From assembly GCF_023700755.1 (NCBI RefSeq), contig NZ_JAMKOJ010000005.1:186001-250000 (forward strand): 64,000 nucleotides of DNA. The letters run 5' to 3'. Position 1 is the first letter of the stretch. Each line of letters begins with the position of its first letter. Below, in pieces: positions 1-64,000 of the stretch. Both the position numbers and the translations under genes were made by a program. The notes beneath the pieces were generated by a model. The model worked only from the letters and a program-made list of their open reading frames with translations. It made no database searches and had not been told where the DNA came from. Origin of the DNA: Allorhizobium sonneratiae (GTDB lineage: Bacteria; Pseudomonadota; Alphaproteobacteria; Rhizobiales; Rhizobiaceae).

Positions 1-1020
1 GCGGCTCGGCTGCAAACCTTCGAGGAAATCCTCATTGTCGATAACGGTCACGGTCGCATCGACATTGAGGATGTTGATCATTCTGAGGCCAGCGCGCTTG
101 CCCACCTCAAAATCGTTGAAGTCATGGGCGGGTGTCATCTTGACCGCGCCAGTTCCGGCCGTCGGATCGGGATAAGTATCGGCAACGATCGGGATTTTGC
201 GACCGACGATCGGCAGGATCACATGCTTGCCGATAATGTCCTTGTAGCGCGCATCGTCGGGGTGAACGGCCACCCCGGTATCGCCCAGCATGGTTTCCGG
301 GCGCGTTGTGGCGACCACGAGATAATCGCGGGTCTCCCATTCTGTCGCATTGCCGTCCTCATCAAAGGCGACGGGATGCTGATAGGTGACGCCCTTTTCC
401 AGCGGATATCGCAGATGCCAGAGATTGCCATTGACCTCATGCTGCTCGACCTCCAGATCGGAAATCGCCGTCAACAGCTTCGGGTCCCAGTTGACCAGCC
501 GCTTGTCCTTGTAGATCAGCCCGTCCTTGTAGAGGGTGACGAAAACCTCAAGCACGGCCTTGGACAGGCCCTCATCCATGGTGAAACGCTCGCGCGACCA
601 GTCACAGGAGGCGCCGAGACGCTTCAACTGCTGAAAGATCATGCCGCCGGATTCGTCCTTCCATTCCCAGACCCTGTCGATAAAGGCTTCGCGGCCCATC
701 TCGCGGCGGCTGGGCTGCTGGTTTTCCATCAGCTTGCGCTCGACCACCATTTGCGTGGCGATGCCCGCATGGTCCATGCCCGGCTGCCACAGCACATCCT
801 TGCCGCGCATGCGCTCGAAACGCACCATGATGTCCTGCAACGTGTTGTTCAGCGCATGGCCCATATGCAGGGAGCCGGTCACATTCGGCGGCGGGATGAC
901 GATGGTGAAGCTGTCCGCACCCGGCTTGGCGTTGGCCCCGGCGCGAAAGGCATTCGCGTCATCCCAGGCCTTGGCGATTTTCGGTTCGACACTTGCGGAA
1001 TCGTAGGTCTTTTCGAGCAT
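1..1020 (-). CDS. valS: Valine--tRNA ligase, N-terminal part (runs off the left edge)
   Basis: Class I aminoacyl-tRNA synthetase that charges tRNA-Val in the cytoplasm. The minus-strand frame is open from an ATG at 1018-1020 to the window edge, about 340 codons, and reads [20 protein letters not shown] at the start. The class I HIGH signature appears as HMGH within [15 protein letters not shown] near residue 45, and the start of the editing domain ([25 protein letters not shown]) is also present. The KMSKS motif lies beyond the edge. It is the last gene of the minus-strand run that begins with popZ, with about 130 bases between them. The gene is truncated only by the window boundary; nothing looks broken. 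Confidence 0.96.
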
Positions 1021-1152
1021 TTTTTGGCCAGACTCTGATGAATAAACAAGCTTCCGTGTAAAGCCGACCCCTCCCGGAGAGTCAAGGATAATGACAGCAG
1101 AAAGCCGCGCAGGGTAGGCCGCACGGCTTTTGGAGCAGACAAAAAAGTGTGC

Positions 1153-2028
1153 TTATCGGCGTGAACCGCGGGCAATCCGTTCGATTTCCTCGCGTACGAG
1201 GCGCTCGACCAGCGTCGGCAGATTGTCGTCAAGCCATTCCTGCAGCATCGGCCGCAGCATGTCCTGCGCAATTTCGTCGAGCGAGCGGCGCTGCTGGCCA
1301 TCGACAGCGGCGGCAAGCTCTTCAAACGAACGGGCCACCTGTGCGCCCGCCTGTGTGGAGAGAAGGTTTGAGGTTTCTGTCTTCACCTGTTCTTGCGAAA
1401 CATGGGCGATCTCCTGCTGGTGCTGAGCTGGTTCAGCATTCGTGACGGCAGGATGGCGGTGGGATGTGTGTTGTTCTTCCTGCGCTGGAAAAACGACAGC
1501 GGCTTTTTCCAGCGGGCGGGAGGGAGAGCCGAAAGGGGATGAAAACGGCGATGATGCCAGAGTAACAGACGATGCCGGAGCAGGGGCGGCAGGCTCGGGA
1601 GGGCTGAACGCACGCGCCGGCTCATACACCTCTCTCTCGGACTGTCCTGCTTTATCGTCAACATGGTTGGCATTGCGCACGCGCGCAGCGAGATCGGCAA
1701 GCGACACCTGACGCGGGGTGCCGCGGTCTGCCTGATCGTTCAGCCGATGTTCGCTTTCCGGATGCGAGCTTGCGTCGGCAGGAGTGGCAGCCTCCATCCG
1801 TGCAGCATAATCAAGGCGCGATGGTCCGGGCTGGTTGGCGGGAACCGGCAGTTCCATCTCAGATGCGCTTGCCTCATAACCGTTACGGTCGAAGGCCAGA
1901 TCCGAACCGCGATCGTCATAACTGTCAGAACCAAGGGCGGGTGGCGGCTCATTGCTTTCGATGATCCGCCGGATCGACGCCAGAATTTCCTCCATCGACG
2001 GTTCACGCGATACATTCGGCTGGGCCAT
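1153..2028 (-). CDS. popZ: Polar organizing protein PopZ (DUF2497)
   Basis: PopZ self-assembles at the cell pole of alphaproteobacteria, where it tethers the chromosome origin through ParB and recruits other polar factors. The 291-residue protein has the expected three-part build: a short conserved N-terminal helix (PSMEEILASIRRIIES, near residues 10-25), a long low-complexity Pro/Ala/Ser/acidic middle region, and a conserved C-terminal helical block (EEIAQDMLRPMLQEWLDDNL to LVREEIERIARG) that drives oligomerisation. A good Shine-Dalgarno (GGGAG) lies just before the ATG. It is longer than Caulobacter PopZ, as in other Rhizobiaceae, because of the linker. In Agrobacterium this protein marks the growing pole. 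It lies directly upstream of valS. Confidence 0.9.
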   Translation of the reverse strand: MAQPNVSREPSMEEILASIRRIIESNEPPPALGSDSYDDRGSDLAFDRNGYEASASEMELPVPANQPGPSRLDYAARMEAATPADASSHPESEHRLNDQADRGTPRQVSLADLAARVRNANHVDDKAGQSEREVYEPARAFSPPEPAAPAPASSVTLASSPFSSPFGSPSRPLEKAAVVFPAQEEQHTSHRHPAVTNAEPAQHQQEIAHVSQEQVKTETSNLLSTQAGAQVARSFEELAAAVDGQQRRSLDEIAQDMLRPMLQEWLDDNLPTLVERLVREEIERIARGSRR

Positions 2029-2253
2029 GCCACTCCCCGTGTGTGCTTTGAAGTTTCGTCAATTCCGCGCAGATGCGTGAAATCTTCGGTGCTTTCATCT
2101 GTTCGTTCCGGCGGCCAGTATTCAAAATCCTTTTCGATCCGTCAGGATCTGCCACCGATTCGCCTTACTTTAGAATAAGCTACCCACATAGGAAATCATC
2201 TGAATTCGGATGAAACTAGCCATACACAGTTTTTGTCACATGGTTTTGAAAGC

Positions 2254-2283
2254 AGAAAAGTGCGCACCGTCCGGATGCGCACC
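2254..2283 (-). terminator. Rho-independent terminator of tolC
   Basis: Seven-base inverted repeat GTGCGCA (2260-2266) / TGCGCAC (2276-2282) followed on the minus strand by TTTTCT. It sits about 25 bases after the tolC stop codon. Confidence 0.75.
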
Positions 2284-2306
2284 TTCTCTTGTTGGATATC
2301 AGCGGT

Positions 2307-3713
2307 TTACTTGCTTGTCACCGTTCTGAGGCCAAACCATTTGTCCTCAACCGCATTGTAATGGGCTACCGGATCATAGGCAGCAACCTGCAGATCCTGG
2401 CTCTTGATCGTCAGCCGCCCGGACGCGGCCAAAACTGAATAGCTGGCAACGACTTCATTTGCTTCTGCCGTCACCAGATTTTCCTGGGCCTGCAAAACAG
2501 TCTGCTGGGCGTTCAAAACATCAAGCGTGGTTTTCTGACCGACATTGCGTTCTTCGATAACGCCCTGAAGGGCCAGTTTTGCTGCCGAGACCTGCTTGCC
2601 GTCGGCGCTGATGGCAGCCGTTGCCGCCTGCATCTGTGCATAGGCCGTCATGATCTGCTTGCGCACGCTGAGGCGGGCCGAATCGACCTTCAATTCCTGG
2701 GCGCCGACATTTTCCTTGGCCTTACGGATCTTGCCATATTCTGCGCCGCCTTGATAAATCGGAATCTTCACCTCCGCCATGATCGTTGCAGCCGAATAAT
2801 CCCGGTCGGTGCTTTCGCTCGGATTGTTGGTGAGGTGACGATCAAGACCGCCCTGGATCGAAACGCCCGGCAGCAGGCTGCCTTCGGCATATTTCACCTG
2901 GTAGTGTGCCTGATCGACATCATGCATGGCTGCCAGAATGCTGGGATGGTTCTGCATGCCTTCGGCAATGGCCGAGTCCATGCTGGCCGGCATGGATTTG
3001 CGGGCCCGCACAGGCTGGCGGATATCCTTAGGCGTGTCGCCGACGATCTGGATATAGGTGGCTTCGCTCTGTTTGAGCTGGGCAACGGCAGAGGCGAGCT
3101 GGGCATCCGCACCGGCCAGCTGGGCTTCAGCCTGGCTGACATCGGTTTTCGTCCCTTCACCAACCTCGAGTCTTGCATTGGCAGCCTTCAGCTGCTCGCG
3201 CAGAAAGGCGATATTCTTGTGGCGCAGCGCAACGATCTGCTGGTCACGCGCAACATTGGTATAAGCTTCGGCGGCAGACAGAAGGGTCTGGATTTCGTCG
3301 GCTTTCATGCTTTCCCGGCTGGACAGAACGCCTGCTTCGGAAGAGCGCACATTATTAAGGGTCTGAAACCCATCGAAAATCATCTGCGTGATCGAGAGTT
3401 GCGCATCCGATTTGTAATAGGATTCTGAAAACTGGTTCGCCGGAGTGGTGCCGATCGCCGAGCCGTTGAAGGCGCCGAGATGGCTTTGCGTGCCACTGAC
3501 GCTAATGCCGATCTGGGGGCGAAAACCGGCCTTGGCAATGGTGACATTCTCGTCGGATGCCCTCAAGGCTGCACGTGCGGCATTCAGATCGGGATTGTTT
3601 TTATAGGCTTTTTCCATAGCGCCGAAAATCGTTTCGGCATGGCCGTCCTGCATGGTAACCAGCAAAAGCGGAAAAATAGCTGCGGCCATGGCCGCTTTGC
3701 GAAGGCTTGACAA
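2307..3713 (-). CDS. tolC: TolC family outer membrane efflux channel
   Basis: Outer membrane channel that docks with periplasmic adaptors and inner membrane pumps or type I secretion systems. The 468-residue product begins with a signal peptide (MSSLRKAAMAAAIFPLLLV..., likely cut after DGHA) and then shows the two TolC repeats, with typical phrases such as AYKNNPDLNAARAALRASDEN and AAEAYTNVARD in the first and VIEERNVGQKTTLDVLNAQQ in the second. Start: a TTG at 3713 with GGAG eight bases upstream is preferred because it gives a basic N-region; an ATG eight codons later is the alternative. No pump or adaptor gene is adjacent, so it probably serves several systems. The upstream neighbour is the PCMT-family gene on the same strand. 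Confidence 0.92.
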   Translation of the reverse strand: MSSLRKAAMAAAIFPLLLVTMQDGHAETIFGAMEKAYKNNPDLNAARAALRASDENVTIAKAGFRPQIGISVSGTQSHLGAFNGSAIGTTPANQFSESYYKSDAQLSITQMIFDGFQTLNNVRSSEAGVLSSRESMKADEIQTLLSAAEAYTNVARDQQIVALRHKNIAFLREQLKAANARLEVGEGTKTDVSQAEAQLAGADAQLASAVAQLKQSEATYIQIVGDTPKDIRQPVRARKSMPASMDSAIAEGMQNHPSILAAMHDVDQAHYQVKYAEGSLLPGVSIQGGLDRHLTNNPSESTDRDYSAATIMAEVKIPIYQGGAEYGKIRKAKENVGAQELKVDSARLSVRKQIMTAYAQMQAATAAISADGKQVSAAKLALQGVIEERNVGQKTTLDVLNAQQTVLQAQENLVTAEANEVVASYSVLAASGRLTIKSQDLQVAAYDPVAHYNAVEDKWFGLRTVTSK

Positions 3714-4053
3714 GGATCCATCTCCATATCTCGTTCAGCCGAACATTCCGTCTTTCATGACGGCTTCATGCAAAGAACATTCGTTCTCATGACCAGCAGC
3801 CATACCGTACGACACGAGGATGACTTTGGTGCATCAGTACCATTGACAGGTGATTTTCAGCTCCGTCACAGACATTACTTTGGCACCCGCCGTTACCCCG
3901 ACATGATACGAGTCACCTTGTCTGAAGCTTGCCATGATTTGCACTGCATGGAAGGGTGAAGGGCTTTGTGAGCGTTTTATCCAGAGATTTCTTCAAAGAC
4001 GGAAGGATGGCTTCATCCATAATCGTATCGAGGCAGCAAGAGCCTGCAGCATA
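3714..4053. other. Intergenic region between the PCMT-family gene and tolC
   Basis: No open frame here resembles a gene and no RNA gene was recognised. The terminator of the upstream PCMT-family gene is at its far end, so tolC probably has its own promoter here. No convincing -35/-10 pair was picked out. Confidence 0.5.
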
Positions 4054-4083
4054 ATAAAAAAAGCCCCGAAAACCGGGGCTTTG
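4054..4083 (-). terminator. Rho-independent terminator of the PCMT-family gene
   Basis: Nine-base stem AAAGCCCCG (4060-4068) / CGGGGCTTT (4074-4082) with a five-base loop, followed on the minus strand by a run of T. It lies about 38 bases after the gene's stop codon. Confidence 0.9.
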
Positions 4084-4120
4084 CGTTTTCACCGTATATG
4101 GTGTTGCCGAGAGCAGAATA

Positions 4121-4774
4121 TCAGAAAACGAATTCGCGTGCCTTGCTGAAGCCGGGAAGCGGCTTGATCGTCGCGTTGAAAAAGGCCGTCGATGAGATCG
4201 TGCCGGCAGCCTTGACGAACAGCGTGGCGCGGGCACTATGGCCTTCGCCGACCACGGCGATCAGGCGTCCGCCTTCGCGCAATTGCTGGAAAAGCGGCGC
4301 AGGTATCTCTTCCACGGCACCATTGATGAAAATCAGATCATAGGGTGCATCGCTTTGATAGCCCTGTTCCAGAGGCGCATCGACAACTTTCACATTATCC
4401 TGACCGAGTTTTGCCAGGTTTTCCCGCGCCTTGGTGGCAAGATCGGGATCGCTTTCAACAGCAACCACGCCCCCCGCCAATCTGCCGAGCAGGGCAGAGA
4501 CATAGCCTGTACCGGCGCCGATTTCTAAAGCAAGATCGCTGGAACGAATTTCAGCCAGTTGCAGAAGTTTGCCAAGCGGTGAAGGGTCCATCAGGTAACG
4601 GCCCGGAGCAATCGGCAGGTCTTCGTCGATATAGGCAACTGCCTTTAAACTGTCCGGTACGAAGATTTCACGCGGAATGTCAAGAAAGGCAGCGATAATG
4701 GAATGGTATGTGACATCCGTCGTACGGATCTGGCCATCCACCATCTTAACGCGCGCTTGTTCAAAATCGATCAT
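4121..4774 (-). CDS. PCMT-family methyltransferase (protein-L-isoaspartate O-methyltransferase type)
   Basis: SAM-dependent methyltransferase of the protein-L-isoaspartyl methyltransferase family, which repairs aged proteins by methylating isoaspartate. The 217 residues carry the expected landmarks: an N-terminal segment with QIRTTDV and a YIDEDLPI strand, the PSPLGKLLQL substrate-loop region, SAM motif I as ALEIGAGTGYVSALLGRL near residue 80, and the acidic ribose-binding VAVESDPDL. The usual Pcm motif SAPH(M/I)VA is not obvious; the corresponding stretch reads DPSPLGKL, so the substrate may differ from true Pcm. Rhizobial genomes often keep this gene just upstream of tolC on the same strand, as here. 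Confidence 0.85.
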   Translation of the reverse strand: MIDFEQARVKMVDGQIRTTDVTYHSIIAAFLDIPREIFVPDSLKAVAYIDEDLPIAPGRYLMDPSPLGKLLQLAEIRSSDLALEIGAGTGYVSALLGRLAGGVVAVESDPDLATKARENLAKLGQDNVKVVDAPLEQGYQSDAPYDLIFINGAVEEIPAPLFQQLREGGRLIAVVGEGHSARATLFVKAAGTISSTAFFNATIKPLPGFSKAREFVF

Positions 4775-4999
4775 CCTATGCCCGTCCTAACGCGATTTGG
4801 TTTTTCATCTCGTGTTTAATCGCCGCAGGAAAAGCTTTCAAGTCATCCGTGTTACAATGAAGGAAAATCTGCGTGACGAAAGAGCGCCGCACGTTTCTGA
4901 ACGCGAAAAAGACGCCGTTATGCATCAGATGTTTTGAATGACGCCGGAAGATCGATTGTAAACGGGAGAGTGTTCAGAACAAGGCAGCAGTTATAATGA

Positions 5000-5074
5000 T
5001 GGCACGCCCTAGGGGAGTCGAACCCCTCTTTTCAGAATGAAAATCTGACGTCCTAACCGATAGACGAAGGGCGC
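5000..5074 (-). tRNA. tRNA-Glu (anticodon UUC), copy 1
   Basis: Read on the minus strand it folds as a complete tRNA: acceptor GCGCCCT paired with AGGGCGT (first pair G-U), a D arm with GTCT/GGAC, anticodon stem TCAGA/TCTGA around loop TTTTCAT (anticodon TTC), T arm GAGGG GTTCGAC TCCCC, discriminator G and an encoded CCA. It is identical to the copy at 5240-5314. Confidence 0.96.
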
Positions 5075-5239
5075 GTGTCGTGGAGGCGCTTATACTCAGC
5101 CTCCAGATGACTGGCAAGAGGAAAAACCTGATTTTTCCACAGGCTCTGTCAGATTTTTAATGTTGAATCTCATAAACCCACATCCGCAGAATGAGCGCTA
5201 TGAAGGTGCAAAAATCGCAACTGACGTAAGGTTAGACTG

Positions 5240-5314
5240 TGGCACGCCCTAGGGGAGTCGAACCCCTCTTTTCAGAATGAAAATCTGACGTCCTAACCGA
5301 TAGACGAAGGGCGC
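5240..5314 (-). tRNA. tRNA-Glu (anticodon UUC), copy 2
   Basis: Identical over all 75 bases to the tRNA at 5000-5074, including the encoded CCA, and lying 165 bases upstream of it on the same strand. The two could share a transcript. No terminator is obvious in the 165-base spacer. Confidence 0.96.
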
Positions 5315-5445
5315 GTGCGGTGTGGCGCTCTCATAGTCGCAAGCGATTGACGCTGCAAGAGAAAAATCGCTGTTTCGACATTTTTATTGGGACATGATTG
5401 ATTTGCGAAGCATCGCAATCGGTCAAGCAGAGCAGCGATGACGTC

Positions 5446-5477
5446 AAAAAGCCGGGCCACAGACGGGACCCGGCTTT
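5446..5477 (-). terminator. Rho-independent terminator of maeB
   Basis: Nine-base stem AAAGCCGGG (5448-5456) / CCCGGCTTT (5469-5477), loop of 12, followed on the minus strand by TTTTT counting the stem end. It lies 20 bases after the maeB stop. Confidence 0.88.
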
Positions 5478-5496
5478 CGTTCATGAACAAAGGAAA

Positions 5497-7806
5497 TTAA
5501 ACAGCCGTCTTATTCGCTTCGACAACGGCCAGCGCGGCCATGTTAAGAACGCCGCGAGAGGTGACCGATGTGGATAGAACATGCACCGGCATGGCGGCTC
5601 CCAGCAGAATCGGCCCGACATGCAGCGAATCGGTCATGCTGCGGACAAGGCCGAGCGAAATATTGGCCGAATCGAGATTGGGGAAGACCAGCAGATTGGC
5701 CTCACCCGAAAGCGCGCTGTTGGGCATGGCGCGGCGGCGAAGCGTTTCGGAGATGGCAGAACCGCCCTGCATTTCGCCATCCACCATCAGATCTGGCTGT
5801 TCACGCCTGAGGATTTCCAGCGCCTTGCGCATCTTTCGGGCGCTTTCGCTGTTGCGCGAGCCGAAGTTGGAATGCGACAAAAGTGCTGCCTTAGGCGTGA
5901 TACCGAACCGCTGGATGGTATGTGCCGCAAGCACGGTCATCTCGGCAATTTCTTCGGCGGGCGGATTTTCCGACACGAAAGTATCAGTCATGAAGATCGT
6001 GCCGCGCTGGGAAATCAGCAGGCTGAGACCGGAAAATTCTCGCACGCCTGGCTTTTTGCCGATGATTTGGCCAACATCGCGCAGATGCTTGTCAAAACGG
6101 CCTTCAAGGCCGCAGATCATCGCATCGGCTTCGCCCCGTTTGACCGAAAGTGCGGCAATGACCGTCGTGTTGGTGCGCACGATGGTGCGCGCTGCCTCGG
6201 GATTCACGCCTGCGCGACCGACAAGGGCAAAATAATCTTCGACATAGTCGCGATAACGCGGGTCGTCTTCCGGGTTGACGATGGCAAAATCGGCGCCGGG
6301 TCGAATGCGCAGGCCAAAACGCTTGAGTCGGGTCTCGACGATGCTGGGACGACCGATCAGGATCGGCTCACCAATGCCTTCTTCCAACAGCACCTGTGCG
6401 GCGCGCAGTACACGTTCATCTTCGCCTTCGGCAAAGATCACCCGCTTTTTCGTTGCACTTTTGGCATTGGCGAAGATCGGTTTCATGATGAAACCGGAGC
6501 GGAAGACGAATCGGTTGAGCTGATCGAGATAGGCGTCGTAATCGGCAATCGGCCGCGTGGCGACGCCGGTTTCTTCGGCAGCTTTTGCCACGGCGGGTGC
6601 AATGCGCAGGATGAGACGCGGATCGAAAGGCGAGGGAATGAGATATTCCGGGCCGAAGAACGGCGTTTCCCCCGAATAGGCGCGGGCGGCCACTTCCGAG
6701 ACTTCTTCGCGCGCAAGAGCGGCAATCGCCTTGACGGCGGCCATCTTCATGTCTTCATTGATCGTGGTGGCGCCGCAATCAAGTGCGCCACGGAAGATAT
6801 AGGGGAAGCAGAGAACGTTGTTGACCTGGTTGGGATAATCCGAACGGCCCGTGCAGATCATCGCGTCAGGGCGCGCAGCGCGCGCTTCTTCCGGCATGAT
6901 TTCCGGTTTCGGATTGGCCAGCGCCATAATCAGCGGATTGGGCGCCATCTTCTCCAGCAGTTCCTTCTTCAGGACGCCGGCGGCGGAAAGGCCGAGGAAA
7001 ACATCTGCACCGGGAATGCTGTCAGCCAGCACGCGCTTGTCGCTATCCTGAGCGTAAACCTCTTTCCATCGGTCCATCAGCTCGTTGCGGCCCTTATAGA
7101 CCAGGCCCTCAATGTCATGCACCCAGATATTTTCCCGTTTCGCACCAAGCGCGACGAGAAGATTGAGGCAGGCAAGGGCTGCGGCACCCGCGCCGGAGGC
7201 AACGATCTTGACTTCCTCCAGGGATTTACCCGCAAGTTCCAGGCCGTTGAGAATGGCGGCAGCGACGATGATGGCTGTGCCATGCTGGTCGTCATGGAAA
7301 ACGGGAATCTGCATCCGCTCACGCAGTTGCGCTTCGATTTCGAAACATTCCGGCGCCTTGATGTCTTCCAGATTGATGCCGCCGAAGGTCGGCTCGAGAG
7401 CCGCAACGGTAGACACCATGGATTCGACATTCATGGCATCGACTTCAATATCGAACACATCGATATCGGCGAATTTCTTGAAGAGGACGGCTTTGCCTTC
7501 CATAACCGGTTTAGAAGCCAGCGGTCCGATATTTCCAAGACCGAGAACAGCTGTGCCGTTGGAAACCACAGCAACCAGATTGGAGCGGGCCGTATAATCA
7601 GCCGCCGCCGTCGGATCTTCCTTGATCGCGAGGCAGGGAGCTGCAACGCCCGGAGAATAGGCAAGCGCCAGATCGCGCTGGTTTCCAAGTGGCTTTATAG
7701 CCTGAATCTCAAGCTTACCAGGGCGGGGATACTTGTGATAGTGAAGCGCCTGGGAATCAAGATCGCCTGTGGCGGGCGGTGCAGCCCTGTGTATATCGTC
7801 AGTCAT
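5497..7806 (-). CDS. maeB: Malic enzyme fused to a phosphotransacetylase-like domain (MaeB type)
   Basis: Oxidative decarboxylation of malate to pyruvate, which links the TCA cycle to gluconeogenesis and, in rhizobia, feeds acetyl-CoA synthesis during growth on dicarboxylates. The 769-residue protein has an N-terminal malic enzyme half ([20 protein letters not shown]; the Rossmann phrase [15 protein letters not shown] near residue 205; ALANPKPEI) and, from about residue 450, a phosphotransacetylase-like half ([35 protein letters not shown]). That half regulates activity and oligomer state in characterised members and is not thought to be an active transferase. The length matches the S. meliloti Dme and Tme enzymes; which cofactor (NAD or NADP) is used cannot be read safely. 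It has its own terminator and stands alone. Confidence 0.95.
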
Positions 7807-8028
7807 GCTCTTGGCCGTTCTGCTTTTTCTTCCACCCTGTCATACATCAAAACCGATGCCGCGACAGTGCCAATTTCCGTCTATCGCATAATTCCTGAAA
7901 GCGGAATTGGTCTGTGGATGAAATTATACATAAATCATAGTGTGTTACAGTATCTTACAAGGCATGTGATGAAGCCAATGAGAAGGATGCCATCATTCAT
8001 CATGGATGCGTAAACCACAATAAACCCG

Positions 8029-8060
8029 GTGAGGGAAAGATGAATATCACTTTCCCTCAC
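8029..8060 (-). terminator. Probable terminator hairpin after the chemoreceptor gene
   Basis: Perfect 11-base inverted repeat GTGAGGGAAAG (8029-8039) / CTTTCCCTCAC (8050-8060), 30 bases after the mcp stop. The T tract that follows on the minus strand is weak (CGGGTTTATT). Confidence 0.6.
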
Positions 8061-8089
8061 ATCGGCTCAAGACGTGTGTTTGAGACGGG

Positions 8090-10261
8090 TCAGCCGTAGC
8101 GTCGTTGGGTACTGGAGCCTGTCATGGCGTTGCGATCCTCTGTCTGGAAATTGGTCAGAAGATCGGTGAGCTTGCGGGCCTCTTCAGCAAGTCCGGCACT
8201 TGCTGCACTCATTTCTTCAACCATGGCAGCATTCTGCTGGGTGGCCTGATCCATATGATTGACAGCGGTATTCACTTCGCCAAGGCTGCTAGATTGTTCG
8301 CTTGCCGCCTTGGCGATTTCCTCCATATGGTGGTTGACCGCATCCACCACCCTGGCAATTTCGCCGAGACCTGTTCCGGTATCGTGAACCAGTTTCACCC
8401 CTTCGGAAACAGCCAGTTCTGAATTGTTGATCAGCTGCTTGATTTCCTTGGCGGCATTGGCGGAACGTTGCGCCAGTTCGCGCACTTCCTGAGCGACCAC
8501 GGCAAAACCCTTTCCGGCTTCGCCAGCGCGGGCTGCCTCGACACCGGCATTCAAAGCCAGCAGATTGGTCTGGAAGGCTATCTCATCGATGACACTGATG
8601 ATCTGTGTAATCTGGCGTGACGCCTGTTCGATCCGTTCCATGGCATTGACAGCGTTGCCGACAACACGACTGGAATGTTCCGCTTTTTGATGAGCTTCGT
8701 GCACCAGATTTTTGGCTTCACCAGTGCGGCGCGTTGCCGCCTGAACGTTTGAGGTGATTTCTTCAAGGGCCGCGGCTGTCTGTTCAAGCGATGCAGCCTG
8801 CGTTTCCGTTCGGCGGGCAAGATCATTGGAGGCGTGTGAAATTTCACCGCTTCCGGCATTCACAGAACTGGCCGCCTGTCCAACAAGCAACAAAGCATTG
8901 CGCAATTGGGCAACGGAGCTATTGAAATCCTGGCGCAAAGCCTCGAATTGCGGTGCAAAATTTTCATGAATTTCGCAAAGCAGATCACCGGCAGCCATCC
9001 GCCGCAACCCGCTTGCCAGGGAGCCGGTTGCTTCATTAAGCCGCTTCTCGGCCTCCGCCTCGGCACGACGCTGAACCTCTGCGCGCTCCTGCTCGGCCTG
9101 TTGGCGATTGCTGGCCGCCTCCGCCTCAAGCTCGTCGTTTCTGATAGCCGCCAGCCGGAAAACCTCTACCGATTGCGCAATCTGGCCGATTTCATCTGAA
9201 CGCTCGAGATAGGGAATTGCGTTCTGCTTGTCGCCTGTCGCAAGCTGCCCCATCCGGGCGGAAATTCTTCGGATTGCACCGGAAAGAAGACGCGCGACAT
9301 AGACACTGAAGGCAATGGTAAAGGCAATCAAGATGGTCAGAAAAGAGATCATGGTGATCAAGGACGAACGCGCATCGGCCAGTTTGCTATTGGCCAATGA
9401 CACCAGCTCTGCCGAGGTCTTTTTCAGCAAATCGGAGACAAGATTGCGACGCTCCAGCATGGCGTTGTTCCAGGTGGAAAGATCCTCTGCACTGGGCGTG
9501 TAGGTCTTGAAAGCCGCCATGTCCTCGACAGTTTTTCGGGCAAACCTGCCGTTTGCGCTTTCCCAGAAGTCGTTATACTGGCTCATGATAGATGCGGGCA
9601 CGAATGCCTGCATCGGCTTATTGTAGATTCTGGCCTGATGATAGCCCATGGCAAAACGTATATAGGCGTCATCATTCAGCGAGCCGGATTTTGTATAGAC
9701 CTGACCCAGGCGATTTATCACGAGATAGGCATCATTGGTCTGCAACATGGCATAAAAACCCTGAATGCTTTGCGACAGACCACGATCGTCGATCATTTCG
9801 CCAGCGCGACCCGTCATTTCCAGCCCCATGGCGCCAATCGGCTGAAGATATTTGACTGGGGTGACAGGCTCAGCCTTGCCGGCATCCACAATCGATCGGT
9901 ATTCACTGATTCTACTGTAATTCTTGACCAGCTGATCCTTGTAGTCTGTCAAGAACTTGTCCTGCAGTCCCATGGCGGTGACGCGGTCATAGGCAGCTAT
10001 GAGGGCTTTATATTTTGCATCCGTGTTTTGACGCATCTCGGAACGTTTTTCAGCCGGAGCTCCACCTTCCATCGGCAAGGCAATCAGCAGATCACCGCCA
10101 GCCTTCGAGACATCCTCCAGACTCACGGCAACCTTCATGTTTTCATAGCTTTTAAGAGCATCCCAGCTCAGAAAACCGCCAAGACCCGTCGCAGCCAGCA
10201 GTGGAACCACCGTCAGGCCAGTCAAAAGCTTACGAAAAGAAAGTGTAGCACCAAAATTCAT
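8090..10261 (-). CDS. Methyl-accepting chemotaxis protein with NIT-like sensor and HAMP domains
   Basis: Transmembrane chemoreceptor that signals through CheW/CheA to the flagellar motor. From the chosen ATG at 10261 ([13 protein letters not shown]) it shows a first membrane segment near residues 12-30, a periplasmic alpha-helical region resembling the nitrate/nitrite-sensing NIT fold (for example [20 protein letters not shown]), a second membrane segment ([19 protein letters not shown]), a HAMP domain, a further HAMP-like repeat ([15 protein letters not shown]) and a signalling tip with the usual [19 protein letters not shown] and [19 protein letters not shown]. An upstream in-frame ATG would add 17 residues unlike any signal anchor, and GGGGGAAA precedes the chosen start. 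No C-terminal CheR pentapeptide is obvious. The ligand is not known. Confidence 0.92.
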
Positions 10262-10861
10262 AGCATTTCCCCCAAATACCGCTGCGCGACATTCTCTGAC
10301 AGACCACAGCAACCAGCGCGGACTGTCATCATGTATTTTCTGGTCTATCCGTTCGAACCATATATTGCTTTACAGAACAGACCGTTAAAATATATGCCCT
10401 GCCATATTCCTCGCCTGGAGCTTGCAGAGCCCGCAGTTTGAATATCACTTCATTTTGTTGCAAAAGATTGATCTTGAAGAAAAATACCAATTGCAAAACG
10501 ATCATGACACAAAGGAACCTATAGAGATATTGAAGGAGTGCCTGGTACTAAAGATATTGTAGGTTCATGCGTGATATCTTCTAAAAAATAATCATCTAAA
10601 AATTAAAAATTCATATATTTGAATGTATTTGTAAGGCGTATCACTTCCAGTTTCGTGAATTTAAGTGATAACAAATGTGTGATGATGGATGAATAGATCA
10701 AAATAAAGACTTGGTTCGTCTGTGATCGTGCTGTTTCACCCCGTCGATCAGTTCAAATGCTCTTTGAATTATCCAATGTATAATGAGTTTTAATGCCAAT
10801 CCAACGAAAGTAGATGGCGTTTTAACGTTAGGACTTGGTAAGAATTTGGTAAGAAGAAAGT
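10262..10861. other. Long AT-rich intergenic region upstream of mcp
   Basis: About 600 bases, clearly AT-richer than the flanks, between the chemoreceptor start and the psuG end. No credible coding frame, tRNA or riboswitch was recognised. It presumably holds the mcp promoter; an unannotated small RNA cannot be excluded. Confidence 0.5.
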
Positions 10862-10900
10862 AGTGAGAGCGTTTCCGTGAAACACTAAAGCGCTCTCACT
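10862..10900 (-). repeat. Palindromic element, copy A, beyond psuG
   Basis: Ten-base inverted repeat AGTGAGAGCG (10862-10871) / CGCTCTCACT (10891-10900) with an inner TTTC/GAAA pairing. On the minus strand, bases 10886-10862 match 42453-42477 at 23 of 25 positions, and one difference keeps a stem pair (A-U against G-U). It lies 57 bases after the psuG stop and may also end psuG transcription, since a T-rich stretch follows on the minus strand. Confidence 0.7.
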
Positions 10901-10957
10901 ATGGTGCGTGGGACATTCAAAAAACGATGGCCACGTTTTTACCGGGGCATTTGGTGT

Positions 10958-11893
10958 TTAGCTCCGGTCAAACGCCATGGCGACGGCGATTTCTGCAGCG
11001 AGTCGTGCATTATTTTCCACCAGAGCAATATTGGTATCGAGGCTGCGGCCTTCGGTGATATGGAAAATCCGGTCAAGAAGGAAAGGCGTCACGGCTTTGC
11101 CCGTAACGCCTTCGCGTTCGGCTTCGGCCAAAGCGCGCCCGATATAGATTTCCATTTCCTCCCGCTCGATTTCATTCTCCGGCGGCACGGGATTGGCGAT
11201 CAGCATACCGCCATTCAGCCCCAGTTGATCGCGCAACTTCTGAAAATTGGCAATAGCGGCCGGACTTTGCAGCGAAAGCGGGCTTTTCAGTCCCGACTGG
11301 CGTGACCAGAAGGCGGGGAACTCCTCACTGTCATAGGTCACGACGGGCACGCCGCGCGTTTCCAGCACCTCAAGCGTTTTCGGAATATCGAGAATGGCTT
11401 TGGCACCGGCGCAAACGACGATCACCGCCGTTTTAGCCAGTTCTTCCAGGTCGGCGGAAATGTCGAAGCTTTCCTCCGCGCCGCGATGTACGCCGCCAAT
11501 GCCGCCGGTGGCGAAAACGGAAATGCCCGCGCGGGCTGCGGCAATCATCGTTGCCGCCACCGTCGTCGCACCCGAGCGCCGCTCGGCAATGGCAAAGGCG
11601 ATATCGGCCCGCGACACCTTCATCACGTCCTTGAGCTTCGCCAGCTTTTCCAGCATGTCGTTTTCCAGGCCGATATGCAGAACCCCTTCGATAATGGCGA
11701 TGGTTGCGGGAACCGCACCGCCGTCGCGAATGATCTGCTCGACGCTTTTCGCCATCTCCACATTTTTCGGATAGGGCATGCCATGGGTGATGATGGTGGA
11801 TTCCAGAGCGACGATGGCGGTATTGGAAGCCTTGGCCTCGGCGACTTCGCGCGAATAAACGATCGGCAGCAGGGGGGAAATGTCTCGGGTCAT
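10958..11893 (-). CDS. psuG: Pseudouridine-5'-phosphate glycosidase
   Basis: Splits pseudouridine 5'-phosphate into uracil and ribose 5-phosphate, the second step of pseudouridine salvage in the cytoplasm. The 311-residue protein is close to E. coli PsuG throughout: the active-site block VALESTIITHGMPYPKNVEMA near residue 28, GGAVPATIAIIEGVLHIGL, the lysine-containing KVSRADIAFAIAERRSGATTVAATM, FATGGIGGVHRGAE, and VVCAGAKAILDIPKTLEVLETRGVPVV. Start: the ATG overlaps the psuK stop by four bases (ATGA), showing translational coupling. The substrate is made by PsuK. No nucleoside transporter gene is next to the pair. Confidence 0.95.
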   Translation of the reverse strand: MTRDISPLLPIVYSREVAEAKASNTAIVALESTIITHGMPYPKNVEMAKSVEQIIRDGGAVPATIAIIEGVLHIGLENDMLEKLAKLKDVMKVSRADIAFAIAERRSGATTVAATMIAAARAGISVFATGGIGGVHRGAEESFDISADLEELAKTAVIVVCAGAKAILDIPKTLEVLETRGVPVVTYDSEEFPAFWSRQSGLKSPLSLQSPAAIANFQKLRDQLGLNGGMLIANPVPPENEIEREEMEIYIGRALAEAEREGVTGKAVTPFLLDRIFHITEGRSLDTNIALVENNARLAAEIAVAMAFDRS

Positions 11894-12855
11894 GGCAGGT
11901 CCGCAGATGAGAGCAAAAGACGGCGCGGCTCATCGATATGGACAAGCTGCGCGGAAAGGCGGTCGGGCGAAAGATCCGCAACGACAGCTTCTGGAGATAA
12001 CAGGGTCAACCCCGCCAGGGCAACACCATGACGCAGGCTGGTCCCAAGGTTTTCACCTTTGATAAGTGCAGAAAGGGTGCCGGCTGCAAGCGCGTCGCCC
12101 GCACCCGTCACATCGGCAATCGTCTCCAGCCGGGGAGGATGCAGCAAGAAGGCCTCTTTGCCGCCAAAGGCCGTCACCGCGCCCGCGCCTTGGGTAACGA
12201 CGCCGCCGCGCAGGCCCTGTGCCTGCAACAGGTAAGGCCAGTCTTCCGGTCGCGGGGCTGTTTTCCCGGCAAGCACCGCCGCTTCGGCTGCATTTAAAAA
12301 GAGATAATCGATCCTGTCGAGGCAGTTGCGATAGCGCACCACCTTGGCGGGGGAAATGCCAATGCCGGCAAGCGGTTTTCCAAGGCGCGCGGCTTCGCGG
12401 GCAATAGCCTCAAGCGTGTCTTCCGGCAGGTTGGCGTCAACCAGAATGAGCCGTGCCTCGTCAAGCGCCTCGCGCACGGCGCGAACCTTCAGGCGGCGCG
12501 GTGTGAACAGCCGGTAAAGTTCCATATCGGCAAGAGCAATCACCAGATTGCCATCCCGTTCGAGAATGGCGGTATAGCTCGGCGTCACCCTGTCGAGAAA
12601 GGTAAAGGGACGGTCGTCCACCTCCGCCATCCGAGCGGCCTGTGCCACCATACCCCCCAGGGCGTCGCCACCGCGCGGACTGATCATCGTCACAGCAAAA
12701 CCAAGCCGTGCCAGCGCCCGCGCGGCGTTGAAGCCGCCACCGCCAGCCTCTTCCTTCCATGCGCCCGGATTGCTCGCTCCGGGCACGGTTTCTCCCGCGA
12801 TCATACCGCGTCGGTCGATATGCGCTCCCCCCAGAACGAGTAGGTCAATGGTCAT
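11890..12855 (-). CDS. psuK: PfkB-family sugar kinase, probable pseudouridine kinase
   Basis: Ribokinase/PfkB-fold kinase; given its overlap with psuG it most likely phosphorylates pseudouridine to the 5'-phosphate. The 321 residues show the N-terminal LGGAHIDRRG, the substrate-binding GGGGFNAARALARLGFAVTMIS near residue 37, and the C-terminal PfkB signature with anion hole and catalytic Asp, DVTGAGDALAAGTLSALI near residue 250. AAGG lies eight bases before the ATG. The function is inferred from context; family sequence alone does not separate pseudouridine kinase from other PfkB kinases. The two genes form one minus-strand operon divergent from recA. Confidence 0.87.
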   Translation of the reverse strand: MTIDLLVLGGAHIDRRGMIAGETVPGASNPGAWKEEAGGGGFNAARALARLGFAVTMISPRGGDALGGMVAQAARMAEVDDRPFTFLDRVTPSYTAILERDGNLVIALADMELYRLFTPRRLKVRAVREALDEARLILVDANLPEDTLEAIAREAARLGKPLAGIGISPAKVVRYRNCLDRIDYLFLNAAEAAVLAGKTAPRPEDWPYLLQAQGLRGGVVTQGAGAVTAFGGKEAFLLHPPRLETIADVTGAGDALAAGTLSALIKGENLGTSLRHGVALAGLTLLSPEAVVADLSPDRLSAQLVHIDEPRRLLLSSADLP

Positions 12856-13003
12856 GAATGGAACCTTGTGTTTTGCGAATCGATTGGGTTCGGTAGAGCT
12901 GGCAAGCCGTTGAAAGAGCCATTGGCATTTGGTGGCAAGCTAATGAAAACATTCAGAGAACACAAGCCGGATTTGGAAATTTATACAAGGACTTGAATTC
13001 TCC

Positions 13004-13029
13004 TTGAAGTTCTGGAACAAAAAGAGTAC
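13004..13029 (+). promoter_or_regulatory. SOS (LexA) operator of recA
   Basis: Contains an exact TTG-N11-CAA (13004-13020), the form described for the Rhizobium etli recA operator, and overlapping it GAAC-N7-GTAC (13015-13029), one base off the general alphaproteobacterial box GAAC-N7-GAAC. It lies about 60 bases before the recA start. Confidence 0.75.
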
Positions 13030-13088
13030 ATACTGACACAACGGCACTTCGTTGCCTCAAACGTTCCAATAACCTAAAGGTGTTTTCA

Positions 13089-14174
13089 ATGTCACAAAAT
13101 TCTTTGCGGCTTGTAGAGGACAAATCGGTGGATAAAAGTAAGGCATTGGAAGCGGCCCTGTCGCAGATCGAGCGGTCGTTTGGCAAGGGCTCGATCATGA
13201 AGCTCGGCGCCAATGACAAGGTGGTGGAGATCGAGACGGTATCGACCGGCTCTCTCAGTCTCGACATTGCGCTCGGCATTGGCGGCCTGCCAAAAGGGCG
13301 AATCGTCGAAATTTACGGCCCGGAAAGTTCGGGTAAAACAACGTTGGCGTTGCAGACCATTGCAGAAGCGCAGAAAAAGGGCGGTATCTGCGCATTTGTC
13401 GATGCCGAACATGCTCTGGACCCGGTCTATGCCCGCAAACTGGGCGTTGATCTGCAGAACCTGCTGATCTCCCAGCCCGATACGGGGGAGCAGGCACTGG
13501 AAATCACCGATACGCTGGTGCGTTCCGGCGCCGTCGATGTTCTCGTGGTCGACTCGGTTGCCGCCTTGACGCCGAAGGCTGAAATCGAAGGTGAAATGGG
13601 CGATAGTCTGCCGGGCATGCAGGCACGTCTGATGAGCCAGGCGCTGCGCAAGCTCACTGGTTCGATCTCGCGTTCCAATTGCATGGTCATCTTCATCAAC
13701 CAGATCCGCATGAAGATCGGCGTCATGTTCGGTTCGCCGGAAACGACGACGGGTGGTAATGCGTTGAAATTCTACGCTTCCGTCCGCCTCGATATCCGCC
13801 GTATCGGTTCCGTCAAGGAGCGCGAAGAGGTGGTTGGCAACCAGACCCGCGTCAAGGTGGTCAAGAACAAGATGGCACCGCCCTTCAAGCAGGTCGAATT
13901 CGACATCATGTATGGCGAGGGCGTGTCGAAGACCGGCGAACTGGTGGATCTTGGCGTTAAAGCGGGCATTGTCGAAAAATCCGGCGCCTGGTTTTCCTAT
14001 AACAGTCAGCGTCTGGGGCAGGGGCGTGAAAATGCCAAGACCTTCCTCAAGGACAATCCCAAGGTGGCCGACGAGATCGAAATGTCGCTCCGGCAGAATG
14101 CCGGTCTGATTGCCGATCGCTTCCTGCAAAATGGTGGGCCGGATGCCGGCGAATCTTCCGACGGCGACGAATAA
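13089..14174 (+). CDS. recA: Recombinase RecA
   Basis: ATP-dependent strand-exchange protein for homologous recombination and co-protease for LexA self-cleavage. The 361 residues include Walker A GPESSGKT at 77-84, the Walker B region [12 protein letters not shown], the L1/L2 DNA-binding loops ([35 protein letters not shown]) and an acidic C-terminal tail ([10 protein letters not shown]) that tempers activity. Start: an in-frame GTG nine bases earlier is rejected because AAAGG is spaced eight bases from the ATG at 13089 and [20 protein letters not shown] is the usual rhizobial N-terminus. The gene is regulated by the SOS operator just upstream and ends in its own terminator. Confidence 0.98.
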
Positions 14175-14199
14175 CTTCTGATCGATTTTGAAAATCACG

Positions 14200-14232
14200 A
14201 CGGCTGGAGATCAAGATACTCCGGCCGTTTTG
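14200..14232 (+). terminator. Rho-independent terminator of recA
   Basis: Ten-base stem ACGGCTGGAG (14200-14209) / CTCCGGCCGT (14219-14228) with one G-U pair, followed by TTTTG, 26 bases after the recA stop. Confidence 0.8.
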
Positions 14233-14325
14233 CATGACTCTTCTGGACAGCGCGCATGACGGGCGATAAAAGCCGTTGATTTCCGATGTCTGCCCCTGAT
14301 GCGGGCACTTATGCAAGGGCATTCC

Positions 14326-16983
14326 ATGAGCAGCGTGAACGATATTCGATCGACCTTCCTGAACTATTTCAAGGCCAATGGCCATGAGATCGTCTCATCG
14401 AGTCCGCTCGTTCCGCGCAACGACCCGACGCTGATGTTCACCAATGCGGGCATGGTGCAGTTCAAGAATGTCTTCACTGGGCTTGAACAGCGCCCTTATT
14501 CCACCGCAACGACCGCGCAGAAATGCGTGCGCGCCGGTGGCAAGCATAATGACCTCGATAATGTCGGTTATACGGCACGCCACCACACCTTCTTCGAAAT
14601 GCTCGGCAATTTCTCCTTTGGCGATTATTTCAAGGAACGCGCCATTGAGCTTGCCTGGAACCTGATCACCAAGGAATTCGGTCTTGCAAAGGACAAGCTT
14701 TGCGTCACGGTGTACCACACCGACGACGAGGCTTTTGATCTATGGAAAAAGATTGCCGGTCTTCGCGATGAAAAAATCATCCGCATCCCGACCAGCGACA
14801 ATTTCTGGGCCATGGGTGACACCGGCCCCTGTGGTCCGTGCTCGGAAATCTTCTACGATCACGGCGATCATATATGGGGCGGTCCTCCCGGCTCTCCGGA
14901 AGAGGATGGTGACCGGTTCATCGAAATCTGGAACCTCGTCTTCATGCAATATGAGCAGGTGAGCAAGGAGGAGCGCCTTGATCTACCGCGTCCCTCCATC
15001 GACACCGGCATGGGGCTGGAGCGCGTTGCTGCCGTTCTGCAGGGTGAGCATGACAATTACGACATCGATCTCTTCCGTGCTCTGATCGAGGCGTCTGTCG
15101 AGCTGACCGGAGTCAAGGCTGAAGGCGAGCGCCGCGCCAGCCACCGTGTCATTGCCGATCACCTGCGCTCGTCCGCCTTCCTCATTGCCGATGGCGTTCT
15201 GCCGTCGAATGAAGGCCGTGGCTATGTGCTGCGTCGCATTATGCGCCGCGCCATGCGCCATGCCGAACTGCTCGGTGCGCGCGAGCCGATGATCTACAAG
15301 CTGCTTCCGGTTCTGGTGCAGCAGATGGGCCGCGCCTATCCGGAACTGACTCGCGCCGAAGCGCTGATTTCCGAAACCCTGAAGCTTGAGGAAAACCGCT
15401 TCCGCAAGACGCTGGAACGCGGCCTGTCCTTGCTGGACGAGGCGACGGTCAATCTGGCCAAGGGCGATACGCTTGATGGCGAAACCGTTTTCAAGCTCTA
15501 TGATACCTATGGTTTCCCGCTCGATCTGACCCAGGATGCGCTGCGCGCCCGCGGCATCGGTGTCGATATTTCCGGTTTCACCGATGCCATGGAACGGCAG
15601 AAGGCAGAGGCGCGGGCAAGCTGGTCCGGTTCTGGTGATAAGGCCACTGAAACCATCTGGTTTGAACTCAAGGAAAAATTCGGCGCCACCGAATTTCTCG
15701 GCTACAGCGCAGAAAGCGCTGAAGGTGAAATTCAGGCGCTGGTGCGCAATGGCGCTGCCGTCACCGAAGCCTCTGCTGGCGATGAAGTGCAGGTCGTGGT
15801 CAACCAGACGCCCTTCTATGGCGAATCGGGCGGGCAGATGGGCGATACCGGCGAGATTGCCGGTGAAGGCTTTACGCTGACCGTCACCGACACACAGAAG
15901 AAGGGTGAGGGCCTGTTCGTTCACATGGCAAAGGTCAAGCAGGGCAAGGTCACGACCGGCGTTCCGGTGGTGCTGACGGTCGATCATGCCCGACGCTCGC
16001 GCCTGCGGGCCAACCATTCCGCCACCCATTTGCTGCATGAGGCGTTGCGCGAGGTGCTCGGCACCCACGTGGCGCAGAAGGGTTCGCTGGTCGCGCCCGA
16101 GCGGCTGCGTTTCGACATTTCTCATCCGAAACCGATTTCTGCGGAAGAGCTGAAGCGGGTCGAGGACATGGCCAATGAGATCATTGTCCAGAACACAGCG
16201 GTCACCACCCGGCTGATGGCGGTGGATGATGCGATTGCCGAAGGGGCCATGGCGCTCTTCGGTGAAAAATACGGCGATGAAGTCCGCGTCGTATCGATGG
16301 GCACGGCGGTTCGTGGTGAAAAGGCCGGAAAACCTTATTCCATCGAATTGTGCGGCGGCACGCATGTGTCGGCAACGGGTGATATCGGTCTCGTCCGTCT
16401 GATTGCCGAGAGCGCCGTGGGTGCCGGTGTGCGCCGTCTGGAAGCGGTGACGGGTGAATCGGCCCGTGCCTATCTTGCCGAGCAGGACGAGCGGGTGAAG
16501 AGCCTTGCCGCAACCCTCAAGGTTCAGCCCGGTGAGGTTGTGTCTCGCGTCGAGACGCTGGTTGACGAGCGCCGCAAGCTGGAGCGTGAACTGGCGGAAG
16601 CCCGTCGCAAGCTGGCCATGGGTGGTGGCGCTGCCGGTGGTGCGGAGGCACCGCGCGAAATCAATGGGGTCAAATTCGTCGGCAAGCCATTGACCGGGAT
16701 CGATGCCAAGGATTTGAAGGGCTTGGTCGATGACACCAAGACCTCCATCGGTTCCGGCGTCGTCCTGCTGATTACCGTTGCCGAGGATGGCAAGGCCAGT
16801 GCCGTTGTCGGCGTCACCGAAGACCTGACCGGGCGTTTTTCCGCTGTCGATCTGGTGCGCATTGCCGCTGCCGCCCTTGGCGGCAAGGGGGGCGGTGGCC
16901 GGACGGATATGGCTCAGGCCGGTGGGCCGGATGGCGCCAAGGCCGATGAAGCCATTGAGGCTGTCGCCAATGCATTGGTATAG
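14326..16983 (+). CDS. alaS: Alanine--tRNA ligase
   Basis: Class II synthetase that charges tRNA-Ala and hydrolyses mischarged Ser/Gly-tRNA-Ala. The 885-residue protein has the catalytic core ([26 protein letters not shown] near residue 30), the editing domain with zinc ligands HSATH near residue 565 and CGGTH near residue 680, and a C-terminal coiled-coil plus DHHA1-type domain ([18 protein letters not shown]). Start: ATG at 14326 with AAGGG six bases before; an in-frame ATG nine codons upstream lacks this and does not fit the family. The recA-alaS order is common in rhizobia. It faces recG across a shared terminator. Confidence 0.97.
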
Positions 16984-17040
16984 GAAGGCACTGGCATAGG
17001 CTGCAACGTGATCGGGATGATTGTCCTGAACGATTTTTGA

Positions 17041-17090
17041 ATAAAAACAAAGGCCAATCTGATAGTCTCAGATTGGCCTTTTTGTTTAGC
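17041..17090. terminator. Bidirectional terminator between alaS and recG
   Basis: Perfect 14-base inverted repeat AAAGGCCAATCTGA (17049-17062) / TCAGATTGGCCTTT (17068-17081) with A-rich and T-rich flanks, so T runs follow the hairpin on both strands. The recG stop codon lies in the right flank. Confidence 0.92.
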
Positions 17091-19191
17091 CCGCCCGCAG
17101 GAACCGCACCGCCTCATCGCGCCGGTGGAGATAAAGCAGCGTCCGCACCGCCTCGCCGCGTTCAGATGTCAGATCCGGGTCCCGCTCCAGGAGATAGGCG
17201 GCATCCTTGCGGGCGATTTCGAGCAGATCGGCATGAGCTTCCAGGCTGGCAATCTTGAAACCGGGCGTTCCGGATTGGCGGGTGCCGAGCAATTCGCCTT
17301 CGCCGCGCAGTTTCAGATCCTCCTCGGCAATCAGGAAGCCGTCTTCGCTATCACGCAGGATGGAAAGCCGCGCTTTACCGTTCTGACTGAGCGGGCCTTT
17401 ATAGAGGAGAATGCAGGAGGAGGCTTCCGCTCCGCGTCCGACCCGGCCGCGTAACTGATGCAGTTGCGCCAGCCCAAAACGCTCGGCATGTTCGATGACC
17501 ATGATCGTCGCATCCGGCACATCGACGCCCACCTCGACAACGGTGGTCGCCACCAGCAGCCGGGTCTCGCCGGTCTTGAAGGCAAGCATGGCCGCGTCCT
17601 TCTCGTCACCCTTCATCCGTCCATGCACGAGGCCGATCGGCGCATTGAGCGAGCGGGCGAGTGTGTCGAACCGTTCTTCCACTGAGGTCAGTTCACTCTC
17701 TTCCGTCTCCTCGACCAGCGGACAGATCCAATAGGCCTTTTTGCCCTCAGCAATGGCGGTTTTCAGCCGCGCTACGATCTCGCCGATGCGCTCACTTGGC
17801 ACGGTAACCGTCTGGATCGGCTTGCGGCCTGCCGGTTTTTCGGTGAGTTTCGAGACATCCATATCGCCAAAGGCGGCCAGCACCAGCGTGCGCGGAATGG
17901 GCGTTGCCGTCATCACCAGCATATGCGGGGAGACACCCTTCGATGTCAGCCGCAGGCGCTGGTGCACACCGAAACGATGCTGCTCATCCACCACCGCCAG
18001 CATCAGATTATGATAGATCACCGTATCCTGAAACAGCGCATGGGTGCCAATGACAATCTGCGCCGCACCGGAGGCGATGCGTTCCAGCACCGCTTCGCGC
18101 TCTTTTCCCTTGGTGCGGCCTGTCAGAACCTCAACCGAAATCCCCGCCGCTTCGGCCATTTTGGAGAGCGTCGCATGATGCTGGCGCGCCAGAATTTCTG
18201 TCGGCGCCATCAGCACCGCCTGACCGCCGCTTTCCACCACGGCGGCCATGGCCAGCAGCGCCACCAGCGTCTTGCCCGCCCCGACATCGCCCTGCACCAG
18301 CCGCAACATGCGCATATCAGATGCCATGTCCTGCAAGATCTCCGAAACAGCCAGTTTCTGGCTGTTGGTCGGGGAAAAGGGCAAGGCGGCAAGAATTTTT
18401 TCGCTCAAAACACCGCTGGACCGCACCGGATGGCCAGCCACTTTGCGTAAGCGCTGACGCACCAAGGCCAGTGACACCTGACCGGCGAGAAATTCATCAT
18501 AGGCCAGCCTGCGCCGTGCCGGTGATTGCGGATCGATATCGGCCTCGTCGCGCGGTTCATGCAGGCGCTCGAAGGCGGATTTGGCGCTGCCAAAACCCTG
18601 TTTGGAGAGCAACGAGGCATCGATCCATTCGGGAAAGTCCGGAATGCGCTCCAGCGCGTGACCGATCACCTTGCGCAGCACCTTCGGCGTCAGGCCTGCC
18701 GTCAGGGGATAGACCGGCTCGGTCAGCGGCATGGCGGCGGCCTCGCTGGCTTTCACCATGAAATCCGGATGCACCATGGAGGGGCGGCCATTGAACCAGT
18801 CGATCTTGCCGGAGACGGTGACGATCTCGTCCACCGGCAGCGCCTTGTCCAGCCAGTTGGCCTTGGGTCGGAAAAAGGTCAGCGCCAGTTCGCCCGTCTC
18901 GTCATGCAGAAAAACGCGGTAGGGTGCGGCGCGGTTTTCTCGCGGTGGCGGCTGGTGGCGGTCCACCCTGCCGGTGACGGTCACGATGGCGCCCTGAGGC
19001 GCGCGGGCAATGCCCGGCTGGTTGCGCCGGTCGATCAGCCTTGTCGGCGCATGGAAGAGAAGATCGACGACACGGGTCTCCTCCGCATCCTCGCGTCCGA
19101 GAAGGGTCGCCAACAACTCAGCCCGCTTCGGCCCGAGATCGGGAAGCTTGGTGATGGAGGCAAAGAGCGGATCAAGCAGGGATGGGCGCAT
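17086..19191 (-). CDS. recG: ATP-dependent DNA helicase RecG
   Basis: Superfamily 2 helicase that reverses stalled replication forks and processes D- and R-loops. The 701-residue product starts with the wedge domain (MRPSLLDPLFASITKLPDLGPKRAELL), followed by an OB-fold region (GAIVTVTGRVDRHQ), Walker A as GDVGAGKTLVALLAM, the DExH-like box VVDEQHRFGVHQR, TATPIPRT, and the C-terminal LRGRVGRG and GTRQSG blocks. Start: the open frame extends 29 codons further, but that stretch reads as a random hydrophobic run overlapping the sdhE promoter; the double ATG at 19194/19191 fits the family length (E. coli 693). It diverges from sdhE-mfd, a conserved alphaproteobacterial arrangement. Confidence 0.95.
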   Translation of the reverse strand: MRPSLLDPLFASITKLPDLGPKRAELLATLLGREDAEETRVVDLLFHAPTRLIDRRNQPGIARAPQGAIVTVTGRVDRHQPPPRENRAAPYRVFLHDETGELALTFFRPKANWLDKALPVDEIVTVSGKIDWFNGRPSMVHPDFMVKASEAAAMPLTEPVYPLTAGLTPKVLRKVIGHALERIPDFPEWIDASLLSKQGFGSAKSAFERLHEPRDEADIDPQSPARRRLAYDEFLAGQVSLALVRQRLRKVAGHPVRSSGVLSEKILAALPFSPTNSQKLAVSEILQDMASDMRMLRLVQGDVGAGKTLVALLAMAAVVESGGQAVLMAPTEILARQHHATLSKMAEAAGISVEVLTGRTKGKEREAVLERIASGAAQIVIGTHALFQDTVIYHNLMLAVVDEQHRFGVHQRLRLTSKGVSPHMLVMTATPIPRTLVLAAFGDMDVSKLTEKPAGRKPIQTVTVPSERIGEIVARLKTAIAEGKKAYWICPLVEETEESELTSVEERFDTLARSLNAPIGLVHGRMKGDEKDAAMLAFKTGETRLLVATTVVEVGVDVPDATIMVIEHAERFGLAQLHQLRGRVGRGAEASSCILLYKGPLSQNGKARLSILRDSEDGFLIAEEDLKLRGEGELLGTRQSGTPGFKIASLEAHADLLEIARKDAAYLLERDPDLTSERGEAVRTLLYLHRRDEAVRFLRAG

Positions 19192-19289
19192 CATGATGGC
19201 TGCAAAATGAAGCGATATGAATGATATTGCAAGGCTGACAAGCATGGTCACAAAGGGTATAGAAGCCGCAGCCAACAAGGATGAGCAGT

Positions 19290-19589
19290 ATGACTGGACT
19301 GGTGATGAGCAGCGCCGACCTCGATCCCCGCCGCAGGCGCATTCTCTATCGCTGCTGGCATCGCGGCATTCGTGAGATGGACCTGATTCTCGGCCAGTTT
19401 GCTGAAGCCGAGATCGCTGCCCTGTCCGATGCCGAACTGGACGAGCTGGAACGGATCATGGCCGAGGAAGACAATGATCTGATCAAGTTCATCAATGGGG
19501 CTTTGCCGGTTCCAGACCATCTGAAAACCCCGCTGTTTGAGCGCATCGCCGCCGTGCGGCCCGATTTCTCGCCTGTGACGACTCCATGA
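19290..19589 (+). CDS. sdhE: Succinate dehydrogenase flavinylation factor SdhE (DUF339)
   Basis: Small helical protein that helps attach FAD covalently to SdhA (and FrdA). The 99 residues carry the defining RGxxE motif as R25-G26-I-R-E29 in RCWHRGIREMDLILGQF, followed by the usual acidic helix (LDELERIMAEEDNDLIKFINGALPVP). Start: an ATG nine bases earlier overlaps the AAGGA sequence, whereas the ATG at 19290 is properly spaced from it. Its TGA overlaps the mfd ATG by four bases, so translation is probably coupled. The recG/sdhE/mfd cluster is kept in many rhizobia although the functions differ. Confidence 0.92.
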   Translation: MTGLVMSSADLDPRRRRILYRCWHRGIREMDLILGQFAEAEIAALSDAELDELERIMAEEDNDLIKFINGALPVPDHLKTPLFERIAAVRPDFSPVTTP

Positions 19590-22500
19590 TTTCTCTTTTC
19601 GATTCCCGTAAAATTACGGCGGCGAAAGCCGCCGTTACGCTCTCACCCGTGCCGGATGGCATGGATGCCTTCATCATTGCCGAGCTGGCGCGTCAGGGCA
19701 GGCCGGTGGCCTATATCACTTCCGATTCCAGCCGGATGAACGATATCGAGCAGATGCTGTCCTTTGCTGCACCCGAGATCCCGGTGCTGACGCTGCCCGC
19801 TTGGGACTGTCTGCCTTACGACCGGGTATCGCCGAGCGCTGATATTTCCGCCCGGCGTCTTGCGGCGCTGTCCGGCCTGATTGCGCACCGCAAAAAGCCA
19901 CATCCGGCGATCATTCTCGTCACCGCCAATGCGCTGTTGCAGAAGCTGGCCCCTTCGGATGTCATCGAGAGCCTGTCCTTTTCGGCCCGGCCCGGCAATC
20001 AGGTGCGGATGGACGATATTGCCGAGCGTCTTTCCCGCAATGGCTTCGAGCGGGTGGCGACCGTGCGCGAAGTTGGTGAATTTGCCGTGCGCGGCGGCAT
20101 TCTCGATGTTTTCGTGCCGGGGTCGGAAGAGCCGGTCAGGCTGGATTTCTTCGGTGATACGCTGGAGAGCATCCGCAGCTTCGATCCCGCCAGCCAGCGC
20201 ACCATCGGCCAGGTGCGCTCGCTTGATCTCAACCCGATGAGCGAGGTGACGCTGACGCCGGAAACCATCAGCCGGTTTCGCAAGAATTACCTGTCTCTGT
20301 TCGGTGCGGCCACTCGTGACGATGCGCTGTATACCGCCGTTTCCGAAGGCCGTCGCTATGCGGGCATGGAACATTGGCTGCCGCTGTTCCATGAAAAGCT
20401 GGAGACCGTCTTTGATTATCTCACCGACTATCTTGTCGTTACCGATCACACGGTGCGCGAGGCGGCGGAAGAGCGCATCAAGCTGATCCGCGATTATTAT
20501 GAGGCGCGATTGAACGCTGCCACCCCCGGCAAGGGTCATCTGGGTCAGGGCACGCCTTATAAGCCCGTGCCACCGGAATATCTCTATCTGATGGGCGGTG
20601 AATTTGCCAAAAGGCTGGAAGCGCTCGATCCGGTGCGGCTCAGCCCCTTTGCCGAGCCGGACAGCAGCGCCCGTAAGGTGGTGGAACTTTCCGCCCATGC
20701 CGGTCCGCGCTGGGCCAAGCTGGCCGCCGCAGAGAAGGATGGCGAGGCCGAGCGCATCAATGTTTTTACCCAGGCGGTGAAATATATTGCTGACAAGCGG
20801 GCGACGGGCGCGAAAGTGCTGATCACCGGCTGGTCGGAAGGATCGCTCGACCGGCTTTTGCAGGTACTGAACGAGCACGGGCTGGAGCGGCTTAAACCCG
20901 TTACGGCGCTGAAAGACCTCGACAGCCTGAAAAAGGGTGAGGCCGCCACTGCCGTTCTGGCGCTGGAAGGCGGTTTCGAGGCAGCCGATCTGGTGGTGGT
21001 CGGCGAGCAGGATATTCTCGGCGACCGCATGGTGCGCCGCGCCAAACGCCGCAAGAAGGCTGCCGATTTCATTTCCGAAGTCGCCGGGCTGGATGAAGGC
21101 TCGATCGTCGTCCATGCCGAACACGGCATTGGCCGTTTCATCGGCTTGCGCACCATCAATGCCGCGGGCGGTCAGCATGCCTGTCTTGAACTGCAATATG
21201 CCGATGAGGCCAAGCTGTTCCTGCCGGTGGAAAATATCGAGCTTCTTTCCCGCTATGGTTCGGAAGGCAGCGAGGCGGTGCTGGACAAGCTGGGCGGCGG
21301 CGCCTGGCAGATGCGCAAGGCCAAGCTGAAGAAACGCCTGCTGGACATGGCGGGCGGTCTGATCCGCATTGCCGCTGAGCGCCTGACCCGCTCGGCCCCG
21401 GTGCTTTCCACCACGGAAGGGCTTTATGACGAATTTGCCGCCCGTTTCCCCTATGATGAGACGGAAGACCAGCTGAACGCCATCGAGGCGGTGAAGGGCG
21501 ATCTGACGGCAGGCCGCCCGATGGACCGCCTCGTCTGCGGCGATGTCGGCTTCGGCAAGACGGAAGTGGCGCTGCGCGCCGCCTTCCTTGCGGCGATGAA
21601 CGGCATTCAGGTGGCGGTGGTGGTGCCGACCACGCTGCTCGCCCGCCAGCATTTCAAGACCTTTACCGAGCGGTTCCGCGGGCTGCCGATCCGCATCCAG
21701 CAGGCCTCGCGTCTGGTCGGCACCAAGGAACTCAACCTCACCAAGAAGGAACTGGCCGAGGGCAAGACCGATATTGTCGTCGGCACCCATGCGCTGCTCG
21801 GTTCCGGCATCACCTTCGCCAATCTCGGTCTGTTGATCATCGATGAAGAGCAGCATTTCGGCGTCAAGCACAAGGAGCGGCTGAAGGAGCTGAAAAGCGA
21901 TGTGCATGTGCTGACGCTGTCGGCAACGCCCATTCCGCGCACGCTGCAACTGGCAATGACCGGGGTGCGCGAACTGTCGCTGATCACCACGCCGCCGGTG
22001 GACCGCATGGCGGTCAGAACCTTCATCTCGCCCTTCGATCCGCTGGTGATCCGCGAAACTCTGATGCGCGAACATTATCGCGGCGGCCAGAGCTTTTATG
22101 TCTGCCCGCGTCTTGCCGATCTCGCCGACATCAAGAGCTTTCTCGATGAGACCGTGCCGGAGCTGAAAGTGGCGATTGCCCATGGCCAGATGGCGGCGGG
22201 CGAGCTGGAAGACATCATGAACGCCTTTTATGAAGGGCGTTACGATGTGCTGCTTTCAACCACCATCGTCGAATCCGGTCTCGATGTGCCGACCGCCAAT
22301 ACGCTGATCGTGCATCGGGCCGATATGTTCGGGCTGGCGCAGCTTTACCAGATCAGGGGTCGGGTGGGGCGCTCCAAGGTGCGCGCCTTTGCGCTTCTGA
22401 CGCTGCCGGTCAACAAGGTGTTGACGCCCGCTGCCGAGCGGCGGCTGAAAGTGCTGCAATCGCTCGACACACTGGGTGCCGGTTTCCAGCTTGCCAGCCA

Positions 22501-23098
22501 CGATCTCGACATTCGCGGCGCGGGCAATCTCTTGGGCGAAGAACAGTCCGGCCATATCAAGGAAGTCGGTTTCGAGCTTTACCAGCAGATGCTGGAGGAG
22601 GCCGTGGCCGAGGTGAAGGGCGAAGACGAGGTGGTGGACAGCGGCTGGTCGCCGCAAATTCAGGTCGGCGCCTCGGTGATGATCCCGGAAAATTACGTGC
22701 CGGATCTACATCTGCGACTTGGGCTTTACCGGCGTCTCGGCGAATTGACCGAGCTTTCCGAGATCGACGGCTTCGGCGCGGAAATGATCGACCGTTTCGG
22801 CCCGCTGCCTGCCGATGTGCAGAACCTGTTGAAGGTCGTCTATATCAAATCGCTCTGCCGCAAGGCCAATGTCGAAAAGCTGGAAGCGGGGCCGAAGGGC
22901 GTCGTCGTGCAGTTCCGCAACAAGGAATTTCCCAATCCGGCAGCGCTCGTCGGCTTCATTGCCAAACAGGGCACCATGGCGAAAATCCGACCCGATCACA
23001 GCCTGTTCCTCACCCGCGACCTGCCAACCCCGGAAAAGCGGCTGGCCAGTGCGGCCACCATCATGACGCAGATGGCGGAACTGGCCAAGGTGAAGTAA
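19586..23098 (+). CDS. mfd: Transcription-repair coupling factor Mfd
   Basis: Translocase that removes RNA polymerase stalled at lesions and recruits UvrA. The 1170-residue protein has the N-terminal UvrB-like module (AYITSDSSRMNDIEQML; GEFAVRGGILDVF), the RNA polymerase-interacting domain (GSIVVHAEHGIGRFIGL near residue 510), RecG-like motor domains (GDVGFGKTEVALRAAFLA; IIDEEQHFGVKHKERLK; SATPIPRTLQ; TTIVESGLDVPTANT; GRVGRS) and the C-terminal TRCF domain (MIPENYVPDLHLRLGLYRRL). The length is normal for the family. It overlaps sdhE by four bases and converges with a LysE-family gene nine bases past its stop, with no clear terminator between them. Confidence 0.97.
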   Translation: MISLFDSRKITAAKAAVTLSPVPDGMDAFIIAELARQGRPVAYITSDSSRMNDIEQMLSFAAPEIPVLTLPAWDCLPYDRVSPSADISARRLAALSGLIAHRKKPHPAIILVTANALLQKLAPSDVIESLSFSARPGNQVRMDDIAERLSRNGFERVATVREVGEFAVRGGILDVFVPGSEEPVRLDFFGDTLESIRSFDPASQRTIGQVRSLDLNPMSEVTLTPETISRFRKNYLSLFGAATRDDALYTAVSEGRRYAGMEHWLPLFHEKLETVFDYLTDYLVVTDHTVREAAEERIKLIRDYYEARLNAATPGKGHLGQGTPYKPVPPEYLYLMGGEFAKRLEALDPVRLSPFAEPDSSARKVVELSAHAGPRWAKLAAAEKDGEAERINVFTQAVKYIADKRATGAKVLITGWSEGSLDRLLQVLNEHGLERLKPVTALKDLDSLKKGEAATAVLALEGGFEAADLVVVGEQDILGDRMVRRAKRRKKAADFISEVAGLDEGSIVVHAEHGIGRFIGLRTINAAGGQHACLELQYADEAKLFLPVENIELLSRYGSEGSEAVLDKLGGGAWQMRKAKLKKRLLDMAGGLIRIAAERLTRSAPVLSTTEGLYDEFAARFPYDETEDQLNAIEAVKGDLTAGRPMDRLVCGDVGFGKTEVALRAAFLAAMNGIQVAVVVPTTLLARQHFKTFTERFRGLPIRIQQASRLVGTKELNLTKKELAEGKTDIVVGTHALLGSGITFANLGLLIIDEEQHFGVKHKERLKELKSDVHVLTLSATPIPRTLQLAMTGVRELSLITTPPVDRMAVRTFISPFDPLVIRETLMREHYRGGQSFYVCPRLADLADIKSFLDETVPELKVAIAHGQMAAGELEDIMNAFYEGRYDVLLSTTIVESGLDVPTANTLIVHRADMFGLAQLYQIRGRVGRSKVRAFALLTLPVNKVLTPAAERRLKVLQSLDTLGAGFQLASHDLDIRGAGNLLGEEQSGHIKEVGFELYQQMLEEAVAEVKGEDEVVDSGWSPQIQVGASVMIPENYVPDLHLRLGLYRRLGELTELSEIDGFGAEMIDRFGPLPADVQNLLKVVYIKSLCRKANVEKLEAGPKGVVVQFRNKEFPNPAALVGFIAKQGTMAKIRPDHSLFLTRDLPTPEKRLASAATIMTQMAELAKVK

Positions 23099-23107
23099 AT
23101 CAAAGTG

Positions 23108-23746
23108 TCACGTGGCGGCGCGCTTGAAGCTTGCCGCCAGCAGTCCCGCGCCGATCAGCAAAGAGCCGCCGCTGCGGTTGACGATGCGCTGCACCTTCGG
23201 TTTGCGGATCGTGTTGCGCGCCATGGCGGCGGTATGGGCATAAATGGCCGTGTTCAGTGTCGCCAGTGTCAGGAAGGTTGCTTCCATGATGACCATCTGC
23301 ACGGCCAGAGGCTCGGTGGAGATCAAAAACTGCGGTAAAAAGGCGACGAAGAAAATAATGCTTTTCGGGTTGAGCGCCGTCACCACATAGGTGTGCAGGA
23401 AAATCCGGAACGGGCTTTCCGGCGTGCTCGGCTCCGCCTCTTCGGTGGTCTGAAAATCGCGGACAGGTGCGCGCCACAATTTGATCCCCATATAGATCAG
23501 GTAGGCAGCGCCAATATATTTCAGCAGGCTGAAGAGCCATGCCGAGGTCATCAACAGGGCTCCCAGCCCCAGAAGCGAAGCCGTCATGGCGGTAAAGTCG
23601 CCCAGCGCCACACCGATAACGCAGGCTTTGGCAACACTGCGGCCATGGCCCAAGGCATAGGACACGACGAGAAGAATTGTCGGTCCGGGAATGGCCAGCA
23701 TCACGGCAGATGCGGCGGAAAAGGCAAGCCATATCTCAAAATGCAT
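23108..23746 (-). CDS. LysE/RhtB family amino acid exporter
   Basis: Inner-membrane exporter of the LysE superfamily, probably for an amino acid or related metabolite. The 212 residues form about six hydrophobic segments; the family signature appears as AIPGPTILLVVSYALGHG near residue 17, followed by GVALGDFTAM, and later by YVVTALNPKSIIFFVAFLPQF. The substrate cannot be read from sequence. It is the last gene on this strand after the cobT-dgkA unit, about 100 bases away, and converges with mfd. Confidence 0.88.
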   Translation of the reverse strand: MHFEIWLAFSAASAVMLAIPGPTILLVVSYALGHGRSVAKACVIGVALGDFTAMTASLLGLGALLMTSAWLFSLLKYIGAAYLIYMGIKLWRAPVRDFQTTEEAEPSTPESPFRIFLHTYVVTALNPKSIIFFVAFLPQFLISTEPLAVQMVIMEATFLTLATLNTAIYAHTAAMARNTIRKPKVQRIVNRSGGSLLIGAGLLAASFKRAAT

Positions 23747-23844
23747 TCAATTGCCTCCATGAACATCTGCCGCATTTTCAGCAGGCAGCTCTGAAGAGCA
23801 ATCAATCCACGCTTTGCGGCTTTGTGCAAGGAGACAAATTCGGC

Positions 23845-24102
23845 TCAACCACGCCATTTCAGCGGGTTGTCATCGCTGCGGCAGCCGATGGGTGGGGGGA
23901 GTTGGGTGAAGGTGGCCTCCAGCTGCTGGCAGCCCCAGTTGCGCAAGGGGGCAGGCAGGCGGCGGTTGATCTCTATGCCCTCTTCATCATAAGGCGTTTT
24001 GGTATTGGTGATGTAATTGTACCAGCGGGTGCCGAACACCGCCAGAAACACCACCACCATAATCATCAGCACGCGAAAAATCCGTTTGGGGCTATAATTC
24101 AT
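23845..24102 (-). CDS. Small membrane protein of unknown function
   Basis: I do not recognise this 85-residue protein. It has one N-terminal membrane segment (RIFRVLMIMVVVFLAVFGTRWYNYI) and a polar remainder with two Cys (NWGCQQLEATF, PIGCRSDDNPLKWRG) that would face the periplasm if the positive N-terminus stays inside. Start: the ATG at 24102 overlaps the dgkA TGA (ATGA), the usual sign of translational coupling; an ATG two codons earlier is possible. The Cys pair might form a disulfide. Co-expression with dgkA suggests a lipid or envelope role, which is only an inference. Confidence 0.72.
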   Translation of the reverse strand: MNYSPKRIFRVLMIMVVVFLAVFGTRWYNYITNTKTPYDEEGIEINRRLPAPLRNWGCQQLEATFTQLPPPIGCRSDDNPLKWRG

Positions 24103-24500
24103 GTCCATTCCAGTGTGGTCATGACGACCCATAAGACATAGGCGCCATTGGCCAGAAGCAGGCAGAAGACGGCGAAGGAGCCGAGATCCTTGGCGTTCCT
24201 CGCAACCACCGAAAATTCCGGCGAGATGCGGTCGATTACCTCTTCGATTGCGGTGTTCAACGCCTCTGTGGCAAAGAGCACCAACATCAAAACAACAATG
24301 CCGAGATAATAAGGCAGGGCGACGCCCATTCCTGCAAAAAGCCCGAGACTGGCCAGAAAAAGCAGCAATTCATGGCGAAAGGCCGATTCCTGACAGAGCC
24401 TTTTGAAGCCCTGAAAGGAATAAAGCGTTGCCGCGTAAAGATGGGCAAAGCCGGTTTTCTTGGTGAAGAGCGGCGTCGTTTTCTGGCTGTGCCGGTCCAT
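24099..24500 (-). CDS. dgkA: Diacylglycerol kinase DgkA
   Basis: Small integral membrane kinase that phosphorylates diacylglycerol (or undecaprenol in some lineages) to recycle lipids released by envelope glycan synthesis. The 133 residues show the amphipathic N-terminal helix, QESAFRHELLLF, and the signature EALNTAIEEVIDRISPE near residue 80 within three membrane helices. The length is slightly above E. coli DgkA (122). It lies 20 bases after cobT and overlaps the next small membrane gene. In Rhizobiaceae it would serve cyclic glucan or other phosphoglycerol decoration, by analogy. Confidence 0.93.
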   Translation of the reverse strand: MDRHSQKTTPLFTKKTGFAHLYAATLYSFQGFKRLCQESAFRHELLLFLASLGLFAGMGVALPYYLGIVVLMLVLFATEALNTAIEEVIDRISPEFSVVARNAKDLGSFAVFCLLLANGAYVLWVVMTTLEWT

Positions 24501-24520
24501 CGACGCCTCCCTGACCTTTT

Positions 24521-25543
24521 TTACTGCGTGCCGGCGTTGGAAACGCCTGCCTGCTCGAAGGTGGCCATGCCGGAATGGCAGGCGGCGGCGGCCTTGACCA
24601 GTCCTGCGGCCAGCGCCGCGCCCGTGCCTTCGCCAAGCCGCATGCCAAGGGCGAGAAGCGGCGTTTTGCCAAGCCTGTCGATGGCCTTCATATGGGCGGG
24701 CTCTGCCGAGACATGGCCGATCAGGCAGTGATCGAGCGCGGAAGGATTGGCCGCTTTCAGGATCGCGGCGGCGGCGGTGGCGACATAGCCGTCGATCAGC
24801 ACCGGAATGCGCTCGATGCGGGCGGCAAGGATGGCGCCCGCCATGGCGGCGATTTCACGCCCGCCGAGACGGCGCAGGATTTCGAGCGGGTCCGACAAAT
24901 GATCCTTGTGAAAGGCGACGGCGGTTTTCACCGCATCGATCTTGCGTTGCAGAACTTCACCCTCGGAACCGGTCCCGGGGCCGACCCAGTCTTCCGCCGT
25001 GCCGCCGTAAAGCGCCAGATTGATCGCTGCGGCAATCGTGGTGTTGCCGATGCCCATTTCACCAAGGCAGAGCAGATCTGTGCCGCCTGCAATCGCTTCC
25101 ATGCCAAAGGCCATGGTGGCGGCACAGTCGCGCTCTGACAAGGCCGCCTCGACTGTGATGTCGCCGGTCGGGTAATCCAGCGCCAGATCGAAGATTTTCA
25201 GGCCGAGATCGTAAGTGGCGCAGATCTGGTTGATGGCGGCGCCGCCGGCGGCGAAATTCTCCACCATCTGCTGGGTGACGGAGGGCGGGTAGGGCGTGAT
25301 GCCATGTTTGGCCACGCCATGATTTCCGGCAAAGATGGCCACAAGCGGACGGTTGACGGCGGGCGCACGTCCGGTCCATGCGGCAAGCCACATGGCGATT
25401 TCTTCCAGCCGTCCAAGCGAACCTGGCGGCTTGGTCAATTGCCGGTCTCTGGCGCGGGCAGCGGCGAGCGCCGGCGTATCCGGGCCGGGAAGATCGCGGA
25501 TCAGCGCGCGGAAATCGTCAAAGGGCAGGCCGGAAACACTCAT
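24521..25543 (-). CDS. cobT: Nicotinate-nucleotide--dimethylbenzimidazole phosphoribosyltransferase
   Basis: Makes alpha-ribazole phosphate, the lower-ligand precursor of cobalamin (called CobU in the Pseudomonas denitrificans scheme). The 340 residues carry the N-terminal TKPPGSLGRLEEIA, the substrate loop GNHGVAKHGITPYPPSVTQQMV, LGEMGIGNTTIAAA and the catalytic-glutamate block GMRLGEGTGAALA near the C-terminus. It diverges from cobS, which consumes its product, across 181 bases. No cobalamin riboswitch was seen in that gap. It is the first gene of a minus-strand unit with dgkA and a small membrane protein. Confidence 0.95.
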   Translation of the reverse strand: MSVSGLPFDDFRALIRDLPGPDTPALAAARARDRQLTKPPGSLGRLEEIAMWLAAWTGRAPAVNRPLVAIFAGNHGVAKHGITPYPPSVTQQMVENFAAGGAAINQICATYDLGLKIFDLALDYPTGDITVEAALSERDCAATMAFGMEAIAGGTDLLCLGEMGIGNTTIAAAINLALYGGTAEDWVGPGTGSEGEVLQRKIDAVKTAVAFHKDHLSDPLEILRRLGGREIAAMAGAILAARIERIPVLIDGYVATAAAAILKAANPSALDHCLIGHVSAEPAHMKAIDRLGKTPLLALGMRLGEGTGAALAAGLVKAAAACHSGMATFEQAGVSNAGTQ

Positions 25544-25724
25544 GGGCAGGCTTTCTGTCGTTCATGCAAATGGTTTGGCCCTTCTTAACGGCAGGCTCCG
25601 TCTTCAACAACTAAAATCCGGCGAAGGACGTGACAAGCGCGTGATCCTCAGGTCTGTGGAAGAGGCAGGGCTTCAAATATAAAAGAAACAGTCTATCTAT
25701 GCAGAAAATGGATAGGATATCTTC

Positions 25725-26507
25725 GTGCTCGACCTTGGCGCTTTCATTCAGGATCTGGCCCGCTCCATCGGCTTCTTGAGCAGGTTGCCGGTGTCGGCGC
25801 GGTTTTTCGATGGTCATTCCGGCGAGATGAGCCGCACGCCGCGCGCCTTTCCGCTGGCGGGTGCGGTGATTGCCGCCCCTGCCGGTCTGGTGCTGGCGCT
25901 GTCTGTCGGCCTTGGGGCGAGTGCGACGCTTTCTGCCTTTCTGGCAGTGGCCAGTCAGGTTCTTTTGACCGGCGCCCTGCATGAAGATGGTCTGGCCGAT
26001 ACCGCCGATGGTTTCGGCAGCCACGACCGGGAAAAAGCGCTGACCATCATGAAGGACAGCCACATCGGCACCTACGGCGTTCTGGCACTGATCTTGAGCA
26101 TTGGCATTCGCGTGTCGGCGCTGGCGGCGCTTATCAATGCCCTGCCGCCTATGCAGGTTGCGCTCATCATGATCGGGGTTGCGGCAGGCAGCCGGGCAAT
26201 GATGGTCTGGCACTGGCGCAGCCTGCCGCCGGCTCGCCCCGGCGGGCTTGCCGCCTCGCTCGGCCAGCCGGAAGAGGGCACGATGTATGCCGCACTCTTT
26301 CTCGGCCTCCTGATCTTCACGCTGGCGATTGCCCCTTTTGCCATGCTGCACGCTCCTGCGGCGGCGCTGATCTTTTCCACCGCCGCCATTTTTGGTTTTA
26401 ACCGGCTGATCCTGAAGCGGCTTGGCGGCCAGACGGGTGATACGATCGGCGCCTGCCAGCAGATATGCGAGATCGTGGCGCTGGCCAGCCTCTCCATGAC
26501 ATTGTAA
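25725..26507 (+). CDS. cobS: Adenosylcobinamide-GDP ribazoletransferase
   Basis: Integral membrane cobalamin synthase (CobV in the P. denitrificans scheme) that joins adenosylcobinamide-GDP to alpha-ribazole in the last stage of B12 assembly. The 260 residues have several membrane helices and the acidic signature HEDGLADTADGFGSHDREKALTIMKDS near residue 86, expected to bind Mg2+. Start: GTG at 25725 with AGGAT seven bases before. It diverges from cobT and leads a short plus-strand unit with a DUF1289 protein and an aspartic protease. Confidence 0.94.
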   Translation: MLDLGAFIQDLARSIGFLSRLPVSARFFDGHSGEMSRTPRAFPLAGAVIAAPAGLVLALSVGLGASATLSAFLAVASQVLLTGALHEDGLADTADGFGSHDREKALTIMKDSHIGTYGVLALILSIGIRVSALAALINALPPMQVALIMIGVAAGSRAMMVWHWRSLPPARPGGLAASLGQPEEGTMYAALFLGLLIFTLAIAPFAMLHAPAAALIFSTAAIFGFNRLILKRLGGQTGDTIGACQQICEIVALASLSMTL

Positions 26508-26519
26508 GCTGCCATAAGC

Positions 26520-26708
26520 ATGGAAAAATCTCTCGAATCCCCCGAATCCCCCTGTACCGGCATTTGCACCCTCGATGCGAAAGGGGCCTTCTGCCTTGGA
26601 TGCCGAAGGACTTTGAGCGAGATTGCCGGATGGTCCGGCTTTTCGGCTGAGGAAAGGCGCGCGGTCATCAGCAGGCTTGCATCCCGTGGGGCAAGGGAAG
26701 GAAACTGA
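26520..26708 (+). CDS. DUF1289 domain protein
   Basis: A 62-residue protein with the DUF1289 pattern of four cysteines, SPCTGICTLDAKGAFCLGC, followed by RRTLSEIAGWSGFSAEERR. The cysteine spacing suggests a bound metal or Fe-S cluster, but the role is unknown. It starts 13 bases after cobS and ends two bases before the aspartic protease gene, so the three are likely co-transcribed. Confidence 0.88.
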   Translation: MEKSLESPESPCTGICTLDAKGAFCLGCRRTLSEIAGWSGFSAEERRAVISRLASRGAREGN

Positions 26709-26710
26709 GC

Positions 26711-27409
26711 ATGCGTCTTGCCGTTGTTCTTGCCATTCTGCTCTTCGGTCTTGCGGCGCTCATGTTGATGGGGCAGGGCGACCGGACCCTCGGCCTTGCC
26801 AATGACGATTTTGGCAATCTGATCTTTCTCCTGCCCTTTGCCTTTGTCATAGCCTCCGGCATCGTCGTCAGCCGGGCCAATCTGGGGCGCAATCTGCGCT
26901 TTCTGGCGGCCTGGGTGCTAATCGGGCTTGTCGTGGTGACCGGCTATGTCTATCGAGACGATGCTCAGGCTGTGGGCAACAGAGTTCTCGGGGCGATCCT
27001 GCCGGATTACGCCATCAGCAGCAAAACTGCCGATGGGCAGGCGATGGCGATCCTGAACAGAAATCGCAACGGCCATTTCGTGACCTCTGTTGATATTGAC
27101 GGGACTCATCTGAAGATGATGATCGATACCGGGGCAAGCGCCGTGGTGCTGAGCGCCGAAGAGGCTTCCCGCCTCGGCATTGATACATCCAGCCTGCACT
27201 ACACCGTGACCGTCAGCACCGCCAATGGCAATGCGCTGGCGGCACCGGTCGTATTGAAGGCGGTTTCCGTTGGCCCGATCGAGCGCAAAAATGTCCGTGC
27301 GCTGGTGACGCAGCCCGGCAGGTTGAGCCAGGGCCTGCTCGGCATGAGCTACCTTTCCACCCTCGACAGCGTACAGATCCGCGGCGATGAATTGCGGCTG
27401 ATCGATTAG
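26711..27409 (+). CDS. Membrane-anchored retropepsin-like aspartic protease (TIGR02281 type)
   Basis: Bacterial clan AA aspartic protease. The 232 residues begin with hydrophobic segments (LAVVLAILLFGLAALMLMG; LIFLLPFAFVIASGIVV; FLAAWVLIGLVVVTGYVY), then a periplasmic domain with the catalytic motif MMIDTGASAVVLS near residue 138 and a closing GLLGMSYLSTLDSVQIRGDELRL. The enzyme would act as a homodimer, as retropepsins do. Its native substrate is not known for the family. It is the last gene of the cobS unit, followed by a long gene-free stretch. Confidence 0.88.
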   Translation: MRLAVVLAILLFGLAALMLMGQGDRTLGLANDDFGNLIFLLPFAFVIASGIVVSRANLGRNLRFLAAWVLIGLVVVTGYVYRDDAQAVGNRVLGAILPDYAISSKTADGQAMAILNRNRNGHFVTSVDIDGTHLKMMIDTGASAVVLSAEEASRLGIDTSSLHYTVTVSTANGNALAAPVVLKAVSVGPIERKNVRALVTQPGRLSQGLLGMSYLSTLDSVQIRGDELRLID

Positions 27410-27925
27410 CAGGTTGTTGATCCGGCAATGAACGATGATGCGTTAAGGCACCAAACGCAAATCACTGTTGCGTCTTGCCTTGTTTTCAATTTTTACAATC
27501 CATTGACAAGCCGGTCGAAAGCCATCAAAGAGACCGCCGTACCGACGGATCCTGACGAATAGTGATGGCAAGCCCTGTCGTTACCCGGGTGAATCCGGCT
27601 AAAGGCTCACGCTTTTGTCTTGAGCTTGTTTTGTTCCGACACAAGTTTTAAATGTTCTCGATTTGTTTATGTTTTCTCTCGGGTTTTTCCCAGATAAGAC
27701 CTGTGAATTCCTGTGGATAACTTTGCGCTTTCGATGAGCAATATTGCGTTTTTCGTCAGAGATTTCTCCGTCGCGTCATTCAATCGCCTGAAATCTGGCC
27801 GAACCGATTCGATCTGTCATGCGGAGTGATCTTTGAGGCTTTAAAAACGCCTGACGCGCAAGGTGCAGGCGTTGGATTTGCGCTTGGGAATCATGCCATA
27901 AGACGGGCTATCTACAGACTGGGAG
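27410..27925. other. Gene-free region with a perfect DnaA box
   Basis: Some 516 bases without a credible gene. TGTGGATAA at 27712-27720 is an exact DnaA box (TTATCCACA on the other strand). A short TGTGAATTC precedes it. No cluster of boxes or AT-rich unwinding element was found, so this is not read as an origin. The promoter of the following channel gene must lie here. Confidence 0.5.
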
Positions 27926-30454
27926 ATGAAAGGAATGCAGGTGGCAAGACGGCGGCACGGGTGGCGTGGTCAGGTGCCAATCCTGATGAATTTTATCGCC
28001 CGTTGTTTTGTTGGCTTGGCACGTCGTGCAAGCAGCGCCGGAGCTTTGACGCTGCTGATGCTTTTTCTTGCAGGTGGCGTGGTCAGTCCGCTTTTGTCCG
28101 TTCCGGTCGCCTTGGCGCAGACGTCCTCGCAGGCAAGCCTGTTTGCTGCTGACGACCCGGTGTCGAAAGCGCCCGCGCAGCTCGATACAATCCGCAGCAC
28201 GCTGGACAGCATCGCCACCGATCTCAAGGGGATGAGCGATAATGACCGGGAACTGATCGGAGCGAAATCCCGGCTTGACGATGCGATGGCCGATCTCATC
28301 ACATTGAAATCATCTCTTTCTCCACGGCTGGACGATCTGACCAGCCGGCTCACTGAACTGGGCAATCCGCCAAAGGATGGCCAGCCAGAGGCCGCCGATG
28401 TCACCGCCCAGCGTAACAAGCTGACGGCTCAGAAGGGGCAGGTGGTGTCGCTTCTCAGCCGTATCGATGATCTGACGAAGGCCGATAACGATCTGGAGAC
28501 GAATATCTCCACCATGCGGCGGGAATTGTTCACCCGCGAACTTTTCGCCCATGCCGATGTCTCGATCGATACCATGACGACGGCGGTGAAAGCGGTTGGT
28601 CCGCTTTACGCCCAGTTTGCAGCCATGGTGGGAAGCTGGGTCGGCTTCGTCTGGTATTTCAAGCGCATTTCTCTGGCATCGGCTCTTCTGGTTTCGCTGG
28701 TAATGATGCTGGGGCTCAGGTTCATCCTGCATCAGATCTTCGGGCCGATGATCGCGCGGGCGCGGTTGGAGGAAAAGCCTTCTTATATGAGCCGGTTTTC
28801 GCTGGCATTCTGGGTGACGGTGGTGCCCTCCGTGGCGCTGGGCTTCTTCCTCATCGCCAGCTTCTTTCTGCTGGATGCCTTCAATGTGCTGCGCTCCGAT
28901 ATCAGGCCGGTTCTGGCCTCGGTCTTCGGGGTGATCGTCACGATTTTCTTTTCCGCCCGGCTTGCCGTTGTCGTGTTCAATCCCAAACAGCCCAAATGGC
29001 GGCTTGTGCGGGTGTCGGATCGTGGCGCAAGAGGGTTGGCGGCCGCCTTTGTCGCGATGACGATCATCAATGGCTTCGATTATGTCTTCGGGGTCATCAC
29101 CAGTGTCGCCGGCGGCCCGGTCGATCTTGCCGTTCTGCGTGGCTTCGTGTCCTCCTGTCTCGTCGGCCTGATTTTGCTGATCATCTCCTTTACCAAGCCG
29201 CTGATGCCGAAAGAGGATGATCCGCCTGGCGTGAAGGGACGGCCATGGTCACGCAAGACACTGGTTCTTTTGCATATTTTTGGCTTTGGAATCGTTTTCG
29301 CCGCCTTGATCGGTTATGTCGGTCTGGCGAAATTTATAGCCAACCAGATCATTCTCACTGGCGGCATGATTGCGCTCATCTATATCGGCATTCGCTCCGG
29401 CAAGGCCGTGTCCGAGCGGGACCGCTTTGCCGAGACCACGGTTGGCCGTTATTTGCAGCGCCGGTTCGACGCAGGACCTGTGGCGCTTGATCAGTTGGGC
29501 ATTGCCGCAGGCTTGGTCATCTATCTGGTGGCGCTGATGGTAGGGCTGCCGCTGATCCTTCTGTCTTGGGGATTTCAGCCACTCGATATCCGGCTTCTGA
29601 TGTATAATTTCGTCACCGAAATCAAAATCGGTGGCATCAGCATTTCCGTAGTCGGCATTGCCGGCGGCATTCTGCTGTTCATTCTGGGGCTGATTGTTAC
29701 GCGCTGGCTGGAAAAATGGCTGGATGGCACCGTCATGGCGCGGGCTCAGGTCGATTCTGGCGTGCGCAATTCCATCCGCACCGTGGTTGGCTATGTCGGA
29801 GCGTCACTTGCAGGCGTCATCAGTCTTTCGGCGGCGGGTATCAACCTGTCCAACCTGGCTCTTGTGGCTGGTGCGCTGTCAGTCGGTATCGGTTTCGGCC
29901 TGCAGAATATCGTCTCGAATTTCGTTTCCGGTCTGATCCTTCTGGTTGAGCGCCCCTTCAAGGTGGGTGACTGGGTCGCTACCGGTACGACCGAAGGCTT
30001 TGTGCGCCGCATCAATGTCCGCGCCACCGAGATTGAAACGTTCCAGCGGCAAACAATCATTGTGCCGAATTCGGAGCTGATCAACGCCGCCGTCGGTAAC
30101 TGGACCCACCGCAACACGCTGGGCCGCGTCGATGTGAAGATCGGCGTCAGCTATGACAGCGATCCGACTCATGTGATGCGGGTGTTGCAAGAGGCCGCGG
30201 CAACCTATGAAGGCGTCTTGCGCAATCCGGAACCTTTCGTCATCTTCCAGAATTTTGGCAATTCCTCGCTGGATTTTCAGCTCTGCTTCTTCATCGGCGA
30301 TGTGTTGAATGCGCTATCGATCAAAAATGGCGTGCGTGTGCGCATTTTCGAGCGGTTCCGTGAGGAAGGGATCGAAATTCCCTTCCCCAGACAGGATCTT
30401 ACCGTGACGATGGTGCGTCCGCCCGAAACACCTCCGGACAGCGTGCCACTGTAA
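27926..30454 (+). CDS. DUF3772/MscS-family mechanosensitive channel
   Basis: Large MscS-like channel that would release solutes during osmotic downshock. The protein (up to 842 residues) has a signal sequence (GALTLLMLFLAGGVV to VALAQ), a periplasmic DUF3772 region rich in coiled helix (AQLDTIRSTLDSIATDLKGMSDNDRELIG), around ten membrane helices, and a C-terminal MscS domain with the pore helix GIGFGLQNIVSNFVSGL and beta domain GDWVATGTTEGFVRRINVRATEIETF near residues 675-705. Start is uncertain: ATGs at 27926, 27935 and 27986 are all possible; the last gives the neatest signal peptide. It converges with the next gene four bases after its stop. Confidence 0.9.
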   Translation: MKGMQVARRRHGWRGQVPILMNFIARCFVGLARRASSAGALTLLMLFLAGGVVSPLLSVPVALAQTSSQASLFAADDPVSKAPAQLDTIRSTLDSIATDLKGMSDNDRELIGAKSRLDDAMADLITLKSSLSPRLDDLTSRLTELGNPPKDGQPEAADVTAQRNKLTAQKGQVVSLLSRIDDLTKADNDLETNISTMRRELFTRELFAHADVSIDTMTTAVKAVGPLYAQFAAMVGSWVGFVWYFKRISLASALLVSLVMMLGLRFILHQIFGPMIARARLEEKPSYMSRFSLAFWVTVVPSVALGFFLIASFFLLDAFNVLRSDIRPVLASVFGVIVTIFFSARLAVVVFNPKQPKWRLVRVSDRGARGLAAAFVAMTIINGFDYVFGVITSVAGGPVDLAVLRGFVSSCLVGLILLIISFTKPLMPKEDDPPGVKGRPWSRKTLVLLHIFGFGIVFAALIGYVGLAKFIANQIILTGGMIALIYIGIRSGKAVSERDRFAETTVGRYLQRRFDAGPVALDQLGIAAGLVIYLVALMVGLPLILLSWGFQPLDIRLLMYNFVTEIKIGGISISVVGIAGGILLFILGLIVTRWLEKWLDGTVMARAQVDSGVRNSIRTVVGYVGASLAGVISLSAAGINLSNLALVAGALSVGIGFGLQNIVSNFVSGLILLVERPFKVGDWVATGTTEGFVRRINVRATEIETFQRQTIIVPNSELINAAVGNWTHRNTLGRVDVKIGVSYDSDPTHVMRVLQEAAATYEGVLRNPEPFVIFQNFGNSSLDFQLCFFIGDVLNALSIKNGVRVRIFERFREEGIEIPFPRQDLTVTMVRPPETPPDSVPL

Positions 30455-30458
30455 ACAT

Positions 30459-31253
30459 TCAACCGGCGATGACCGTGATCATCGCCATATCGAGCATGAA
30501 GGAACCATCGGCCTCGATGGCGAAATGTCGGGTCACATCCTTGGATGCGGCCTGTTGCAGCGCGCGGATGGCTGCCACCAGATGCGGTGGCGTCCGCATG
30601 CGCGCCGTCCAGACATCGAATTCCATCTTCACCCGAAAGCGCATCAGCGACTCTTCGATAAAGCCAGAGCGTTCCAGCATGGCGCCCCATTCGCTAAGGC
30701 GATAATTGCGCACATGCGATGTGTCACGCAAAAGTTCAATTGCCTGCAAATGCGTGTCGAGCAGGGGGTGGGCCGGTGCAACGACATCGATGAACACGGC
30801 TTTCGACCCCGGCTTCAGCACGCGATGCGCCTCGCGCAAACCGGCTTCCGCCTGGTGCCAGTGATGGGTGGTGTAGCGACAGGCAAGAAAATCGAAATGG
30901 CCGTCATCAAAGGGCAGGCTGCTGGCAGAGGCTTTGACTGTGTTGAGATTGTCAAAGCCTTTTTCTTGCGCTGCGGTCTGCACGGCGGCCAGCATATCGT
31001 CTGACAGGTCCACGGCCGTTACCTGAGTGCAATGAGGAGCAAGCGTATAGGAAACATGGCCGCCACCGCAGCCGAGATCGAGAGCATTTTGTGGTCGCAG
31101 CATTTGGCTCATCTCACTCAGCGCCGCAAGGTCAACCCCCGTCGCATGGACCTGGCTTGTGACATAGGAAGCGGATTTTGAACCAAATTGCGAACGCACG
31201 TTCTGGTCGTGGCTTGCATCTTGAGAAAATTGTCTGTCGGTTGGTGTCTGCAT
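30459..31253 (-). CDS. Class I SAM-dependent methyltransferase
   Basis: Methyltransferase of the UbiE/small-molecule type. The 264 residues contain SAM motif I as ALDLGCGGGHVSYTLAP near residue 55, the acidic motif VTAVDLSDDMLAAV, and SLPFDDGHFDFLACRYTTHHW typical of Methyltransf_11 enzymes. Start: ATG at 31253 with AGGAC seven bases upstream; an in-frame start 14 codons earlier would run through the shared promoter. The substrate is unknown. It diverges from an MmyB-type regulator 90 bases away, which probably controls it. The close match of the fold to ubiquinone/menaquinone methylases is not enough to assign that reaction. Confidence 0.88.
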   Translation of the reverse strand: MQTPTDRQFSQDASHDQNVRSQFGSKSASYVTSQVHATGVDLAALSEMSQMLRPQNALDLGCGGGHVSYTLAPHCTQVTAVDLSDDMLAAVQTAAQEKGFDNLNTVKASASSLPFDDGHFDFLACRYTTHHWHQAEAGLREAHRVLKPGSKAVFIDVVAPAHPLLDTHLQAIELLRDTSHVRNYRLSEWGAMLERSGFIEESLMRFRVKMEFDVWTARMRTPPHLVAAIRALQQAASKDVTRHFAIEADGSFMLDMAMITVIAG

Positions 31254-31261
31254 GATCTTTG

Positions 31262-31335
31262 TCCTGTTAGGATGAACATCGCCAGCATGACGCAAATTTA
31301 TGCTGTTACAAGATGAGTAGTTATCCTGTTATAAA
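31262..31335 (+). promoter_or_regulatory. Shared promoter region with CTGTTA repeats
   Basis: Between the divergent methyltransferase and regulator genes the word CTGTTA occurs at 31264, 31303 and 31326, the first inside the dyad TCCT-GTT-AGGA (31262-31272). TTACAA (31306-31311) and TATAAA (31330-31335) with an 18-base spacer form a good plus-strand promoter. They are candidate operator sites for the regulator. Confidence 0.5.
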
Positions 31336-31342
31336 AGTTGCT

Positions 31343-32113
31343 ATGCTGGATTCCGAACAAAGACGGTTGCTTGGTGAATTCGTCCGGGCGCATCGTGAAA
31401 AATTGCCACCTGTTACGGTTGGGCGTCGACGCACGCCCGGTTTGCGGCGTGAAGAGCTGGCTGAAAAAGCCGGGATCAGCGCAACATGGTGCGCATGGAT
31501 CGAGCAGGGACGACAGGTTCAGGCATCCGCGCAGGCGCTCTCCCGGCTTGCGGAAGCTTTGGAACTGACGCGGGCAGAGCGCGCCTATCTGTTCGAGCTT
31601 GCCGACCGGCGCGATCCCGATATCGAAACCAGCGCGCCGGTCATGGAGGCGCCTGCCTCTTTGACGGCCGCGGTCGCCGCCATGCCGCATCCCTCCTATG
31701 CGCTGGATCGTTACTGGAACGCCTGTTGCTGGAATTCCGCTGCAGCGAGCCTCTTTCCCGACTGGCTGGGAGACAAAGTCAAGGAACGCAATCTGCTGCG
31801 TTATGTCTTTCTCGATCCGGTCGCTCCGCTGGTGATCGTGGACTGGCAGGAGCGCGCGTTGCGTCTGCTGGCCGAATTTCGCGCTGATTTCAGCCATTCC
31901 TCAAGTGATTACAACATCCGGAAGCTGGTCGATATGCTGCGTGGTGAAAGCGCGATATTTAATCAGGGATGGCAGGAACAGACCGTGCTGGAGCGCGAAG
32001 GTGGCGAACGTGCCTTTCGTCACCCTGAGCGCGGTTTTCTGCGTTATCGCCAGTTCAATTTTCGTCCGGTCGAGCGCAGCGATTACAAACTCGTGATGCT
32101 GTTTCCGCTGTAA
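31343..32113 (+). CDS. XRE-family regulator with MmyB-like ligand domain
   Basis: Transcription factor with an N-terminal helix-turn-helix (TPGLRREELAEKAGISATWCAWIEQGR) and a C-terminal MmyB-like PAS-related domain (YALDRYWNACCWNSAAASLF; FRHPERGFLRYRQFNFRPVERSDYKLVMLFP), which in characterised members binds fatty-acid-like ligands. Start: ATG at 31343 gives the usual short leader before the HTH (MLDSEQRRLLGEFVRAHR); an ATG ten codons upstream lies between the -35 and -10 elements. With the -10 ending at 31335 the message would begin close to the ATG, so it may be leaderless. Likely regulator of the divergent methyltransferase. Confidence 0.87.
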   Translation: MLDSEQRRLLGEFVRAHREKLPPVTVGRRRTPGLRREELAEKAGISATWCAWIEQGRQVQASAQALSRLAEALELTRAERAYLFELADRRDPDIETSAPVMEAPASLTAAVAAMPHPSYALDRYWNACCWNSAAASLFPDWLGDKVKERNLLRYVFLDPVAPLVIVDWQERALRLLAEFRADFSHSSSDYNIRKLVDMLRGESAIFNQGWQEQTVLEREGGERAFRHPERGFLRYRQFNFRPVERSDYKLVMLFPL

Positions 32114-32261
32114 AACAGATAAAGCAGTCCACGTCGCGTCAACCCATTCTCATGTCGCAAACGGGCGGCAAGCGGGCGGCGCACTTGATCATAGTTCATT
32201 CCACACGATTACGGTCGGGGACGTTCTCCTGCCGTTCAGCGCTTCACACAGGGGAATGTTC

Positions 32262-34781
32262 ATGTCGATCAAATCTCACGCACGGGCCGTGGTCATCGGC
32301 GGCGGTGTCGTTGGTGTCTCCACCCTCTATCATCTTGCGAAAAAGGGCTGGGGCGATTCTGTCCTGATCGAGCGCAAGGAGCTGACCTCGGGCTCAACCT
32401 GGCATGCCGCAGGCCTGTTGCCGCTGTTCAATATGAGCTATTCCGTCGGCCAGATTCACAAATATTCGGTCAGATTCTATCAGGAGCTGCAGCAGGAAAC
32501 CGGCATGAATGTCGGCTTCAGCCAGGTGTCCAACATTCGTCTCGCCCGCACCAAGGATCGCTGGGACGAATATATGTATTATGCCGGCATTGCCGACACT
32601 ATCGGTGTGAAGGTCAATATTCTGACGCCGGATGAGGTCAAGGAAATCTGGCCGCTGTGCGAAACAGAGGGGCTGCTCGGCGCAATCCAGCATCCCGATG
32701 ACGGCTATATCCAGCCCGCCGATCTGACCCAGGCGCTGGCGAAAGGCGCGCGTGAGCGCGGCGCCACCATCTATCGCAACACCACGGTCACGGCCATCGA
32801 GCAACAGGCCGATGGTCTTTGGAAAATCACAACGGACAAGGGTGAGATCACCGCCGAACACGTGATTTCCTGCACCGGTTCCTTCGCCCGCAAGACCGGC
32901 GAAATGGTCGGCATCAACATTCCGGTTATCCCGGTCGAGCATCAATATATCGTCACCGAGCCGCACCCGGCCATTGTCGAGCGCAAGGCCAAGGGCCTGC
33001 CGGAAATGGGCGTTCTGCGCGAATCAGACAGCGCCTGGTATATGCGCGAGGAAAATGGCGGCCTGCTGCTTGGCCCTTATGAGGTTGGCGCGCCCGTCTG
33101 TTACGTCGATGGCCCTTCGGCAGATAGCGAATACGAACTCTTCCAGGAAGAGCTGGAGCGGCTGATGCCGCATATCGAGACCGCCATGGTGCGTGTACCC
33201 GCCTTTGGCGAAGTTGGTATCAAGAAGGTGTATAACGGTGCGATCGCCTATACACCGGATGGCAATCCAATTGTCGGGCCTGCACCGGGATTGAAAAATT
33301 TCTGGCTCAACGAAGGTCATTCCTTCGGCATCACGGCCGCAGGCGGCGCTGGCTGGCAGCTTGCCGAATGGATCGTCGATGGCGAGCCAACGCTCGACAT
33401 GATGGGCGTCGATCCGCGCCGTTTCGGCCCTTATGCCACGGAAGGCTACCTGATCGCCAAGAATGAGGAGGCCTATGCCAATGTCTTCACCATGCATTAT
33501 CCCGATGAGGAGCGTGCTGCTGCCCGCCCGCTGAAGACGACGCCGGTTTATGACCGTCTGAAGGCTCTTGGTGGCGTGTTCGGGTCTGTCTATGGCTGGG
33601 AGCGGGCCAACTGGTTTGCGCCACAAGGCTATGAAGTGGCGAAGGACGAGCTTGGCGTCGGCGTCGATGTCATTACCAGCCACAATTATGCGCCACCGAC
33701 CGAAGATGGTCGCATCGTCGAGAAATGGTCGTTCCGCCGTTCGAATTATTTCGAGCATGTCGGCAATGAGATCAAGAATGTTCAGAACAATGTTGGCGTT
33801 CTCGACATGTCTCCCTTTGCCAAGATGGAGGTGTCCGGCCCCGGTGCACGCGCCTGGCTCGACAGTATTTTCGCCAACGCCATTCCGAAGAAGCGTGGCC
33901 GGATTGCGCTTTGCCACATGTTGACGGAAAAGGGCGGCGTACGGGCCGAGTTCACCGTCTATGAATGGGCGCCCAACCGTTTCTATCTTGTGTCGGCGGG
34001 CGCTTACGAAGCCCATGACCATGACTATCTTCGCAAGCTTGCCCCGAAGGACGGTTCGGTCAAATTGCAGCAGATCACCCAGAAGCTCGGTGTTCTGGTG
34101 CTGGCCGGGCCGAAATCGCGGGCGCTGTTGCAGAAACTGACCCGCACCAGCCTCGACAACAAGAATTTCCCCTGGCTGACGGGGAAGGAAATTTCGGTCG
34201 GCGTGGCAACGGCGCATGCGCTGCGTGTGAACTTCGTCGGCGAACTCGGTTGGGAACTGCATCATCCCATCGAGATGCAAAATTATATCTTCGATCAGTT
34301 GATGGAAGCCGGTGCGGAATTTGGCATCAAGCCCTTCGGCATTCGCGCCATGCTGTCCATGTCGGTTGAGAAGTCCTATCGTCTGATCCCGCGGGAAATG
34401 TCGATCGAATACAATGCCTATGAATCGGCGCTCGACCGCTTCATCAAGCTGGACAAGGATTTTATCGGCAAAGAAGGTCTTCTGGCCTGGAAAGAGCAGG
34501 GGCTGAACTGGTCCTTTGCCACGCTGGTCGTGCATGGCGTAACAGAAGTCGATGCGCGCGGCTCGGAAGCCATTTACAACGAAGCAGGAGAGCTTGTGGG
34601 CCGCGCTACCAACGGCACATTCGGCTGGCGCATCGGCAAGTCCATCGCGCTCGCCATGGTCAGGCCCGCTTATGCCGTCATCGGCACAAAACTGCAGATC
34701 AGAATACTGGGCACTCTTTATGAAGCCGAGGTTGTCGTTGAAAGCCCCTATGACCCAGACAATCAGGCGCTGAGAGCCTGA
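32262..34781 (+). CDS. FAD-dependent dimethylglycine/sarcosine dehydrogenase-like enzyme
   Basis: Flavoprotein of the DMGDH/SARDH family, which demethylates N-methylglycines and passes the one-carbon unit to tetrahydrofolate. The 839 residues have an N-terminal FAD-binding oxidoreductase domain (VVIGGGVVGVSTLYHLAKKG at about 10-29; STWHAAGLLP next to the expected flavin-linking His) and, from about residue 430, a GcvT-like folate domain (GAYEAHDHDYLRKLAPKDG; FVGELGWELHHP; GIRAMLSMSVEKSYR). Start: ATG at 32262, with GGGGA seven bases before; the ATG six bases earlier is too close. The exact substrate (dimethylglycine, sarcosine or other) is inferred. A strong terminator follows. Confidence 0.9.
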   Translation: MSIKSHARAVVIGGGVVGVSTLYHLAKKGWGDSVLIERKELTSGSTWHAAGLLPLFNMSYSVGQIHKYSVRFYQELQQETGMNVGFSQVSNIRLARTKDRWDEYMYYAGIADTIGVKVNILTPDEVKEIWPLCETEGLLGAIQHPDDGYIQPADLTQALAKGARERGATIYRNTTVTAIEQQADGLWKITTDKGEITAEHVISCTGSFARKTGEMVGINIPVIPVEHQYIVTEPHPAIVERKAKGLPEMGVLRESDSAWYMREENGGLLLGPYEVGAPVCYVDGPSADSEYELFQEELERLMPHIETAMVRVPAFGEVGIKKVYNGAIAYTPDGNPIVGPAPGLKNFWLNEGHSFGITAAGGAGWQLAEWIVDGEPTLDMMGVDPRRFGPYATEGYLIAKNEEAYANVFTMHYPDEERAAARPLKTTPVYDRLKALGGVFGSVYGWERANWFAPQGYEVAKDELGVGVDVITSHNYAPPTEDGRIVEKWSFRRSNYFEHVGNEIKNVQNNVGVLDMSPFAKMEVSGPGARAWLDSIFANAIPKKRGRIALCHMLTEKGGVRAEFTVYEWAPNRFYLVSAGAYEAHDHDYLRKLAPKDGSVKLQQITQKLGVLVLAGPKSRALLQKLTRTSLDNKNFPWLTGKEISVGVATAHALRVNFVGELGWELHHPIEMQNYIFDQLMEAGAEFGIKPFGIRAMLSMSVEKSYRLIPREMSIEYNAYESALDRFIKLDKDFIGKEGLLAWKEQGLNWSFATLVVHGVTEVDARGSEAIYNEAGELVGRATNGTFGWRIGKSIALAMVRPAYAVIGTKLQIRILGTLYEAEVVVESPYDPDNQALRA

Positions 34782-34799
34782 ACGCGATTTTCAGGTTAG

Positions 34800-34828
34800 G
34801 GTGGCGAATTGTCATTCGCCACCTTTTT
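34800..34828 (+). terminator. Rho-independent terminator of the DMGDH-like gene
   Basis: Perfect ten-base stem GGTGGCGAAT (34800-34809) / ATTCGCCACC (34814-34823) with a TGTC loop, followed by TTTTT. Confidence 0.93.
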
Positions 34829-34930
34829 GCCTTTATTGAGTATGTCGCCACTAAATTCTTCTGTAAGTTAATATTTCAGCAAGCGGAAAACTTTAATGTG
34901 CAGCCTATCAACAGATTTTGAAGGCGCGCC

Positions 34931-35764
34931 ATGACGTATCTTGGTCTTTCCGGAATGCATTACTCCGGGGAAAAATTCCCCGACGCACGTATTATTGTTG
35001 CCGAGGATTCCAACGTGTTTACCTCGATGATCCGGCAAAGACTGAAGGAAATCTTCAACATTGATCCCGAGATCTGCCGTACCTATGAAGATTTGATGGC
35101 TGCCAACGAACTGAACGACACGCCCGTGACGCTCGCCATCTCCAATATCAATCTTCCGGGCGCAGAAAACGGCGAAGCTCTGGAATATCTGACCGACTGC
35201 AATATTCCGACCATCGTCTTCACCAGCACCTTTCATGAGAAAACCCGTGAAAAGTTGCTGGCCAAAGATATTGTCGACTACATCATCAAGGACAGTATCT
35301 TTGCTGTGGAAATGCTGGCCGAATCGGTCTGCCGTTTCCTCACCAATCACCGCCATCACGTTCTGATCGTCGATGACAGTCCGACGGCGCGCGCGCTCCT
35401 GTCCAGCCGCCTGAAACGCTATAATTTCCGCGTCAGCACGGCTGAAAACGGGGCTAAGGCCATCGAACTTCTGAAAGCGAATGCCGATATTGGTCTGGTG
35501 GTTACCGACTACAACATGCCGGATATTGACGGCTTCGAGCTGACAAGACGCATCCGCGCCGTGCGTGGCTCGCATGAATTGCGCATTATCGGCGTATCCT
35601 CCTCGTCCGACCGGCTGCTGTCGGCGCGGTTCCTGAAAGTGGGCGGCAATGATTTTATGCTGCGGCCTTTCATTGACGAGGAATTTTATTGCCGCGTCAA
35701 TCAGAACCTCGATACGCTGGTGCAGATCCGTGCCGGTCAGAAGCGGGCGTCAGCAGCGGCCTGA
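34931..35764 (+). CDS. Response regulator with one degenerate and one intact REC domain
   Basis: A 277-residue protein made of two receiver domains and no output domain. REC1 (about 20-138) keeps the acidic pair E25-D26 and a Lys (K120), but the phospho-acceptor position is Asn72 (TLAISNINLPG). REC2 (about 142-268) is complete, with D148-D149, D193 (VVTDYNMPD) and the switch residues (GVSSS). It may act as a phosphate sink or as a protein-interaction regulator, as single-domain CheY-like proteins do. No histidine kinase gene is nearby. The gene stands alone between terminators and an ABC exporter. Confidence 0.88.
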   Translation: MTYLGLSGMHYSGEKFPDARIIVAEDSNVFTSMIRQRLKEIFNIDPEICRTYEDLMAANELNDTPVTLAISNINLPGAENGEALEYLTDCNIPTIVFTSTFHEKTREKLLAKDIVDYIIKDSIFAVEMLAESVCRFLTNHRHHVLIVDDSPTARALLSSRLKRYNFRVSTAENGAKAIELLKANADIGLVVTDYNMPDIDGFELTRRIRAVRGSHELRIIGVSSSSDRLLSARFLKVGGNDFMLRPFIDEEFYCRVNQNLDTLVQIRAGQKRASAAA

Positions 35765-35994
35765 CGTTTGTGTCAGGCTGCATCTGCGACTTGCTTTTTG
35801 ACTCTGACGGCTCGGTCTGACCCTTATGGCAAAAGCGATTTGGCCATAACCCGTGGGTTAATGCGCAAATTCTCCTGTCGGCGCTTCGGGATTGCGCCTG
35901 CGCCTGCTATATAGCTGCCCGGAAAGGGTGGGGGAATCGCCCGCCCTGACACCCCGTTTGCTCAGGGTGCAACCGGCAGGATTTCAAAATCAGC

Positions 35995-36921
35995 ATGGCT
36001 CCCATCATCTCCATCCGTGACTTGACCAAGACCTATGCCAGCGGGTTTCAGGCGCTAAAGGGTGTTTCCCTCGACATTGAGGAAGGCGAGATCCTGGCGC
36101 TTCTCGGGCCGAATGGCGCGGGCAAGACGACGATGATCTCCATCGTCTGCGGCATCGTCAATCCGACCTACGGGCAGGTAACAGTCGGCGGCTATGACGT
36201 CGTCCATGATTTTCGCAAGACACGCGCCATGATCGGTCTCGTTCCGCAGGAATTGACCACCGACATGTTTGAAACCGTCTATAACACGGTGAGCTTTTCG
36301 CGTGGCCTGCATGGCTGTCCGGCCGATCCGGACCATATCGAACAGGTCCTGAAATCCCTGTCATTATGGGAAAAGCGCAATTCAAGTCTGAGAGAATTAT
36401 CCGGCGGCATGAAGCGTCGGGTGCTGATTGCCAAGGCCCTGTCTCACAAGCCGAAAGTGCTGTTTCTCGATGAGCCGACGGCAGGCGTCGATGTCGCCTT
36501 GCGCCGGGACATGTGGGCACTCGTGTCGGAACTGCGCAAGACTGGTGTCACCGTCATTCTCACCACCCATTATATCGAGGAGGCCGAGGAAATTGCCGAT
36601 CGCGTCGGTATCATCAATCATGGAGAAATGCTGCTGGTCGAGGAAAAACGGGCACTGATGCGCAAACTCGGTCGCAAGCGCATGGTGCTGGACCTGATCT
36701 CGCCGTTGAAAAGCATTCCCGGGCGGCTGGACGAATGGCGGCTGAAGCTGGCCTCTGATGGCATGCAGATCGTGTATGAATACGAGCCCAACGACAATCC
36801 CGGCGCATTGATGGCGCTTCTGGCCGCTCTTGAAACCTCGAATATCGGCGTCGCCGACATGTCCACACGGCAAACCTCGCTTGAAGAGATATTTGTTGAG
36901 CTGATTGGGAAAAAACCATGA
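35995..36921 (+). CDS. ABC transporter ATP-binding protein (YadG-like)
   Basis: ATPase subunit of an ABC-2 exporter. The 308 residues show Walker A LGPNGAGKTTMI near residue 38, Q-loop LVPQELTTD, signature LRELSGGMKRRVLIAKAL, Walker B KVLFLDEPTAGVD and the switch His in ILTTHYIEEAEE. The sequence tracks E. coli YadG closely, including the C-terminal extension (TRQTSLEEIFVELIG). Its last four bases overlap the permease gene (ATGA). The substrate of YadGH-type exporters is not established. Confidence 0.92.
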   Translation: MAPIISIRDLTKTYASGFQALKGVSLDIEEGEILALLGPNGAGKTTMISIVCGIVNPTYGQVTVGGYDVVHDFRKTRAMIGLVPQELTTDMFETVYNTVSFSRGLHGCPADPDHIEQVLKSLSLWEKRNSSLRELSGGMKRRVLIAKALSHKPKVLFLDEPTAGVDVALRRDMWALVSELRKTGVTVILTTHYIEEAEEIADRVGIINHGEMLLVEEKRALMRKLGRKRMVLDLISPLKSIPGRLDEWRLKLASDGMQIVYEYEPNDNPGALMALLAALETSNIGVADMSTRQTSLEEIFVELIGKKP

Positions 36922-37679
36922 ATTATCACGGAATTTCCGCTATTTACCGTTACGAGATGCACCGCATGGGCCGAACGGTGATGCAGAGCATCATTTCCCC
37001 GGTCGTCTCGACGTCGCTTTATTTCATCGTTTTCGGCGCTGCCGTCGGCTCGCGCATCAATAGCGGTGAAGATGTACCCTATGGCGGCTTCATCACGCCG
37101 GGGCTGATCATGCTGGCGCTCATTACCCAATGCATCTCCAATGGTGCAAACGGGATCTATTTTCCGAAATTCACCGGCACGATTTACGAGCTTTTATCCG
37201 CGCCAGTGGCTCTGATCGAGGTATTGATCGGTTATGTCGGTGCGGCTGCCACAAAGGGCATGATCATTGGCCTGATCATTCTGGCCACATCCGCCTTCTT
37301 CGTGCCGCTCAGGGTCGATCATCCGCTCTTGATGCTGGGCTTCATGCTGCTGACGGCCATCACCTTCAGCCTTGCCGGCTTCATTATCGGCATATGGGCG
37401 AAAAATTTCGAACAGCTCAGTCTGGTGCCGATGCTGGTCGTGCCACCGCTGACCTTTCTCGGTGGCACCTTTTATTCGGTGCATGTGCTGCCGCCTTTCT
37501 GGCAGACGGTCAGCCATATCAATCCAGTCTTCTATCTGGTGAGCGGTTTTCGCTGGAGCTTTTTCGGCAAGGCCGATGTCGATCCGATGATCAGCCTGAT
37601 CATGGTCAGCCTGTTTCTGCTGATCTGTCTGGGATTTTTGAGCTGGATTTTCAAAACCGGCTATAAATTGAAGTCCTGA
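36918..37679 (+). CDS. ABC-2 type permease (YadH-like)
   Basis: Membrane subunit that pairs with the ATPase just upstream. The 253 residues have six hydrophobic segments and the YadH pattern: TSLYFIVFGAAVGSRI, GFITPGLIMLALITQ, the ABC-2 signature PPLTFLGGTFYSVHVLPPFWQTVSHINPVFYLVSGFR near residue 175-212. Translationally coupled to its ATPase by a four-base overlap. It converges with an EamA gene. Confidence 0.92.
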   Translation: MNYHGISAIYRYEMHRMGRTVMQSIISPVVSTSLYFIVFGAAVGSRINSGEDVPYGGFITPGLIMLALITQCISNGANGIYFPKFTGTIYELLSAPVALIEVLIGYVGAAATKGMIIGLIILATSAFFVPLRVDHPLLMLGFMLLTAITFSLAGFIIGIWAKNFEQLSLVPMLVVPPLTFLGGTFYSVHVLPPFWQTVSHINPVFYLVSGFRWSFFGKADVDPMISLIMVSLFLLICLGFLSWIFKTGYKLKS

Positions 37680-37709
37680 CAGACAAGGGCAACGGGGAAG
37701 GGCAACGGC

Positions 37710-37731
37710 AACGGGGATTGGTATCTCCGTT
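37710..37731. terminator. Possible hairpin between convergent permease and EamA genes
   Basis: AACGGGGAT (37710-37718) / ATCTCCGTT (37723-37731) pairs with one G-U and a TGGT loop, in a 50-base gap that also holds repeats of GGCAACGG. No T tract follows, so termination is uncertain. Confidence 0.35.
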
Positions 37732-38668
37732 ACGTCTCGCCTTCTTTCGGTAGAGTGGCTTGCGGGCCCGGCGCAAGCGACGGGGGCAGTTTGACCCCGC
37801 GCGTCTTTTCCCGTGAGACGGTAATCAGGCCAGAACCAATAATCAGCACGATGCCGATGAGAATCGGCAGATCGATATGATCGCCAAAGATCACATAACC
37901 GAACAAAATGGCCCAGAGCATCTGGCTGTATTGGGTGGGGCCAAGCAGGGCTGCCGGGGCATGCTGAGTGGCCAGCATCAGCAGGACGGTTCCGCAGGCG
38001 GCAAACAGCCCATAGCTTAACAGCATCAGCCATTCCTGATGCTGCGGCCACTGAAAATCCGGAACCATCGCGATGCCGCATATGGTCAGCGAGCCCAGCG
38101 CACCGGCGCCATAAAGCGAAACACCCTTTTCACGCGGACCGACGGCGCGATAGATGACAATCGAGATGGCGCCGCCAAGCCCGCCGAAGATCGCGCCGAG
38201 ATGGCCGATCGACAATTCCCGAAAACCGGGCCGTAAGACGACCAGAACCCCGGCAAAGCCAATGACCACCGCACTCCAGCGGCGAATGCCGACTTTTTCC
38301 TTCAAGAACACCACCGACATGATGGTGACGAAAGCCGGAAGCAGGAAAATCAGACAGAAGGCTTCGGCCATCGACAGATGAGTGAAGGCGGTGACGCTGC
38401 CGATGGAACTGACGCCTGATGCGCAAAAGCGCAAAAGCCATAAGGACCGATTCGAGCTGACGACGATATCGGTCAGTCGATCACCTTTTTTCAGCAGAAA
38501 GGGCAGGGCTGAAAGCCCGATAAGAGCGCCGAAAAAGGCCGATTCGTAAGGCGTGATTCGTCCCGCGATCAGTTTGACTGAAGCGTCGCTCACCGCATAG
38601 GCGGCAAAGGCCAGAAATGCGAGCAGAATGCCGCGGAGATGCTTGTCGGAAGACACGGAACGAACCAC
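37730..38668 (-). CDS. EamA/DMT family transporter
   Basis: Ten-helix drug/metabolite transporter of the inner membrane, 312 residues, made of two EamA repeats (first from GILLAFLAFAAYAVSDASVKLIAG, second from LSIGHLGAIFGGLGGAISIVIYRAVG). The EamA phrase STVGSVTAF-like GVSSIGSVTAFTHLSMAEAF is seen. The direction and substrate of transport are unknown. It is third in a minus-strand run after the binding protein and frnE genes, 49 bases from frnE; whether they act together is unclear. Confidence 0.88.
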   Translation of the reverse strand: MVRSVSSDKHLRGILLAFLAFAAYAVSDASVKLIAGRITPYESAFFGALIGLSALPFLLKKGDRLTDIVVSSNRSLWLLRFCASGVSSIGSVTAFTHLSMAEAFCLIFLLPAFVTIMSVVFLKEKVGIRRWSAVVIGFAGVLVVLRPGFRELSIGHLGAIFGGLGGAISIVIYRAVGPREKGVSLYGAGALGSLTICGIAMVPDFQWPQHQEWLMLLSYGLFAACGTVLLMLATQHAPAALLGPTQYSQMLWAILFGYVIFGDHIDLPILIGIVLIIGSGLITVSREKTRGVKLPPSLAPGPQATLPKEGET

Positions 38669-38717
38669 CGGATAAAAGACGAAAGTGACCCGTGATTAGG
38701 ATTGAATGTGACTGACG

Positions 38718-39389
38718 TCAATTCAGTTTTTGCTGCGCTGCACCTTTCTCAGCGGCGATCTCGCGAAAGGCGTTAGCCAGTGTTTCGACAGGTTGTGCAC
38801 CGCTGACAGCATAGCGTTGATCGATAATGAAGAAGGGCACGCCATTGACGCCCATCTGCCGGGCCGCCTCGATTTCCTCACGGATGAAATCAGCATCTGC
38901 ACCACTGGCTAAAAGCTGTTCCACCATGCGCGGATCAAGCCCGCAGGCAGATGCGATATCGATCAGCACGGCATGGTCGCCGATATTGCGGCCTTCTTCG
39001 AAATTCGCCTTGAACAGAGCAGAGACAACCGCATTCTGCTGTTCGCGACCCTCGGTGCCTGCCCAGTGGATCAAACGGTGCGCATCAAGCGTATTGGGGC
39101 CGCGCTTGATGGCATCGAAGTGAAAATTGATGCCGACCTGTTTGCCAAGCTCGGTCAATTGGCCATGGATGGCATCCATCTTGTCTTTGCCGCCCAGCTT
39201 TTTGGCAAGTTCTGCCTGATGATCCACTCCTTCCGGCGGATAATCGGGGTTGAGCTGATAAGGACGCCAGTTGACGATGACGGAGACCTCATCCTGAATT
39301 TCGGCAATGGCCAGTTCCAGCCGAGCCTTGCCCAGATAGCACCAGGGGCAGACGACATCGGAAACCAGGTCTATATTGATCGTGTGCAT
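38718..39389 (-). CDS. DsbA family oxidoreductase (FrnE type)
   Basis: Cytoplasmic thioredoxin-fold protein with a helical insertion, 223 residues. The active site is C14-P-W-C17 (VSDVVCPWCYLG), and the cis-Pro loop is GVNGVPFFIIDQRYAVSGAQP near residue 180. There is no signal peptide, as is usual for FrnE. Members are linked to oxidative stress tolerance and polyketide modification; no such cluster is present here. It follows the binding-protein gene by 24 bases. Confidence 0.92.
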   Translation of the reverse strand: MHTINIDLVSDVVCPWCYLGKARLELAIAEIQDEVSVIVNWRPYQLNPDYPPEGVDHQAELAKKLGGKDKMDAIHGQLTELGKQVGINFHFDAIKRGPNTLDAHRLIHWAGTEGREQQNAVVSALFKANFEEGRNIGDHAVLIDIASACGLDPRMVEQLLASGADADFIREEIEAARQMGVNGVPFFIIDQRYAVSGAQPVETLANAFREIAAEKGAAQQKLN

Positions 39390-39413
39390 GTTTATCTCCA
39401 GTGCCTGACCATG

Positions 39414-41267
39414 TCACTTCTGTGCATTTGCATCCCACCATGTCGGCAACTGATAGCCATGCATGGGGGTCTGATCCGGGCGGGCAATATGTTTCCAATG
39501 GGCAACCCATTGCTCGGAATTGTAATAGAGCGGCACGACATAATGGCCGGCCACCAGCAGCCGGTCGAGGGCGCGCACACTGTCCTGATAATCTTCCTGG
39601 CTGACGGAGTCGACCATGCTTTTCAAAATCCGGTCGATATCTGGATCGGCCACACCAGCATAGTTGAAGCTACCCGGCAGATTACGCGACACAGAGCCCC
39701 AGCGGTAAAACTGCTCGACGCCCGGTGCCAGCGAGGAGGGGAAGGACTTCACGATCATGTCATAATCGAAGCTGTTGGAGCGCGCCTGATATTGCGCATC
39801 GTCCACGGTGCGGATGCTCATGCCGATGCCGATCAGCCGCAGGGTGCGCTGATAGGCGAGCGCCATTTTCTCCTGCCCCTCATTCTGGGTCATGACCTCA
39901 AAGGTCAGCGGCACGCCATGGGCATCGACCATGCGGCCGTCATTGATGGTGTAACCGGCCTGTCCGAGAAGACCGACGGCTTGGCGCAGCACATTGCGAT
40001 CGGCGCCGGAGCCATCCGAAATTGGCAGCATATAGGTTCCCGCCAGAATTTCCGGGGAAAGACGATCTTTCGCCGCCCCGAGAATCTGCAATTCCCGATC
40101 ATCCGCAGCGTGGCCGTAAGCGCCGAGCGATGAATTCTGCCAGTAACTTTCGATCCGTTTGAACATATTGCCAAACAGGGTGCGGTTGACCCATTCGAAA
40201 TCGAAGGCGAGCGTCAGCGCTTCACGGACCCTGACATCGGCAAAAATGGGGCGGCGCGTGTTGAAAACGAAACCGAACATGCCGGTCGGTAGTTGCGGAT
40301 TGAAGGTCTCGCGCACCACATCGCCGCTGTTGACGGCGGGAAAGTCGTAAGAACGCGCCCAATGGGTGGCGGAACCGTCGGGATAAACGTCGATATCACC
40401 CTTCTTGAACGCCTCGAACAGAGTGTTTTCCTGAAGAAAATAGGTGACGCTGATCGTGTCGTAATTGTCGAAGCCGATTTTCGACGGCAGGTCTTTACCC
40501 CAGTAATTTGGATCGCGCTGATAGACGATGCGCTGCCCCGGATCGATGCTCTTGATCTTGTAGGGACCGGAACCGATCGGGATTTTCAACGTAGGCTGAT
40601 CGAATGTGGCTGGATCGATGGCATGTTTCGGCAGGATTGGCGTGGCGAAGGCGAGAAGCATCGGCGTCTCGCGGTCGGCCTTGCTGTTGAAGGTGATACG
40701 AACGCTGTGATCCCCGACCTGCTCGATCTTGTCGACACCGTCGAGACGGTGGTTGAAGGGCGGTCGGCCTTTTTCCTGCAAAAGCTTAAAGGAGAAGATC
40801 ACATCCTGCGGTGTCACCGGCTCACCGTCCTGCCAGTGTGCCTTTGGATTGAGATTGAACTGGATATAGGTTCTGGCGTCATCCATCTGCACGCTCTCAG
40901 CCAGCAGACCATAGAGCGTATAAGGTTCCGCCGCCGAGCGGGTCATCAGCGTTTCATAAAAGAGATTGCCGAAATCCGGATCCCAAATGCCGCGTGCCGA
41001 GGTACGCATTCCCTTGATGACAAAGGGATTGAGGCTGTCGAAGGTGCCCACGACGCCATAGGATATGCTGCCGCCCTTTTTGACGTTCGCATTGACATAG
41101 GGAAAATTCTTGTAATCGGCGGGCAGTGCCGGTTTGCCATGCATGGCGAGGCCGTAAAGCACAGGATCGGCCATGGCCACACCGGTCAATGTACCGGCAA
41201 AAAACGTCAGTAGCAGAAGGCACAAGACAAGGCGCTGCACGCCAGTTCCTCTCGGTCTAATTTCCAT
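39414..41267 (-). CDS. Extracellular solute-binding protein, family 5 (YejA type)
   Basis: Periplasmic binding protein of the peptide/microcin C type, 617 residues. A signal peptide (MEIRPRGTGVQRLVLCLLLLTFFAGTLTGVAMA) precedes LYGLAMHGKPALPADYKNFPYVNANVKKGG, characteristic of YejA-like proteins, followed by SBP_bac_5 blocks (TYIQFNLNPKAHWQDGEPVTPQDVIFSFKLL; DVRVREALTLAFDFEWVNRTLF). Start: ATG at 41267 with AGG eight bases before; a longer frame has no signal-peptide sense. Permease and ATPase genes (yejB, E, F) are not adjacent, so it is an orphan component here. Confidence 0.9.
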   Translation of the reverse strand: MEIRPRGTGVQRLVLCLLLLTFFAGTLTGVAMADPVLYGLAMHGKPALPADYKNFPYVNANVKKGGSISYGVVGTFDSLNPFVIKGMRTSARGIWDPDFGNLFYETLMTRSAAEPYTLYGLLAESVQMDDARTYIQFNLNPKAHWQDGEPVTPQDVIFSFKLLQEKGRPPFNHRLDGVDKIEQVGDHSVRITFNSKADRETPMLLAFATPILPKHAIDPATFDQPTLKIPIGSGPYKIKSIDPGQRIVYQRDPNYWGKDLPSKIGFDNYDTISVTYFLQENTLFEAFKKGDIDVYPDGSATHWARSYDFPAVNSGDVVRETFNPQLPTGMFGFVFNTRRPIFADVRVREALTLAFDFEWVNRTLFGNMFKRIESYWQNSSLGAYGHAADDRELQILGAAKDRLSPEILAGTYMLPISDGSGADRNVLRQAVGLLGQAGYTINDGRMVDAHGVPLTFEVMTQNEGQEKMALAYQRTLRLIGIGMSIRTVDDAQYQARSNSFDYDMIVKSFPSSLAPGVEQFYRWGSVSRNLPGSFNYAGVADPDIDRILKSMVDSVSQEDYQDSVRALDRLLVAGHYVVPLYYNSEQWVAHWKHIARPDQTPMHGYQLPTWWDANAQK

Positions 41268-41461
41268 TTCATCATCCTGACGCCCGCGACAGTTCGAGGC
41301 GTGACGATGAAGCAGGAAGAATGCAAAGCGTGTCACGCATGATTGAACACGGGGTTTACCCATCAGACACATGCGTCAACAGGATGGCTTAAAGCATATC
41401 GTTCGGCTGGAAAAGATCACTCCCTGCCTGTCGTGATCTTTCCAGCCGGCGGTGCAGCCTC
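41268..41461. promoter_or_regulatory. Upstream region of the binding protein with a long hairpin
   Basis: Holds a near-perfect inverted repeat, arms 41404-41420 and 41433-41448 (CGGCTGGAAA and TTTCCAGCCG at the ends), with a single bulged A. No T tract follows on either strand, so a terminator role is doubtful. Confidence 0.5.
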
Positions 41462-41659
41462 TCAGCCGGTTTTTATGAAGTATACATAGCTCATATGACT
41501 GAGGGCATGCCCGATTTTTGCCCAAAGCCAGACTTCGCAAGCGACAGCAGGGGTAAATGAGATTGAAAAGACCACAATCTCGATGAAAGGGAAAAGAAGC
41601 TCTGGATATTCATCGCCGTCCGCGCTAACAGAGAGGCCGGATTGGGCCGGGTCATTCAT
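41462..41659 (-). CDS. Hypothetical small protein, doubtful
   Basis: A possible 65-residue product (starting MNDPAQSGLSVSADGDEY) with one hydrophobic stretch (LFPFIEIVVFSISFTPAVACEVWLW). I do not recognise it. The frame opens 12 codons further upstream. GAGG lies only three bases before the proposed ATG, too close for a good ribosome site. It could equally be noncoding sequence between the binding-protein and IalB-family genes. Confidence 0.25.
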   Translation of the reverse strand: MNDPAQSGLSVSADGDEYPELLFPFIEIVVFSISFTPAVACEVWLWAKIGHALSHMSYVYFIKTG

Positions 41660-41756
41660 TTGCCTCATTTGAAACTCAGGGGAATGAGCTAACAAGCCGA
41701 ATCTTTCGGCCTTGAGCCCGCGATTCGACAGAGAATTTCAGGAGACGGATCTCGTT

Positions 41757-42386
41757 ATGACGTTCAAACCAACCAAGACTGCATTGGCGACACTGTCCGC
41801 TGTTATGCTTTCCTGCGGCTTTGCCGGTGTTTCTCATGCCCAGCAGGCTGATGGTGGTCCCGGTATGCCACCTCAGGGCTGGTTCAAGACCTGCGCCAAG
41901 CAGGGAGACAATGATATCTGCCAGGTTCAGAACATTCAGCTTGCCCAGAACCGCCAGATGGTTATCGCCGTTGCGCTGATTACCATCGACGGCAAGGTCA
42001 AGAACAAGCTTATGCAGGTTTCCGTTCCGTCCGCACGGCTGATCGAGCCGGGCGTCGGCATGGCAATTGATGATGGCAAGCCGCAGAAGCTGGATTATGC
42101 CGTATGCTTCCCTGATCGCTGCACCGCAGAAGTGCCGCTGAGCGATGCGCTGATCAACAGCCTGAAGAAGGGACATAGCGTCACCTTCACATCGATCAAC
42201 TTTCGCCGCGTGCCGAACCCGATCAAGATCTCGCTTGACGGTTTCACTGGCGCTTTCGACGGCAAGCCGATCACACAGAATCAGGCTGAAGAGCGCCAGC
42301 GTCTCTTGGAACAGGCCATGCAGAAGAAGAATGAAGAAGCCCAGAAGGCTCTCGAAGACGCCCAGAAGGCTGCCAAGAGCAAGTAA
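41757..42386 (+). CDS. Invasion-associated locus B (IalB) family protein
   Basis: Periplasmic or secreted protein of the IalB family, named for a Bartonella invasion factor but widespread in non-pathogenic Rhizobiales. The 209 residues start with a signal peptide (MTFKPTKTALATLSAVMLSCGFAGVSHA, cut before QQADG), carry the paired cysteines of the family (WFKTCAKQGDNDICQVQN; YAVCFPDRCTAEVPL) and end in a charged helical tail rich in Gln, Glu and Lys. Start: the ATG at 41757 opens the signal peptide; the frame runs 15 codons further without sense. Its molecular role is not known. A strong terminator follows. Confidence 0.9.
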   Translation: MTFKPTKTALATLSAVMLSCGFAGVSHAQQADGGPGMPPQGWFKTCAKQGDNDICQVQNIQLAQNRQMVIAVALITIDGKVKNKLMQVSVPSARLIEPGVGMAIDDGKPQKLDYAVCFPDRCTAEVPLSDALINSLKKGHSVTFTSINFRRVPNPIKISLDGFTGAFDGKPITQNQAEERQRLLEQAMQKKNEEAQKALEDAQKAAKSK

Positions 42387-42409
42387 CCGCTTCATTATCA
42401 GACAAAAAG

Positions 42410-42436
42410 AAAGGTCCGGTTTACCGGACCTTTTTT
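42410..42436 (+). terminator. Rho-independent terminator of the IalB-family gene
   Basis: AAAGGTCCGGT (42410-42420) / ACCGGACCTTT (42423-42433) followed by more T (T8 in all), 24 bases after the stop. Confidence 0.93.
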
Positions 42437-42452
42437 CATGAGATAGTTTATG

Positions 42453-42539
42453 AGTGTTTTACGGAAACACTCTCACTCAATGTTTTTACGCATGTCCTGA
42501 CCGAAAGTCGTTTCACAGATCACAGTGAAACGCGACATG
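42453..42539 (+). repeat. Composite palindromic intergenic repeat (includes copy B)
   Basis: The first part, 42453-42477, is a second copy of the element at 10862-10886 (23 of 25 bases, hairpin GTGTTT/AAACAC). The second part is a nested hairpin: outer CATGTC (42491-42496) / GACATG (42534-42539), inner CGTTTCAC (42509-42516) / GTGAAACG (42525-42532). It resembles palindromic repeats scattered between genes in Rhizobium and Agrobacterium chromosomes. It lies between two convergent genes and ends 17 bases from the hspQ stop. Confidence 0.75.
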
Positions 42540-42555
42540 GATGGGCGCCGTGGTC

Positions 42556-42885
42556 TTAGTGAGAAAAGTTCATCCGCGGCTTATAATGGCCAGCCTGCTC
42601 TTCGGTAAAGATCTGTTGAACATGCGGATTGCGCAAAGGCAGGCCACTCTTGTCATGCTCGAGATTCTGCTCCGAAACATAGGCGACATATTCGCTTTCA
42701 TCATTTTCTGCCAAAAGATGATAAAAGGGCTGATCCTTATGCGGACGGATTTCTGCCGGAATTGAATTCCACCATTCTTCCGTATTGGCGAATTCAGGAT
42801 CAACATCGAAAACGACACCACGAAATGGAAAAATCTTGTGACGGACAATGTCGCCGATTCCGAATTTTGCGTTGCGTTGTTTCAT
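42556..42885 (-). CDS. hspQ: Heat shock protein HspQ (YccV-like)
   Basis: Small hemimethylated-DNA-binding-fold protein; E. coli HspQ is a specificity factor for Lon protease and promotes DnaA turnover. The 109 residues contain the family pattern KFGIGDIVRHKIFPFRGVVFDVDPEF, WWNSIP, QPFYHLLAE and the closing EYVAYVSEQNLEHD. Start: ATG at 42885 with GGAAG seven bases before. Monocistronic; the composite repeat sits just after its stop. A heat-shock promoter was not identified. Confidence 0.92.
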   Translation of the reverse strand: MKQRNAKFGIGDIVRHKIFPFRGVVFDVDPEFANTEEWWNSIPAEIRPHKDQPFYHLLAENDESEYVAYVSEQNLEHDKSGLPLRNPHVQQIFTEEQAGHYKPRMNFSH

Positions 42886-42971
42886 GGTTCCACTTCCTTT
42901 CATTCAATTATTTGGGACCATGCGTCACGCACATCAAGGGCATTTCTTATCTGTTGTCATAAAATTGTTGT

Positions 42972-43889
42972 CTATACGGAATTTTTGCGGCGTCTTGCGG
43001 TGGCAAGAAAAAGCCCGCTCATCACCAGAACGATACCCGCTGCATGGTAGGCCCGGAAGGTTTCGCCTAGCAGGGTGACGGCCATGATGATGGATACGGG
43101 CGGCATCAGATAAAGCGTCATGCTGGCAAGGGCTGGACCGAAGACGCGGACACTGTGCTGAAAACTGTAAAAGGCCATGAGTGAGGCAAACAGGATAATA
43201 CCGCCAAGCTTGAGAAAATCCATTCGGGTTGTCGGCAAAGGTGCGCCATAGGCTATCTCTGCCGCCGCCGGTAGAAAAAGCACCAGCGCACCGCTGAGGG
43301 CCAGCGTACCAAACAGCGAGATAGGCCTCAATGCAGTAACCGCCGGATGTCGCAACAGCAGTGAATAGAGGGCAAAAGCGATAGCCGCCAGAATCATGAT
43401 GAGATCGCCGCTATTGAAATGCAGGGCAAACAGCGCTTCGGGCGCCCCCTTCAGGACGATCACCGCGACACCGCAAAAGCCGAGCATCATGCCGGATATT
43501 TCGCGCATATCCAGCCGCCGCCCCTGAAACAGCCATTGTAAGAACAAGGTAAACAGCGACGCCGTCGTATAGATCAGCGTGGCATTGGCCGCCGTGGTCT
43601 TCGTCAGTGCCCAATAGACGGCGCCGCCGCAAATGCCCATGCCAAGCATGCCCAGGGAGAGCCAGATGAGGCTGTGATACCGCATAAAATCATAACAGGC
43701 TCGCCAGTCCCGCAACATAAAGGGCAAAACGATCAGCATGGCCCCGAACCAGCGGATAAAGGCGGTGATGAAAGGGCCGATTTCACCCAGAATGCCACGG
43801 CCGAAAATAATATTGGAGGAAAAAAGACAGGGAACTGCTAAGAAAATCAGCCAGTCCAGCATTCTGGCATCATCTGTTTTTGCTGGCAT
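42972..43889 (-). CDS. EamA/DMT family transporter
   Basis: Second EamA exporter-type protein, 305 residues, ten predicted membrane helices in two repeats (from MLDWLIFLAVPCLFSSNIIFGRG and from GDLIMILAAIAFALYSLLLRHP). The C-terminus is basic (LATARRRKNSV), cytoplasmic as expected. The substrate is not known. It lies between the glnA terminator and hspQ on the minus strand. Confidence 0.88.
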   Translation of the reverse strand: MPAKTDDARMLDWLIFLAVPCLFSSNIIFGRGILGEIGPFITAFIRWFGAMLIVLPFMLRDWRACYDFMRYHSLIWLSLGMLGMGICGGAVYWALTKTTAANATLIYTTASLFTLFLQWLFQGRRLDMREISGMMLGFCGVAVIVLKGAPEALFALHFNSGDLIMILAAIAFALYSLLLRHPAVTALRPISLFGTLALSGALVLFLPAAAEIAYGAPLPTTRMDFLKLGGIILFASLMAFYSFQHSVRVFGPALASMTLYLMPPVSIIMAVTLLGETFRAYHAAGIVLVMSGLFLATARRRKNSV

Positions 43890-43908
43890 ATCGTTCCTGT
43901 TCCTTCAA

Positions 43909-43939
43909 CAAAAAAGCCGGCAGACTGGCTGCCGGCTTT
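43909..43939 (-). terminator. Rho-independent terminator of glnA
   Basis: Perfect 11-base stem AAAGCCGGCAG (43913-43923) / CTGCCGGCTTT (43929-43939), followed on the minus strand by T residues. It lies 17 bases after the glnA stop. Confidence 0.93.
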
Positions 43940-43955
43940 CCTTTGCCAGTTCGGA

Positions 43956-45365
43956 TCAGACCGAATAATACATGTCGTATTCAACCGGATGCGGCGTCAT
44001 TTCAAAGCGCATGACTTCCTGCATCTTCAGATCGATAAAGGCGTCGATCTGATCGTCATCGAAGACGCCACCAGCGGTGAGGAACTTGCGGTCCTTGTCG
44101 AGGCTGTCGAGCGCTTCGCGCAGGCTGCCGCAGACCGTCGGGATTTTTTTCAGTTCCTTCGGCGGCAGGTCGTAAAGATCCTTGTCCATGGCCTTGCCGG
44201 GATGAATCTTGTTCTTGATACCGTCGAGACCGGCCATCAGCATGGCAGCGAAGCCCAGATAGGGGTTTGCCGTCGGATCGGGGAAGCGAACCTCGACGCG
44301 CTTTGCCTTCGGGTTGGAGCCGAAGGGAATGCGGCAGGATGCCGAGCGGTTGCGGGCCGAATAAGCCAGAAGAACCGGCGCCTCATAGCCAGGCACCAGA
44401 CGCTTGTAGGAATTGGTCGACGGGTTGGTAAAGGCGTTGATCGCCTTGGCATGCTTGATGATGCCGCCGATGTAATAGAGGCAGGCTTCAGAAAGACCGG
44501 CATATTCATCACCTGCAAAGGTCGGCTTGCCGTCTTTCCAGATCGACTGGTGCACATGCATGCCCGAACCGTTGTCACCAAAGATCGGCTTCGGCATGAA
44601 GGTGGCCGTCTTGCCATAAGCATTGGCGACCTGATGCACGACATATTTATAGATCTGCATCTTGTCGGCATTGCGCACCAGCGTGTCGAACTTGATGCCG
44701 AGTTCGTGCTGGGCTGCGGCCACTTCGTGGTGATGCTTTTCAACCACGACGCCCATTTCGGAAAGAACCGTCAGCATTTCCGAGCGCATGTCCTGGCAGC
44801 TGTCGACCGGCGGAACCGGGAAATAGCCGCCCTTGACGCGCGGACGGTGGCCGAGATTGCCGGTTTCGTAATCGGTATCGTCGTTGGAGGGCAGTTCGCT
44901 CGAATCCAGCTTGAAGCCGGTATTGTAAGGATCGGCCTTGTATTTCACATCGTCGAAGATGAAGAACTCGGCTTCAGGACCGAAAAAGGCGGTGTCGCCA
45001 ATGCCCGATGCCTTGAGATAGGCTTCCGCCTTCTTGGCGGTGGAACGCGGATCGCGGTTATAAGCCTCGCCAGAGATCGGGTCGAGAATGTCGCACATGA
45101 CCACCATGGTGGATTGGGCGAAGAAGGGGTCCATATGCACGGTGTCGACATCGGGCATCAGCACCATGTCGGACTCGTTGATCGCCTTCCAGCCGGCAAT
45201 CGAGGAGCCGTCGAACATCACGCCGTCAGCGAACATGTCTTCATCGACGCAGGCGATGTCCATGGTCACATGCTGCATCTTGCCGCGCGGATCGGTGAAG
45301 CGCAGATCGACGAATTTAACGTCATTGTCCTTGATCTGCTTGAGAATGTCGTGCGCACTCGTCAT
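43956..45365 (-). CDS. glnA: Glutamine synthetase type I
   Basis: Dodecameric enzyme that makes glutamine from glutamate and ammonium, the main entry point for nitrogen. The 469 residues show the DGSSIAGW beta-grasp loop, metal-binding PEAEFF near residue 130, [29 protein letters not shown], the Asn/Glu-region loop NRSASCRIP and the adenylylation site Tyr in [10 protein letters not shown], so ATase control is expected. Start: ATG at 45365 with GAGGAAAAA seven bases before; the frame opens 32 codons further back into the spacer. It follows glnB by 158 bases on the same strand, the usual rhizobial glnB-glnA pair. Confidence 0.98.
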
Positions 45366-45523
45366 GTATTTTTCCTCATTTGAATGACGATGACCTGCCC
45401 GGCCTCCCTGAGCCGGACGTTGATAGCATCGTACAAAACCGCAATTGGCAAGATGCTGCAAGGTTCATTGTCGCATCGGTTCCACCCGTCAGCCGAAATT
45501 GGCATCAAGCCCGACGCGCGCAA

Positions 45524-46072
<549 letters not shown>

Positions 46073-46198
46073 TCACAAAGGAATGATGAAATAATGCGCA
46101 AAAAATTGCATATTCACTATGCAAATGGTGATTAGATGTGCATACTCTTGTAAAATAACCCCATTGCGATTTTCGACCGCCTGCGATTTTATGGCAAT

Positions 46199-47689
46199 AT
46201 GGAGCAGGATGAATTTCAAGCCTTGATCACACCGCAGGCGATGGCCGACATTGATCGTGAGGCGGCAGAAACCGGTCTGGACAGTTTTTCGCTGATGCTG
46301 CGCGCCGGCCGGGCCGTCGCCGCCGCCGTGCTGCGCCATTATCCGCAGCTTTTGCGCGCGGTTGTTCTCTGCGGCCCGGGCAATAATGGCGGCGACGGCT
46401 ATATCGCGGCTGAGGCGCTACGGTTGAGCGGTGTTCCTGTTGCGGTGTTTTGTCATGGCGATCCTGACCGCCTGAAAGGAGACGCCGCCCGCGCGAAAGC
46501 CGCCTGTTCCAGTCAGGTGGCGCCTCTGGCGGAATTTGTCGCAAGAGCTGGCGACGTGGTCATCGACGCCCTGTTCGGCGCGGGGCTTGCCCGCGATCTT
46601 TCCCCCGAAATCTGTGCCGCCATCGAACGCGTCAAGGATGCCGGCCTACCTGTGGTGGCGGTCGATCTGCCCTCCGGCATTGATGGCCTGACCGGACAGC
46701 CGCGCCCCGTGGCATTGGAGGCTGCGCAGACGGTGACCTTCATGGCGCTGAAGCCGGGGCATGTGTTGTTGCCGGGGCGGGTCCATTGCGGGGCCATCGA
46801 AGTATTTGACATCGGCATTCCCCGGCGCATCATGGACCGGCATCGTGGGAGCATTGCGCGCAACCATCCGCTTCTCTGGCAGGCCAGCCTGCCATGCCTG
46901 CAGGCGCAGGGCCATAAATTCAGCCGGGGGCATCTCACCGTCTTTTCCGGCCCGATCAGCGCCACAGGCGCGGCCCGACTTTCCGCCATGGCAGGACTGA
47001 GGGCCGGGGCAGGGCTGGTGACGCTTGCTTCGTCCGCATCGGCGCTGATGGTCAATGCAAGCCAGACCACGGCTGTCATGGTCAAGAAGATCGAGGATGA
47101 GATGGCACTTGACGCTTACCTCGCCGATCAGCGGCTGAGCGCCTTCGTGCTTGGCCCCGGTTTCGGTGTCGGTGAAAAGGCGCGTGGCTTCATCTCTCGT
47201 CTTTGCGGTCGAAAACTGGTGCTCGATGCCGATGGCATCTCGTCCTTCAAGGATGACCCCGCAGCGCTCTTTTCATTGTTTGCCGAGGGCGAGACACGGC
47301 TGGTGATGACGCCACATGCCGGGGAATTTGCCCGCCTGTTTCCCGATCTCGCCGCAGAAACGCGCATTGGCAAGGTGGAACAGACGGTGCGCGCGGCACA
47401 AAGAAGCCATGCCGTGCTGGTGCACAAGGGGGCGGATACCGTGATTGCCAGCCCGGATGGACGGGCCCTGATCAACGACAATGCGCCAGCCTGGCTTGCC
47501 ACCGCCGGATCGGGCGACGTGCTGGCAGGTGTGATCGGCGGTCTTCTGGCGCAGGGCGTTCCCGCCTTCGAGGCCGCAGCGGCAGGCGTCTATCTGCATG
47601 GCGAGGCCGGACAACGCGCCGGCGACGGCATGACGGCGGAAGATCTGGTCAAGGCCGTTCGACCGTTTCAAGCTGCCACAGCCTGTTGA
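46199..47689 (+). CDS. nnr: Bifunctional NAD(P)H-hydrate repair enzyme
   Basis: Repairs damaged NADHX/NADPHX: the N-terminal domain epimerises the hydrate and the C-terminal domain dehydrates it with ADP. The 496 residues contain the epimerase Rossmann-like block VVLCGPGNNGGDGYIAAEAL near residue 56 and VVAVDLPSGIDGLTGQ, then the ribokinase-like half with VTVFSGPISATGAARLSAMAG-type start, VMTPHAGEFARLFPD and NDNAPAWLATAGSGDVLAGVIGGLL near residue 425. The length matches the fused E. coli protein (YjeF). It diverges from glnB. A small antisense frame overlaps its last 22 bases. Confidence 0.94.
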   Translation: MEQDEFQALITPQAMADIDREAAETGLDSFSLMLRAGRAVAAAVLRHYPQLLRAVVLCGPGNNGGDGYIAAEALRLSGVPVAVFCHGDPDRLKGDAARAKAACSSQVAPLAEFVARAGDVVIDALFGAGLARDLSPEICAAIERVKDAGLPVVAVDLPSGIDGLTGQPRPVALEAAQTVTFMALKPGHVLLPGRVHCGAIEVFDIGIPRRIMDRHRGSIARNHPLLWQASLPCLQAQGHKFSRGHLTVFSGPISATGAARLSAMAGLRAGAGLVTLASSASALMVNASQTTAVMVKKIEDEMALDAYLADQRLSAFVLGPGFGVGEKARGFISRLCGRKLVLDADGISSFKDDPAALFSLFAEGETRLVMTPHAGEFARLFPDLAAETRIGKVEQTVRAAQRSHAVLVHKGADTVIASPDGRALINDNAPAWLATAGSGDVLAGVIGGLLAQGVPAFEAAAAGVYLHGEAGQRAGDGMTAEDLVKAVRPFQAATAC

Positions 47690-47820
47690 AGCAGGCGCGC
47701 ACCGTTCGGCGCGTAGACCTTGCCACCGGTGATGAAGACGGCAAAAACATCGCGCGTCTGTTTTTCTATGTTTCGGCCTGGCATTCGCCCCCGCCAGCGG
47801 CGTTGACGGCGCGCGCCCAC
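47668..47820 (-). CDS. Possible small basic protein antisense to the nnr end
   Basis: Unrecognised frame of about 50 residues from a GTG at 47820, or 38 from an ATG at 47784 (MPGRNIEKQTRDVFAVFITG...). The N-part is very basic (GARRQRRWRGR) and the C-part looks folded (DVFAVFITGGKVYAPNG, then ARLLQQAVAA). It overlaps nnr by only 22 bases, so its content is not simply an antisense shadow. It may be the tail of a lost gene or a real short gene. No clear ribosome site was found. Confidence 0.35.
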   Translation of the reverse strand: MGARRQRRWRGRMPGRNIEKQTRDVFAVFITGGKVYAPNGARLLQQAVAA

Positions 47821-47844
47821 CACGCCGAAGAAGCGGAAAACAGA

Positions 47845-48095
47845 TCAGCGTGTTAACCTGTACCAACCGGGGTCTTGTCTCGGCGCCGAAAGGGGGGGAA
47901 CTTCAAGGTGTAATCACAAATTTCCTCTCGCCTTTTTCAGCAGCCTGATAGAGCGCCGCTCTGATTTAATCCTATCGAATTGCGCTCTCAATGAACATCA
48001 ACACGCTCAAGCCATCTTTTATGCGGTGAAGCAGATATGTTAAAGACAAACCAGGCGTTGTGACGTGAAACATTGAAATCCAGTCTGGGTGGTGC
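47845..48095. other. Gap before the accessory cassette
   Basis: No gene recognised. Base composition becomes AT-richer from about 47,920 onward, suggesting the left limit of the acquired cassette. No direct repeat, integrase or insertion-sequence end was seen. Confidence 0.4.
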
Positions 48096-48860
48096 ATGAA
48101 GCAGAAATTTCTGAAAATTAAAGAAGGCGCAGAATTATCATTCGTTTCAGCCGATGAACTTGTTTTTCCACCACATTCCCACGACGAGTATGTCATCAGC
48201 CATAATTTTTCTGGCCACGAAAAAGTCAAGCTGGATAGCAAACACTTTGAAGCGGCTGAAGGAACAACCACCCTCTATAACCCGGGCCAAATACAATCCA
48301 GTTGCGGTGTACGGTCAATTCTCAGTGTCTATCTCACCACACCATATTTAACGGAAGCCGGGATCGCTGCACGAGACATTGATTTCGAGGTTTCAGTCGT
48401 CAACGATCCCGCCCTCGCCGCAACATTCGGGGTTTTGCGGAGCTTAATGGAAGACGATGATTGCGACAGTGTGAGTGAACAGACGAATATGATCCTGTTG
48501 CAACTTTTAGTCAGGAAAAATCCTCTTTGCGCAGACACAAAAAGTCATATGGGGTCGGCTCGTCTCACGGCAGCCCAAGCCATGCTCAGAGATAACCTCG
48601 ATCAAAATGTGTCGCTTGACGCGCTTTCAAAAGAGCTGGGTGTGACCCCTCTGCACCTGATCCGGTCGTTCGTCAAAAGTTGTGGCGTTCCACCGATGAC
48701 CTGGCAACGCATCAAACGCATTGAAGCGGCAAGAGACCTCTTGCGAAACGGAATAGCACCGACAGACGTTGCCTACCAGGTAGGGTTTTCGGACCAGGCG
48801 CACTTAACGCGCTGGTTCAAGAGGGCCTATAAGATCACGCCAGCCGCATTTCAAAAATGA
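48096..48860 (+). CDS. AraC family transcriptional regulator
   Basis: Regulator with an N-terminal cupin-like AraC ligand domain (VFPPHSHDEYVISHNFSGHEKV near residue 27; GTTTLYNPGQIQ) and a C-terminal pair of helix-turn-helix units (VSLDALSKELGVTPLHLIRSFVKSCGVPPMTWQRIKRIEAARDLL; PTDVAYQVGFSDQAHLTRWFKRAYKITPAAF) near residues 168-250. The 254 residues are normal for the AraC_binding subgroup. It is followed 73 bases later by an oxygenase gene and a LysE exporter on the same strand, so it probably senses the substrate or product and activates those genes. The sequence is AT-richer than surrounding core genes, suggesting transfer. Confidence 0.9.
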   Translation: MKQKFLKIKEGAELSFVSADELVFPPHSHDEYVISHNFSGHEKVKLDSKHFEAAEGTTTLYNPGQIQSSCGVRSILSVYLTTPYLTEAGIAARDIDFEVSVVNDPALAATFGVLRSLMEDDDCDSVSEQTNMILLQLLVRKNPLCADTKSHMGSARLTAAQAMLRDNLDQNVSLDALSKELGVTPLHLIRSFVKSCGVPPMTWQRIKRIEAARDLLRNGIAPTDVAYQVGFSDQAHLTRWFKRAYKITPAAFQK

Positions 48861-48933
48861 TAATTGCGTTCAATAATCGCAATGCGCGAGACGCTAATGA
48901 ACTCTCCTGTTCAACAAACAGGGTAATGCCTTC

Positions 48934-49719
48934 ATGAGTTCAAATGCTGTAGCCGTTCAATTGGACGAGTTTGGTCATGATCTTGCGGTCGATGAAATCG
49001 ACGCGCTCATTCTCAATTCGATCAAAAAATTCATTTTTAGAGCCGATTTCTCCGAAATGCAGAATTCGCTTGAAAACAAAGGCTTTGCAGTATTGCGGGG
49101 TCTGCTCGATGCCAACCTCTTCGCTGCGGTAGAAGCGGAATGCAATGCTCTGCTCAATCGTCATGGCAAGTCACGGGATTTCGTGATGAAGCAAACCGCA
49201 AATACGCCAAGGAAAATGGTCAATGTGAAGCGTGATGATATTCACAAGTATGGGCGTGTCATTCCACAAATCTACCACTCTGAATGGGTTCGTTCGGTCT
49301 TCGGGATGATTGCCAGGGAAACCTTTAGTACTGTTCCGTATACGCCGGAGGAATATATCGTCAACGCCCTCTATAAAAGCGGCGATACCCACGGCTGGCA
49401 TTGGGACGACTATCGCTATGGAATCGTGTTTGCGATTGAAACCCCTGCGCTGGAGAACGGCGGGTTTGTTCAGGTCGTCCCGAACACGCATTGGAACCGG
49501 GCCAACCCGAGCGTGGAGGAGAACCTTTTCCGCAATCCGATTCATTCCTTCCGGCTTGAACCCGGAGATGCTTATATCCTGCGTAGCGACACCGGCTTGC
49601 ATCGTGTTCACCCGATCACGGAAGGCTCAAAGCGTGTGATCGTCAATATGGTTTGGGCCGCAGCAGACGAACTATCCAAGGACGTATCGCATGATACGAT
49701 GGAGGCATTATTCGAATGA
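48934..49719 (+). CDS. Fe(II)/2-oxoglutarate-dependent oxygenase (phytanoyl-CoA-dioxygenase-like)
   Basis: Non-haem iron oxygenase of 261 residues. The facial triad can be read as H156-W-D158 (SGDTHGWHWDDYRYG) and the distal H223 (DTGLHRVHPIT), with R234 eleven residues later as the 2-oxoglutarate anchor (KRVIVNMVWA). The aspartate in HxD predicts hydroxylation; related radical halogenases acting on free amino acids, of the BesD type, have Gly there. The N-terminal half has KGFAVLRGLLDANLF typical of the jelly-roll entry. Its stop overlaps the LysE exporter start by four bases, pointing to an amino acid-like product. Substrate assignment is inference. Confidence 0.85.
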   Translation: MSSNAVAVQLDEFGHDLAVDEIDALILNSIKKFIFRADFSEMQNSLENKGFAVLRGLLDANLFAAVEAECNALLNRHGKSRDFVMKQTANTPRKMVNVKRDDIHKYGRVIPQIYHSEWVRSVFGMIARETFSTVPYTPEEYIVNALYKSGDTHGWHWDDYRYGIVFAIETPALENGGFVQVVPNTHWNRANPSVEENLFRNPIHSFRLEPGDAYILRSDTGLHRVHPITEGSKRVIVNMVWAAADELSKDVSHDTMEALFE

Positions 49720-50339
49720 GCCTGTTGTTTGGAACAGCATTCGTTTTGGGCCTTTTGTTCAATGTCTCCCCCGGTGCGGTTTTCGCGGAAACCATGCGTC
49801 GAGGGATGCGCGGAGGCTTCTATCCGGCTTTATATGTACAAATCGGTTCGCTTGTCGGAGATGCCTGTTGGGCGATCCTTGGGCTGGCTGGCGCAGGACT
49901 GCTGTTCCAAATCCCAAGCATCAGAGTCCCTTTGACGTTAGCCGGGGCGCTGTATTTCGCCTATCTTGGTTATGGCTGCCTTGTTGACGCGTTAAGGCCT
50001 GCAGAACAAGCACATGAACCCGCAGGGCGGCTGAAAACATCCCAAAGTGCTGTCATGGCAGGCGTGACGATTTCGGTCACAAATCCTAAAAACGTGATTT
50101 ACTGGGCCGCCCTTGGAGGGGTGCTTGGCGGCTTGGGATTTCAAAATCCCGGCACTTTGGAATACTCTGTCTTCTTTGCTGGCTTCATGGCATCATCGTT
50201 TTTCTGGTGTTTCGTTTGCGCTTGGTTGATCGACTTCCTCAGCCGGAACCTGACGGGTATATGGCGTCAGTCGGTGGATATTGTTCTGGCGATGACTCTG
50301 TTCTTCCTGTCTTTCGTGGTTCTGCGCGAGATATTTTAA
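49716..50339 (+). CDS. LysE family exporter
   Basis: Inner-membrane exporter, 207 residues, about six helices, with LysE features FNVSPGAVFAETMRRGMRGGF near residue 15, QIGSLVGDACWAILGLAG, and VTISVTNPKNVIYWAALGG near residue 118. Translation is coupled to the oxygenase by an ATGA overlap. The most economical reading is that it exports the hydroxylated product. Its stop lies one base before the start of similarity to a broken DUF72 gene on the other strand. Confidence 0.88.
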   Translation: MSLLFGTAFVLGLLFNVSPGAVFAETMRRGMRGGFYPALYVQIGSLVGDACWAILGLAGAGLLFQIPSIRVPLTLAGALYFAYLGYGCLVDALRPAEQAHEPAGRLKTSQSAVMAGVTISVTNPKNVIYWAALGGVLGGLGFQNPGTLEYSVFFAGFMASSFFWCFVCAWLIDFLSRNLTGIWRQSVDIVLAMTLFFLSFVVLREIF

Positions 50340-50340
50340 A

Positions 50341-50483
50341 CGACTGGCCTTCAGCGAAAAGATGAAATCCTCTGGCACTTCGGCGGCCCACTTGGCAAAG
50401 GTTTCGGGTTTCTGGCTGGAATAATAGCTGGCGTTGACCTCAATCGCCTTAAGCTGACGGCTGGCATGTTCCAACTGTCACTT
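50341..50483 (-). pseudogene. Internal fragment of a DUF72 family gene
   Basis: The minus-strand frame reads QLEHASRQLKAIEVNASYYS and continues SQKPETFAKWAAEVPEDFIFSLKASR, matching an internal part of DUF72 (YecE-type) proteins as I know them. A stop codon sits directly before the fragment (TGA at 50484-50486) and the similarity ends at the LysE gene, so both ends of the DUF72 gene are missing. It is a remnant, probably cut when the neighbouring cassette arrived or by deletion. Confidence 0.75.
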
Positions 50484-50521
50484 CCTTGGTAGTTTATCAG
50501 GATAAAAGCGACCCCCCACGG

Positions 50522-50632
50522 CTCTAGAGTCTGTCAGGTTCAGATTGAACCAGACAGGCTCTATCATTGTTTGTTTTCGTTTGTCTTTGCGGGAAAACCG
50601 GTCACCACTTTTCCCTGACAAACTCTAAAGTC
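50522..50632. repeat. Palindromic intergenic element with two hairpins
   Basis: Hairpin 1 (50526-50562) pairs AGAG-CTGTC-GGTTCA with TGAACC-GACAG-CTCT. Hairpin 2 pairs GTTTGTC (50579-50585) and GGGAAAA (50591-50597) with TTTTCCC (50609-50615) and GACAAAC (50617-50623). It resembles palindromic repeats common in Rhizobiales chromosomes. It lies between the DUF72 remnant and the uvrA stop. Confidence 0.72.
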
Positions 50633-50682
50633 CAGCCCGCCAATGCCGGTTCGGAGACGACCCCGCTCCATCGTGGCCACTC

Positions 50683-53604
50683 CTATTCTGCAGCTTCCGT
50701 CTTTTTCATCGGCCTGCGCTCCAGCAGTTCTTTCAGGAACTGACCGGTATATGAGGCTTTTACCTTCACCACATCTTCCGGTGTGCCTTCGGCAACGATG
50801 GTGCCGCCGCCGTCGCCGCCTTCGGGGCCGAAATCGATGATCCAGTCGGCGGTCTTGATCACTTCCAGATTGTGTTCGATCACCACGACGGAATTGCCCT
50901 GATTGACCAGCTCCTGCAACATTTCCAGAAGCTTGGCGACATCGTGGAAATGCAGGCCGGTGGTCGGTTCGTCGAGAATATAGAGCGTTCGCCCGGTCGA
51001 GCGCTTCGACAGTTCCTTGGCGAGCTTCACCCGCTGCGCCTCACCGCCCGAGAGCGTATTGGCCTGCTGGCCGACCTTGATATAGCCGAGGCCGACATCG
51101 AAAAGCGCCTGCAACTTGTCGCGCACGGCAGGAACGGCGGAGAAGAAATCGACGCCTTCCTCGACCGTCATGTCCAGCACATCGGCAATCGATTTGCCCT
51201 TGAAGGTCACGTCGAGTGTCTCGCGATTGTAGCGCTTGCCGTGGCAGACGTCGCAGGTGACATAGACATCCGGCAGGAAGTGCATTTCGATCTTGATGAC
51301 ACCATCGCCTTGGCAGGCTTCGCAGCGCCCGCCTTTGACGTTGAAGGAGAAGCGACCCGGCTGATAGCCCCGCGCCTTGGCCTCCGGCAGACCGGCAAAC
51401 CAGTCGCGGATCGGGGTGAAGGCGCCGGTATAGGTGGCAGGATTGGAGCGCGGCGTGCGGCCGATGGGTGACTGGTCGATATCGATCACCTTGTCGATGA
51501 ATTCAAACCCGTCAATCCGGTCATGCTCGGCCGGATTTTCCCGCGCGCCCATGACACGCCGCGCCGCCGCCTTGTAGAGCGTTTCGATCAGGAAGGTGGA
51601 TTTGCCGCCGCCAGAAACGCCGGTGACGGCGGTGAAGACACCGAGCGGAATGGCGGCGCTGACGTTTTTCAGATTGTTGCCCTTGGCGCCGATCACTTTG
51701 ATCTGCTGGCCCTTTTTCGGCTTGCGACGCTTGTCCGGCACGGCAACACCAAGCTCTCCGGTCAGATATTTGCCGGTGAGCGATTTGGGATTGGCCATGA
51801 TCTCCTGCGGCGTACCGGCTGCCACGACCTGACCGCCGTGAATGCCAGCCGCCGGACCGATATCGACAACATGATCGGCGGTTAAAATTGCATCCTCGTC
51901 ATGCTCAACCACGATCACGGTATTGCCGATGTCACGCAGATGTTTCAGCGTATCGAGCAGGCGGGCATTGTCGCGCTGGTGCAGGCCGATGGACGGCTCA
52001 TCCAGCACGTAGAGCACGCCGGTCAGGCCCGAGCCGATCTGCGAGGCCAACCGGATGCGCTGACTTTCCCCGCCCGACAGCGTGCCGGATGAGCGCGAAA
52101 GGCTGAGATAATCGAGCCCGACATCATTGAGGAAGGTCAGTCGCTCACGGATTTCCTTGAGAATGCGGGTGGCGATCTCATTCTGCTTGTCGGTGAGTTT
52201 TTCTGGCAATGTATTGAACCATGCGCCTGCCACCCGGATCGACATTTCCGAGACCTGACCGATATGCAGCCCATCGAGCTTGACCGCGAGAGCCTCCGGT
52301 TTCAGACGAAAGCCGTTGCAGGCCGGGCAGGGGGCGGCGGACATGTAGCGCTCGATTTCTTCGCGCGCCCAGTTGCTGTCGGTTTCCTTCCAGCGCCGGT
52401 CGAGATTGGGAACAATGCCCTCGAAACTCTTGGTGGCGGTGTAAGAACGTGCACCATCGGCATAATGGAATTCGATCTTGTCGTCTGTGCCATGAAGAAT
52501 GGCTTTTTTCGCCGCATCGCTCAGATCGGTCCATTTGCTGGTCAGCTTGAAGCCGAAGACCTTGCCCAGCCCTTCCAGCGTCTGATTATAATAGGGCGAG
52601 GAGGATTTGGCCCAAGGTGCAATCGCGCCATCCTTAAGCTTTTTGTCCGGCTCCGGCACGATCAGTGCCTCATCGATCTTTTGCTGAAAACCGAGACCGT
52701 CGCAGGTCGGGCAGGCACCGAAGGGATTGTTGAAGGAGAAAAGCCGCGGTTCGATCTCCGGAATGGTGAATCCGGAGACCGGGCAGGCAAATTTTTCCGA
52801 AAACAACACCCGCTCATGGGTTTCGTTGAGCGATTTATTGGCCGAGCCACCCGCAGCGGTCTCTTCCGGCGGCAGCGGCTTGTCGGCAAATTCAGCAACG
52901 GCCAGACCATCGGCGAGGGTGAGGCAGGTCTCGAGACTATCGGCCAGACGCGACGCCATGTCGGGCCGCACCACGACACGGTCAACCACGACATCGATAT
53001 CGTGCTTGTATTTCTTGTCGAGCGCCGGTGCCTCGGCGATTTCGTAGAACTGGCCGTCGATCTTGACGCGCTGAAACCCCTTCTTCATCAGTTCGGCCAG
53101 CTCTTTTTTATATTCGCCCTTACGGCCGCGGATCATCGGCGCAAGAATATAGAGCCGCGTCCCCTCATCGAAGGCCAGAATACGGTCCACCATCTGGCTC
53201 ACCGTCTGGCTTTCGATGGGAAGCCCGGTGGCAGGCGAATAGGGCACGCCGACGCGGGCAAAGAGCAGACGCATGTAATCATGGATTTCCGTGACCGTGC
53301 CCACCGTCGAGCGCGGATTGCGCGAGGTGGTTTTCTGCTCGATGGAAATCGCCGGTGACAGGCCCTCGATCTGGTCGACATCCGGCTTCTGCATCATTTC
53401 CAGAAACTGCCGCGCATAGGCCGAGAGACTTTCCACATAACGGCGCTGGCCCTCGGCATAGATGGTGTCGAAGGCAAGCGAGGATTTGCCTGAACCGGAC
53501 AGACCCGTCATGACGATCAGGCTGTTGCGCGGCAGGTCGAGGTCCACGCCCTTCAGATTGTGCTCGCGTGCGCCACGTATGGAAATCGTCTTCAGTTCGC
53601 TCAT
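50683..53604 (-). CDS. uvrA: Excinuclease ABC subunit A
   Basis: Damage-recognition ATPase of nucleotide excision repair. The 973-residue protein has two ABC modules: Walker A motifs [14 protein letters not shown] near residue 33 and [14 protein letters not shown] near residue 665, signatures [12 protein letters not shown] and [15 protein letters not shown], Walker B ends [15 protein letters not shown] and [15 protein letters not shown]. Zinc-binding cysteine pairs are visible ([17 protein letters not shown] and CDVCHGKRY). The length is standard. It diverges from ssb around a shared LexA box; Mfd, also in this window, delivers UvrA to stalled polymerase. Confidence 0.98.
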
Positions 53605-53763
53605 AACGGTACTCGATTGGGAAAAGGTCGGCAGGCTGGCATTCGTCTCTTTATGTAGTCACATTGGTGGCACTGTCGAGTTTCAGCTTTGTCTTTCGCA
53701 CGATCTTGTGCTGACAATCATCATTACGCAGGGTGCTGTTGACAGGATCATAGCGATTTTATA

Positions 53764-53778
53764 GAACAAATAAAGAAC
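53764..53778. promoter_or_regulatory. LexA (SOS) box shared by uvrA and ssb
   Basis: GAACAAATAAAGAAC is a perfect GAAC-N7-GAAC alphaproteobacterial LexA box. It lies 160 bases from the uvrA start and 115 from the ssb start, in the only intergenic gap between these divergent genes. A shared SOS box for this pair is reported in Sinorhizobium meliloti. Confidence 0.88.
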
Positions 53779-53892
53779 ATTTTTCTCTGTGGATAGAGTT
53801 ATTCCAGAGCCACGGGAACGTGCAGGATGCGATAAGGTTAAAGCTGAATAAATTTTGAAGCCGCTCATGGCGGATGAGTAAAGGTGAATATC

Positions 53893-54420
53893 ATGGCTGG
53901 CAGCGTCAACAAGGTCATTCTGATCGGTAATTTGGGAGCGGACCCGGAAATTCGCCGCACCCAGGACGGCAGGCCGATCGCCAATCTGCGCATCGCCACA
54001 TCCGAAACCTGGCGTGACCGCAACTCCGGTGAGCGCAAGGAAAAAACCGAGTGGCACAGTGTGGTGATCTTCAATGAAGGCCTGTGCAAGATTGCCGAAC
54101 AATATCTGAAAAAGGGCTCCACCGTTTATATCGAAGGCCAGTTGCAGACGCGCAAATGGCAGGATCAGAACGGCAATGACCGTTATTCGACGGAAGTGGT
54201 CTTGCAGGGCTTCAACGGCAATCTGACCATGCTGGGCGGACGCGGAGACGGCGGCGGCGCAAGCCGTGGCGGCAATGATTTTGGCGGCGGCGGTGGCTAT
54301 GACGATTACGGCATGGCACCATCTTCAGGTGGCCGTGGCGGCTCCTCCGGCGGCGGGCGCGGGTCTTCACAGCCCTCCGGCGGTTTCTCGAACGATCTGG
54401 ATGACGATATCCCATTCTGA
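53893..54420 (+). CDS. ssb: Single-stranded DNA-binding protein
   Basis: Homotetrameric protector of single-stranded DNA in replication and repair. The 175 residues show the OB fold ([65 protein letters not shown]), a Gly-rich disordered linker, and the C-terminal acidic tip DLDDDIPF that recruits partner proteins. Start: ATG at 53893 with AAGG seven bases before, in preference to a GTG three codons earlier. SOS control is expected from the box upstream. Confidence 0.97.
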
Positions 54421-54495
54421 TCTGACCGGAGAAAACGAAATATCGGTGGCGACTTTGTCTCCGATGCTTTTATATCGTCAATTCAGCGGTACCGT

Positions 54496-54529
54496 ATAAC
54501 CGTTCGTCTCACAGGAGACGGACGGTTAT
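54496..54529. terminator. Long hairpin between ssb and the DUF1883 gene
   Basis: Fifteen-base stem (54496-54510 with 54515-54529, one G-U/T-G mismatch position), ACAG loop, between convergent genes, 76 bases after ssb. The T tract is weak, so it may be a processing end instead of a classical terminator. Confidence 0.6.
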
Positions 54530-54551
54530 TTCCGTCTATTCCTTCGCCGTG

Positions 54552-54860
54552 TCACCCGGCCTGCTTCATCTTTGATGCTGGCGCCGCCAGCACCTTGACC
54601 GAGGATTCGGCCAGTGCGTGATGGCCTTCCATATCGACAATCAGGTGCCAATGGGCAAATTCCGGTACCACGATTTTCAGCGGGGATTTCTTGGCGACAC
54701 CGCCGAGATATTTGAAATCCAGGCCTTCCTTGAAGCGTTGAAACTGTGGTGCAGCCATCAGTCTGACGTTGTTTATTCCCGTCAAGGTCACTTCAAGAAT
54801 AGTGCCGGGGCGCTGTTCCTTCAGATCGTAATGGGTAAAACGAAAGCTGGGTTTTGACAT
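54552..54860 (-). CDS. DUF1883 domain protein
   Basis: A 102-residue protein that fits the DUF1883 family: FTHYDLKEQRPGTILEVTLTGINNVRLM at the start, a short variable region and VVPEFAHWHLIVDMEGHHALAESSVKVL. Such domains occur alone or fused to TIR domains and lack a known role. No signal peptide or membrane segment is present. It is monocistronic, between ssb and a candidate small RNA. Confidence 0.85.
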   Translation of the reverse strand: MSKPSFRFTHYDLKEQRPGTILEVTLTGINNVRLMAAPQFQRFKEGLDFKYLGGVAKKSPLKIVVPEFAHWHLIVDMEGHHALAESSVKVLAAPASKMKQAG

Positions 54861-54900
54861 GTCAACCTTCCCTGAAAAGGATTGTCTTTTTTATGTCAAA

Positions 54901-55080
54901 GTAAAATAGCCCTTGTTAATTCCCCGTAAAAATCGGGAGTTCAGAAAGATGGCAGGCTTGCCATCAATCACCATAAACAAACCCAGAACTGGCCCCATTT
55001 CTGCCGGATGAGACAAGTACTTTAATTCCTATCCCAACCTCTGGTCCCCCGTCTGGCTTTTAGCCGACGGGGATTTTTTT
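54901..55080 (+). ncRNA. Candidate small RNA with intrinsic terminator
   Basis: A plus-strand terminator (CCCCGTC/GACGGGG and GGC/GCC, 55047-55072, one bulged T, then T7 at 55074-55080) lies where no plus-strand gene ends. Upstream, GATGGCA (54948-54954) / TGCCATC (54959-54965) forms another hairpin. The pattern suggests a short RNA of about 100-170 bases ending against the copA 3' end. The promoter was not placed with confidence. Confidence 0.4.
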
Positions 55081-57562
55081 ATGCTTTAAACGCCCGTAAA
55101 CGCAGGGCATTTGTCAGCACGAACACGCTGGAAAGTCCCATGGCGGCTGCCGCGACGATGGGTGAGAGCAACAGGTGGTTGACGGGATAAAGCGCGCCGG
55201 CGGCCAGCGGTATCAGCAGGACATTGTAGCCAAAAGCCCAAAAAAGGTTCTGGGAAATATTGCCGATCACCGCCCGGCTCAATGCAATGGCGCGCACGAC
55301 ACCGTTCAGGTCACCGCTCATCAGCACGACCTCAGCACTTTCAATGGCAATATCCGAGCCTGTACCGATGGCAATGCCGATATCGGCAGCGGAAAGGGCA
55401 GGCGCATCATTGATGCCATCGCCAACAAAGGTCAGCTTACCGCCATCTTTCTTCAGGCTTTCCACCGCCTTGACCTTGCCGTCGGGCAGAACTTCGGCAA
55501 CCACGGTATCGATGCCAAGCTGCGCGGCAATGGCGTCGGCGGTCTTGCGATTGTCGCCGGTGATCATGGCCACCTTCAGCCCAAGACCATGCAGCGCCTT
55601 GACCGCCTCCTGCGTGGTCGGTTTGATCGGATCGGCCACGGCAATCAGCGCCGCCACATTGCCATCGACAGCAAGATAAAGCGGTGTTCTGGCCTGCTGC
55701 GCCAGGTTTTCGGCCTGTGACGCGAGCGCTTGAAGATCGATGCCGTGCCGTTTCAGTGCGCGATCGGCTCCGATCGTCACGTGTTTGCCGTTGATTAAAC
55801 CTTGCACGCCAAAGCCGGGCTCTGCCTTGAACTGCTGCACTTCAAGCGGTTCCAGCCCTTCCTTGCGGGCGGCAGAGACAATGGCGCTGGCAATCGGATG
55901 TTCCGACTGCGCTTCGAGACTGGCGGCGTAGAGCATCAGATCACGTCGGTCGAAGCCAACGACAGGGATGAAATCGGTCAATTCCGGTCTGCCTTCGGTT
56001 AAGGTTCCGGTTTTGTCAAAGGCGACGACCGAAATATCTTTGAGGCTTTGCAGGGCCGTGCCCTGACGGAACAGGACGCCCAGTTCCGCCGCCCGGCCTG
56101 TGCCGACCATGATCGATGTGGGCGTGGCCAGCCCCATGGCGCAGGGGCAGGCGATAATCAGCACGGCGACGGCATTGACCAGCGCATAGCTGAGTGCCGG
56201 TGACGGCCCCAGGACCAGCCAGATGACAAAGGTGACAAGGGCCGCCAGCATCACCGCCGGGACGAACCATGCGGTAATCCGGTCCACCATGCTTTGCACC
56301 GGCAGTTTGGCACCTTGCGCCTGTTCCACCAGCCGGATGATCTGCGCCAGCAAGGTATCTGCGCCAACCTTGGTGGCGCGGAAGGTGAAGCTGCCGGTTC
56401 CGTTGATCGTGCCGCCAGTGACGGGGCTGTCTTTCTGCTTGTCCACCGGCAGGGGCTCGCCGGTCATCATCGATTCATCCACATGCGACTGGCCATCGAT
56501 GACAGTACCATCGACCGGGATTTTTTCGCCGGGTCGGATCTGCACAATGTCCCCGACAATCACGGCACCGATGTCCACCTCAATGGTCTTGCCGTCGCGC
56601 ATAACGCGGGCACTGCGCGGGGAAAGGCGAACGAGGCGCTTGATCGCCTCGCTGGTCTTGCCGCGGGCACGGCTTTCCAGCGTGCGGCCAAGAAGCACGA
56701 GCGTTACGATGGTCGCGGCGGCTTCATAATAGACATTGACGGCGGCCTGCGGCATCAGCTCCGGCACAAAAGTGGCCACCATGGAATAGAGCATGGCCGC
56801 ACCAGCACCGATTGCCACGAGCGAATCCATATCCGGCGTCATGCGCAGAAGATTGGGAATGCCACGGCGGAAGAAATCGCGTCCCGGCAGCGCCAGAACA
56901 AGGGCGGTGAGCAGGAATTGCGCCGTCCAGTCCGCCTGCTGGCCAAGCGTATTGAGCAGCCAGTGATGAAAGGAGGGAATGAGGTGGCCCCCCATCTCGG
57001 CGATGAAAACCGGCAATGTCAGGATGAAGGCCAGCCAGGTGCGCCGCACAAGCGCTGCCGTTTCCTCGGCTCTGCGATCTTTCTCCTCGGCTTTTGCGGT
57101 ACTGTCTTCGGCCTTGCGCAGATGGTAGCCGGCTTTTTCAATGGCTGCGGTCAGGGCCGATGCGTCGGTGTCAGCGGCAAGCTCAATCGTGGCCTGTTCT
57201 GTCGCGAGATTGACGGAGGCAGACGCAACACCCGGCACATCCGACAATACCTTTTCCACTTTGCGCACGCAGGAGGCACAATGCATGCCATCAATTGGCA
57301 GGATGCGGGTTTCCAGTTTCGGCTTGTAGCCAGCCTGCTGCACGGCGGCGATCACGGCGCCGATATCGGCGGCACCGGCAAATTCAACGGTTGCCTTTTC
57401 TGTCGCGAGATTAACCGAGGCCGAGGCGACGGAGGGCAATGCGGCAATGGCTTTTTCCACCCGTCGTACGCAGGACGCGCAATGCATGCCGTCAATGCCG
57501 ATTGTGGCAGCGGCAGAAGAAGACGAGGACAGGGTGGGGTTACGGGCTGTTCCGGTGGACAT
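55079..57562 (-). CDS. copA: Copper-exporting P-type ATPase with two metal-binding domains
   Basis: P1B-1 ATPase that pumps Cu(I) from cytoplasm to periplasm (ActP in rhizobial naming). The 827 residues have two N-terminal HMA domains with [15 protein letters not shown] and [15 protein letters not shown], eight membrane helices, the phosphatase loop TGEPLPVDK, the transport motif CPC ([15 protein letters not shown]), the phosphorylation site DKTGTLTEG and the hinge [18 protein letters not shown]. The length is typical of two-HMA CopA. A copper regulator gene (HmrR/CueR) is not adjacent. The promoter has a 19-base spacer and a long dyad. Confidence 0.95.
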
Positions 57563-57572
57563 GGCAGACCTT

Positions 57573-57619
57573 CTTTCAGTATTCCCTTATGATAAGGTAT
57601 GTCTGAAAGGTGAGGTCAA
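57573..57619 (-). promoter_or_regulatory. copA promoter with 19-base spacer and nested dyad
   Basis: On the minus strand TTGACC (57619-57614), a 19-base spacer, then TATCAT (57594-57589), the long-spacer layout of MerR-family (HmrR/CueR) targets. A dyad centred on 57591 overlaps the -10: inner CCTTAT-G-ATAAGG (57585-57597), outer CTTTCAG (57573-57579) / CTGAAAG (57603-57609). Confidence 0.6.
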
Positions 57620-57636
57620 GGCCGGAACAGCTATTT

Positions 57637-57966
57637 TCAATCTTTCTTGATCGCCATCAGCATGCCCCACATATCCGCACCCGTCTCAAAGGCCTTGGCA
57701 TTTGCGGCAAAGCTGTTTTTGGTGTTGATCAGATCGACCATCTCGGTTGCCGGGTCGACATTGGATGAGTCTGGCGTGGCCGCTGGCGTATTGGGAGTTG
57801 ACGTTGTCGTGCTGACGCCTGAAGGCGCGGTGGCGGAAAAATCCGTCTGCTGTCGCCGATATCCGGGCGTATCCATATTGGCGACATTGTTGGCAATGGT
57901 GGAAAGCCGCTTCTGCTGCGCCAACATGCCGGATAAGGACGTATTCATCACGCCGGAAATCGTCAT
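57637..57966 (-). CDS. Minimal flagellar rod-family protein
   Basis: A 109-residue protein with the N-terminal flagellar rod/hook signature (MNTSLSGMLAQQKRLSTIANNVANMDTPGYRRQQTDFSA) and a C-terminal helical block (VDPATEMVDLINTKNSFAANAKAFETGADMWGMLMAI) like FlgB/FlgC-type proteins, joined by a short Ser/Thr/Pro linker. FlgB and FlgC are about 130-140 residues, so this is close to a minimal version. No other flagellar gene is nearby. The start at 57966 follows GAGAAG; a frame nine codons longer exists. Its place in the flagellum, if any, is not known. Confidence 0.8.
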   Translation of the reverse strand: MTISGVMNTSLSGMLAQQKRLSTIANNVANMDTPGYRRQQTDFSATAPSGVSTTTSTPNTPAATPDSSNVDPATEMVDLINTKNSFAANAKAFETGADMWGMLMAIKKD

Positions 57967-58097
57967 AGCTCTTCTCTCTGGTTTACACTCCATTGTAATT
58001 GGCGCAAATTACCGTTTGCTAAAGAGGTACAGCAAATGAAAGCTTTCAGTCTGGCGATAGACCGTTTCATTCCAGTACAGGTCTTATCAAAACCGCA

Positions 58098-59000
58098 TCA
58101 CGCGGAGATCGTCCGGCTTATCAGGTCACGCATCTCGACAAAGACCGGATTGCGCAATGCATCAAAGCGCCAGCTGAGGCCGTAGCCATAACGCGGAAAG
58201 GGCAGCGGGCAGGGCGAAACGGCAAAACCGGCAAAATGGTTCAGTGCTTCTGCGGCATGGGCGGGGATGGTGGCAATGGAGTCTGTTCCCGTCAGCAGAT
58301 AGGGAAGGGCTGAAAAATGGGTTGTTGCCGCGCATATAATGCGGCGATAGCCATGTTCGGCCAGCACATCGTCCGTAATCCCGCTCAGGCCCGAATAGGA
58401 CACCAGAACATGATTGCGCTCGAGATATTCATCCAGCGTCAATGGCCCCTCATGTGCGCGTGAGCGCCGGTCATACACAACCCGATAATCGGAACTGCCA
58501 AGGGATTGATGCTTCAGCCGACCATCGCTGAAACCGCCGGAGGTGATCGCGAAATCGATGTCTTTGTCATTCAGCGCTTCCGCGGCCATGATGCTGTTGG
58601 TTTGCCTGAGCACGATCCGCACATGGGGAATGGCTGTGCGAGCCGCTTCGATGATCCGTCCGCCAAAGGCCATTTCAAAATCATCCGAAAGGCCGATGCG
58701 GATGATTTCCATCCGCCGGGATAACGGTCGATCCGGGCCGGGTGGCGTCATGGTCATCGTAACAAGGCGGAGCGCTTCGGTGATCGAAGGCTGAAGAACC
58801 ACGGCAAAGGGCGTTGGTCGCAATCCGCGCTGGGTCCGTTCAAACAGCGGATCGCCATACATGATCCTCAGACGCTTCAGTGCGGCGCTGACCGCCGCCT
58901 GACTGATGCCCAGACGGCTTGCAGCCTTCGTGGCGCTCAACTCATGGATCAGCGCATCGAACACGAAGAGCAGATTGAGATCGACGCTATTATTCGCCAT
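58098..59000 (-). CDS. LysR family transcriptional regulator (NodD/LinR-like subgroup)
   Basis: Regulator of 300 residues with an N-terminal winged HTH (LNLLFVFDALIHELSATKAASRLGISQAAVSAALKRLRIMYGDPLFERTQRGLRPTPFA) and a periplasmic-binding-protein-like effector domain. The DLNLL...TKAA phrase resembles the NodD/PcpR subgroup. It diverges from an EamA transporter gene 139 bases away and probably controls it. The inducer is not known. Confidence 0.9.
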   Translation of the reverse strand: MANNSVDLNLLFVFDALIHELSATKAASRLGISQAAVSAALKRLRIMYGDPLFERTQRGLRPTPFAVVLQPSITEALRLVTMTMTPPGPDRPLSRRMEIIRIGLSDDFEMAFGGRIIEAARTAIPHVRIVLRQTNSIMAAEALNDKDIDFAITSGGFSDGRLKHQSLGSSDYRVVYDRRSRAHEGPLTLDEYLERNHVLVSYSGLSGITDDVLAEHGYRRIICAATTHFSALPYLLTGTDSIATIPAHAAEALNHFAGFAVSPCPLPFPRYGYGLSWRFDALRNPVFVEMRDLISRTISA

Positions 59001-59139
59001 GTTTATATCTGTATTCGTTGCCGGTTGTTTGTCTTATATCTCATCGAGTGTTAGCTCCTGCAAGACACATCACATTGAGCTTACCTCTCAGCCTCATCGG
59101 CCAGACAGCCAGCATGAGAGGTTTTACGGAACCATCAAC

Positions 59140-60018
59140 ATGCGATCCCAACATATTCTTCTTGCTCTTCTGGTCGCGGTGATCTGGGGCGTCAATTTCA
59201 CGGTGATCAGCGTCGGTCTTGGCAGTTTTCCGCCGTTGATGCTTGCGGTGTTGCGCTTTGTCATCGCCGCCCTTCCGGCCTTTTTCCTGCCCCGCCCGCC
59301 GATAGCCTGGCCACTGTTCATCGCCATTGGCGTTTTTCTGTTCCTGGGCCAGTTTGCCTTTCTCTTTACCGGCATGGCGGCTGGAATGCCCGCCGGGCTT
59401 GCCTCCGTGGTGCTGCAGATGCAGGCCTTTCTCACCATTCCTGTCGCCGCCATGACGCTGGGGGAAAAACCGACGCTCAGACAGGCTGGCGGCAGTCTTC
59501 TGGCTTTTGCCGGGCTGGGGGTTATTGCAGTCAGCGCCGGGGCAGGGGATTTTACCCTTGCCGGGCTTGGCCTTTGCCTTGCCGCCGCCCTGTGCTGGGC
59601 AATCGGCAACGTGCTTTTGCGACAGGCGGGCAAGGCCGATATTCTGCCTCTGATCGTCTGGCTCAGCCTGATACCGCCGCTGCCTCTGCTTGCGCTTTCT
59701 TTCATGATGGATGGACCGGCCATGAGCCTTCATGCCTTGTCTTCAATCAGCTTCAGCGGCGCAGGGGCCGTGCTTTATATCGCGGTTCTGTCAACGCTTG
59801 CGGGCTATGCCATATGGGGCCATCTGCTGAAACACTATCCCACGGCTATGGTGGCGCCTTTTTCTCTGCTGGTTCCGGTTTTTGGCGCCGGATCGGCGGC
59901 GCTGTTCCTTGGAGAAACTTTCGATCCGGCAAAGCTTTTCGGCATGATGCTGATTCTGGCCGGTCTCTTCGTTGCCGTCTTTCCCGTGAAGCGGCTGTTC
60001 AGCCCGGCTCGTTCATAA
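59140..60018 (+). CDS. EamA/DMT family transporter
   Basis: Third EamA transporter in the window, 292 residues with ten membrane helices (from MRSQHILLALLVAVIWGVNFTVISVGL to GMMLILAGLFVAVFPVKRLF), most like YdeD/EamA-type metabolite exporters. Start: ATG at 59140 gives the canonical N-terminus; the frame is open far upstream through the divergent LysR gene. Partner of that regulator in a common LysR/transporter arrangement. Converges with the bicupin gene. Confidence 0.9.
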   Translation: MRSQHILLALLVAVIWGVNFTVISVGLGSFPPLMLAVLRFVIAALPAFFLPRPPIAWPLFIAIGVFLFLGQFAFLFTGMAAGMPAGLASVVLQMQAFLTIPVAAMTLGEKPTLRQAGGSLLAFAGLGVIAVSAGAGDFTLAGLGLCLAAALCWAIGNVLLRQAGKADILPLIVWLSLIPPLPLLALSFMMDGPAMSLHALSSISFSGAGAVLYIAVLSTLAGYAIWGHLLKHYPTAMVAPFSLLVPVFGAGSAALFLGETFDPAKLFGMMLILAGLFVAVFPVKRLFSPARS

Positions 60019-60084
60019 CGCGGGATGTGCAGCCGGGGGGCTGCCCCCGGCTGCGTCGCGCCAAGATCGTGAAACCTCCGGCCC

Positions 60085-61275
60085 TTATGCTTTTTTCATC
60101 TCGCTCAGGACCTTTTGGGGCACGCCGGTGAAATTGTTGCTCAAAAGATAGTTGGGACTGGTCTGCACCCAACGATCCAGGTCGATTTCCTCGAATTTGC
60201 CATTGTCCCAGGTCTGGACGATTTCCAGATTTTCATCGCCGACATTGCGGATGGCATGGCCGAAGCCCATCGGAATATAAGCCACGTCGCCGGGCTTGAA
60301 TTCCGCCACCTTGCCGCGGCCGCCGGAGCCGAACATGGCGACCTGCCCTTTGCCGCGCAGATAATAATGCCACTCATTGGCGTTGACGTTCCAGTGCAGC
60401 TTGCGCATTTCGCCCGGCTTGATCACCATGAGCCCGCCGGACATGGTGCTGGAGGCGGGAAATTCATCGACGGTTGCCAGCCGAAAACTGCCGCCATCGA
60501 AATCCCGCACCGCGCGATTGTCGTGCAGCAGGCGGAATTTATGGGTGGATTCCTTCGGCCAGGGCGCTTCCAGTGCGTCTTCTGGCTTCAGGATTGGGCC
60601 CTGCTGAATATAGACCTCACCCTTTGGAAAAGCGTCGAAAACATCTTTTGGTATGCCGAATTCCTTGGCCAGCAGATCCTTTGGTGTCACATCCACCCAG
60701 TCGGTGATTGAAAATGTGCCGTGTTCGGAAAACGCGCCATTGTCGAAGGAAAGAATGAAATGGCAGGGCTTGTCGCCGATGCACTGGATGGCATGGCCAT
60801 GGCCGCGCTTGAAATACCAGAGGTCGCCGGGTTTGAAATTGTTGATCTCGCTGGCGCCCGAAGGTTCGAGCACCACGGTCTGACATTCGCCGTCGATGAC
60901 GAAAGCCCATTCGGCGGCAATAGCGTGCCAGTGCAGCTCACGCGAGGCACCCGGATTGAGATACATGTGAACGCCGGCAATACCCTTGCTGATCGGGAAC
61001 TTGTGAACTGTTGCCTCTTTCGCCCAGCCACCTGATGTGATCTTTGGTTCATTGCCATCCAGCGAAAAGCGGAAATCCGGCATGGCTGCCACGTCCTTGG
61101 GATCGTGATAGGCCACCTCGACGCCGCCCGAAAGGGGAACAGCATTCGCGCCATATCCACCGGCACCGGGTGCGCCATGATCGTGAACCATGGCGGCTTC
61201 CGCCAGTTTTTCGAACGAGACCAAACCAGCCCCCAGTGCGGCTGCGCCCAGAAAACCACGTCTTCCTGTCTGCAT
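60085..61275 (-). CDS. Bicupin, oxalate decarboxylase family, Tat-exported
   Basis: Two-cupin protein of 396 residues of the OxdC/germin family, likely acting on oxalate with manganese. A twin-arginine signal (TGRRGFLGAAALGAGLVS) sends it to the periplasm folded. Cupin 1 has all ligands: H115, H117, E122, H161 (ELHWHAIAAEWAFVIDG; GHGHAIQ), and the lid reads SEHGT (183-187) where Bacillus OxdC has SENST, keeping the catalytic Glu. Cupin 2 reads H294-W-N296 with E301 and H340, so one His ligand is replaced by Asn. Decarboxylase activity is plausible, not certain. The LysR gene upstream on the same strand may control it. Confidence 0.87.
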   Translation of the reverse strand: MQTGRRGFLGAAALGAGLVSFEKLAEAAMVHDHGAPGAGGYGANAVPLSGGVEVAYHDPKDVAAMPDFRFSLDGNEPKITSGGWAKEATVHKFPISKGIAGVHMYLNPGASRELHWHAIAAEWAFVIDGECQTVVLEPSGASEINNFKPGDLWYFKRGHGHAIQCIGDKPCHFILSFDNGAFSEHGTFSITDWVDVTPKDLLAKEFGIPKDVFDAFPKGEVYIQQGPILKPEDALEAPWPKESTHKFRLLHDNRAVRDFDGGSFRLATVDEFPASSTMSGGLMVIKPGEMRKLHWNVNANEWHYYLRGKGQVAMFGSGGRGKVAEFKPGDVAYIPMGFGHAIRNVGDENLEIVQTWDNGKFEEIDLDRWVQTSPNYLLSNNFTGVPQKVLSEMKKA

Positions 61276-61387
61276 AGTGTTTCCTCCTGCTACAGCATGG
61301 CCAGAAAACGGCCATGGGATGCAGAGGGTATGGAATGTGATCCTGAATTGGTACGTGCCGCAAACCTATAACAGTTATAGAAAATGC

Positions 61388-62299
61388 TTATGGGTAAATT
61401 GCGTTTGTCTGTTTCCCGGATGGTTTCGTCTTCGCCCTGTCTGGAAAGCTTGCCATAACGGCCTGCACCTTGTGCTGAATGGCGCGACAGAGGTCATTGA
61501 GCGGCGCGATTTTCAATTTTCGACATAACAGCACGAATTCAAGTTCGCCAAGAATCGGCAGATCGGGAAAATCCAGACACTCCTGCAGACCGTTGGGCGC
61601 AAGCAGGCGGGCATGAGCCATCATGCCAAGCCCGATTCGGGCAGCCGCAGCAAGACCGTTCAGCGTGCTGCTGCTGAAGGCGATACGCCAGGGTTGATTT
61701 GTTCTGGCCATGGCCTCAACGGCCCTGAAACGGGTAATGCTGGGCGGTGGATAAAGCACAAGCTGGTTTTCGCCATTTTTGACAACGGGTTCCCCGGTGG
61801 ATGATAGCCAGACAAGAGGCTCGCGCCAGATCAGGTCTCCTTTGGTCAGACTCTGGGGGCCGCGTTTGCACAAGACAATGTCCAGTCCGCCTTCCTCGAA
61901 CTTTTTGATCAGGTCTTCACTCAGCGCGATGGTGAAGTCGATGTCGATATCCGGATAATCTGCCGTGAAGGCGCGGATGACACCCGGCAACCATTCGGTG
62001 ACAAGATCTTCCGACGCGCCAAACCGGAGGCTATGACGCTTGCCGGTGGACTCAAAGAAAAACCGGGCCTTTTCCGTGGTGTCGAGGATGGATTTGGCAA
62101 AAGGCACCATGGCCTCACCATGCTGCGTCAGTGCCAGTGAATGGGTGTCTCTCTGAAACAGACGCTGACCGGCAAATTGCTCCAGCCGCTTGATATGCTC
62201 GCTGACGGTGGGTTGGGAAAGCCGCAAAATCCGGGCTGCCCCGGAAAAACTGCCGCAATCGATCACGGTTACAAAGGTTTTCAGATGTAATGGGTCCAT
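61388..62299 (-). CDS. LysR family transcriptional regulator
   Basis: Regulator of 303 residues: HTH in MDPLHLKTFVTVIDCGSFSGAARILRLSQPTVSEHIKRLEQFAGQRLFQRD and an effector domain (SLRFGASEDLVTEWLPGVIRAF; GLDIVLCKRGPQ). Start: ATG at 62299, five codons into the open frame, matches the family. The bicupin gene follows on the same strand after 112 bases, so regulation of that gene is a reasonable guess. It lies after the gcvP terminator. Confidence 0.9.
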   Translation of the reverse strand: MDPLHLKTFVTVIDCGSFSGAARILRLSQPTVSEHIKRLEQFAGQRLFQRDTHSLALTQHGEAMVPFAKSILDTTEKARFFFESTGKRHSLRFGASEDLVTEWLPGVIRAFTADYPDIDIDFTIALSEDLIKKFEEGGLDIVLCKRGPQSLTKGDLIWREPLVWLSSTGEPVVKNGENQLVLYPPPSITRFRAVEAMARTNQPWRIAFSSSTLNGLAAAARIGLGMMAHARLLAPNGLQECLDFPDLPILGELEFVLLCRKLKIAPLNDLCRAIQHKVQAVMASFPDRAKTKPSGKQTNAIYP

Positions 62300-62407
62300 C
62301 GCAAACGCTCTCAATCCGTTCGAGGAGAAAACTTTGCGGAAACAATATCAACCTTTGCGAGAGAATGTGACAAAAATCATTTTTGCGGTGCAATATCAAT
62401 GACCTCA

Positions 62408-62436
62408 TAAAAAACCCCATCCCGGATGGGATGGGG
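62408..62436 (-). terminator. Rho-independent terminator of gcvP
   Basis: Nine-base stem CCCCATCCC (62415-62423) / GGGATGGGG (62428-62436), four-base loop, followed on the minus strand by TTTTTT. It lies 36 bases after the gcvP stop. Confidence 0.95.
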
Positions 62437-62472
62437 CTATACAGGCTGTTCGTTCTGAGGATCGGAATGAGA

Positions 62473-64000
<1,528 letters not shown>

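What the first reader, a model, noticed from the sequence alone, without database searches (positions are those of the whole stretch)
48096..50339. AraC - Fe/2OG oxygenase - LysE cassette: a candidate amino acid hydroxylation and export system
Seen: three same-strand genes, the last two overlapping by ATGA, all AT-richer than flanking core genes. The oxygenase has an intact HxD...H triad (H156, D158, H223) and R234. Known: LysE proteins export amino acids, and a branch of small Fe/2OG enzymes modifies free amino acids, with HxG giving halogenases (BesD type) and HxD hydroxylases. Inferred: the regulator senses a compound, the enzyme hydroxylates it and the exporter releases it. I know of no described system with exactly this trio.
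Basis: partly seen in the sequence, partly recalled or inferred. Interest (0 to 1): 0.72.

Follow-up and report, generated by a model that had tools for sequence, protein, structure and literature searches.

The report
Amino-acid hydroxylase and exporter operon
A small, horizontally acquired bacterial gene cassette joins a regulator, an enzyme that probably adds a hydroxyl group to a free lysine-like amino acid, and a pump that probably exports the amino acid; related bacteria carry the same combination built from different versions of the parts.

Summary
In detail: AraC (48096-48860), Fe/2OG oxygenase (48934-49719) and LysE (49716-50339) lie on one strand, the last two overlapping by ATGA. 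The oxygenase belongs to the BesD/HalD amino-acid halogenase family (PF23169) but has HxD instead of HxG, so it is predicted to be a hydroxylase. Its AlphaFold model matches HalB-lysine, HalD-ornithine and the lysine hydroxylase 7jsd; BesD's lysine-holding residues R77, E123, H137, D143 are R93, E139, H153, D159 here. LysE linkage recurs: in 4 of 4 clade-A loci with readable DNA the exporter overlaps the oxygenase by 4 nt, and a separate oxygenase clade in Hyphomicrobiales is paired mainly with a different LysE subfamily and a related AraC. Nine distinct AraC/oxygenase/LysE loci were seen. Across the wider family the linkage is rare (8 of 80 loci). The cassette is an insertion: it splits a DUF72 gene that is intact in 9 of 10 congeners examined, and 62 of 62 other congeneric genomes lack the oxygenase. 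AraC-LysE also occurs without the oxygenase; in one case (G744) a scrap of the oxygenase gene remains between them, so it was lost there. Substrate, inducer and export cargo are inferred, not shown. New variant of a known kind.

The parts
48096..48860 (+). AraC-family regulator (AraC_binding sensor + HTH_18); several homologues are labelled ChpD by a source
   Evidence: homologues beside HalD oxygenases in Hyphomicrobiales
48934..49719 (+). HalD/BesD-family Fe(II)/2OG oxygenase, HxD type, predicted cationic amino-acid hydroxylase
   Evidence: AlphaFold model pLDDT 92.3; Foldseek best 7u6j HalB with lysine
49716..50339 (+). LysE-type translocator (many homologues labelled ChpE by a source); start overlaps oxygenase stop by ATGA
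47764..50339 (.). inferred extent of the inserted cassette (about 2.58 kb) within a DUF72 gene
   Evidence: Comparison with the nnrD-uvrA interval of 10 congeners
50340..50474 (-). remnant of the 5' part of a DUF72 gene (45 codons match), broken at the LysE stop
   Evidence: 82-87% identical to DUF72 in 9 of 10 congeners; Pfam DUF72 E 7.4e-15
47686..47763 (-). remnant of the 3' end of the same DUF72 gene, next to nnrD
   Evidence: blastn to the DUF72 3' ends of 4 of 10 congeners (L149, L153, L154, L156)

Best explanation
The cassette is a horizontally acquired hydroxylation-and-export module with its own regulator. An AraC regulator responds to an amino acid or a derivative of it. The HalD-family Fe(II)/2-oxoglutarate enzyme hydroxylates a side-chain carbon of a free cationic amino acid (lysine or ornithine most likely, arginine possible), using 2OG and O2 and releasing succinate and CO2. 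The LysE-type transporter, whose start codon overlaps the oxygenase stop, pumps the amino acid out, probably the hydroxylated form. Shown: gene content, overlap, family membership, ligand and pocket residues, predicted fold, recurrence of the association, insertion into DUF72. Inferred: substrate class, site of hydroxylation, transport cargo, inducer and biological use.
For: Family: PF23169 296.5 bits; PDB sequence relatives are HalB, HalD, HalA, BesD and the lysine hydroxylase 7jsd; the model matches the same set, TM by query length 0.79-0.89 in the first 36 rows. HxD: D158 stands where the four PDB halogenases have G. Of the BesD residues that MD in PMC13244439 (passages) gives to L-Lys, R77, E123, H137 and D143 map to R93, E139, H153 and D159; less surely, because the alignment has a gap there, D239 maps to E257 and W241 to L259 beside F260. 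LysE adjacency: 4 of 4 clade-A loci with readable DNA, all with a 4-nt RTGA overlap (window, L002, L003, L005); 7 of 13 further clade-A proteins share an exact contig length with a listed LysE homologue (indirect). Clade B: 6 of the 7 other family/order genomes with a HalD hit have AraC and LysE beside it; so do Cohaesibacter L081 and Phyllobacterium plasmid pT1293a. Clades A and B are separate (100/99 and 99/95), and clade-A LysE are 15-22% identical to those of the six clade-B trios compared, while Aureimonas L071 joins a clade-B oxygenase to a ChpE-type LysE: the pairing arose or was reassembled more than once. In Azohydromonas (L003) an ArgP/LysG-family regulator (378.5 bits, cut-off 297) lies next to oxygenase-LysE.
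Against: No substrate was tested. R93, E139, H153 and D159 are invariant in all 201 aligned family members, so they do not tell this clade's substrate from others'. The LysE proteins of both subfamilies that were scanned (the window's and five others) pass no NCBIfam equivalog cut-off: window L-lysine exporter 38.6 bits against 213.65. AraC-LysE without the oxygenase exists in G744 and G162, and AraC without either neighbour in G475. The three Betaproteobacterial clade-A loci lack this AraC. One clade-B member (L078, Salinarimonas) has neither AraC nor LysE beside it. The ArgP gene of L003 is convergent with LysE and was found at no other clade-A locus.
Confidence: 0.62

Rival explanations
1. 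The AraC-LysE pair is an ordinary overflow or resistance exporter for an amino acid or toxic analogue, and the oxygenase is an accessory that inactivates the same compound by hydroxylation: detoxification rather than production of a secreted product.
For: AraC-LysE occurs without oxygenase in G744 and G162. G744 has the genus code of G509, which has the trio; their LysE are 78% and their AraC 81% identical, and the AraC-LysE gap of G744 keeps a 37-nt piece 86% identical to the 3' part of the G509 oxygenase gene (E 9.6e-8). So in G744 the oxygenase was lost while regulator and exporter stayed.
Against: In clade A the oxygenase-LysE pair is the constant part and AraC the variable one; the 4-nt overlap favours enzyme and exporter acting on one flux. 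The G162 contig ends 428 bp upstream of its AraC, so an oxygenase beyond that end cannot be excluded, although the whole-genome search found none.
Confidence: 0.25
2. The enzyme makes a hydroxylated amino acid for a downstream pathway encoded elsewhere (peptide, siderophore or antibiotic), and LysE export is incidental or exports the end product.
For: Other HalD-family HxD enzymes sit beside an NRPS gene (Roseomonas plasmid, annotated; L022 by my reading), ectB-type aminotransferase genes (L061, L035) and an aminotransferase plus permease in Peribacillus.
Against: No biosynthetic gene is attached to the trio: the window flanks read as glnA, glnB-like, nnrD and DUF72 remnant, uvrA (names by my reading), and the insert holds only the three genes.
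Confidence: 0.1
3. The enzyme is a halogenase or has another outcome (desaturation, epimerisation) despite HxD.
For: N238 is of the halogenase type (N222 in BesD; V223 in the lysine hydroxylase of 7jsd, PMC13244439).
Against: The carboxylate D158 fills the halide site; the four PDB halogenases compared all have G there.
Confidence: 0.05

Closest known systems
BesD/HalA/HalB/HalD free amino-acid halogenases (PF23169; PDB 6nie, 9oer, 7u6i/j, 7u6h)
   Same: Same family, fold and amino-acid-holding residues
   Different: HxD instead of HxG, so predicted hydroxylase; 31-35% identity in the structure alignments; NCBIfam BesD equivalog not met (170.1 of 450 bits)
BesD-homologous lysine hydroxylase ('Hydrox', PDB 7jsd, 9oet)
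   Same: Hydroxylase of the same family, with Asp at the metal (D142, PMC13244439); lysine bound in 7jsd
   Different: Window enzyme has V165 and N238 where Hydrox has N149 and V223; it is no closer to Hydrox in sequence than to the halogenases
B. thuringiensis IDO operon and Pantoea Hil operons
   Same: Free amino-acid 2OG hydroxylase encoded with an amino-acid exporter (RhtA) (PMC3684760, passages)
   Different: Enzymes of PF10014/PF13640 acting on isoleucine; exporter of the RhtA family, not LysE; a reductase/dehydrogenase as well; HilR of the Hil operon is LysR-type, not AraC
chpD-chpE of the Pseudomonas pil-chp gene cluster
   Same: Homologues of the AraC and LysE are labelled ChpD and ChpE by a source; chpD and chpE are PA0416 and PA0417 (PMC7253367, passages); that they are AraC- and LysE-type is recalled
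   Different: Window locus is not in a pilus-chemosensory cluster and has an oxygenase between them; the P. aeruginosa proteins were not compared directly
ArgP/LysG with ArgO/LysE lysine/arginine export systems
   Same: Regulator + LysE-family exporter logic (recalled)
   Different: AraC instead of LysR regulator in the window; LysE fails the L-lysine exporter equivalog

Membership tests
HalD/BesD family (Pfam PF23169) | Score over the curated cut-off | tested here: met
   296.5 bits, cut-off 26
HalD/BesD family (Pfam PF23169) | Conserved amino-acid clamp (BesD R77, E123, H137, D143) | tested here: met
   R93, E139, H153, D159
BesD-type halogenase | HxG at the metal site | tested here: not met
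   H156-W-D158
L-lysine 4-chlorinase BesD (NCBIfam NF042920) | Equivalog cut-off 450 bits | tested here: not met
   170.1 bits
Free amino-acid hydroxylase | 2OG-dependent hydroxylation of a free amino acid | not testable with these tools
   Needs an enzyme assay
LysE translocators (PF01810) | Score over the curated cut-off | tested here: met
   125.1 bits, cut-off 25.6
L-lysine exporter (TIGR00948) | Equivalog cut-off 213.65 bits | tested here: not met
   38.6 bits
AraC family | HTH_18 and AraC_binding domains | tested here: met
IDO/Hil operon | PF10014 hydroxylase and RhtA-family exporter | tested here: not met
   PF23169 and PF01810 instead
pil-chp cluster (chpD/chpE) | Neighbouring pilus chemosensory genes | tested here: not met
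   Flanks read as glnA, glnB-like, nnrD, DUF72 remnant, uvrA, ssb (by my reading; only 44-54.5 kb inspected)

The most novel reading that the evidence does not exclude
A modular, mobile class of hydroxylate-and-export operons exists in Proteobacteria, assembled at least twice from different HalD-family hydroxylase clades and different LysE subfamilies, with related AraC regulators, whose purpose is to release a hydroxylated cationic amino acid as an antimetabolite or signal.
Probability: 0.25. Interest if true: 0.7.

Novelty: new variant of a known kind. Interest (0 to 1): 0.5.

Why it matters
It links a HxD clade of the BesD/HalD family, for which I found no characterised member, to an export gene and a regulator. 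The family is of interest for selective C-H functionalisation of free amino acids. Gene linkage gives a concrete way to find substrate and purpose: what induces the operon, what is secreted. Natural loci with and without the oxygenase between related AraC and LysE genes (G509 against G744) make the question testable. Clade A also combines a hydroxylase ligand set with the halogenase-type Asn at position 238, which bears on how halogenases arose.

Tried and rejected
Rejected: acyl-CoA or phytanoyl-type function (PhyH hit only E 6.5e-6 against HalD 1.4e-88). Rejected: chance neighbourhood (recurrence in several lineages). Rejected: LysE linkage as a family-wide rule (8 of 80 loci). Led nowhere: Rfam scan of 47600-50800 (0 hits at E 0.1); the repeat search showed no convincing terminal repeats for the insertion; phmmer of LysE against the PDB (0 hits). 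In the LysE tree win_LysE has a long branch and its place is unsure; 11 oxygenase-linked LysE fall in one 24-row group (86/91) that also holds 13 rows of unknown linkage, while none of the 42 rows of the other large group is known to be linked. No tree of the AraC proteins was built. The plasmid collection gave 36 records, 7 with at least 80% of the query; I opened 5 of the 36 and only Phyllobacterium has a LysE in the stretch. The phage, viral-contig and E. coli collections were not searched. Two key papers (PNAS 2023 and Nat Chem Biol 2019, by DOI) are not held, so residues that set lysine against ornithine preference could not be read. Literature: ten searches of the CC-licensed library listed no paper on this trio as far as titles and abstract starts show; subscription papers are mostly outside it.

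Limits of counts: one search found 103 relatives and kept the best 80; its pattern THGWHWD favours HxD members, so the HxD share is biased. One search listed 120 of 441 LysE hits, one search listed 120 of 381. The LysE profile was seeded from the window protein, so remote LysE could be missed. Some loci are cut by contig ends; the AraC genes of L077 and L080 are incomplete for that reason. Ten of the 29 other congeners were fetched for the insertion comparison. In one search, 58 of 63 genomes meet the completeness and contamination limits.

Full report
Observation. Three + strand ORFs were confirmed at 48096-48860, 48934-49719 and 49716-50339. Pfam gives AraC_binding/HTH_18, HalD PF23169 and LysE PF01810. 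Oxygenase and LysE overlap by ATGA. GC is 49.2, 49.9 and 52.4% against 56.7% for the window, and GC3 51-56% against 69-75% for nnrD, uvrA and glnA.

The enzyme. phmmer against the PDB returns HalB, lysine halogenase (9oer series, called HalA), HalD, BesD and the lysine hydroxylase 7jsd/9oet; the ninth hit, a signal peptidase at E 0.59, is noise. An AlphaFold2 model from 49 sequences (pLDDT 92.3, pTM 0.89) matches HalB with lysine (7u6j, TM 0.88 query / 0.93 target), HalD with ornithine (7u6h) and Hydrox with lysine (7jsd); the first hit outside the family is SnoN at TM 0.60. The metal site is H156-x-D158...H223. In an alignment of 201 distinct sequences, position 158 is D in 197 and G in the four PDB halogenases (the D share is biased by the THGWHWD scan pattern). 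The complete BesD ORF was read from the S. cattleya megaplasmid. With the contacts named in PMC13244439 (passages), R77, E123, H137 and D143 map to R93, E139, H153 and D159; less surely, across an alignment gap, D239 maps to E257 and W241 to L259 beside F260. The first four are invariant in 201 of 201. This predicts a free, cationic amino-acid substrate, but does not separate lysine from ornithine or arginine. Two further positions that were changed to turn the hydroxylase towards halogenation (Hydrox N149I and V223N, PMC13244439) are V165 and N238 here; position 238 is N in 17 of 17 clade-A rows and V in 8 of 8 clade-B rows.

Recurrence. The genome scan found 103 relatives and kept 80. A LysE profile found LysE at 8 of these 80 loci: L002, L003, L005, L070, L071, L077, L080, L081; no actinobacterial locus gave a hit. 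The tree (64 rows) shows two separate LysE-linked clades. Clade A (19 rows, 100/99) holds the window, three Betaproteobacteria and 15 database proteins, two of them the same as L003 and L005. In all four loci whose DNA could be read the exporter start overlaps the oxygenase stop (ATGA or GTGA). Of the 13 remaining clade-A database proteins, 7 share an exact contig length with a listed LysE homologue and 6 do not; this is indirect. Clade B (8 rows, 99/95) holds Hyphomicrobiales: AraC-oxygenase-LysE in L070, L077, L080, L081, G728 and G509, and oxygenase-AraC-LysE in Aureimonas L071; L078 (Salinarimonas) has neither neighbour. A further trio lies on Phyllobacterium plasmid pT1293a, annotated AraC - hypothetical protein - LysE family translocator; it was one of 5 plasmid stretches opened of 36 records hit, and the only one with a LysE. 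With the window this makes nine distinct trio loci.

Of the seven others, six (G358, G463, G509, G591, G717, G728) have AraC and LysE beside it. G606 (L089, a 3.7-kb stretch) has neither; its protein reads THGWHLDD and is of a distant kind. G358, G717, G591 and G463 have the contig lengths of L071, L070, L077 and L080 and were counted once.

Modules mix. LysE of clade A and of six clade-B trios are 15-22% identical to each other, whereas the Aureimonas clade-B trio uses a ChpE-type LysE (43% to the window). AraC-LysE without the oxygenase occurs in G744 and in G162, and AraC without either neighbour in G475; none of these gave a HalD hit at E 1e-20. In G744 the 156-nt AraC-LysE gap keeps a 37-nt piece 86% identical to the 3' part of the G509 oxygenase gene (E 9.6e-8), and the gap's translated match to the Cohaesibacter oxygenase was reached by 0 of 100 shuffled gaps: the oxygenase was lost there while regulator and exporter stayed. 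The G162 contig ends 428 bp upstream of its AraC, so its case is less sure. Enzyme, exporter and regulator are separable parts that have come together repeatedly; I read this as functional coupling (inference).

Acquisition. In 30 congeneric genomes, the own one included, nnrD was found in 28 and uvrA in 30. In 9 of 10 fetched intervals a DUF72 gene of 266-270 codons lies between them (Pfam checked for one); the tenth (G107) has a 468-bp gap without it. None of the ten gave an AraC, oxygenase or LysE match better than E 0.07. In the window the first part of DUF72 survives at 50340-50474 (45 codons, 82-87% identical) and its 3' end at about 47686-47763 (matched in 4 of 10); the middle is replaced by about 2.58 kb carrying the trio. 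The oxygenase is present in 1 of 63 genomes of the genus, the window's own. This is best read as a horizontal insertion with loss of part of DUF72. No mobile-element ends were seen.

Mechanism. Best reading: AraC senses an amino acid or product (inferred); the enzyme hydroxylates a free cationic amino acid (predicted from family and pocket); the overlapping LysE exports it (inferred from linkage). In L003 an ArgP/LysG-family regulator (378.5 bits, cut-off 297) and a fatty-acid-desaturase-family protein flank the pair; that ArgP senses lysine and arginine is recalled knowledge. The ArgP is convergent with LysE and was not found at other clade-A loci, so it is weak support.

Known systems. A free amino-acid hydroxylase encoded with an exporter is precedented by the IDO operon of B. 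thuringiensis (hydroxylase, reductase, RhtA exporter; PMC3684760, passages), with other protein families. AraC and LysE homologues are labelled ChpD and ChpE by a source; in P. aeruginosa chpD and chpE are PA0416 and PA0417 (PMC7253367, passages). BesD-family halogenase substrates (lysine, ornithine; leucine, isoleucine, norleucine for PrHalE) are from PMC8407142 (passages). No listing of my ten searches showed a paper on a HalD-family enzyme with LysE and AraC (see Tried and rejected).

Noticed in passing
window 47686-47763 and 50340-50474: A DUF72 gene is split by the cassette and has lost its middle; it lies whole between nnrD and uvrA in 9 of 10 congeners examined.
   Followed up: yes
L061:6878-12367, L035:4683-10187, L025:6995-11083: HalD-family HxD oxygenases lie beside other genes: an EctB-type diaminobutyrate transaminase in L061 and L035, a PurD-like ATP-grasp protein in L061 and (below cut-off) L025, and in L061 a fatty-acid-desaturase-family protein: a possible separate biosynthetic pathway.
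   Followed up: partly
L215 (Peribacillus simplex plasmid pSHB26): HalD-family oxygenase between a PLP aminotransferase and an amino acid permease.
   Followed up: no
L003:5803-6795: Fatty-acid-desaturase-family protein distantly like an arginine hydroxylase (NF041365, 118.5 bits, cut-off 380) directly upstream of the clade-A oxygenase-LysE pair.
   Followed up: no
L202 (G744) against L161 (G509): Same genus code, AraC 81% and LysE 78% identical; the oxygenase is present in G509, and in G744 only a short scrap of its gene remains between AraC and LysE: a natural comparison pair.
   Followed up: partly
oxygenase residue N144 (window 48934-49719): Asn in 25 of 25 clade A and B rows, but Thr/Ser in 158 of 172 other rows (Asn in 9), five residues after E139.
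   Followed up: no
L071:5057-6724: The Aureimonas trio lies next to a conjugative coupling-protein gene (TraG/T4SS-DNA_transf), consistent with mobility.
   Followed up: no
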